30,497 nt of DNA from contig PLXC01000014.1 of NCBI GenBank assembly GCA_003151275.1, forward strand, positions 1 through 30,497. The letters are read 5' to 3'. A program made the translations under genes and the position numbers. Positions 1 through 30,497 of the stretch are shown here, piece after piece. Every line of letters starts with the position of its first letter. The stretch's first letter is position 1. This DNA comes from Candidatus Melainabacteria bacterium (GTDB taxonomy: Bacteria > Cyanobacteriota > Vampirovibrionia > Obscuribacterales > Obscuribacteraceae). The notes beneath the pieces were generated by a model. That model ran no database searches. It saw only the letters and a program-made list of their open reading frames with translations, and was not told where the DNA came from.

Positions 1-69
1 GCATCCACTCCCGCTGCACCAACTGCAGTGGCAGCTCCAGCTTTGTCGCCGATCAAGCGCGTCAAGTAA
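1..69 (+). CDS. C-terminal end of an unidentified protein (partial)
   Basis: Frame 1 is open from the first base to a TAA at 67-69 and gives 22 residues rich in Ala, Pro, Thr and Val, ending in SPIKRVK. The composition suggests a flexible tail, but no family can be named from so little sequence. The next gene starts 39 bp downstream on the same strand, so the two could be cotranscribed. The gene begins outside the window. Confidence 0.5.
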   Translation, partial: ASTPAAPTAVAAPALSPIKRVK

Positions 70-108
70 ACGTAATTTACGATCAAATAATTTGCGAGGG
101 AAGAGGAA

Positions 109-2676
109 ATGAAAGCGGTAATCATGGCTGGTGGTTCAGGAACTCGGTTGCGACCGTTGACCAGTAATTTGCCTAAGCCAATGGTGCCCGTGGCCAATAA
201 ACCGATGGCGCATCATATTGTCGAACTTCTCAAAGAGCACAATATGAAGGACATCATCTTCACTTTGTTCTACCTTCCTGATGCCATCAAGGATTATTTC
301 AGCGACGGTTCAGACTTTGGTTGCAAGATTACCTACTCGACAGAAATGGGCAGACCGCTCGGTACTGCTGGTTGCGTCAAAGCAGTTCAAGATCAACTCG
401 ATCAAACGTTCGTAGTGATCTCAGGGGACAGTCTTACCGACATTGACCTAACTGCAGCAGTCAAATTCCACAAAGAGAAAAAATCTAAAGCCACCATCGT
501 TCTTAAGCGTGTTGAAAATCCGCTCGATTACGGTGTTGTGATCACGGATGCTGAGCACCGAATTCAAAGATTCGTTGAAAAACCAGGCGCCAGCGAAATC
601 TTCTCTGACACGGTCAACACAGGCATTTATATTCTGGAACCGGAAGTTCTCCTCTACGTGATCATGGGAAGAGAGCAAGATTTTTCAAACGACCTGTTCC
701 CACTTTTGTTGCTGCGCAATGAACCACTTTTTGGATACGTAGCCGACGGCTATTGGTGCGACATCGGAAACTTGGAAGTTTATCGCCAGGCTCATCAAGA
801 TGTTCTCGACGGAAAAATGAATCTAAATTTCAAATATCCTCAAATTCAAGATCGAGTCTGGGTAGGACAAGGCACTCAAATCGATGCCACCGTTAAGTTG
901 ACGCCACCGATTGTGATTGGCGAGAATTGTCGTATCGGTCGAGAGACGGAATTGGACGCCTACACTTGCATTGGTGACAATGTCGTTGTGCAAGAAAGAG
1001 TGACGATGAAGCGACCAGTCATTTGGTCAAATGTTTACATCGGCAATCAAGCGGCTTTGCGAGCTTGTGTGATCTGCAATAACGCTACCGTTCATAATTC
1101 GGCTGAAATTTTAGAAGGCGCGATTATCGGTGCCAATTCATCGGTTGGACAAGAAGCAGTGGTCAGCCCCGATGTGCGTATTTGGCCAGATAAAAGCATC
1201 GATTCCGGAGCTCGTGTTATCTCATCCGTCATTTGGGGCACGCGTGCTCCTCGCACCTTATTTGGTGCGCATGGTGTACGCGGTCTCGCCAATGTGGAGA
1301 TCACTCCCGAGTTCGCTGTCAATCTCGCTGCCGCCTACGGCGCCACGTTGAAAGGTGGTCCAGTCCTGGTTAGTCGAGACTACTGGCGCGTTAGTCAGAT
1401 GATCAGCAGGGTCATGGTATCTGGTTTGATTTCTGTCGGAGTAGAAGTACAAAATCTTGAGTCAATGTCGCTGCCGATTTCACGGTACTACGTGAAAACG
1501 CAGAGAGCGAGCGGACTGGTTCATGTGCGAGTATCGCAGCGCGAGCCAGAAAAGGTGACGATCGAATTTTTCGATAGCGAAGGTGTGGCGATCACAAAAG
1601 CGATGGAAAGAAAAATTGAATCGACATTCTTCAAAGAAGATTTCCCGCGCGTGCAGCCGGCAGACGTCGGCAACATCGGCTTTCCGAGTCGCGTTCGTGA
1701 GTATTACATGGACGAGTTTTTGCAGCATATCAAGGGGCAGGTATTTGAGGAAGATAAAGTTCCCTTCTGCATCGTACCCGGATCGAATTACACCCGAGTC
1801 ACCAAGGCTGGTGCCCTTACGACTCAAGCGCCGAAGGTGGTTATCGACTACGCGATGGCTGAAACCGGCGTAATCCTGCCGGATTTGTTGGGACAGGTCG
1901 GCATCGAAACAGTAGTACTGAACGCGTCCATCCGCAACACGCCTCCGCGTCAAGAAGAGCGCATCGCGATGCGTAAACAGCTAGCCGATGTGGTGCGCGC
2001 CTTGAATGCCGAGCTCGGTGTTCAAATCGGTCGCAACGGCGAACAGATGACACTGGTTGACGAGACAGGACAGATCATCCGGGGCGAGCTTTTGCTGGCA
2101 GTGGTGGCAGACATTATTTTACGAGACAAACCTGGCCGCTCCATTGTTGTGCCGGTGAATGCTAGTTCTGCAATCGAGCGCATCGCGGGACGCTACAATT
2201 GCAAAGTTGTTCGTTGCAAAGCTTCCGAAACGGAAATTGGCTCAACCACAGCGAAGTTGAAAGACGCGGTGTTGGGGGGCAGTGCCAACGGTTGTTTCAT
2301 TTTTCCAGAATTCCAGAATGGATATGATGGAATGTTTGCGGTCGGACAAGTCTTAGAGCATTTGACTTATCAGGGACGCTCACTGCATCAGGCTGTTTCA
2401 GAGCTTCCTCAACTGATCTATCAAGTCGATTCAGTCCACTGTCCGTGGGAAAGAAAAGGCCGGGTGATGAGACTGCTTGTAGAAAAGCATCAGGATCGTC
2501 CTATGGAATTGCTCGATGGCGTCAAAATACAAACTCGACCAGAACATTGGATCTTGGTGCTTCCAGATGCTGTGGAACCGCTGGTGCATGTGTATGCCGA
2601 TGGGCAGGACTTGCAGCACACGTCTGCCGATTTAAATGAGTACACCCAATTAGTTCGCTATCTGCAGAACGCTTAA
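109..2676 (+). CDS. Mannose-1-phosphate guanylyltransferase-like nucleotidyltransferase fused to a degenerate phosphohexomutase domain
   Basis: Residues 1-235 are a nucleotidyltransferase with the sugar-nucleotide pyrophosphorylase loop GGSGTRLRPLT (8-18), the GDSL motif near 106 and VEKP near 156. Residues 250-375 carry left-handed beta-helix hexapeptide repeats. Residues 380-855 are a phosphoglucomutase/phosphomannomutase-like region starting with LFGAHGVRG. This order matches the long fused mannose-1-phosphate guanylyltransferases known from cyanobacteria, which would make GDP-mannose (or a related NDP-sugar) for glycans in the cytoplasm. In the mutase half the usual TASHNP phosphoserine loop reads VSQREP (475-480), and the metal loop DGDxDR is replaced by GRNGEQ (641-646), so mutase activity looks lost. 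The ATG at 109 follows an AAGAGGAA Shine-Dalgarno. Substrate identity is inferred. Confidence 0.85.
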   Translation: MKAVIMAGGSGTRLRPLTSNLPKPMVPVANKPMAHHIVELLKEHNMKDIIFTLFYLPDAIKDYFSDGSDFGCKITYSTEMGRPLGTAGCVKAVQDQLDQTFVVISGDSLTDIDLTAAVKFHKEKKSKATIVLKRVENPLDYGVVITDAEHRIQRFVEKPGASEIFSDTVNTGIYILEPEVLLYVIMGREQDFSNDLFPLLLLRNEPLFGYVADGYWCDIGNLEVYRQAHQDVLDGKMNLNFKYPQIQDRVWVGQGTQIDATVKLTPPIVIGENCRIGRETELDAYTCIGDNVVVQERVTMKRPVIWSNVYIGNQAALRACVICNNATVHNSAEILEGAIIGANSSVGQEAVVSPDVRIWPDKSIDSGARVISSVIWGTRAPRTLFGAHGVRGLANVEITPEFAVNLAAAYGATLKGGPVLVSRDYWRVSQMISRVMVSGLISVGVEVQNLESMSLPISRYYVKTQRASGLVHVRVSQREPEKVTIEFFDSEGVAITKAMERKIESTFFKEDFPRVQPADVGNIGFPSRVREYYMDEFLQHIKGQVFEEDKVPFCIVPGSNYTRVTKAGALTTQAPKVVIDYAMAETGVILPDLLGQVGIETVVLNASIRNTPPRQEERIAMRKQLADVVRALNAELGVQIGRNGEQMTLVDETGQIIRGELLLAVVADIILRDKPGRSIVVPVNASSAIERIAGRYNCKVVRCKASETEIGSTTAKLKDAVLGGSANGCFIFPEFQNGYDGMFAVGQVLEHLTYQGRSLHQAVSELPQLIYQVDSVHCPWERKGRVMRLLVEKHQDRPMELLDGVKIQTRPEHWILVLPDAVEPLVHVYADGQDLQHTSADLNEYTQLVRYLQNA

Positions 2677-2716
2677 CCGGCACAGGCTGACAAAAACCGC
2701 ACTCGGAATTGTTAAC

Positions 2717-2797
2717 TTTGCACTGCGGTCTAAAAAGCTATTGACATCCCTGCCGGAGAGGTTTACTTTTGCACTGGAGTGTAAATCATTTTTGCAC
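2717..2797 (+). repeat. Three TTTGCAC direct repeats around a promoter
   Basis: TTTGCACTG occurs at 2717-2725 and 2768-2776, and TTTGCAC again at 2791-2797. The first two copies are followed by a similar tail (GCGGTCTAAA and GAGTGTAAA). The second overlaps the predicted -10 element, so a bound protein could block the promoter. No known operator is recognised. Confidence 0.35.
2741..2769 (+). promoter_or_regulatory. Sigma-70-type promoter for the repeat protein gene
   Basis: A perfect TTGACA (2741-2746) is followed by a 17-bp spacer and TACTTT (2764-2769). Transcription would begin near 2776 and leave an untranslated leader of about 130 nt before the ATG at 2905. Confidence 0.5.
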
Positions 2798-2904
2798 CTC
2801 TTGCCCACAACCCATAGAAGATCAAGTCGCAGCCTCGCTCGACCGGCTTTTGCAAGCTTTGCAAGGCTGGGAACCGCTGTGCTCTCATCCGGAGTCTAAT
2901 CATC

Positions 2905-4452
2905 ATGAATGCTGATAGAAATTGGGAACGCCAACAACCGAATGAGCGAGATCCGCAAGGAGAGCCTCAAGGTCTTAAATTCGCTGATGCCTACGGACCG
3001 GGCGGAGGTCCTAGCGGTGGTAATGATAGCAACAGAATAATAATCAACGATATTCATTCCAAAAATGCATCTTTCAATCAATATGGATTTCCGCAAGGGT
3101 CCGATGTCATCTCACAAGATCAGCAAGGCGGAAATGGCAACCAGGGTAACTGGCAGGGCCGAAACGGCGATCAAGGTAATTCGCCAGGCGGAAATGGCGA
3201 CCAGGGTAACTGGCAGGGCCGAAACGGCGATCAGGGTAATTCGCAAGGCGGAAATGGTGACGAGCGTGATGCTGCGCGAGGCCAATTCGGCAACGAGAAC
3301 GACCCCCGAGGCGAGTTTCAAAACGGACGTGGTGGTCGCCGCCACGGACATCACGGACACGGACATCGACCAGAATTGGTCGATCCTAACCAACCGCCGT
3401 TGCCCGGTTCTGCCGAAGCAAATGGGATGGGGCTGAACGCGCCCCCGACTGACAATTATAATTATTCAGGAGTTAGCCAGCCGATTGGATATTCGAATTT
3501 CAATCAACCTGGAGGCGGTCAAGCTCCGTATTCGACGTTTAGCCAAGCTGGAACTGATACGTCCGCGGCTGGTCAAGCTCTCCCGTACTCGACACTTAGC
3601 CAAGCTGGAACTGATACTTCGGCCACTGGCCCGGCCGTTCCGTACTCGACGTTTAGCCAAGCTGGATCTGATACTTCCGCCACTGGCCAAGCAGTCCCGT
3701 ATTCGACATTCAGCCAACCTGGAACTGACAATTCTGGCGGGAAGGATCCGTTGATTGCACAGTTGAGCCAGTTGAATCCTCCGAATCCAAACTTAGTCCA
3801 AGCCATGACCGATGCTCAAGGCTCAATGAGTCCAGCAGGTTACAGTGCCCTTTCTCAACTAATGACTCAGAGTCTCAATTCGGGAACTGATGGCAACACC
3901 GCCTTGCAACAGTCTCTGACACAACTCCAACAATTTGGACCATCTATTGCACCAGACGTTGCGGTCCTTCAGAACGTGCTTCAGAATGACATGCCTAGCG
4001 CTTTATCGGGGGCGCCAGCAACAGATGCCAGTGCCATTTCCGCCGCGCCGACTGCCACTGGCTCAGCGCAAACCAACGACGCTCTGATCACTCAACTCAC
4101 AACATCTGATCCAGCCATGGCTCAGGTTTTGACCAGTGCTCAAGGGAATATGAGTCAGCAAGGATTTGCCACTCTTGAACAAATCGTCTCTCAAAATACT
4201 GCCAATGGCACCGCTGATGGTGCCACTCTGCAGCAGGTGATGCAGCAGTTGCAGCAGAGCGGAAATACTCAAGATATAAACGCTTTACAGACGGCAGTTT
4301 CCAGCGTTCAGCAGCCTGGCACCGCTAGCACGGCCGTAGCAGCGACCGATTCGAGCGCACAATATGCTCCAAGCAGTTCATATGATACAAGCGCTCAGTA
4401 CACACCTAGCAGTGTCTATACCGCTGCCAGCTCTTCATCTGCAGCGGTATAA
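2905..4452 (+). CDS. Low-complexity Gly/Asn/Gln/Ser-rich tandem-repeat protein, function unknown
   Basis: This 515-residue protein matches no family I recognise. It has no signal peptide or membrane segment. A charged N-terminus is followed by 10-residue repeats of the type GNGDQGNWQG (about 75-120), a His-rich patch RRHGHHGHGH (about 145-154) that might bind metal, and 19-residue repeats beginning PYSTFSQAG (208 to about 280). Two related segments, about 281-365 and 393-470, share the plan LI.QL....P.....M..AQG.MS..G...L..., so that region looks duplicated. The C-terminus is a Ser/Tyr/Ala tail. Most of it is probably disordered. The ATG at 2905 has only a distant GGAG at 2891-2894. It may be a surface or matrix protein, but there is no direct evidence. 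Confidence 0.7.
   Translation: MNADRNWERQQPNERDPQGEPQGLKFADAYGPGGGPSGGNDSNRIIINDIHSKNASFNQYGFPQGSDVISQDQQGGNGNQGNWQGRNGDQGNSPGGNGDQGNWQGRNGDQGNSQGGNGDERDAARGQFGNENDPRGEFQNGRGGRRHGHHGHGHRPELVDPNQPPLPGSAEANGMGLNAPPTDNYNYSGVSQPIGYSNFNQPGGGQAPYSTFSQAGTDTSAAGQALPYSTLSQAGTDTSATGPAVPYSTFSQAGSDTSATGQAVPYSTFSQPGTDNSGGKDPLIAQLSQLNPPNPNLVQAMTDAQGSMSPAGYSALSQLMTQSLNSGTDGNTALQQSLTQLQQFGPSIAPDVAVLQNVLQNDMPSALSGAPATDASAISAAPTATGSAQTNDALITQLTTSDPAMAQVLTSAQGNMSQQGFATLEQIVSQNTANGTADGATLQQVMQQLQQSGNTQDINALQTAVSSVQQPGTASTAVAATDSSAQYAPSSSYDTSAQYTPSSVYTAASSSSAAV
3127..3264 (+). repeat. 60-bp in-frame tandem repeat made of 30-bp subunits
   Basis: Two nearly identical 60-bp units (3127-3186 and 3187-3246) and a partial third encode alternating 10-residue blocks, GNWQG/RNGDQ and GNS/GGNGDQ. 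The near identity at DNA level indicates recent expansion or a slippage-prone tract. Confidence 0.8.
3526..3747 (+). repeat. 57-bp in-frame tandem repeat
   Basis: Units at 3526, 3583, 3640 and 3697 (the last incomplete) encode 19-residue blocks of the form PYSTFSQAGTDTSATGQAV. Units differ at a few codons, so the repeat is older than the one at 3127. Confidence 0.8.
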
Positions 4453-4548
4453 AGTTTGTAAGCAGGATATTTGGCTATGCACCATTTGTGATGTGTAGTC
4501 AGATTTCCATTTGTAGTCGAATTTCTCTTGGCGATTAAACAGTAGTCG

Positions 4549-4992
4549 CTACTCGACGATGTTGATATCGCAGGATCCCGTTGAAGTTGTGGGCAGCCCA
4601 GTATTAAACGGGGATGTAGAACCGCCGCCACCGCTAAAACCAAAGCTGTAGCTTCCCGAAGGGAAAGAAGTCATTCCGCCAAGACTACCGGCGGTAATGT
4701 TTCCGTTGTGTGCTTGATCGAGGATAGCTTTCGGCGATCTAGGCAGCTCCGCAGGCTTCTGCTGGGCAATAGTTTGATGTGATTGGTCTCCGGCAGCGCC
4801 CGATGAAAAAGCGCTATTAGCTTGTGCTCCGGACGCGTCCACAGTGGTGCCCATGTCAAACGACTGTGTCCAGGTTGAATCTGCGCCAAGTGAATCAGTT
4901 GACGTGGCTTGACTATGTGCCGGTTGACTGGCAACAAAGCTTACAAGCGCTGCCCAGACAAGCAGTTCGAGCACATTCGGTTTTTTCTTCAT
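4549..4992 (-). CDS. Small secreted protein, function unknown
   Basis: The protein has 147 residues with a clear Sec signal peptide: MKKK, a hydrophobic stretch VLELLVWAALVSFVA, and a likely cleavage after the Ala of AHSQA. The mature part is rich in Ser, Gly, Thr and Ala with no recognised domain, ending in a Gly/Ser-rich segment and SCDINIVE with a single Cys. The ATG at 4992 is chosen because AAGGAC lies 8-9 nt upstream. An ATG ten codons earlier would put a polar stretch before the signal peptide. The gene converges on the repeat-protein gene ending at 4452. Its upstream side is the long non-coding region to 5730, so its control elements may lie there. Confidence 0.65.
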   Translation of the reverse strand: MKKKPNVLELLVWAALVSFVASQPAHSQATSTDSLGADSTWTQSFDMGTTVDASGAQANSAFSSGAAGDQSHQTIAQQKPAELPRSPKAILDQAHNGNITAGSLGGMTSFPSGSYSFGFSGGGGSTSPFNTGLPTTSTGSCDINIVE

Positions 4993-5010
4993 GGTAATCG
5001 TCCTTAATTC

Positions 5011-5027
5011 GTTCTTTAACAAAGAAC
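5011..5027. promoter_or_regulatory. Perfect inverted repeat in the leader of the secreted-protein gene
   Basis: GTTCTTT-AAC-AAAGAAC is a 7-bp perfect inverted repeat centred about 27 nt upstream of the ATG at 4992. It could be an operator or a leader hairpin controlling that gene. Confidence 0.35.
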
Positions 5028-5290
5028 ACAGCAGACTGCACGCGAGGTGAAGTTCGCGTTTCGCATATTCCGATACTTGGAGATTACTCCTGAAAGGTTA
5101 CTGTTTTGTTACCGCCACAAAAGAAATAGCCCGTCGTAATCACCAAGTTTGAATAAAACTGAGGATTCCTGAAGTCCATGCGCTTCTTTCCAGCTTTGAA
5201 CCAGCGAAATTTACTTCGATCAGATCAGGCTTTCATTGCACACGAATAGAATAATCCAGTGAATGTGAGATAAGCGTGTGTGCATCCACA

Positions 5291-5320
5291 GACTTGAACA
5301 ACGTTGTAACGGTACAAGTC
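5291..5320. other. Nested inverted repeats in the long intergenic region
   Basis: GACTTG (5291-5296) pairs with CAAGTC (5315-5320) and encloses the palindrome ACAACGTTGT (5298-5307). It could be a regulator site or an RNA structure. No gene is seen within about 250 bp on either side. Confidence 0.25.
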
Positions 5321-5392
5321 AAAAGTGGCGAATGTGTGCCCGACCCTGACGTCTTTTCTAAATCCTCTTTTAGTTCGGTTTAACCTAATTTC

Positions 5393-5441
5393 ATCGATTA
5401 TCGATAACTTCTTCTTGTCAATTACAATCGATTATCGATAA
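5393..5441. promoter_or_regulatory. Two identical operator-like boxes ATCGATTATCGATAA
   Basis: The 15-mer ATCGATTATCGATAA occurs at 5393-5407 and 5427-5441, 34 bp apart. That is close to three helical turns, so both would face the same side. The core ATCGAT-T-ATCGAT is a near-perfect dyad, typical of a dimeric regulator site. A -10-like TATAAA follows at 5471. Confidence 0.45.
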
Positions 5442-5449
5442 TTCTTTCA

Positions 5450-5476
5450 TTGTTTGAAATGGGTTTGTAGTATAAA
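5450..5476 (+). promoter_or_regulatory. Possible promoter downstream of the twin boxes
   Basis: TTGTTT (5450-5455), a 15-bp spacer and TATAAA (5471-5476) resemble a weak sigma-70 promoter reading rightward. The short spacer and proximity to the two boxes suggest it would need an activator. Confidence 0.3.
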
Positions 5477-5555
5477 GGCCAAAAGAGATAGAAAGCCCGT
5501 CCATTCCTGGAAATTCGGCACCCATCTGGCATTCAGAATCGCTTCCTGACCTTTG

Positions 5556-5581
5556 AATTTTTACCGATATCGGTAAAAATT
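5556..5581. promoter_or_regulatory. Perfect 26-bp palindrome, copy 1
   Basis: The half-site AATTTTTACCGAT is followed directly by its reverse complement. The same 26 bases occur at 18237-18262, before citrate synthase. A spacerless perfect dyad with an ACCGAT/ATCGGT core is typical of an operator for a dimeric repressor such as a TetR-like protein. The regulator is not identified. Confidence 0.55.
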
Positions 5582-5683
5582 TTAAAGTGTCGGCATTGTT
5601 TTAAGGTCAACCACCAAAGTTTCGTCCTCTGCTTATGCACCATTTATGCGGCTGCATTAATTGTAGATGGTGGTGCGATGCAG

Positions 5684-5713
5684 AAAAAGAGGAAGCATTC
5701 GCTCCCTCTTTTT
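5684..5713 (-). terminator. Intrinsic terminator after the YtxH gene (possibly bidirectional)
   Basis: AAAAAGAGG (5684-5692) pairs with CCTCTTTTT (5705-5713), with an inner AGC/GCT stem and an ATTC loop. Both strands end in a T run. It lies 18 bp past the stop of the minus-strand gene at 5731 and could also end a rightward transcript. Confidence 0.7.
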
Positions 5714-5730
5714 GTCAATTGTTTATGCGA

Positions 5731-6081
5731 TCAAAGGGTGCTAGCAGTTCCTGCGCTGGTAGAAGATGGTTCAAAATACTTGGACTCTTCCATTTTGCGG
5801 TTCTTACTAGCTGACTGTTCCTTTGCAAATGCTTCGTTGAACGAATTCGTCGCGTTGCGTCGAATCGTCTGTGCACTTTCTTTTACTTGATCCAAAGCTG
5901 GTTGTGCTTTGTCCAAAAGCTCGCTCGCCTTACTTTGGACGTCTAGCATCGCATCAGACCCTGTTTCTTGAAGATCGCACATCAAGTCTTTCATCTCTTT
6001 TCTGAGTTCTGCGCCCTTCTTAGGTGCGCATAAGGTGCCGATTGCATAGCCTAGCAATCCTACAAACAATAAACCTTTCAT
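5731..6081 (-). CDS. YtxH-like small membrane/stress protein
   Basis: The protein has 116 residues. The N-terminus is a short hydrophobic glycine-zipper segment (GLLFVGLLGYAIGTL) followed by CAPKKGAELRKEMKDL, the hallmark of the YtxH family (a small membrane anchor, then APKSG-x-LR-like). The rest is a long amphipathic helix rich in Ala, Gln, Lys and Glu, as in apolipophorin-like or stress proteins, with a polar Ser/Thr tail. The family is linked with general stress in Bacillus, but its biochemical role is unknown. A GGGGAGG/GGGGA Shine-Dalgarno precedes the ATG at 6081. The gene lies 112 bp downstream of cydB on the same strand and ends at a good terminator. Confidence 0.7.
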   Translation of the reverse strand: MKGLLFVGLLGYAIGTLCAPKKGAELRKEMKDLMCDLQETGSDAMLDVQSKASELLDKAQPALDQVKESAQTIRRNATNSFNEAFAKEQSASKNRKMEESKYFEPSSTSAGTASTL

Positions 6082-6193
6082 TCCCCGGCCTCCCCGTTGT
6101 GGTTGTTTTCCCTAGAGACTCACAACTCGCCGAAAAGTTACCGCATTGTTGGGCAGCTTCTTCATTTAATATTTGCGGCAGTGTGCGGAAAGG

Positions 6194-7210
6194 CTAATAG
6201 CTCATTTTGCCCAGCTGCACTTTGCCTCTGAATATCCAGTAGACAACAGCTGTGTAACTTAGGACAAACGGCAAGCCCAGCAGCGCCACGATCAGCATTA
6301 TCCCCAATGTCTTTTGCGACGAAGCTGCGTTATAGATGTTCAGGTTAAAGGTCGGGTCTAAGCTGGACACCAGCAGGTTTGGATACATCGCCACGCCGAA
6401 CAAGAAGGTGAAGGCCGCAAGTGTGCAAATGGACGAGACAAACGCGTAACCAGGTCTATTTAAGTGAATCGCTCTCGGGATGTTGGCAATCGCTAAGACA
6501 TTTAAAACGACTACAATACTTGCCCACGGCCATCTCTTAAAGTTTGCCACCGCGTCCGGAATTTGCACAAGCGTGAAAATAGTGACCAGCATATAAAAGA
6601 GTAGGAAGACTCCAAACGTTTGCCACATCCATCCGTGTACCTTTTTCTGCAATTCGCCTTCGGTTTTTAAATACAAATAAATTGAACCATGCATTGCACA
6701 AGCTGAAACTGCAAAGCAGCCCATTAACAGTGTATACGCGTTGAAGTGATCGCGAATACGACCGTGATATTCCATGTCGGTTCCAATCGGCAATCCGATG
6801 AATAAATTTCCGACGATCACGCCAAACAGAAACGCAGCCATCGTACTTGAAAGACTGAATGAGACATCCCAAACCTGCCGCCAGAAACGGTGTTCTTTTT
6901 TGCTGCGAAACTCAATTGAAACGGCTCTGAAAATTAAGGCGCACAACAACATCATGAATAGAACATAGTAGCTGGAAAATGCCGTGGCATATGCATTGGG
7001 AAAGGCAGCGAAGAGGGCACCGCCGAAGACTACTAGCCAAACTTCATTACCATCCCAAAGGGGACCAATCGAGTTGATGATCAGGCGTCGTTCTTCATCT
7101 GTACTAGCGCGGAGGTGCAAAATGCCTACGCCAAAATCGAAGCCGTCTAAGACACCATATGCGGTGAGCAACACACCCATTAGAATAAACCAAATGTCAT
7201 TTAGGCTCAT
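6194..7210 (-). CDS. cydB: Cytochrome bd-type quinol oxidase subunit II
   Basis: This 338-residue polytopic membrane protein carries the CydB hallmarks LDGFDFGVG near residue 22 and [11 protein letters not shown] near residue 50, followed by about nine hydrophobic segments. Length is normal for the family. With CydA it forms the heme b/d quinol oxidase that reduces oxygen to water at high affinity. The start codon lies inside the end of cydA (14-bp overlap) with GGAG upstream, so the two are translationally coupled. No cydC, cydD or recognisable cydX is present in the window. Confidence 0.95.
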
Positions 7211-8675
7211 CTTTTTGCTCCACTGTTTCTTCCGAATCGGGGCGGGGCGCCAGCGCGTAAATACCTCTTTTCATGATCGCTCCAGCAAATTCCCAGAAGC
7301 TGACTCCGCCCTCCGGCACTGGAAGTTGCGCCATGATTTCTTCTAATTTTTCAGGACCCTTCTGAATTTTGTCAGTTAGAACAGTGACCCAAATCACGAA
7401 CAAAAATGAGTAGACAAAACCGAACATCAAAATCGAGGAGAGCACCATGTTGCCTGAAACAGATTTCGATACCGCATCCTTAGTGCGCAGCAGTCCATAC
7501 ACCAACCAGGGTTGCCGTCCAACTTCACAACATACCCAACCGCATTCATTAGCCGCATATCCGCCAAGAACGGCAAAGACAAACAGCCACATCAGCCACC
7601 TTTGCTCAAAAAGTGTGCCCCGCTTCCAGAAAAACAAGCCCAGAGACGTCAAACCGATGAACATCATTCCAAGTCCCACCATAATGTGGTATGACAAGAA
7701 TGGCACCACAACTGGTGGTCTGTCCGCTTTGGGGAATTTGTCTAATCCAGGCACCGGTTTGTTCAGGTCCTGATAGACCAAGAAGCTAAGCATGTCCGGA
7801 ATTGCAATGCCGAAGTTCACTACTTCGTTTTTCACGTCCGGGAGTCCGATTATGTACATGCTGGTGCCACCGGAGCCCGTTTTGAAATGCGCCTCAAGAG
7901 CCGCCAATTTAGCTGGTTGAGTCTCGGCAACCTTGTTGGCCTGGAAATGACCGGAAGCCAATTCGCCAAATGAAAATACAGCGCCATAAACCAGCGCGAT
8001 TTTAAATGTTCGTTTGGCAAAATCCAAATGTCGATTGTGCAAAATGTACCAGGCGCAAACGCTCATAGCGAAAAAGGCACCAAGAATAAATGAGGCATTC
8101 CAGACGTGAATCAATCGCGTCACGCTGGAAGGATTGAAAACCATGGCCCAGAAATCTGTGATTTCTGCCCGCGTAAAGCCTTGTGCAGTTTTTACGAGAT
8201 GATAACCGGCGGGCGTTTGTTGCCAGGAATTGGCGATCACAATCCAGACAGAAGAAAATATTGAACCAAGTGACACCATGCACGTGGCAAAATAGTGCAT
8301 TCGTGCCGAAACTTTATCCCAACCAAAGACCAGCACGGCTAAAAATCCCGATTCGAGAAAGAAAGCGAATATGCCTTCCGCGGCTAAAGCGGACCCGAAA
8401 ACGTCGCCAACGAAACGCGAGTATGTTGCCCAGTTTGTGCCAAACTGGAATTCCATGACTATCCCTGTGGCCACTCCGACGGCGAAGTTGACCGCAAACA
8501 CCTTGGTCCAAAACAGAGCCATCATCTTGTAGACGGGATTTTTGGTGCGCATGTAGGCCGTCTCGATCAGCACCATCAGCACACCAAGACCGATTGTCAG
8601 CGGTGGAAAAATGTAGTGAAACATTATTGTCAGCGCGAATTGTACGCGTGACAAAAACACAACATCAAGGTGCAT
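7197..8675 (-). CDS. cydA: Cytochrome bd-type quinol oxidase subunit I
   Basis: The protein has 492 residues. An early heme-ligand His lies in [10 protein letters not shown] (about residue 20), and [12 protein letters not shown] is the conserved CydA motif before the last helices. The periplasmic quinol loop after [16 protein letters not shown] is short, leading straight to [17 protein letters not shown], which fits the short-Q-loop class rather than the E. coli type. The ATG at 8675 is chosen because GAGGAAGG lies 6 nt upstream. A TTG five codons earlier overlaps that Shine-Dalgarno. CydA holds the hemes and oxidises quinol in the cytoplasmic membrane. The region up to 8840 is shared with a divergent response-regulator gene and should hold both promoters. 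Confidence 0.95.
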
Positions 8676-8840
8676 AGCGACCTTCCTCAATCACTTTCGT
8701 GCGCACAAACTGTAACACTATTTAGTCGTGCCTTAAATAAAACCCTGTAAGGGCAAGGCTCTCAGCTTTACATTCGATAATGCGGTTGGATTGGTAATGA
8801 TAGGGCATGGGTATGACCATTGGTGTCAAGCCAGGCTGTG

Positions 8841-9461
8841 ATGATGAACAGAATCGGCGTGTTAATAGTCGAAGATCACCAGGTCACGCTCGAGGGGCTG
8901 ACAACAGGCTTGTCGAGAGAGGCTGACATCGAAGTACTTGGGACTGCAACCACGTCTGATCAGGGTCTTGAGATGGCCGTGTCTCTGAAGCCGAATATCA
9001 TTTTGCTTGATTTGCATCTGCCTGGATCAACAGGTCCGAAAACAACCGTCAAGTCTTTTTGCAGCATTGATGGCGCTCACGTGATTGTGTTTTCAGGTGA
9101 AAATCGCATGGCGTTTATCCAGACAGTGCTCTCAATGGGCGTGGCTGGATATTTGCTCAAATCAGAAAATGTAGGCACCGTTGCTGATGCTATGCGCCAG
9201 GTGATGATCGGAAAAAAACCAGTCTTGTCGGCTGAACTCGTTTCCGGCGAAACTAAGGTAACTAGATCAGAACAAGAAGTGTTGAAAATGTTGGCGCGCG
9301 GCATGAAATATAACGAAATAGCCGAACGTAGACAAGCGTCACCGGCGACGGTGAGAAAGCAGTGTGAGTTGCTTCTTTTAAAACATGGTCTCGAGAGTCG
9401 CGAACAATTGATCGCCTGGGCAGTACAAAGTGGTTATGGGAATCTAGAGTTAGAGCCGTGA
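8841..9461 (+). CDS. NarL/FixJ-type response regulator
   Basis: The protein has 206 residues from this start. The receiver domain (about 1-125) has the acidic pair E11/D12, phospho-acceptor D57 in ILLDLHLPG, a Ser in VIVFSGE and the conserved Lys in GYLLKSEN. The C-terminus is a LuxR-type HTH (TRSEQEVLKMLARGMKYNEI through TVRKQ). It is a DNA-binding transcription factor paired with the kinase that overlaps it by 4 bp (GTGA). The start is uncertain: ATG at 8841 or 8844 fits the family best, while in-frame GTG 8823 and TTG 8820 also exist and no strong Shine-Dalgarno decides. Targets are unknown. Divergent cydAB is an obvious candidate because many such pairs respond to redox or oxygen. Confidence 0.85.
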   Translation: MMNRIGVLIVEDHQVTLEGLTTGLSREADIEVLGTATTSDQGLEMAVSLKPNIILLDLHLPGSTGPKTTVKSFCSIDGAHVIVFSGENRMAFIQTVLSMGVAGYLLKSENVGTVADAMRQVMIGKKPVLSAELVSGETKVTRSEQEVLKMLARGMKYNEIAERRQASPATVRKQCELLLLKHGLESREQLIAWAVQSGYGNLELEP

Positions 9462-10981
9462 ACCCAATTGTTGATCGAACTATTGACGAATTCCTCAAAT
9501 ATTTGAATGAGGTCATGCCTCCGCTGGTCGCCGATAAATTAGGCATAACCGAACGACTTGAGCGCGCCAGTGCCGTGAACAAGGTCGGCATAGAGTCTGG
9601 TCAATTTGGCCGTTTTAGTAACTTGCGTGAATATTCGAGCGTCGATATGGGCCGGCGTGCCCAGGCCGCTATTTATCAGTCGCTCTGGCTGCGCGAATTG
9701 GCCTACCGGATGGTGCCTGGCATCAAAGAATCAAACCCGAGCGCGGAGGAGTTCGCTGGCGAAGAAATAGAAGAAGCGACGCGGGCCCTGATGACTCTTT
9801 TGTTCGCAACCTTGAAAGGTCTGGCTCTTGAATTCAATGCCCTTGTCTCTGAAGTTCCGGCTCTGGCCCAACTGCGTTTAAGTACAACTGAAGTGAGCGA
9901 AGTTCGTGAGGATTCGGCCAATCAGGCTGTCGATTCTGATTCTGATAGAAAGCCTGTCCGAACTGGTAAGAATTCTGTCACTTATTTACGCTGCCGCGCT
10001 TCTTCGTCGACATGGAGTTTGTCAATGCGCGGAGCGCACGGACGCATTGAATTTTTTCTGGTGCCGGTGCTTGAAATATTTAAATTCTCACGTAGTGAAA
10101 CTCCAGGGCGATTGAAAAGTGTTCTTCAGATGGATGACAAAAGTGCGCCCGGAATATGGTCCATCGATTCCTTGCCCGCCGATCCCGATGAGCTTTATTA
10201 CTTGATTCGCGGCGTTTTCAAAACGTTAGTTTTTGCCTCTGCGCAGGGCTTGAAAGACGACATGATTGGACCAGCTATTTTTGAGAATTTAGAGGGGGCT
10301 GCATTACGAGCGACTGTGCGAGAGCTTTTGCTCGCCGAACAGAACATGGCTCAAAAGATTGTCAGTCAGCAAGAAGAAATTCAAAATCGCATTGCGCGCG
10401 ATTTGCATGATGCGGTGATTGCGGACATCATGACCCTAAAACGTCAACTGACCGGCGACCGTAAGTTGGACGATAGTGAGTTGATCGACGGTCTAGATCA
10501 GGTTTCCCAGAGACTGCGGGAAATATGTCATGACCTGGCTCCTCGCGATTTGATCGACTGGGGATTGAAAACAGTAATTGCCGATCTGCTGGAGCGGGTC
10601 GAGCAACGGACCGGCTGTGACTGCACTTTCGAGTGTGAACGTGATTTGCCGGAATTCCCTTACCCCGTCCAGTTGCATGTCTATAGAATCGTTCAAGAAT
10701 CACTGACAAACATTGAAAAGTATGCAGAGGCGTCGCGCATAGTCGTGAACATCGAGGTTTCCGATAACATTGCAAAATTCATCATTAGGGACAACGGCAA
10801 GGGCGTTGAGATAGGCGAAGTGGACGCTAGAAAAGCTAAAGAGGGCGGCACCGGTTTAAGTGGCACCAAAGAGCGCGCTGAAATGATTCGCTGTTACTAT
10901 CCGGCTCGGCTTAGATTTGAATCTGAACCCGGTAAAGGCTCCACGACAACGCTTGAAATGCGCTACAATGATTCAATATGA
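9458..10981 (+). CDS. Soluble HisKA_3-type sensor histidine kinase with a novel input domain
   Basis: The protein has 507 residues and a GTG start overlapping the regulator's stop. Residues 305-370 form a HisKA_3 dimerisation domain with phospho-acceptor H317 in RIARDLHDAV. Residues 405-505 form the ATPase domain with the N-box QESLTNIEKYAEA, G-box DNGKGV and GGTGLSG. This is the NarX/DegS subfamily that partners NarL-type regulators. There is no membrane segment, so it senses a cytoplasmic signal or partner. Residues about 106-262 resemble residues 116-256 of the protein encoded at 11204-12016. This region matches no sensor family I recognise (not PAS or GAF by eye). A helical linker, LLLAEQNMAQKIVSQQEE, connects it to the kinase core. 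Confidence 0.9.
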   Translation: MNPIVDRTIDEFLKYLNEVMPPLVADKLGITERLERASAVNKVGIESGQFGRFSNLREYSSVDMGRRAQAAIYQSLWLRELAYRMVPGIKESNPSAEEFAGEEIEEATRALMTLLFATLKGLALEFNALVSEVPALAQLRLSTTEVSEVREDSANQAVDSDSDRKPVRTGKNSVTYLRCRASSSTWSLSMRGAHGRIEFFLVPVLEIFKFSRSETPGRLKSVLQMDDKSAPGIWSIDSLPADPDELYYLIRGVFKTLVFASAQGLKDDMIGPAIFENLEGAALRATVRELLLAEQNMAQKIVSQQEEIQNRIARDLHDAVIADIMTLKRQLTGDRKLDDSELIDGLDQVSQRLREICHDLAPRDLIDWGLKTVIADLLERVEQRTGCDCTFECERDLPEFPYPVQLHVYRIVQESLTNIEKYAEASRIVVNIEVSDNIAKFIIRDNGKGVEIGEVDARKAKEGGTGLSGTKERAEMIRCYYPARLRFESEPGKGSTTTLEMRYNDSI

Positions 10982-11060
10982 GTGAAATCTCATATACGCA
11001 CGTGCTTGCCATTTCTTCCGCGCCTGTAAGGTTCTGACCACTACGTACACGATAAAGTGA

Positions 11061-11091
11061 AGACCAAATCGGTGATGTACAGATTGGGTCT
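11061..11091. other. Hairpin-forming inverted repeat upstream of the shared-domain protein
   Basis: AGACCAAATC (11061-11070) pairs with GATTGGGTCT (11082-11091) with one mismatch and an 11-nt loop. No T run follows, so it is more likely an operator or leader structure than a terminator. It lies between the kinase gene and the gene at 11204. Confidence 0.3.
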
Positions 11092-11203
11092 AGAAAACCA
11101 TAATAGATGAGTAGAAGAGGTGGGAGTGTTTGGCAAAGCTGAGCAGTGATCTGGCCCAGACTTGATGCGGAATTGGCTGTTGTCCAGCAAGGAGGCTTTT
11201 CTC

Positions 11204-12016
11204 ATGTGGGATAAGAAAAAGGGTGGCTCGGGTGGATCTTCAAAAGATCCAGGCAAAAGCCGCGATCCCAAAGAAACGCGCAAGTTTCTGGATAACCATC
11301 CGGCCAGACAGGGGGCTCTGCCGCGATCGGTTGATCGACAGGGCTTCGAGAACGGCGGTTTCGGGGATGTCAGCCCGGATGAGCGTGAAGCGGCGCTGTC
11401 GCAGCAGATTCTGGTATACCACGAGTCTCAAACGGCGGAGACCGGCAACGACTGGATGTACAAGCTCAAAGAAGACTCAATGCAGTATCTCGCTGAAAAA
11501 CGCGGCATCAATCTGCAGCAAATTTATCGAGAATCTATTTACAAGAAGGGCATAGAAACCCTAATCGACAAAATTTATGGCTTGTTGCAGCGCTATCAAT
11601 TTGAATTCAACCAGGTCGCTGGTGGCACCGAGCTGCACGTTTCTGGCACCATATCCGGTGACGTTACGGAAGTGACTCGATTCAACAAACTGCGCGAAGC
11701 AGAGGAAACCAAAACGTATTTCCGCGCCAGGATGTCGACACGCTCACACAGCCTCGTACTCAGGGGCAAAGATGATTGCATCGACTTTTACTTGATCCCA
11801 GTTAATAAAGTCATGGCCCTGAGTAAATCCGAAGTCGACTATCGTCCTTTGACCCGCATCCAAGTCAAGATATCCGAGCTTGGCATGATGTGGCGGATGT
11901 CTGATGGCAACCCGGCGGTGGATTCGTTGGATGAACTGTGTATGTGGCTATTTAGCGCCCTGATTCAAGTCACAAAAGAAGCCGCCAGCAAAGAAGAAGG
12001 CTCAGCTGCGGGCTAA
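11204..12016 (+). CDS. Unknown protein sharing the input domain of the adjacent histidine kinase
   Basis: The protein has 270 residues with a perfect AAGGAGG Shine-Dalgarno 8 nt before the ATG at 11204. An earlier in-frame start at 11162 is disfavoured because it would place that site inside the gene. Residues 1-50 are a charged Gly/Ser/Lys/Arg-rich tail. Residues 58-130 look helical. Residues 116-256 align by eye with kinase residues 106-262, for example FRARMSTRSHSLVLRG with LRCRASSSTWSLSMRG, DFYLIPV with EFFLVPV, and SLDELCMWLFSAL with DPDELYYLIRGVF. It has no kinase, receiver, DNA-binding or membrane segment. It may be a cytoplasmic sensor or adaptor that binds the same ligand or the kinase itself, but its function is unknown. 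Confidence 0.7.
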   Translation: MWDKKKGGSGGSSKDPGKSRDPKETRKFLDNHPARQGALPRSVDRQGFENGGFGDVSPDEREAALSQQILVYHESQTAETGNDWMYKLKEDSMQYLAEKRGINLQQIYRESIYKKGIETLIDKIYGLLQRYQFEFNQVAGGTELHVSGTISGDVTEVTRFNKLREAEETKTYFRARMSTRSHSLVLRGKDDCIDFYLIPVNKVMALSKSEVDYRPLTRIQVKISELGMMWRMSDGNPAVDSLDELCMWLFSALIQVTKEAASKEEGSAAG

Positions 12017-12117
12017 ATGCTTGGCAATAGCCGAAAAGATGGTTCTCAAGCCGTCACCGCATGCAGTGGCGCGACCGCGCACGACTGCTGTTAATGAAAG
12101 AGCGCTGTAGCGAAAGG

Positions 12118-12201
12118 AGCGCGGCGTGACGTGCGGATTGAGCGGGTCTAAGCGGAGGAGGCGAGGGCACCGAAGACGACGGAGCGTTTAAATGTAATTT
12201 C
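12118..12201 (+). repeat. Interspersed repeat, copy 1
   Basis: The copy starts with AGCGCGGCGTGACGTGCG, continues through GAGCGGGTCTAAGCGGAGGA and a CCGAAG segment, and ends with GACGGAGCG-TTTAAATG-TAATTTCG. The end holds a GGAG Shine-Dalgarno-like element and an ATG followed at once by TAA. Related copies are at 12202-12320 and, inverted, 26798-26869. Confidence 0.75.
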
Positions 12202-12320
12202 GCGGCATGACGTGCGAAACGAGCGGGTCTGAGCGGAGGAGGCGCCCTAGGGTGGCTTATGCAGCGAAGCTGCCCAGCCGAAAGGTACTGAAGCCGACGG
12301 AGCGTATAAATGTAATTTCG
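12202..12320 (+). repeat. Interspersed repeat, copy 2, with an internal insertion
   Basis: It follows copy 1 directly and shares GACGTGCG, GAGCGGGTCT-AGCGGAGGA, GGTACTGAAG and GACGGAGCGTATAAATG. About 35 bp are inserted in the middle, with CCCTAGGG and the hairpin GCAGC-GAA-GCTGC (12261-12273). The 430-bp gap 12017-12446 is thus mostly repeat sequence. A further palindrome, CCCC-TCTA-GGGG, lies near 12347-12358. Confidence 0.75.
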
Positions 12321-12446
12321 CTTATAAAGTATTATGCGGACGCAGCCCCTCTAGGGGTGGTTAAATTCCCTTATAGGTGGTAATAAGTTGTTAGCGCTAA
12401 GGCGCCGGACCGTGTGGCTAGCGGAATGTAAGGAGCTTGAGACGTC

Positions 12447-13385
12447 ATGCCCAGTTTGGAGATGTTGAAAAAACTGCTGGATGAATTTTCCGAAAAGGAG
12501 GCGCATACCCGCGAGGAAATCAATGTCATCACCGAGCAAATCGGCGAACTCGAGAAGCGCGTCTTAGCATCCCAGGTAAAACTCAGCACTGTCTCAGGCG
12601 ATCGTGAAAAAGTAAGAATGATGCAAGATCGGTATAGCGGTGGGTCCACCTTGACGTCAGGCGGTCAACTTAGCGGTCAAAACAGATCGTTGCCTGAAGA
12701 ACCAAAAGAGAAAGAGTCAAGAGCTAGACCTGGTCGCGCCGAACGAGCAGCAGCAGCAGCGGCTGCAGTGACGCCTGCTCCAGCTACTCCTCCTGCTCCC
12801 CCTCCAGCGCCCGAACCTGGCATCCCACCGGCGCCTCTGAACATGCGGGCATCCTCGACCAGATTACCGGCGGCCATACCGGCGGCCAAGCCCGTCTTAG
12901 AGACACCAGCTGAGACGTCAAGCCCGTTTTTGTCTGCTCCGGATCCTATTCCTGCTAGCCAGACGGTCTCCAATCCTTTCACCCCGGCTCAGCAGTCTCC
13001 GGCGGATCTTTTTACAGCGCCGCTACCCCAAGAGCCTGTGCCCGCGCCAGAAGTCGACGCAAACAGTGCTCAGCCTGTTGACACGACAGTGCAATCGAAT
13101 TACACGAGCTCTCAGCCAGTCGACACCGGAGCACCAACGAACGAGTCAAACAGCCCATTTTTCAGACCGACGAGTCGGCCGGATACTGCAGAGCCAACTT
13201 CTCTTCCCCAGGCAGAAGCGGTGCCGCAAACATTGATCCAACCGTCAGCGGACCCTCAACAAGCTCAGCCACAGCTAGTCTCCCAGCAAGACGATGCCTT
13301 AGCGCAGGTTCAAGACCTGGAAGAAGAAGAGCCTGACGATACTGTCAAGAGCATAAATGATGCGCTGCGTGGCTTGTTCCGTTAG
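12447..13385 (+). CDS. Coiled-coil protein with a long Pro/Ala-rich disordered region, function unknown
   Basis: The protein has 312 residues. Residues 1-60 are a heptad-patterned coiled coil (EMLKKLLDEFSEKEA then EEINVITEQIGELEKRV). Residues 75-285 are rich in Pro, Ala, Gln, Ser and Thr and probably disordered. The C-terminus is a short acidic plus helical motif (DLEEEEPDDTVKSINDALRG) that looks like an interaction tail. There is no signal peptide or membrane segment. AAGGAG lies about 10 nt upstream of the ATG. The layout of coiled coil, flexible linker and terminal helix suggests a scaffold or adaptor. It follows the two-component cluster but is separated by the repeat-filled gap, so cotranscription is uncertain. 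Confidence 0.7.
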   Translation: MPSLEMLKKLLDEFSEKEAHTREEINVITEQIGELEKRVLASQVKLSTVSGDREKVRMMQDRYSGGSTLTSGGQLSGQNRSLPEEPKEKESRARPGRAERAAAAAAAVTPAPATPPAPPPAPEPGIPPAPLNMRASSTRLPAAIPAAKPVLETPAETSSPFLSAPDPIPASQTVSNPFTPAQQSPADLFTAPLPQEPVPAPEVDANSAQPVDTTVQSNYTSSQPVDTGAPTNESNSPFFRPTSRPDTAEPTSLPQAEAVPQTLIQPSADPQQAQPQLVSQQDDALAQVQDLEEEEPDDTVKSINDALRGLFR

Positions 13386-13564
13386 GAACAAATAACAACA
13401 AGCGAAGAAAATTGATTGCCGCAGAAGAGTGTGCGCAGACAAGACGCAGAGCGTGCTCAGATAAGACACTCGTCATGTCTCATTTTTAGTTGTCTTTGAT
13501 AACATTGAGCCTGAGGGGTTCTCAGCGACCTCTCAATCCCAACTCAAGAAACAAAAACATAAGT

Positions 13565-13608
13565 CGAGCAGCTTTGCTGCAGCAGCCGAGCAGCTTTGCT
13601 GCACAGGC
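13565..13608. repeat. 22-bp tandem duplication of a GCAGC/GCTGC hairpin
   Basis: CGAGCAGCTTTGCTGCAGCA and a second near-identical unit lie back to back. Each contains the inverted repeat GCAGC-TTT-GCTGC (13568-13580 and 13590-13602). They sit just upstream of the biotinyl-carrier gene. Confidence 0.6.
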
Positions 13609-13639
13609 GCTCCACGGACAGAGAATCCTAGGATAAAAA

Positions 13640-13852
13640 ATGAAGCAAGTGACATCAATGATGGCAGGCGTAGTAATTGAAATACTCGTCAAGGCCGGTG
13701 ATCAGGTTACTGATGGACAAGAAGTAGCGATTCTCGAATCGATGAAGATGCAACTTCCAGTTCAATCTACGTTGGCTGGTAAGGTTAGTAGTATCAAGGT
13801 GAATAGCGGCGATTTCGTCAACGAGGGTGATCCCCTTCTAGATCTCGAATAA
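13640..13852 (+). CDS. Stand-alone biotinyl (biotin/lipoyl) carrier domain protein
   Basis: The 70-residue protein is a single biotin-carrier domain. ESMKMQLPV holds the Lys that is biotinylated (Met-Lys-Met), flanked by GVVIEILVKAGDQVTDGQ and the closing strand VNSGDFVNEGDPLLDLE. It resembles the small carrier YngHB of Bacillus and the C-terminal domain of acyl-CoA carboxylase alpha subunits. With HMG-CoA lyase and an enoyl-CoA hydratase next to it, it likely serves an acyl-CoA carboxylase such as methylcrotonyl-CoA carboxylase. No carboxylase subunits lie in the window, so the partner enzyme must be encoded elsewhere. The ribosome site is weak (AGGAT before ATAAAAAATG). Confidence 0.85.
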   Translation: MKQVTSMMAGVVIEILVKAGDQVTDGQEVAILESMKMQLPVQSTLAGKVSSIKVNSGDFVNEGDPLLDLE

Positions 13853-13932
13853 CCCTCGGGGTCTACGCACAAATGTGCAGCAAGCTTCTCGGCTGCTGCA
13901 ACCAAGCGGTCTATGCATGTGATGGTGTCTGG

Positions 13933-14907
13933 ATGTTGGAGCAACTCCCAAAAGAAGTTCGTGTTGTTGAAGTCGGTCCCAGAGATGGGCTTCAAAACGA
14001 AGAGAAACATGTCGCCACCGCGGATAAGGTCAAACTGATTCAAGCTCTTGCGGCTGCCGGTCTGCAATCGATAGAAATTACATCCTTCGTCAGTCCGAAG
14101 TGGATTCCTCAACTTGCGGACGGATTGGATGTCGCACGGGCAGTGCATCTCCCTGCCGATGTGACAGTGTCTGCACTTGTGCCGAATTTGAAAGGATATG
14201 AGTCGGCGAAGGCAGCTGGACTAAAACAAATCGCTCTGTTCATGTCAGCAAGCGAATCGCACAGTAAGAAGAACATCAATAAATCAATTCAAGAGGCTTT
14301 GCAAACGCTGAGCGAAGTAGCTAAGCAGGCGAAGCTGGATGGAAAAACAATCCGCTGCTATATCTCAGTGGTTTTTGAATGTCCGTACGAAGGTGCCGTG
14401 GCTCCCACGCAAGTCGTCCGTATTGTCAAAGCACTGCTCGCCATGGGCGTGGACGAAATATCTTTGGGCGATACGATTGGTGCGGCGACGCCTAATCAAG
14501 TAATCACTTTGATCAATCTTTTGAAAACACAAGTGCCGCTCGACAAATTGGCTCTTCACTTTCATGACACACGTGGAACCGCTTTGGCAAACGTGCTTGC
14601 TGGTCTCGATGCCGGCATAACAATTTTCGATTCGAGTTTAGGTGGTTTGGGCGGCTGCCCTTATGCACCTGGTGCGGCGGGAAATCTAGCCACAGAAGAT
14701 CTCGTTTATATGTTGCACGGACTGGGCATCAAAACCGGGATCGACCTGGAAAAATTAGTCGACGCCGGACAGTTAGCTGAACAAATACTTGGTAAGGAAT
14801 TACCAGGTCGTTACTTAAAAGCTAGCTTGGCTGGTCGAGCAAAGCAAGCACAGAAACTAGTGAAGCCGGCAGCGCAGGTGACAGGGCATGACAATGACCG
14901 AGGTTAG
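13933..14907 (+). CDS. Hydroxymethylglutaryl-CoA lyase
   Basis: The DRE-TIM-metallolyase fold begins with VRVVEVGPRDGLQNE, which includes the metal-binding Asp. ITSFVSPKWIPQLAD, SLGDTIGAATPNQV, the metal-binding His pair in LHFHDTRG and the catalytic Cys loop GLGGCPYAPGAAGN are all present. The enzyme splits HMG-CoA into acetoacetate and acetyl-CoA, the last step of leucine degradation. The family usually starts a few residues before the EVGPRDG motif, so ATG 13933 (324 aa) is preferred. An in-frame ATG at 13873 would add 20 Cys-rich residues, and neither start has a strong Shine-Dalgarno. The end overlaps the next gene by 20 bp. Confidence 0.9.
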   Translation: MLEQLPKEVRVVEVGPRDGLQNEEKHVATADKVKLIQALAAAGLQSIEITSFVSPKWIPQLADGLDVARAVHLPADVTVSALVPNLKGYESAKAAGLKQIALFMSASESHSKKNINKSIQEALQTLSEVAKQAKLDGKTIRCYISVVFECPYEGAVAPTQVVRIVKALLAMGVDEISLGDTIGAATPNQVITLINLLKTQVPLDKLALHFHDTRGTALANVLAGLDAGITIFDSSLGGLGGCPYAPGAAGNLATEDLVYMLHGLGIKTGIDLEKLVDAGQLAEQILGKELPGRYLKASLAGRAKQAQKLVKPAAQVTGHDNDRG

Positions 14908-15706
14908 CGAAAAGGTACTGCTTATAGAACGAGAAGAGAATCTCGTTTGGTTCAAGCTCAATCGACCAAAAGTGATGAATTGCTTGAATAGAGAATTGCT
15001 CAAATCATTGCTGTCGGCGTGCGACGAACTCAAAGACGATCGATCAGTCAGAGTAGTGGCGATCATCGGTTCCGGAATTAAAACATTCTGTGCTGGTGCC
15101 GATCTCACTGAAAGAAAAGGAATGAGTCAAGCAGAGGCGATTGAATATTTATTGATGATTCAGAAAACAATGAACGCGATTGAAGCGCTGCCGCAAGTTG
15201 TTATAGGGGCCATCAATGGCTCCGCATATGGTGGTGGCACCGAACTTGCCCTGGCTTGCGATTTGCGAGTCATGGCAGAGAATGCCGCCTTACGGCTCAC
15301 CGAAGTAACACTAGGAATTATCCCTGGAGCCGGTGGTACGCAGCGCCTACCTCGCTTAATCGGCAAGTCCAAAGCGAAGGAAATGATCCTCACGGCGGCT
15401 CCACTAATTGCATCGCGTGGTTACGATCTAGGTTTAATTCATCGCGTAGTGCCAGCAGCTACAAGCGGCGAGCATCACCAACCTTTGATCGATGAAGTGC
15501 GCAAATGGGCAAGTGAAATATCCGGATCGGCACCACTTTCATTGAAGCAAGCCAAGATAGCGATTGATCAAGGTTTCGATCGAGATCTGGATGCCGGTCT
15601 GGCCTTGGAAACTAGAGCATATCTACAGCTGATCAACAGTAAAGACCGGCTCGAAGGGCTGGCTGCTTTCGCTGAAAAACGTAAACCCGTCTACACCGGT
15701 GAATAA
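14888..15706 (+). CDS. Enoyl-CoA hydratase/isomerase family protein (possible methylglutaconyl-CoA hydratase)
   Basis: This 272-residue crotonase-fold protein has the oxyanion-hole segments GIKTFCAGADL and NGSAYGGGTELALACD. Both catalytic Glu positions are present, in GGGTELA and in TEVTLGIIPGAGGTQRL, so hydratase activity is expected. Its position after HMG-CoA lyase and a biotinyl carrier mirrors the Bacillus yngF-yngG-yngHB group. This makes 3-methylglutaconyl-CoA hydration (leucine pathway) the best guess over general beta-oxidation. Translation is coupled to the upstream gene by overlap. The next gene begins 4 bp after its stop. Confidence 0.88.
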   Translation: MTMTEVSEKVLLIEREENLVWFKLNRPKVMNCLNRELLKSLLSACDELKDDRSVRVVAIIGSGIKTFCAGADLTERKGMSQAEAIEYLLMIQKTMNAIEALPQVVIGAINGSAYGGGTELALACDLRVMAENAALRLTEVTLGIIPGAGGTQRLPRLIGKSKAKEMILTAAPLIASRGYDLGLIHRVVPAATSGEHHQPLIDEVRKWASEISGSAPLSLKQAKIAIDQGFDRDLDAGLALETRAYLQLINSKDRLEGLAAFAEKRKPVYTGE

Positions 15707-15710
15707 ATAG

Positions 15711-16385
15711 ATGAAGAATTTAAATCAGATCATCGAATCGCCGACTCGCGAAGCGCTTCCTCTGCCAGTTACGGCGCTTGTCCTGTGTGGTGGCAAGAGT
15801 CGCCGAATGGGCAGACCGAAAGCATTTCTTCCGTTCGAGGGAACGACAATGCTCGGTCATGTATTAGGCAAAGTGCGTGATCTTTTCAGTGAAGTTTTTC
15901 TCGTCGCCAATGAACCCGATAACTACGAAGACCTCGGTGTGGATGTGGTCAAGGATATTTTGCCTTATCGCGGACCGCTCGGGGGAATTCTCTCCGGTCT
16001 TCTGGTCGCCAAACACGAGTACTCGTTTGTGATCGCCTGTGACATGCCCCTTGTGGATAAACGTTTGATTCGGGAGATGACCGCTGCTAGACACGGCAAT
16101 GATGTTGTTGTGCTTGCTCACGATCTAGGTGTCGAACCGCTCCTCGGTGTGTATTCGAAGAACTGCATCAAGCCCCTTGAAGAATCATTATTTGCAGGCA
16201 ATCTGAGTTTGCAAGAATTCCTATCCGGGCTGAAGGCCCAGACCTATTCGTACGATGCGGATTACTCGAACACTGATCACTTGCCCGCATTTTTCAATAT
16301 CAATACACCGCAGGATTACTCCAAAGTAATCATGGGTGCTAACGCGGGCGTGCATCCATTCCCAGCAAAACGGCACGCCAATTAG
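15711..16385 (+). CDS. mobA: Molybdenum cofactor guanylyltransferase
   Basis: The 224-residue protein has the MobA nucleotide-binding start ALVLCGGKSRRMGRPKAFLPF, the GPLGGILSGL segment, the metal-binding IACDMPLVD and the late FFNINTPQDY motif. It transfers GMP from GTP to molybdopterin to make the bis-MGD form of the cofactor. It begins 4 bp after the hydratase gene with GGTGA as a ribosome site, so it is probably cotranscribed with the acyl-CoA genes. No molybdoenzyme is visible here. Confidence 0.9.
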   Translation: MKNLNQIIESPTREALPLPVTALVLCGGKSRRMGRPKAFLPFEGTTMLGHVLGKVRDLFSEVFLVANEPDNYEDLGVDVVKDILPYRGPLGGILSGLLVAKHEYSFVIACDMPLVDKRLIREMTAARHGNDVVVLAHDLGVEPLLGVYSKNCIKPLEESLFAGNLSLQEFLSGLKAQTYSYDADYSNTDHLPAFFNINTPQDYSKVIMGANAGVHPFPAKRHAN

Positions 16386-16392
16386 ACGTGCC

Positions 16393-16422
16393 GTCGAAAG
16401 TCCGTAAGTCGAAGATCCGTAA
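16393..16422 (+). repeat. 15-bp tandem duplication after mobA
   Basis: GTCGAAAGTCCGTAA is followed directly by GTCGAAGATCCGTAA. It lies just past the mobA stop in the convergent gap to aceA and has no evident function. Confidence 0.5.
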
Positions 16423-16503
16423 GTTCCTTTGAGCCTGCACTACTTAGATTAATCCTAGGATAGCCTGGGCAGCAAGCTGCTCGGCATAATCAGTTCGATT
16501 GTC

Positions 16504-16523
16504 GGCCCGGATAAATCCGGTCC
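16504..16523. terminator. Hairpin in the mobA/aceA convergent gap
   Basis: GGCCCGGAT (16504-16512) pairs with ATCCGGTCC (16515-16523) with one mismatch. A smaller hairpin, GCAGC-AA-GCTGC, lies at 16469-16480. The gap separates two converging genes, so termination is likely here. Neither hairpin has a T run, so the call is tentative. Confidence 0.3.
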
Positions 16524-16575
16524 GCACAGAACGGTTTGTCTGCTCGCCCTTGTACTCCTGAGCCTTGTCTTGGGA

Positions 16576-17907
16576 CTATACCTTGCAGGCTGCGGCTGAA
16601 ACCTTGGCGCCGTTTAAATGATCGCCTGAGAATTGTTGTTCTTCAGTTGATCCTTTCAGCGCCGCAGTTGATGCTTGGCCACCACTGACGGTGTTAAGCA
16701 CTTTATCGAAGTAACCTGTGCCGACTTCGCGTTGATGACGCACGGCGGTATAGCCGTTCTCCTGACTAGCGAATTCTACTTCTTGCAAAGCCACGTAAGC
16801 AGGCATCCCCACTTTGGCGTAAGCTTCGGCAAGTTGGAAGGCGCTCAAATTTGTTGCATGCCAACCGGCAAGGGTGATGAACTGATACTTGAATCCCATA
16901 TCGCCAAGTTGGGCGTTGAACGACGCGATTGTTTTATCATCCAAATGCTGTTTCCAGTTGAAAGATGGCGAGCAGTTGTATGCCAACATCTTGCCTGGGA
17001 ATTTGGCGTGCACAGCGTCAGCAAATTCTTTCGCCTCCGCCAGGTCTGGCTTCGAGCTTTCGAACCAAATCAAATCCGCATAGGGAGCGTAGGCCAGAGC
17101 GCGTGCGATCACAGGCTTGATGCCGCCTTGAACTCGAAAGTAACCTTCCGGTGTTCTTTCGCCCGTGATGAACTGCTTGTCGATTGGATCAATGTCCGAA
17201 GTCAAAAGTGTCGCGTCTAGAGCATCTGTCCGTGCCACAATTACAGTTGGCACTCCGAGCACATCGGCAGCCAGACGAGCCGCTGTCAGAGTTCGAATAA
17301 ATTGCGAAGTGGGCACTAGAACTTTGCCACCCAAGTGTCCGCATTTTTTTTCTGAGGCCAATTGATCTTCGAAGTGAACACCGCCGGCGCCTGCTTCAAT
17401 CATACTTTTCATCAGCTCAAAGGCGTGCACAGGTCCGCCGAAGCCAGCCTCGGCATCAGCCATGATCGGCACATACCAGTTCCGCTCTTCAATGCCCTCG
17501 GCGGCATCTATTTGATCGGCGCGCATCAGTGCATTGTTCAGACGCTTAACCAGCTCAGGCACACTGTTTGAAGGATAGAGACTTTGATCAGGATAGGTCT
17601 GCTTGGAAGCATTGGCGTCGGCGGCAACCTGCCAGCCACTAAGATAGATGGACTTCAATCCGCCTCGAACCATTTGTACTGCTTGTGACCCATTCATGGC
17701 ACCAAGAGCCGTGACGAATTTTTCAGTCTTGAAAGTTTGCCAGAATCTGAGCGCGCCCTTTTTGGCCAGAGTGTGTTCGACTAGTATGGACGGACGAAGG
17801 CGAACAACATCTTCTGCAGAATAGTTTCGTGTGATACCTTGCCAGCGGGCGTCCTTTTCCCATGATTCGGTCAACTCAGTCACTTGCTCGGCTCTGGTTA
17901 AATCCAT
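16576..17907 (-). CDS. aceA: Isocitrate lyase
   Basis: The 443-residue enzyme carries the active-site hexapeptide KKCGHL with the catalytic Cys, followed by GGKVLVPT. It also has the metal- and substrate-binding segments [18 protein letters not shown] and VARTDA, and [10 protein letters not shown]. It cleaves isocitrate to succinate and glyoxylate, opening the glyoxylate shunt for growth on acetyl-CoA-yielding substrates. The ATG at 17907 has a GGGGGT ribosome site 8 nt upstream. It is divergent from citrate synthase across a 409-bp control region. Malate synthase is not in the window. Confidence 0.96.
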
Positions 17908-17974
17908 GTGTATTACCCCCTAGAGGTTTTCTGCGCATACTTTCAATTTGGAATGAGGAATTGCTTGATCGAAA

Positions 17975-17988
17975 ATGCCGATTGGCAT
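17975..17988. promoter_or_regulatory. Inverted repeat upstream of aceA
   Basis: ATGCC-GATT-GGCAT lies 68 bp upstream of the aceA ATG. The size and position fit an operator, but the regulator is unknown. Confidence 0.3.
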
Positions 17989-18018
17989 CAATGAATAGGA
18001 ACTCCCTTCAAACCTTGT

Positions 18019-18038
18019 TCAATATATTGATATATTGA
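18019..18038. promoter_or_regulatory. AT-rich 20-bp dyad in the aceA-gltA control region
   Basis: TCAATATAT-TG-ATATATTGA is a perfect 9-bp inverted repeat around 2 bp. The 14-mer TTGATATATTGATT within it (18027-18040) recurs exactly at 18110-18123. Both lie in the divergent gap, so one regulator could control both genes. Confidence 0.45.
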
Positions 18039-18109
18039 TTGCTTGAAATCAACACATCATTTATTTAATCTCCGCCGGAATCCTAAAAATCGATCATCGA
18101 CACGTTCAG

Positions 18110-18123
18110 TTGATATATTGATT
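18110..18123. promoter_or_regulatory. Second TTGATATATTGATT element; overlaps a possible promoter
   Basis: This exact copy of the 14-mer at 18027 overlaps TTGATT (18118-18123), which is 18 bp before TATTTA (18142-18147), a possible rightward promoter. Binding here could repress or activate that start. Confidence 0.4.
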
Positions 18124-18167
18124 ATTGAACGAGCTTTCGCCTATTTAACATAGGAGAGGACGCCAAG

Positions 18168-18236
18168 ATGATGAACCGAAAACCGTGGGCAACGGTGTCA
18201 GAGACTCGTAACTTCGAAACATGCCAGTGGCGCTAG
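18168..18236 (+). CDS. Possible 22-residue leader peptide before citrate synthase
   Basis: A strong ribosome site, GGAGAGGA, lies 7 nt before ATGATG and opens a 22-codon frame beginning MMNRKPWATVSE and ending at TAG 18234-18236. The peptide holds two Trp and one Cys and is not a known toxin or regulator. Its stop abuts the 26-bp palindrome at 18237, and citrate synthase starts 80 bp later. It could be a leader peptide, a tiny gene or a chance ORF. Confidence 0.35.
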   Translation: MMNRKPWATVSETRNFETCQWR

Positions 18237-18262
18237 AATTTTTACCGATATCGGTAAAAATT
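18237..18262. promoter_or_regulatory. Perfect 26-bp palindrome, copy 2, upstream of citrate synthase
   Basis: This is the same sequence as 5556-5581: AATTTTTACCGAT joined to its reverse complement. It lies 54 bp before the citrate synthase ATG, a typical operator distance. Flanks also agree for a few bases (G before, T after). Confidence 0.55.
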
Positions 18263-18316
18263 TCAAAAGTCCTAGTTTGGGTCCTGCGAAACATCCCCAC
18301 ATAACGCGAGGCTAGA

Positions 18317-19420
18317 ATGATTGAGTCAGCAGTAATCAATAGTGGACTAGAAGGTGTTGTTGTTGCAGAAACTCGAATCTCCGAAGTAGACGGTATTAGG
18401 GGAAAGCTGATTATCTGTGGACATGACTCGGAAGAGCTTGCTTTTAATTCCACTTTCGAACAGACCTGTTCATTGTTATGGACCACAGGCGGTACACAAC
18501 CGACTTCTGAGTCAGACCTGGCAAGAAAATTTGGCCAAGGAAGAGTCGAAGCTTATCAACTCCTCAAAAAATATCCATTCGTTTTGCAGCAAGCTGATCC
18601 GATGGATGCTCTGCGCAGTGCTACGAGTTTGATGTCCAGCGCCACTCAAGTCGATTGGGCTGAGTATGCAAGAATAACCGCAGCACAAGCTGTTTTTGCC
18701 GCGAACTGGTCGAGAGTTCACCGTGGTTTGGAGCTAAGTTGTCCAGATGCCAGTTTAAGTCATTCCGCTGATTTCTTGCGTTTGTTGAAGGACAAGCCTG
18801 CGTCAAAAACAGATAGCGATGCGCTTGATGTGTATTGGACAACGATTTCGGATCACGCCATGAATGCGTCTACCTTCACGGCCAGAGTGGTGGCATCGAC
18901 CGAGTCGGACAACATCAGTGCTGTTGTTGCTGCAATTGGAGCGCTCAAAGGTCCACTGCACGGTGGCGCACCAGGACCAGTGTTGGAGATGCTGAATGAA
19001 ATCGGCTCGCCTGAGAATGCGGAACGCTGGATACGCAATGCCATTGATTCCGGAAAACGAATCATGGGTATGGGACATCGAATCTACAAAGTGCGCGATC
19101 CACGCGCGGCAATCTTTGAAAAGGCAATCAGAAATTTGGAAGCGACTGGGGTGCCCGCTAGCAGACTGGCTTTGGCTCGATCGGTAGAATCGCAGGCCGA
19201 AAAGATTTTGGCTGAAAAGCATCCAGATCATCCGCTTAAAGCTAACGTCGAATTTTATACAGCAGTTCTTTTGGATACGATTCAAATTCCTGATCACTTA
19301 TTTAGCTCAATGTTTGCCGCCGGGCGAACGGGCGGCTGGCTGGCCCACGTTGCTGAACAACGCTTGCACGGAAGGCTGATTCGTCCAGCCTCTCGCTACA
19401 CCGGGGCGATGCCTCGTTGA
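18317..19420 (+). CDS. gltA: Citrate synthase (or 2-methylcitrate synthase)
   Basis: The 367-residue protein has the short dimeric-type length. Catalytic His residues are H215 in GPLHGGAPG and H254 in GMGHRIYKVRDPRA; H180 lies in SDHAMNAST, and AGRTGGWLAHVAEQ closes the site. The usual catalytic Asp of NVDFY is Glu here (E312 in ANVEFYTAVLL). Glu keeps the carboxylate, and I believe some bacterial subfamilies carry it, so the enzyme is probably active. It condenses oxaloacetate with acetyl-CoA; propionyl-CoA use cannot be excluded by eye. GAGG precedes the ATG by 5 nt. It is divergent from aceA and 189 bp before a citrate-synthase-like HTH protein. Confidence 0.88.
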   Translation: MIESAVINSGLEGVVVAETRISEVDGIRGKLIICGHDSEELAFNSTFEQTCSLLWTTGGTQPTSESDLARKFGQGRVEAYQLLKKYPFVLQQADPMDALRSATSLMSSATQVDWAEYARITAAQAVFAANWSRVHRGLELSCPDASLSHSADFLRLLKDKPASKTDSDALDVYWTTISDHAMNASTFTARVVASTESDNISAVVAAIGALKGPLHGGAPGPVLEMLNEIGSPENAERWIRNAIDSGKRIMGMGHRIYKVRDPRAAIFEKAIRNLEATGVPASRLALARSVESQAEKILAEKHPDHPLKANVEFYTAVLLDTIQIPDHLFSSMFAAGRTGGWLAHVAEQRLHGRLIRPASRYTGAMPR

Positions 19421-19446
19421 GCAGTGAGCGATGTATATGGAACAAA

Positions 19447-19583
19447 GGATTCGGACTGGGATCCAAGCGGGGATTCGGACTGGGATCCACCAAGGATCCA
19501 GACTGGGATCCACCAATGATCCAGACTGGGATCCACCGAAAGATCAAGACTTGGAGCCAACCAAGGATCCAACCAAGGATCGT
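19447..19583 (+). repeat. 23-24-bp tandem repeat between the two citrate-synthase genes
   Basis: About five to six copies share the pattern GGATYCRGACTGGGATCCAC (starts 19447, 19471, 19494, 19518, 19542), decaying toward the right. GGATCC recurs in each. Copies abut with no spacers, so this is not a CRISPR array. Several frames are open through it because of its period. It ends 27 bp before the TTG start of the next gene. Confidence 0.75.
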
Positions 19584-19609
19584 GACCTGGAATTAAACGA
19601 GGATTTGCC

Positions 19610-20839
19610 TTGTCTGATGACGACGAAAAATATTTCAACGGAGCGCAAGCGGCCGAATTTCTGGGAGTGAAATCAGCCACTCTGTATGCATACGCAAGTC
19701 GAGGCATGATCGAAAGTATTCCCACGGAAAGCGGGCGAGAGCGCGCCTATCGGCTCAGCGATCTGATCAAGCTGCGGCAATCTTCGCGTGGTTTCAAAAG
19801 TCCAAAAGATCAGGAAGTTCCAACCTGGACGGGACCCGTGATCAAGTCAGCGATAACAGAAATTCGTAACGATGGGCACCGCTATCGTGGACAAAATGCG
19901 ATCGATTTAGCCCGGCAAGGGCAGCCATTCGAATTAGTCGCTGAGCTGCTTTGGGAGACAAATGCCAGCCAAAAAGATTGGCAAATGACGAAACCACTGC
20001 CACTACCAAAACATATTAAGAATTTGGCCTCTGCAGAAGTTGACTACTTAGATCTATTGAAGGTTTTGATTGCTTCGGTCGAAATTTCTGATCCTGTGAC
20101 AAGAAAGCTTTTGGCGGATGACATCTTCGGAACTGCCAGACGTCTGATCATTACAATGGCTCTTACACCTGGTCTTAACGAAACGAAAGAGGGGTACATT
20201 TCGGATGTGCAATATCCGATTGCCCAAACTTTGCTTGCTTCACTGCACGCAACGCGCTCGCGAGAAAAAGCGGCATTAGTTAATTCGGCGCTCGTGCTGT
20301 GTGCGGATCACGAGTTAAACGCATCCGCCCTGGCAGCCCGTGTAGCTGCATCCTGTGACGCCTCATTGTACTCGTCTCTCCTCAGCGCGGTTGGTACATT
20401 CAGCGGCAGTCTGCATGGCTTGGCGAGCCGCAGAACTGAAAACATCGTTAGCACATCAATGAAATTTAGAAGCACGAACGCCTGGTTAAAAGACTACCTG
20501 AAGCACAGCGAGCGAATTGCCGGCTTCGGCACTGAGTTATATGAACAGGGCGATCCGCGCGCTAAATTCTTGCTGGAAGCGGCCCAGTCGATCTCAAGCA
20601 AAAATGCCAATTTAAATCGCTTATTGGAAATTGTCCAATGCGTAGGAGAGCAGATTGGCACCAAGCCTAACCTCGATATTGGTTTAGCTGCCATCACATA
20701 CGCCTTATCACTGCCACCGGGATCTGGCTCGACATTGTTTGCAGTAAGCAGAACGGCAGGCTGGATTGCCCATGCCGTCGAGCAACGTGCTTACGGCGGA
20801 TTGATCCGTCCGCGTGCCAGATACATCGGAAAAGTTTAG
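19610..20839 (+). CDS. MerR-type HTH domain fused to a degenerate citrate synthase domain
   Basis: The protein has 409 residues. Residues 6-58 form a MerR/excisionase-like winged HTH (AAEFLGVKSATLYAYASRG then RAYRLSDLIKL). Residues 70-409 follow the citrate synthase fold and end in AVSRTAGWIAHAVEQ. H269 is kept (SLHGLAS) and D356 is kept (NLDIG), but the His of GHRxYK is Thr (T308 in GFGTELYEQGDPRA). Catalysis is therefore doubtful, and a ligand-sensing role is likely. Such HTH-citrate synthase fusions are known in other bacteria. The TTG start is forced by an in-frame stop at 19583-19585 and is supported by GAGGA 6 nt upstream. It may regulate the adjacent aceA/gltA genes. Confidence 0.82.
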   Translation: MSDDDEKYFNGAQAAEFLGVKSATLYAYASRGMIESIPTESGRERAYRLSDLIKLRQSSRGFKSPKDQEVPTWTGPVIKSAITEIRNDGHRYRGQNAIDLARQGQPFELVAELLWETNASQKDWQMTKPLPLPKHIKNLASAEVDYLDLLKVLIASVEISDPVTRKLLADDIFGTARRLIITMALTPGLNETKEGYISDVQYPIAQTLLASLHATRSREKAALVNSALVLCADHELNASALAARVAASCDASLYSSLLSAVGTFSGSLHGLASRRTENIVSTSMKFRSTNAWLKDYLKHSERIAGFGTELYEQGDPRAKFLLEAAQSISSKNANLNRLLEIVQCVGEQIGTKPNLDIGLAAITYALSLPPGSGSTLFAVSRTAGWIAHAVEQRAYGGLIRPRARYIGKV

Positions 20840-20872
20840 AACGCAATCAGATAGAGCGGACGCTTCCTTCGT

Positions 20873-22750
20873 TCACAGAGGGGGAAGGTTTTCGGTACTG
20901 CGTCGGTGCTGTTTTATATAGCTCTGTAGTATTTTTGCTTCGGCGCCACGATTCATCTTGTTTAGCAAGTTCGCGTGGTCGGTTAGCGTCGCTAGAAAGA
21001 CCGGTGTATTCTCCCCTGAAAAGTGCTTTCGGAGCCGCTCTGACTCATAATACAGCTTGTTCGCTTCGGCGAATTGATCTTGAGCCGTAAGTGAGTTCGC
21101 TAAATAATGGCAGTAATTCGAGATTTCTACACTTTGTAAATCACGTGTTGTGCGTGCTTCCGCAATAGCGTGACGATAACTGACCTCTGCGTCCTTTTGC
21201 TTGTTTAGAGCCGCATATGCCCGCCCGAGCTTGTAAAATAGTTCCGCTTTATCGAAAGCACCTGCTTGTGGAGCAATTTCTCCTATTGCTATGGCCTGAC
21301 GAAAAGTCTGAACCGATTTTGTATACTTGCCGACTCGGAAATAACAATCGCCCTGTCTGCCCACGTATGAAGATTCCTCCAGGGAGGGCTTACCGTGGTT
21401 CTCACCAGATGCTAAGGCCTGTGCTTGTTCATACAAATGGAGAGCACGTAAGGTTTGATTGTTGTCTTGCTCACTGTCCGCCATGAGCAAACAGAAATCG
21501 GCGAAGTTCGATCGAACGTATGCGCGTGTCAGCGCAGTTTCGCGTGATTTGTCAACGAGCGATATTGACTTGGTATAGTACTGTTCGGCGAAGTCATAGC
21601 GACCTTTGCGCAGATTGTTATTGGCTTTATGCAATGTACGTTGCCATTCTGGCATGAACACAACCGGTGCTAGTGCCCAGAAAGAAGCCGCGGTGACACC
21701 CAGCCATGTGCCGATGATGATCGCCAGAGAATAGATGAAGACGCGCTTGCGAATAGGCTTTTTGTTAAACCAGAGTTGACTCTTGGTGCGGCTCGGGCTG
21801 CCTCCCGACTGGATCAATTGAAGATCTTGTTTTAAAGCGTCCATGCTCTGATGACGTTCGGACGGCTTCTTTTCCAAGGCACGCATAACGACATTTTCTA
21901 AGGCTGGCGGTATCTTGAGCCTGCGATTGGAGCCATCCATGGGGCTTGGCATTTCATTCAGGTGCTTGTACATGGTCTGTATGGCGTTTGCTCCGGTGAA
22001 TGGTGCTTGCCCGGTCAATGCTTCGTACATCACACATGCCACGGAGTAAATGTCCGACCGCGCGTCAATTTCTTTTTGACCTTCACACTGTTCCGGGCTC
22101 ATGTACATCGGGCTGCCAAAAACTTCACCGGTTTGAGTAAGCTCACGCACTTCATCATTGGACACTATCTTGGCGATGCCGAAATCTACTATTTTAATTT
22201 GCGCCGCACCACCTGCAGTGCGAGTGAGAATAATATTGCTTGGTTTGATATCTCGATGAACAACACCTTGCGAATGGGCATAAGCAAGACCGTCACAAAT
22301 CTGCTCAAATAACTCAATCACCAATGCTGAATTCAAGGCTCCGTCGCGCTGAAGCACATCTAACAGGCTGACGCCCTCAATAAAATCCATAACCAGATAT
22401 GGTGCGCCATCTTCGGTCAGACCATAGTCGTGAACAGAAACAAGGTTTGGGTGATTAAGGCTGCTTGCCGCTTTAGCTTCAATATCGAAGCGATTCAATG
22501 CGGTGCTGTTTCCGAGCGCGGATTGTTTTAAAACTTTGATCGCTTGCATCTTGCCCAGCGACGAGTGTTTGGCTTTATATACCGAGCCCATGCCGCCTTT
22601 TCCGACAAGCGACACAATTTCGTAGCGGTCTCCGATTGTCGTTCCCAGTAAACGATCGTCAGAATTTGCTATCAAAGAGAACTTCGGTCGATCTCCAGTC
22701 GGCCACAAGCCGCTGGAAGAATCGTGTGTTTGAGACACGAAAGAATCCAT
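20873..22750 (-). CDS. Transmembrane Ser/Thr protein kinase with C-terminal TPR repeats
   Basis: The protein has 625 residues. The kinase domain (about 40-310) has the glycine loop GKGGMGSVYKA, the Lys of AIKVLK, the catalytic loop HRDIKPSN, DFGIAK, the SPEQ motif and SDIYSVACVMYEALTG, so it is a complete PknB-like kinase. A single membrane segment (about 338-362) separates it from an outer region with TPR-like repeats (about 375-600; for example DFAEQYYTKSI, YTKSVQTFRQAI, DAEVSYRHAI). The TPR part probably binds a protein partner outside the cytoplasm. No clear Shine-Dalgarno supports the ATG at 22750, and a TTG two codons earlier is possible. It converges on the HTH-citrate synthase gene with a 33-bp gap. 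Confidence 0.9.
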   Translation of the reverse strand: MDSFVSQTHDSSSGLWPTGDRPKFSLIANSDDRLLGTTIGDRYEIVSLVGKGGMGSVYKAKHSSLGKMQAIKVLKQSALGNSTALNRFDIEAKAASSLNHPNLVSVHDYGLTEDGAPYLVMDFIEGVSLLDVLQRDGALNSALVIELFEQICDGLAYAHSQGVVHRDIKPSNIILTRTAGGAAQIKIVDFGIAKIVSNDEVRELTQTGEVFGSPMYMSPEQCEGQKEIDARSDIYSVACVMYEALTGQAPFTGANAIQTMYKHLNEMPSPMDGSNRRLKIPPALENVVMRALEKKPSERHQSMDALKQDLQLIQSGGSPSRTKSQLWFNKKPIRKRVFIYSLAIIIGTWLGVTAASFWALAPVVFMPEWQRTLHKANNNLRKGRYDFAEQYYTKSISLVDKSRETALTRAYVRSNFADFCLLMADSEQDNNQTLRALHLYEQAQALASGENHGKPSLEESSYVGRQGDCYFRVGKYTKSVQTFRQAIAIGEIAPQAGAFDKAELFYKLGRAYAALNKQKDAEVSYRHAIAEARTTRDLQSVEISNYCHYLANSLTAQDQFAEANKLYYESERLRKHFSGENTPVFLATLTDHANLLNKMNRGAEAKILQSYIKQHRRSTENLPPL

Positions 22751-22923
22751 ATACAAAGATATGATATGTCGGTAGGGGATGTAGTAACGTTTGAGGACTT
22801 ACTTAAAGTGCTATTCCATTGTCTTCCAGACAGCACTGTTGTCAAGTGAATTCTGTTTACCGAAACGCTACCCAGCAATGCTTTTGACCCGGTCAGCGCT
22901 CCTTGAACTTGCGCCCATTTTCA

Positions 22924-22969
22924 TCTGAGAACGGCTTGCTCAGAGGTCTGCGCTCGTTCACAAATTTGT
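22924..22969. other. Inverted repeats between the pilus cluster and the kinase gene
   Basis: TCTGAG (22924-22929) pairs with CTCAGA (22939-22944), and ACAAATTTGT (22960-22969) is a perfect palindrome. The gap 22751-23048 follows the pilus operon and precedes the kinase gene on the same strand. It must hold a terminator or the kinase promoter, but no T run marks the hairpin. A leftward TTGACA lies at 22840-22845 without a convincing -10. Nothing else is seen here. Confidence 0.3.
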
Positions 22970-23048
22970 CACTTTCGTGCAGAGTAGCCAACATTGACCT
23001 CCTCCCGCTTCCCCGCCCTAAAAGAACGAGGCTTGACGCGCATTATAG

Positions 23049-23615
23049 TCAGGCTGAAGTAGTGGGCAACTGATCTTGATTCAACTCGGCCAGTGCGGCC
23101 AGTCCGTGTTTCAATTGCTCCGCGTCGTAGCGCCAGCGTTGAAGAAAGGGCGAATAATCCGACCCATGGTCATCTTCACCAGTTGCCAACTTATGTTGGA
23201 TGGCATCAGTCATGCTCAAAATATGTCTGGCCATGGCCTCATTGTCTAGGCGGCGAATGATGTTCTTCGTTTTCTGCTTGACCGAAAGCGAGCTCGCCTC
23301 CATTTTCTCGTCCTGATTGCGATTGTGGGTGACTGCCATGGTGCTCGACATAATCAGGTTCTTAATCAGCAGGTCACAAATAATTTCAGGATGATTCTCG
23401 AAAACCTCAATAAAAGCATCTGGAACGTCTTTTGATAACGCCGACTCACCGGTCAAAAGCGCTACAAAAAAACCGCGCGCGCCGTTGGTTGAACTGACAA
23501 TTGAATTTAGATGCTCGACGGCCTCGGCAGGGGAGACTTCGCCGCTTTCAACCGTGTAGATCAGGTCAGTGGAAAGCGAGATTGCTCGATCAAAAGTCAA
23601 ATTGGCATCAGTCAT
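23049..23615 (-). CDS. Unknown helical protein at the end of the pilus operon
   Basis: The protein has 188 residues, soluble, mostly helical and acidic, with no signal peptide or membrane segment. The N-terminus (LIYTVESGEVSPAEAVEHLN) and a central region of hydrophobic helices, VPDAFIEVFENHPEIICDLL, are not a family I recognise. The C-terminus ends in NQDQLPTTSA. Its ATG overlaps the stop of the PilP-like gene by 4 bp (ATGA), which ties its synthesis to the pilus assembly genes. A cytoplasmic accessory role for the pilus machine is an inference from position only. Confidence 0.65.
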   Translation of the reverse strand: MTDANLTFDRAISLSTDLIYTVESGEVSPAEAVEHLNSIVSSTNGARGFFVALLTGESALSKDVPDAFIEVFENHPEIICDLLIKNLIMSSTMAVTHNRNQDEKMEASSLSVKQKTKNIIRRLDNEAMARHILSMTDAIQHKLATGEDDHGSDYSPFLQRWRYDAEQLKHGLAALAELNQDQLPTTSA

Positions 23616-24271
23616 CGAATCCGCTCTAGCTCTTTGGTAATACGTTCCCCATCTTCTTCCAGAACAACGGTGCTTTTATCGATGGAAATGAGGTGCACAG
23701 ACTCAAATTGTTCCCCGGTTGCCAGGATCACAGTCGAGGGAAATTTGTTTGCCCGTCTTAATTCTGAGTCTGTAAACGTGAAGAATGCCTTTTCCCCAAC
23801 CAATCCCACTAGTTTCATCTTGGCGGCGATGAGCGGCTTTTCCGGGGGCTCAGGCAGATCGGTTTCATTTACGCCTTTACCTGCCTCGCTTGCGGCTTGA
23901 GCAGCCGTATTTGGAAGTGATACCATTCCTGGAGGGGGTGGTGGCAACAAGCCGCTGCCGGAAAATTTTGGCGGCGGCAGGTGAATTTTCCGCGACTCTT
24001 GCTGTGGATTAATTTCAGAGCTGCCGTTCAAAGGTAGGATTTTTGGCACCCCGGAAGATGGGGCAAAAGGATCGAGTCGGCCAGCGCCGATCCGAGCCCG
24101 TGTGATCGCCTCGGTTCGAGTCGTGGCTGGGATGCTTAAGGGGTATTTTGGATCAGCTAGGACTGGAGTCGACTGAGTGGTCGTCGTCACAGTTGTTTCC
24201 GTCTCCGTGGCGCCTGCTGCACAACCACACATCCAGATCAAAACCGTCACTTGAATTTTTAAATAGTTCAT
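23612..24271 (-). CDS. PilP-like pilus assembly protein (possible lipoprotein)
   Basis: The protein has 219 residues. The hydrophobic N-terminus leads to WMCGCAAG, where a Cys could be lipidated (the lipobox is imperfect). A Pro-rich linker contains GRLDPFAP, a motif typical of PilP. The C-terminal domain (about 145-219) begins MKLVGLVGEKAFFTF and is beta-rich, as in PilP/GspC homology domains. PilP links the inner-membrane PilN/PilO pair to the secretin PilQ in the periplasm. No PilQ gene is in the window. It starts 7 bp after pilO. Sequence similarity is low, so position carries much of the call. Confidence 0.6.
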   Translation of the reverse strand: MNYLKIQVTVLIWMCGCAAGATETETTVTTTTQSTPVLADPKYPLSIPATTRTEAITRARIGAGRLDPFAPSSGVPKILPLNGSSEINPQQESRKIHLPPPKFSGSGLLPPPPPGMVSLPNTAAQAASEAGKGVNETDLPEPPEKPLIAAKMKLVGLVGEKAFFTFTDSELRRANKFPSTVILATGEQFESVHLISIDKSTVVLEEDGERITKELERIR

Positions 24272-24278
24272 TGGCTGC

Positions 24279-24989
24279 TCACGGTAAATAATAGAGCGTC
24301 AATAGAAACGCCATCACCGGTTTGGATAAGCCCAACTTTTGGGCTCGCTCGCTTGCTGGTGTGTGTTCACCTTCATTGCCCGCTTGCGTTTTGATCGCTA
24401 TTGAGATTTCCTCAACTCCAACAGTTCTCTGATAAGTTTCCAACCGCTTCATCAGACCGACCATTCCATTATAGTCACCGCTGACATAAACTTGCTTAAT
24501 AAGCCGCTTTAGACCGGTGTCAGAAGGGTTTTCTTCCACCTTCGCACCACTGGCGGTTCCAGACTTTTGCAAGGTGCGTGTGCCCAAGCCCACTTTGCCC
24601 TCACGCTCGCCAATCAGTTCTTTAATCTCATCTTCAGACGATGAGATCTGGCGCATCGACTCTTGATTCGGAGTTTCTACTGCGATTAAATTGATGTTCG
24701 AGTCGCTGCACATTTTTTCCAAGTCGATCATGAGCAGGTCCAGCTCAGGAGATTTCGGCACGGCACCACGAAGCGTTTCGATATCCGTTTCCAGAGATCT
24801 CTTCTCTTGTTCAGCTTTTATTCGTTGCTGCAACTTCGTTTGCAGCTGTTTGTATTGGTCTTGCTTTTGCACAAGCTCGTTACTCTTTTCTCGATCCTCC
24901 AGAAATTTAGGATAAGTAAGCGAGGACAATATTAAACCTGCAATTACGAAAGGAATGCTTGACACGGCCATTTTGTATTGCTTTTTCAT
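24279..24989 (-). CDS. pilO: Type IV pilus assembly protein PilO
   Basis: The protein has 236 residues. A short cytoplasmic start leads to one membrane helix (about 8-25), a coiled coil (about 30-75, KQDQYKQLQTKLQQRIKAE) and a periplasmic ferredoxin-like domain with the PilO-typical segment VSGDYNGMVGLMKRLETYQR. PilO pairs with PilN through such coiled coils to form the inner-membrane alignment complex. The TAATG junction (1-bp overlap) couples it to the PilM-PilN gene. The C-terminus is short and ends in a hydrophobic stretch. Confidence 0.8.
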   Translation of the reverse strand: MKKQYKMAVSSIPFVIAGLILSSLTYPKFLEDREKSNELVQKQDQYKQLQTKLQQRIKAEQEKRSLETDIETLRGAVPKSPELDLLMIDLEKMCSDSNINLIAVETPNQESMRQISSSEDEIKELIGEREGKVGLGTRTLQKSGTASGAKVEENPSDTGLKRLIKQVYVSGDYNGMVGLMKRLETYQRTVGVEEISIAIKTQAGNEGEHTPASERAQKLGLSKPVMAFLLTLYYLP

Positions 24990-26797
24990 TAGTTCGCCCC
25001 TTCCGGTTTTTTCAATTGCGGGGCTTTCTGCAGATTCTCCAGGATCTTCGGAAACAGGTTATTAGAAGAGCCTTCGGGCTTGGGCTCTTGAGCTGCAGGT
25101 GCTTGGGCCGGATCACCAATGCCGGATATTTTCGAGACTATTTCATAGAAAATAAATTGTGGCGTTTTCTCTTTTCGTGAGGCGGTCTGCACGACAACGT
25201 CGGATAAACCAGGGGCGGTGGCGAGGTTGATCACAAAATTGGAAATGCTTTGAAAATCCAGAGCAGACCCTTGGATCGTTGCCTTTTTACCGATGTTGAT
25301 GGTTTCTACTTGCACGGCAGTCGGAATGTTATTGCGGATCGAGTCAAGCACCGTCGACCAGTGGTTTGATTTCTTGACGATGCCATCTAAAATGTGTTTT
25401 TTGTTTGTCAAAACATCATTTTCTTTTCGCAAGACGCTCAATTGTTTTAGATCTGTATTGCTCTGAACTATTTTCGCACCGAGCTGATCAATCTGTTTTT
25501 GTTTATTTGGAATGTCGATTTGGGCAATCAATCCCCACGTCGCTAGGGAAAGCCCAACAACCGCCGCCCCAGCGACGAGAGTTCTTTTAAACCATGGTGC
25601 TGGTCGCTCATCTGGAGCAATTACGGCAGTTTTTCGTTCATCATAGAGAAGTGGTAAGCGACCTTCTTTATTTAAGTCCAAATCAACTGTAAAAGATGGA
25701 TTCCAACTCGGTTCAATCGATGACCCAATCAACGCGGCCAAAATTGGACGCATGCTGTCGACGATGATATCTGGACTGAAGACAAGATCACGCATTGGAT
25801 CCGACAATATTGTTTTGATGTTCATGCGGTTGGATATGTATTGATCAAGCTGCGGGATCATGCACCCTGGGCCACTGAGGACGATTTGATCAACTTTTAC
25901 ATCACCTACTTGCGACTTGTAAAAGTCCAAAGATCTTTGCAACTCATCTGTGATGTCACTAAATACGGTGCGGGCAACTTGTGAAGCTTGACCCATGCGA
26001 AAATCTGTCGGGTTAACATTGAACAGGGCAATTTCCGGGAGAAGGTCCAAGGCTTCGTCGAAATTTATTTCGAGAGCTCTGGACAGTGCTTCGGTGAGAG
26101 TGTCTATGCCGAGCATGATTGACCGTCCGAATAGTGGCATGGCGCTGCGCACCACATTGATGTCAGTGGCGTCGTGTCTCATGTTAACAATCATGGAGAG
26201 GTGACCGCTCGAGCCAAGATAGCCGGCCAGGGCCAGACTGCGCACCACAGATAGTGACGAAATATCGACTCTACCTAATCTGACGCCGGCGCTATCGGCC
26301 ATGCGCCAGTACGATTCAATGATCGATCTTTGGATGGCCGCCAGAATTATGTCGATCCGACGAACCCCGTCGGCGTCGGTGCGTTCAGTGGCAGGCATCT
26401 GCGACCAATCGAGATTGGCATCTTCAATTGGAAAAGGGACGTGATTGGTCGCTTCTTGGGTCACTACATCCGCTAGCTCTTCTGGTGGCATTCCTACTGG
26501 CACGGGCATTAGGCGAATGACGACAGCCTGCGCCGGCACTGCAATGTTGATCATCGGTGACGAGCCTGACATGGGAATATTTGCCGCCGCCAGAAGTTCC
26601 ATCAGCACCGCTCCGATTGTCTCCGGATCGGCAATTAGTCCTTCTCGAATTGTGTTTGCCGGTGTAGGTTGGCAGGCAAAACGGGCGACCTCAATCCCAA
26701 CGCGCGTTTTGTCAAGCTGGATCAGAGTGATGCTATCGCTGTTTATGTCGAGACCTAGGGTCGGTCCTTTTTTCTTGCCAAAACTAAATACGTTCAT
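24989..26797 (-). CDS. PilM-PilN fusion, type IV pilus inner-membrane platform protein
   Basis: The protein has 602 residues. Residues 1-360 are PilM, an actin-like ATPase-fold protein (GPTLGLDINSDSITLIQL, VDQIVLSGPGCMIPQLDQ, PILAALIGSSI). Residues 368-602 are PilN. VDLDLNKEGRLPLLYDERK corresponds to the cytoplasmic N-terminal peptide of PilN that docks on PilM. A membrane helix follows (about 405-427), then a coiled coil (430-475) and a periplasmic domain (480-560), with a Pro-rich tail. In most pilus systems these are two genes; fusion fixes the docking in cis, as in GspL of type II secretion. The ATG lies exactly at the end of the interspersed repeat at 26798-26869, which supplies GGAG as ribosome site. 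Confidence 0.85.
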   Translation of the reverse strand: MNVFSFGKKKGPTLGLDINSDSITLIQLDKTRVGIEVARFACQPTPANTIREGLIADPETIGAVLMELLAAANIPMSGSSPMINIAVPAQAVVIRLMPVPVGMPPEELADVVTQEATNHVPFPIEDANLDWSQMPATERTDADGVRRIDIILAAIQRSIIESYWRMADSAGVRLGRVDISSLSVVRSLALAGYLGSSGHLSMIVNMRHDATDINVVRSAMPLFGRSIMLGIDTLTEALSRALEINFDEALDLLPEIALFNVNPTDFRMGQASQVARTVFSDITDELQRSLDFYKSQVGDVKVDQIVLSGPGCMIPQLDQYISNRMNIKTILSDPMRDLVFSPDIIVDSMRPILAALIGSSIEPSWNPSFTVDLDLNKEGRLPLLYDERKTAVIAPDERPAPWFKRTLVAGAAVVGLSLATWGLIAQIDIPNKQKQIDQLGAKIVQSNTDLKQLSVLRKENDVLTNKKHILDGIVKKSNHWSTVLDSIRNNIPTAVQVETINIGKKATIQGSALDFQSISNFVINLATAPGLSDVVVQTASRKEKTPQFIFYEIVSKISGIGDPAQAPAAQEPKPEGSSNNLFPKILENLQKAPQLKKPEGAN

Positions 26798-26869
26798 AAG
26801 CGCTCCGTCGCCTTCAGTACCTTCGGCTCCTCCGCGTATACCCGTTCGCTGCGCACGTCACGCCGCGCT
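26798..26869 (-). repeat. Interspersed repeat, copy 3, ending at the pilMN start codon
   Basis: On the minus strand this copy runs from AGCGCGGCGTGACGTGCG through GCGGAGGA and CCGAAGGTACTGAAG to GACGGAGCGCTT, and then directly into the ATG of pilMN. It matches copies 1 and 2 at 12118-12320. The repeat's GGAG therefore acts as the Shine-Dalgarno. The remaining gap to 26955 holds short GGAGCGAA-type reiterations. Confidence 0.75.
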
Positions 26870-26955
26870 TCGCTCACTGCTTTTTCGCTCCGATTCGCTC
26901 CGATTCTCCGCTGACTTAGTGCCGTTCCTCCTCTCCCATTATGCCGACCATTTCA

Positions 26956-28131
26956 TTATTGCGCACCTGGAAAAATTATAGTTTTGCAGAACATCGCCAC
27001 GACGGCACCGAAGGCCAGAGGTGGTCCAAAAGGAAATGGTTTGGAAACTCCGTGTCCTGATCTTAGGATGCCAAGCAAGGCACCGCATGCGGCGGCGGCA
27101 GCGCCCAACTGAAACCATGGCATATTGAGCTGTAGGTCCGGGCTAAGGTGTTTCAGGAAGAGCATTAATCCCTCCACCAATGAAACCATAATGACGATGC
27201 CAATCGCAGCTGGACGTATACAAGTTTTGAGCAGCTTTGCTCTAAACATTTCATAAACCAAGTATGATGCGCCCATAATGGTGCCTGCCAGGAAACCAAC
27301 CAGCAATGCCAGTGCTAGTAATTTAACTCCCAGCCAAGCTGAGATTACGGCAGACAAGACTGCGTCTCCGCCACCCATTACCTCGAACTGTTCGTCAGCC
27401 TGATCCTCTTGATCGTCAGCAATCTCAAAGGCATGGTCAATGTGTAAATCGATTTCCTGATCGGCTCCAGTGACGATCAGGCCTTCTCTGTCTCGGTCAA
27501 AAAGTACTTTTTTCTTGTGCTCTTGCGGATTATCGGGATCCCCGTACATAGCGATGTAAAGCTTGAGTCCGTAAAAGGCAAGGAAATCGAAAAGCATATA
27601 GCTGACGCCGATGCCTATTAAGGCACTGGAAACATCCCCGACCACAATGCCACTATATGCGATGCCAAGCAGCATTGATGGATAAGTAATTTCGTGTGGT
27701 ATCAGTTTCTCTCGAAAGTCCGTTATACAAACGGCTATGAGGGTGCAGGAAAAGACAGTCATGCCAATTAGCTGTCCCCAGGCTTCAAACATAGTGGCAT
27801 TAGCAGTGGCGCTGTTGGGACCAAACTGATGCAGCAGAATAACAAATGTTGAGGCAGTGAAAATCTCGATGAGAGGATATTGCCAATGAATTGCTTTCCC
27901 ACAATGACGGCATTTGCCGTTGAGTGCTAAGTACGAGACGACGGGAATTAGATCGTAAAACTTGATTCGATGCTGGCAGTGTGGGCAGCTGGAAGGCGGA
28001 GAAAGCAGAGATTGTTCGGCTAGCGATCTAAGGGCGAGCACATTCAAAAAGCTGCCGACACACAAGCCAAGCACCGCTGCGAGCACATCGCGACCAAGTG
28101 AATTGTACGAAAGTAAGTCAACCACGCTCAC
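26956..28131 (-). CDS. pilD: Prepilin peptidase / N-methyltransferase
   Basis: The 391-residue membrane protein has the zinc-binding cysteines of the methylation domain (C49, C52 in CPHC; C74, C77 in CRHC) and the two aspartyl-protease residues D138 (ITDFREKLIP) and D256 (GGGDAVLSA). It cleaves and methylates type IV prepilins at the membrane. It is longer than usual (about 250-290 residues) because of an acidic insertion at about 195-250 (many Asp, Glu and Gln) just before the second catalytic Asp, plus extra C-terminal helices. The GTG start overlaps the permease stop by 4 bp. Confidence 0.92.
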   Translation of the reverse strand: MSVVDLLSYNSLGRDVLAAVLGLCVGSFLNVLALRSLAEQSLLSPPSSCPHCQHRIKFYDLIPVVSYLALNGKCRHCGKAIHWQYPLIEIFTASTFVILLHQFGPNSATANATMFEAWGQLIGMTVFSCTLIAVCITDFREKLIPHEITYPSMLLGIAYSGIVVGDVSSALIGIGVSYMLFDFLAFYGLKLYIAMYGDPDNPQEHKKKVLFDRDREGLIVTGADQEIDLHIDHAFEIADDQEDQADEQFEVMGGGDAVLSAVISAWLGVKLLALALLVGFLAGTIMGASYLVYEMFRAKLLKTCIRPAAIGIVIMVSLVEGLMLFLKHLSPDLQLNMPWFQLGAAAAACGALLGILRSGHGVSKPFPFGPPLAFGAVVAMFCKTIIFPGAQ

Positions 28132-28943
28132 GGAAATTCTCTACGGTCAGTTACAGCGGAGGCCAGCACCAATAGCAACACCACATAAGCAAAAACATAG
28201 CAGGTTATGAAGGCGATCACTTCCAGGCCGGGGTTCCTGCCGTACATCAGGATCGAGCGTGCTCTTGTCAAGCCGGCGAGGTCTGGAAGAAGGAAGTATA
28301 CAAAGTTCGAAAACTGGGCGAAAGCAGGGTTTTGAGACATTTGTCCAAGCTGGCGGAGGGAATCGCCAAAGTGGCCAATCAACCAAAGTGAAAGGGTAAA
28401 CAGAACGCTCATGACTGGGCTTGAAAATGTTGAAAAGAAAGTAGCAAGTGCAATCACAAAAAGTAATTCCAAATAAACCAGCAAGACTGCGGGCATCATA
28501 AATCCAAGAATGGATGGTAAAAGAGACAATGAATGTTCAGGTCGGACGAACCATACCAACAGACTAAGAAATAATCCCATCGCCGCGACTACGATGAAGA
28601 GGCAAGCAGAAAGACCAAGGTATTTGCCCGCGATGAACTGCCAACCGGTGATCGGCTTGGTGAAAATTAAATACACGGTGCGCTTTTCCAATTCTTTATA
28701 TACAAGATTCGTGCCCGCAAAAACGGCGATGATACCGCATATGCAAGAAATAGCCGCCAGTCCGATGTCTTCCAGAATTTTGATGTCCTGTCCCACCGAG
28801 AGACTGCCTAGCAAAACAGATATCAGCGAAATCGCGCAGGCGAAAAGCATAAACGCATACAAAATTTTGTCACGCACAGTTTCGCGAAACGTGTTCAAGC
28901 CAATGGCAGTGACGCTATGCAGAGCTTTAAAACCGGTATTCAT
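28128..28943 (-). CDS. ABC-2 type transporter permease
   Basis: The 271-residue protein has six membrane segments. The N-terminal pattern AIGLNTFRETVRDKILYAF and the first loop ELEKRTVYLIFTKPITGWQF are typical of ABC-2 permeases. It would pair with the ATPase encoded just upstream in the operon (4-bp overlap). The substrate is not evident. Export of a pilus-related or cell-envelope component is possible from its place between a sigma factor and the prepilin peptidase. Confidence 0.88.
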   Translation of the reverse strand: MNTGFKALHSVTAIGLNTFRETVRDKILYAFMLFACAISLISVLLGSLSVGQDIKILEDIGLAAISCICGIIAVFAGTNLVYKELEKRTVYLIFTKPITGWQFIAGKYLGLSACLFIVVAAMGLFLSLLVWFVRPEHSLSLLPSILGFMMPAVLLVYLELLFVIALATFFSTFSSPVMSVLFTLSLWLIGHFGDSLRQLGQMSQNPAFAQFSNFVYFLLPDLAGLTRARSILMYGRNPGLEVIAFITCYVFAYVVLLLVLASAVTDRREFP

Positions 28944-29698
28944 GTGCTTGTTTCAGATTCGCCAATCACTGTAAGGAAATAGTCTTCTAGATCTCGATAG
29001 TTTCCTGACGCCGAAATGGTGCTAATTTTTTCTTGAGCTACCAGTTTGCCACGATTGAGAACGCCAACACGATCACACACTTCATTTACGTCAGGCAGCA
29101 AGTGTGAATTGAAAAAGATAGTCTTCTTTTGTTCCTTAAGCTTAGCCAAAATCATGCGCACGTCGCGTCTGCCTATTGGATCAAGTCCGGACATCGGTTC
29201 ATCCCAAAACAAAACATCGGGATCGTTGACTAAGGATTGTGCGATGCCGAGGCGCTGCAGCATTCCCTTGGAATATTTCCCCAGCGGTTTGTCGTAAGCG
29301 GTTTTGTCCAGTGCCACCATTTCGAGGAGCTCGGACGTGCGCTCCTTTCGCGTCTTTCCGTTTAGACCGAACAAGCGCCCGACGAAATCCATAAACTCTC
29401 TGCCAGTCAGGTGAGAGTAAAAGTAGGGATTTTCGGGCAAAAATCCGATGCGCTCAAGCGCTTTGGCATCCCCGGCGGTGTGATTAAGCACGGTGGCCGT
29501 GCCCTCGCTGGGGCGGATCAAGCCGAGCAGTAACTTCAACGTCGTCGTTTTGCCTGCACCGTTTGGACCGAGCAGACCGAACGTCTCGCTTTTTTGCACT
29601 GATAAATCAAGTCCGTCAAGGACCCTCACACGCTTGCGCAAGAAACTGCTGATCACGTCCTTGCTAAGCTTGGACGCCTCAATTGCAGCATCGGTCAT
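28940..29698 (-). CDS. ABC transporter ATP-binding protein
   Basis: The 252-residue ATPase has Walker A GPNGAGKTTT, a signature motif YSKGMLQRLG (the usual LSGGQ-type segment, of the SKGMxQR form), Walker B DVLFWDEP, the D-loop SGLDP and the switch His in FFNSHLL. This form of signature is typical of ATPases that work with ABC-2 permeases, and the permease gene follows with a 4-bp overlap. Its ATG overlaps the sigma factor stop in ATGA. Confidence 0.92.
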   Translation of the reverse strand: MTDAAIEASKLSKDVISSFLRKRVRVLDGLDLSVQKSETFGLLGPNGAGKTTTLKLLLGLIRPSEGTATVLNHTAGDAKALERIGFLPENPYFYSHLTGREFMDFVGRLFGLNGKTRKERTSELLEMVALDKTAYDKPLGKYSKGMLQRLGIAQSLVNDPDVLFWDEPMSGLDPIGRRDVRMILAKLKEQKKTIFFNSHLLPDVNEVCDRVGVLNRGKLVAQEKISTISASGNYRDLEDYFLTVIGESETST

Positions 29699-30497
29699 GC
29701 GCCGCCTTTCTGACCGCCCGCTTTTTTACTTTGCGTGATTATCTTATTCAATTCAGCTGTTGCTGCTCGCAGTCGTCGGGAGACCTGCATTTGCGAGATG
29801 CCCAGACGTCTTGCCACTTCGGTTTGGCTCAGGTCTTCATAGAAGGTAAGGTGCACTACTTCTCGTAGACCGTCACGCAATTGTTTGATCGCTTCGGAAA
29901 GCATAAAGCGGTCTTCTTTGGCGTTTTGCAGGGTCTGATAGCGACCATCCACTAGCGTGTCGATTAGGGATTGCTCGCTGCCGGCATCATTTGACAATGC
30001 CTGGTCGAGTGAAATCAATGTGCGGCGTCGGTCGACTTCGTAAGCTTCGTTGACTCGGCTGACTGGAATTTCAAGTTCGTGTGCAATTTCAGTGTCGCTG
30101 GGCTCTCTGCCAAGTCGGGCAGTCAGGTTCTGTACAAGTCTGTTGATACGGAATGACAACTCTTGAAGTTCGCGTGGTGCACGAATCATTGCGGTCTTGT
30201 CGCGTAGGTAATGTCTGATTTCGCCTGTGATCAAATGCGTAGCGTAAGTCTGGAACTTGGCGCCAGCATCCGGTTTAAATTGGTCGACGGCTTTGATCAA
30301 ACCAATTGAGCCAACTTGGATCAAATCTTCGACCGGGTCAGTTGATCGTCTCGCCAGTCCGTAAGCGATTCGCTTCACCAAAGGCAATGATGCCTGAATG
30401 ATGGCGTCACGCAAGGCTGGGTCCCGCGTATCGGAATAGACCGAGAGCCAATGATGGATTTGGTCTTGGCCCTTACCAACTTCGGCTTTGGGTCCAT
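29695..30497 (-). CDS. Group 3 RNA polymerase sigma factor, SigF/SigB/FliA type (5' end outside window)
   Basis: Region 2 (EDLIQVGSIGLIKAVDQFKP then FQTYATHLITGEIRHYLRDK), region 3 (RLGREPSDTEIAHELEI) and region 4 (LREVVHLTFYEDLSQTEVARRLGISQMQVSRR) are complete. GEIRHYLRD is typical of SigB/SigF factors. The frame stays open to the window edge: 27 more codons precede the TTG at 30414, including HHWLSVYSDTRDPALRDAI, which fits the natural N-terminus, so the start lies outside. In cyanobacteria SigF drives pilin and motility genes. Linkage to prepilin peptidase here suggests a similar role. No anti-sigma factor is seen. Confidence 0.9.
   Translation of the reverse strand, partial: GPKAEVGKGQDQIHHWLSVYSDTRDPALRDAIIQASLPLVKRIAYGLARRSTDPVEDLIQVGSIGLIKAVDQFKPDAGAKFQTYATHLITGEIRHYLRDKTAMIRAPRELQELSFRINRLVQNLTARLGREPSDTEIAHELEIPVSRVNEAYEVDRRRTLISLDQALSNDAGSEQSLIDTLVDGRYQTLQNAKEDRFMLSEAIKQLRDGLREVVHLTFYEDLSQTEVARRLGISQMQVSRRLRAATAELNKIITQSKKAGGQKGGA

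What the first reader, a model, noticed from the sequence alone, without database searches (positions are those of the whole stretch)
9458..12016. An unrecognised sensor-type domain shared by a histidine kinase and the neighbouring stand-alone protein
Kinase residues about 106-262 and residues about 116-256 of the protein at 11204-12016 align along their length. Shared blocks are a helix ending LEFN/FEFN, LRCRASSSTWSLSMRG/FRARMSTRSHSLVLRG, EFFLVPV/DFYLIPV and DELYYLIRGVF/DELCMWLFSAL. I recognise no PAS, GAF or other known input domain. A kinase with this domain plus a free copy next door suggests either ligand competition or direct domain-domain regulation, a three-part signalling system with the NarL-type regulator.
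Basis: partly seen in the sequence, partly recalled or inferred. Interest (0 to 1): 0.75.

Follow-up and report, generated by a model that had tools for sequence, protein, structure and literature searches.

The report
Undescribed domain beside bacterial kinases
In a group of non-photosynthetic relatives of cyanobacteria, a signalling kinase and the small protein encoded next to it share a protein domain found in no family library we searched, and the pairing of the two genes recurs in distant members of the group, which points to a three-protein switch whose signal is still unknown.

Summary
Confirmed and extended. The kinase (9458-10981) and its neighbour (11204-12016) share a ~150-residue domain (BLASTP E 1e-10; profile-profile probability 98.85). 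No Pfam or NCBIfam family fits it, no PDB fold matches significantly, and predicted elements run in the same order in both. The family is lineage-expanded: 4-11 ORFs in each of 14 genomes, 53 of 382 genomes sampled from the class, but only the query genome among 386 sampled from the phylum. The 26 kinase copies form one clade. Regulator-kinase-free order holds for the 13 of 79 kinase hits most like the window's, free copy downstream on the same strand, in several gene neighbourhoods. Unexpected: long members of the family often abut Ser/Thr kinases (21 of 36); 26 of 26 mapped kinases lack the Gln of the HisKA_3 phosphatase motif. Best reading, inferred: the free protein modulates the kinase by domain-domain pairing.

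The parts
8844..9461 (+). NarL-type response regulator (receiver + LuxR/GerE DNA-binding domain)
   Evidence: Pfam Response_reg E 8.2e-15, GerE E 8.2e-7; directly upstream of 23 of 26 domain-bearing kinases mapped
9458..10981 (+). soluble histidine kinase with the undescribed N-terminal domain
   Evidence: HATPase_c E 1.3e-10; highest 19-residue hydropathy 1.43; GTG start overlapping the regulator stop by 4 nt
9752..10243 (+). the shared domain in the kinase, residues about 99-262
10295..10531 (+). predicted dimerisation/phosphoacceptor helices of the kinase; His317 in RDLHDAVIAD, Ala322 where HisKA_3 kinases carry Gln
   Evidence: predicted helices 281-332 and 339-358; motif counts
10670..10963 (+). 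ATP-binding (HATPase_c) domain of the kinase
   Evidence: Pfam; Foldseek hits to VraS and DesK
10982..11203 (.). 222-nt gap between kinase and free gene
   Evidence: aligned among five relatives, no clear regulatory site found
11204..12016 (+). free-standing protein with the same domain
   Evidence: AAGGAGG just upstream
11204..11437 (+). low-confidence, probably flexible N-terminal tail of the free protein
   Evidence: pLDDT 40-51 in blocks of ten residues
11450..11503 (+). helix with the DWMxxLK motif, residues 83-100
11525..11980 (+). the shared domain in the free protein, residues about 108-259 (helix, four strands, short helices, two strands, helix)
   Evidence: pLDDT 85-98 in blocks of ten residues; family profile
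12447..13385 (+). conserved downstream neighbour: protein without a family match, read as coiled coil plus proline-rich stretch
   Evidence: downstream of the free gene in 17 of 19 mapped loci without the kinase and in window, L001, L002, L004, L115; no family above cut-off
7197..8690 (-). cytochrome bd oxidase subunit I gene (cydA), divergent from the regulator; subunit II gene (cydB) at 6194-7210
   Evidence: Pfam PF01654 E 4.8e-164 and PF02322 E 1.3e-101; same arrangement in window, L001, L002, L004

Best explanation
The three genes encode one soluble signalling switch. The NarL-type regulator and the kinase form a two-component pair; the undescribed domain is the kinase's N-terminal control module, placed ahead of the helix that leads into the phosphoacceptor bundle. 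The free protein carries the same domain and most likely pairs with the kinase's copy (domain-domain contact), raising or lowering autophosphorylation. SHOWN: shared domain, conserved gene order, single kinase clade, phosphoacceptor and ATP-binding motifs present, phosphatase Gln absent. INFERRED: that the domains bind each other, the sign of the effect, and the signal. A role in sensing respiratory or redox state is a guess from the divergent cydAB genes in the window's own lineage.
For: Shared domain. Regulator-kinase-free order in 13 of the 13 kinases most like the window's, free copy downstream on the same strand, although flanking genes differ between lineages: cydAB and acyl-CoA genes, FAD oxidoreductase with SLH domain, patatin, Ser/Thr kinase, class I tRNA synthetase. 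Three of these loci (L107, L111, L112) carry an extra free copy directly upstream of the regulator, and two (L111, L112) a second one downstream. All 26 kinase domains in the tree form one clade, SH-aLRT 99. In 14 sets, distances of the free domain track those of the kinase domain (r 0.91; partial r given the regulator 0.42, against 0.20 for the kinase's catalytic part; weak). No likely membrane-spanning stretch in the window kinase.
Against: Only 4 of 29 close orthologues of the free protein have an adjacent kinase, so it can be kept without one; G044 has a close free copy and no kinase hit at E <= 1e-20 (that genome may be incomplete). Diverged kinases with the domain have no free neighbour. 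G033 has a regulator beside a free copy with no kinase between (L123). In L109 a 144-aa ORF lies between kinase and free gene. No complex could be modelled here. The distance test is small and open to saturation effects, and the free domain correlates with the regulator as well as with the kinase domain before correction (r 0.93 and 0.91).
Confidence: 0.45

Rival explanations
1. The free protein is an independent adaptor or scaffold of the same domain family, kept beside the two-component pair because the regulator controls its expression or because both serve the same process, without direct contact with the kinase.
For: The free gene stands without an adjacent kinase in 25 of 29 genomes with a close orthologue. 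In the 19 of these 25 loci that were mapped it keeps its own neighbours: a nucleotidyltransferase/phosphomannomutase gene upstream (19 of 19; in two with a Ser/Thr-kinase-like gene between) and the gene like window 12447-13385 downstream (17 of 19). A 0.13-1.2 kb gap separates kinase and free gene, so a separate promoter is possible.
Against: Does not by itself explain why the same domain is fused to the neighbouring kinase, nor why the trio persists when other neighbours change.
Confidence: 0.28
2. The domain binds a small ligand; the free copy is a sink or carrier that competes with, or hands ligand to, the kinase.
For: One domain in a kinase input position and free next to it; a compact mixed helix-sheet fold is predicted.
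Against: Across 52 diverse members only one column (a Trp in the last strand, W230 of the free protein) reaches 90% conservation and none is invariant, which argues against one common ligand; no fold match to a ligand-binding domain is significant.
Confidence: 0.12
3. The free protein takes over dephosphorylation of the regulator (auxiliary phosphatase), because the kinase lacks the phosphatase Gln.
For: At the Gln position of HisKA_3 DxxxQ, 26 of 26 kinases with mapped domains carry Ala, Ser or Gly; that Gln is reported as needed for phosphatase activity in NarX (passages of PMC3510030 and PMC5231405).
Against: No auxiliary-phosphatase family matches the free protein. Mapped kinases without a free neighbour lack the Gln too. 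One of 26 rows of alignment A4 does have Gln.
Confidence: 0.06
4. The neighbourhood is an accident: two paralogues next to each other after tandem duplication, without functional link.
For: Paralogy is certain, and the family is expanded in these genomes. The extra free copies upstream of the regulator in L107, L111 and L112, with L070, are the rows nearest to the kinase clade (30 rows, SH-aLRT 97), so an old local duplication may lie behind the fusion.
Against: The downstream free copies are far from the kinase clade, so their pairing is no recent duplication; 13 of the 13 most similar kinases keep it across different neighbourhoods.
Confidence: 0.04

Closest known systems
NarL/DesK-type two-component systems (HisKA_3 histidine kinase plus LuxR-type regulator)
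   Same: HATPase_c domain, RDLHD phosphoacceptor motif, NarL-type regulator in an overlapping upstream gene; Foldseek finds VraS and DesK as closest solved kinases
   Different: undescribed soluble N-terminal domain, a free copy of that domain encoded downstream, and no Gln in the phosphatase motif
Chemotaxis auxiliary phosphatases (CheX, CheC, CheZ)
   Same: a separate protein acting on a two-component pathway whose kinase lacks the phosphatase Gln is conceivable
   Different: no sequence match to such a family; the free protein shares its domain with the kinase, which those do not (recalled)
Actin capping protein CapZ alpha (fold resemblance only)
YbjN / type III secretion chaperone-like folds
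   Different: weaker than CapZ; strand count and connections seem to differ (recalled topology)

Membership tests
HisKA_3 two-component histidine kinase | HATPase_c ATP-binding domain | tested here: met
   Pfam PF02518 E 1.3e-10, above cut-off
HisKA_3 two-component histidine kinase | HisKA_3 phosphoacceptor domain above the curated cut-off | tested here: inconclusive
   21.3 bits against a cut-off of 24; His and Asp of LHD present in 26 of 26 rows of A4; one relative, P0138, carries a precomputed PF07730 label
HisKA_3 two-component histidine kinase | DxxxQ phosphatase motif | tested here: not met
   Gln position is A, S or G in 26 of 26 mapped kinases, the window's included; 1 of 26 rows of A4 has Q
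NarL/FixJ response regulator | receiver domain followed by LuxR-type HTH | tested here: met
   PF00072 and PF00196 above cut-off
known input domains in Pfam (PAS, GAF and others) | Pfam match in the shared domain | tested here: not met
   none for either window copy; 52 members scanned, 10 unrelated families with one member each, best E 0.0082
curated NCBI protein families | NCBIfam match in the shared domain | tested here: not met
   three short free-type proteins: 0 families; hits of the three kinases scanned lie mainly in the kinase half
CapZ alpha | same fold at a score above the noise line | tested here: inconclusive
YbjN / type III secretion chaperone fold | same fold at a score above the noise line | tested here: inconclusive
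CheX/CheC/CheZ auxiliary phosphatases | sequence match of the free protein | tested here: not met
   0 Pfam families at E <= 1, 0 NCBIfam families at E <= 0.01
CheX/CheC/CheZ auxiliary phosphatases | dephosphorylation of the regulator | not testable with these tools
   needs biochemistry

The most novel reading that the evidence does not exclude
The domain is a lineage-specific kinase-companion module that serves both histidine kinases (fused in cis and supplied in trans) and Ser/Thr kinases (as long flexible-tailed partners or substrates encoded back to back with them), wiring the two phosphorylation networks of these bacteria, which have 52-113 Ser/Thr kinase domains in each of five larger genomes counted, through one interaction code.
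Probability: 0.2. Interest if true: 0.75.

Novelty: new variant of a known kind. Interest (0 to 1): 0.55.

Why it matters
Two-component input is usually read from known modules. Here an undescribed soluble domain family, expanded within one bacterial lineage, was fused to a histidine kinase apparently once and has been kept with a free copy beside it in distant relatives. It gives annotators a definable new family for 'hypothetical proteins' in these genomes, and it makes a clear experiment possible: whether a free copy of a kinase's own control domain tunes that kinase. If the link to Ser/Thr kinases also holds, it would join two signalling networks through one module.

Tried and rejected

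Regulatory site: alignment of the kinase-free and cydA-regulator gaps of five relatives showed conserved blocks in the close four but, by eye, no convincing inverted repeat; promoter and terminator scans were at shuffle level (6 found against 4.3, 4 against 4.0).

Relatives outside the lineage: none in a phylum sample of 386 beyond the query genome. Source names seen are Obscuribacterales, Obscuribacter, Melainabacteria, Drouetiella, 'bacterium', 'soil metagenome', or 'Planktothrix sp.' and 'Oculatellaceae cyanobacterium' on assemblies marked MAG; I suspect the last two labels are misassignments but did not prove it.

Literature: searches of the held library for Obscuribacter + histidine kinase (1 paper), Obscuribacterales (33 papers, 20 listings seen), Melainabacteria + two-component + domain of unknown function (0), accessory or stand-alone kinase partners (2 listings), and cytochrome bd + NarL terms (5 listings) showed no listing that describes this domain; none of those papers was opened, and subscription papers are not held. 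PMC3510030 and PMC5231405 were seen as passages only.

Counting caveats. One search gives 4-13 matches per genome; two of the 13 in G002 are second pieces of an ORF already counted, hence 4-11 ORFs. In one search at most 9 candidates per genome were scored, so copies are undercounted there. For one search I kept 79 of the 135 kinase matches (E <= 1.5e-43; the 56 weaker ones match from the phosphoacceptor region on) and 34 of 96 matches plus 39 of 64 as free-type; weaker ones, many in long ORFs, were left out. Not all 79 kinase hits were shown to carry the domain; 26 kinase ORFs (window included) were. The 13 kinases with a free neighbour are the top of a ranking by similarity to the window's kinase family, not a random sample; of all 79, some of them fragments, 15 have a free copy within 5 kb. 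In one search my motif script picked a wrong site for L107, L111 and L112; their true motif (Ser at the Gln position) is read, giving 14 A, 8 S and 4 G of 26. In one search, nine loci that duplicate others and domain hits under 110 residues were dropped before the tree. The tree is a quick one with 39 of 132 inner branches open and many long ends; only the kinase clade (99) and the 30-row group around it (97) are used. In one search short loci and contig ends were removed by the flank rule (36 of 44 long, 46 of 69 short and 18 of 25 kinase ORFs kept); long ORFs of one subfamily are syntenic and not independent, and the Ser/Thr kinase check was made after seeing the pattern. A permutation figure (0 of 2000) ignores relatedness and is not used.
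Full report
WHAT IS THERE. The window holds a response regulator (8844-9461), a histidine kinase (9458-10981, overlapping the regulator by 4 nt) and, after 222 nt, a 270-residue protein (11204-12016), all on the + strand. The regulator has receiver and LuxR-type domains; the kinase has HATPase_c and a sub-threshold HisKA_3 match; the free protein has no Pfam match.

THE SHARED DOMAIN IS REAL. Full-length BLASTP gives E 1e-10. Profiles of 46 free and 17 kinase relatives align at probability 98.85 and E 4.2e-17, kinase 109-270 to free 118-266. HMMs made from either side find the other. AlphaFold2 predicts, for the free protein (pLDDT 85-98 in blocks of ten across the domain): helix 104-139, strands 147-160, 166-178, 182-189, 192-199, short helices, strands 217-224, 227-232, helix 242-269. 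The kinase model, of lower quality (mean pLDDT 70, pTM 0.38), has the same order: helix 102-130, strands 142-152, 173-182, 186-193, 196-203, helix 204-211, strands 219-225, 234-236, 239-241, helix 243-263, then the phosphoacceptor helices.

HOW WIDE THE FAMILY IS. Protein searches return 122 free-type, 26 kinase-type and 141 domain-profile hits (one listed); informative source names are Obscuribacterales-type apart from two metagenome assemblies labelled with photosynthetic cyanobacterial names. Fourteen genomes found through the free gene hold 4-11 distinct ORFs each (4-13 matches). Of 382 genomes sampled from the class, 53 have the domain; of 386 sampled from the phylum, only the query's own genome. 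The 139 domain copies put into a tree are kinases (26), short or free proteins (69) and long proteins (44) with the domain in the N-terminal part; the long ones read carry a stretch rich in Pro, Gln, Glu, Ser or Ala of variable length and mostly end in a helix-rich segment (by eye). All kinase copies form one clade (SH-aLRT 99), and the three labels need 4 changes on the tree against a mean of 58 in shuffles. The rows nearest to the kinase clade are the free copies that lie upstream of the regulator in L107, L111 and L112, and L070 (30 rows together, 97), so an old local duplication may lie behind the fusion; the downstream free copies are far from it.

THE THREE-GENE SET IS CONSERVED. Across the 53 genomes, 79 kinase hits (E <= 1.5e-43, of 135) were checked against 73 free-type hits. 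The 13 best-scoring kinases all have a free copy downstream on the same strand; of the other 66 hits, 2 have one nearby, both contig-end fragments in one genome. Reading the loci confirms regulator, kinase, free copy in that order in all 13 and the window, kinase-free gap 0.13-1.2 kb (in L109 with a 144-aa ORF between); three loci have an extra free copy upstream of the regulator, two of them a further one downstream. The surroundings differ: cydAB plus HMGL-like and enoyl-CoA hydratase genes (window, L001, L002, L004; L115 shares the downstream genes and is cut at the contig end before cydAB), FAD-dependent oxidoreductase with SLH domain (L105, L106), patatin (L108, L109, L110), Ser/Thr kinase (L113), class I tRNA synthetase (L112) (flanks of L107 and L111 were not scanned). 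A unit kept while its neighbours change argues for a functional link. The regulator lies directly upstream of 23 of 26 domain-bearing kinases; in L117 it lies downstream, in L118 1.9 kb upstream, and L104 starts at a contig end.

BUT THE FREE PROTEIN DOES NOT NEED THE KINASE NEXT DOOR. Of 29 close orthologues (E <= 1e-96), 4 have an adjacent kinase. In 19 of the other 25, mapped, the free gene follows the nucleotidyltransferase/phosphomannomutase gene that opens the window (19 of 19; in L136 and L138 with a Ser/Thr-kinase-like gene between) and in 17 precedes a relative of window 12447-13385; L006 ends at the contig end and L122 shows no match. In window, L001 and L002 the regulator, kinase, cydAB and three more ORFs stand between that upstream gene and the free gene. 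Since distant branches also have the set, I favour ancient pairing with later loss of the kinase at this locus, but re-joining is not excluded: G119 has regulator and kinase on one contig (L116) and the free gene on another (L120).

MECHANISM. The window kinase looks soluble by hydropathy (maximum 1.43 over 19 residues; 1 of 26 kinases exceeds 1.6) and has the phosphoacceptor and ATP-binding motifs; closest solved kinases are VraS and DesK. The new domain sits where an input module would, ahead of the helix into the phosphoacceptor bundle. All 26 mapped kinases lack Gln at the phosphatase position (14 A, 8 S, 4 G; in alignment A4 of 26 relatives one has Gln); two papers describe that Gln as required in NarX and placed for water activation in DesK (passages of PMC3510030, and PMC5231405). 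Loss of that Gln predicts weak phosphatase activity, so control of kinase activity itself may matter more. Domain-domain pairing between kinase and free copy is the simplest way in which a shared domain in neighbouring genes could work. In 14 sets the free domain's distances correlate with those of the kinase domain at r 0.91, but also with the regulator's at 0.93 and the catalytic part's at 0.90; given the regulator, partial r is 0.42 with the kinase domain and 0.20 with the catalytic part, which is weak support. The signal is unknown.

AN UNEXPECTED LINK. Twenty-one of 36 long ORFs with enough flank have a Ser/Thr kinase ORF within 1.5 kb, in all 21 at 84 bp or less, against 1 of 18 kinase and 3 of 46 short ORFs. 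Five larger genomes of this group hold 52-113 such kinase domains and two others 11 each, so chance neighbours exist, but the arrangement is largely fixed within subfamilies: convergent in one, divergent in another (L086 differs), co-directional in L089/L091 and L085. One long subfamily (10 loci) has no such neighbour and sits by formiminotransferase, transporter and peptidase genes instead; several single long ORFs (L080, L082, L092, L093, L096, L099) have none either. The pattern was noticed after the fact and represents about four independent placements.

VERDICT. Observation confirmed; family undescribed in the libraries and paper listings searched; three-part system supported by gene conservation; mode of action inferred.

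Noticed in passing
long-class domain ORFs among L045-L099 (listed): A third class of the family, about 350-1450 residues with a low-complexity stretch, often lies within 100 bp of a Ser/Thr kinase gene (21 of 36 with enough flank).
   Followed up: partly
window 12447-13385: Protein without a family match directly downstream of the free gene in 17 of 19 mapped kinase-less loci; its ORF length varies widely between genomes.
   Followed up: partly
window 6194-8690: cydB and cydA run divergently from the response regulator in window, L001, L002 and L004, a possible target of the regulator.
   Followed up: partly
genomes G001, G002, G004, G006, G014: 52-113 Ser/Thr protein kinase domains per genome, against 11 each in G138 and G039.
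   Followed up: no
L107, L111, L112: One kinase with two or three free copies of the domain around it; the upstream copies are the closest non-kinase rows to the kinase clade.
   Followed up: partly
L123 (G033): Response regulator directly followed by a free copy with no kinase between them; a kinase hit lies on another contig.
   Followed up: no
window 18317-20839: Two citrate synthase-type genes side by side, the second with N-terminal helix-turn-helix matches below the curated cut-offs.
   Followed up: no
window 109-2676: Fused nucleotidyltransferase and phosphoglucomutase/phosphomannomutase protein, the usual left neighbour of the free gene in kinase-less loci.
   Followed up: partly
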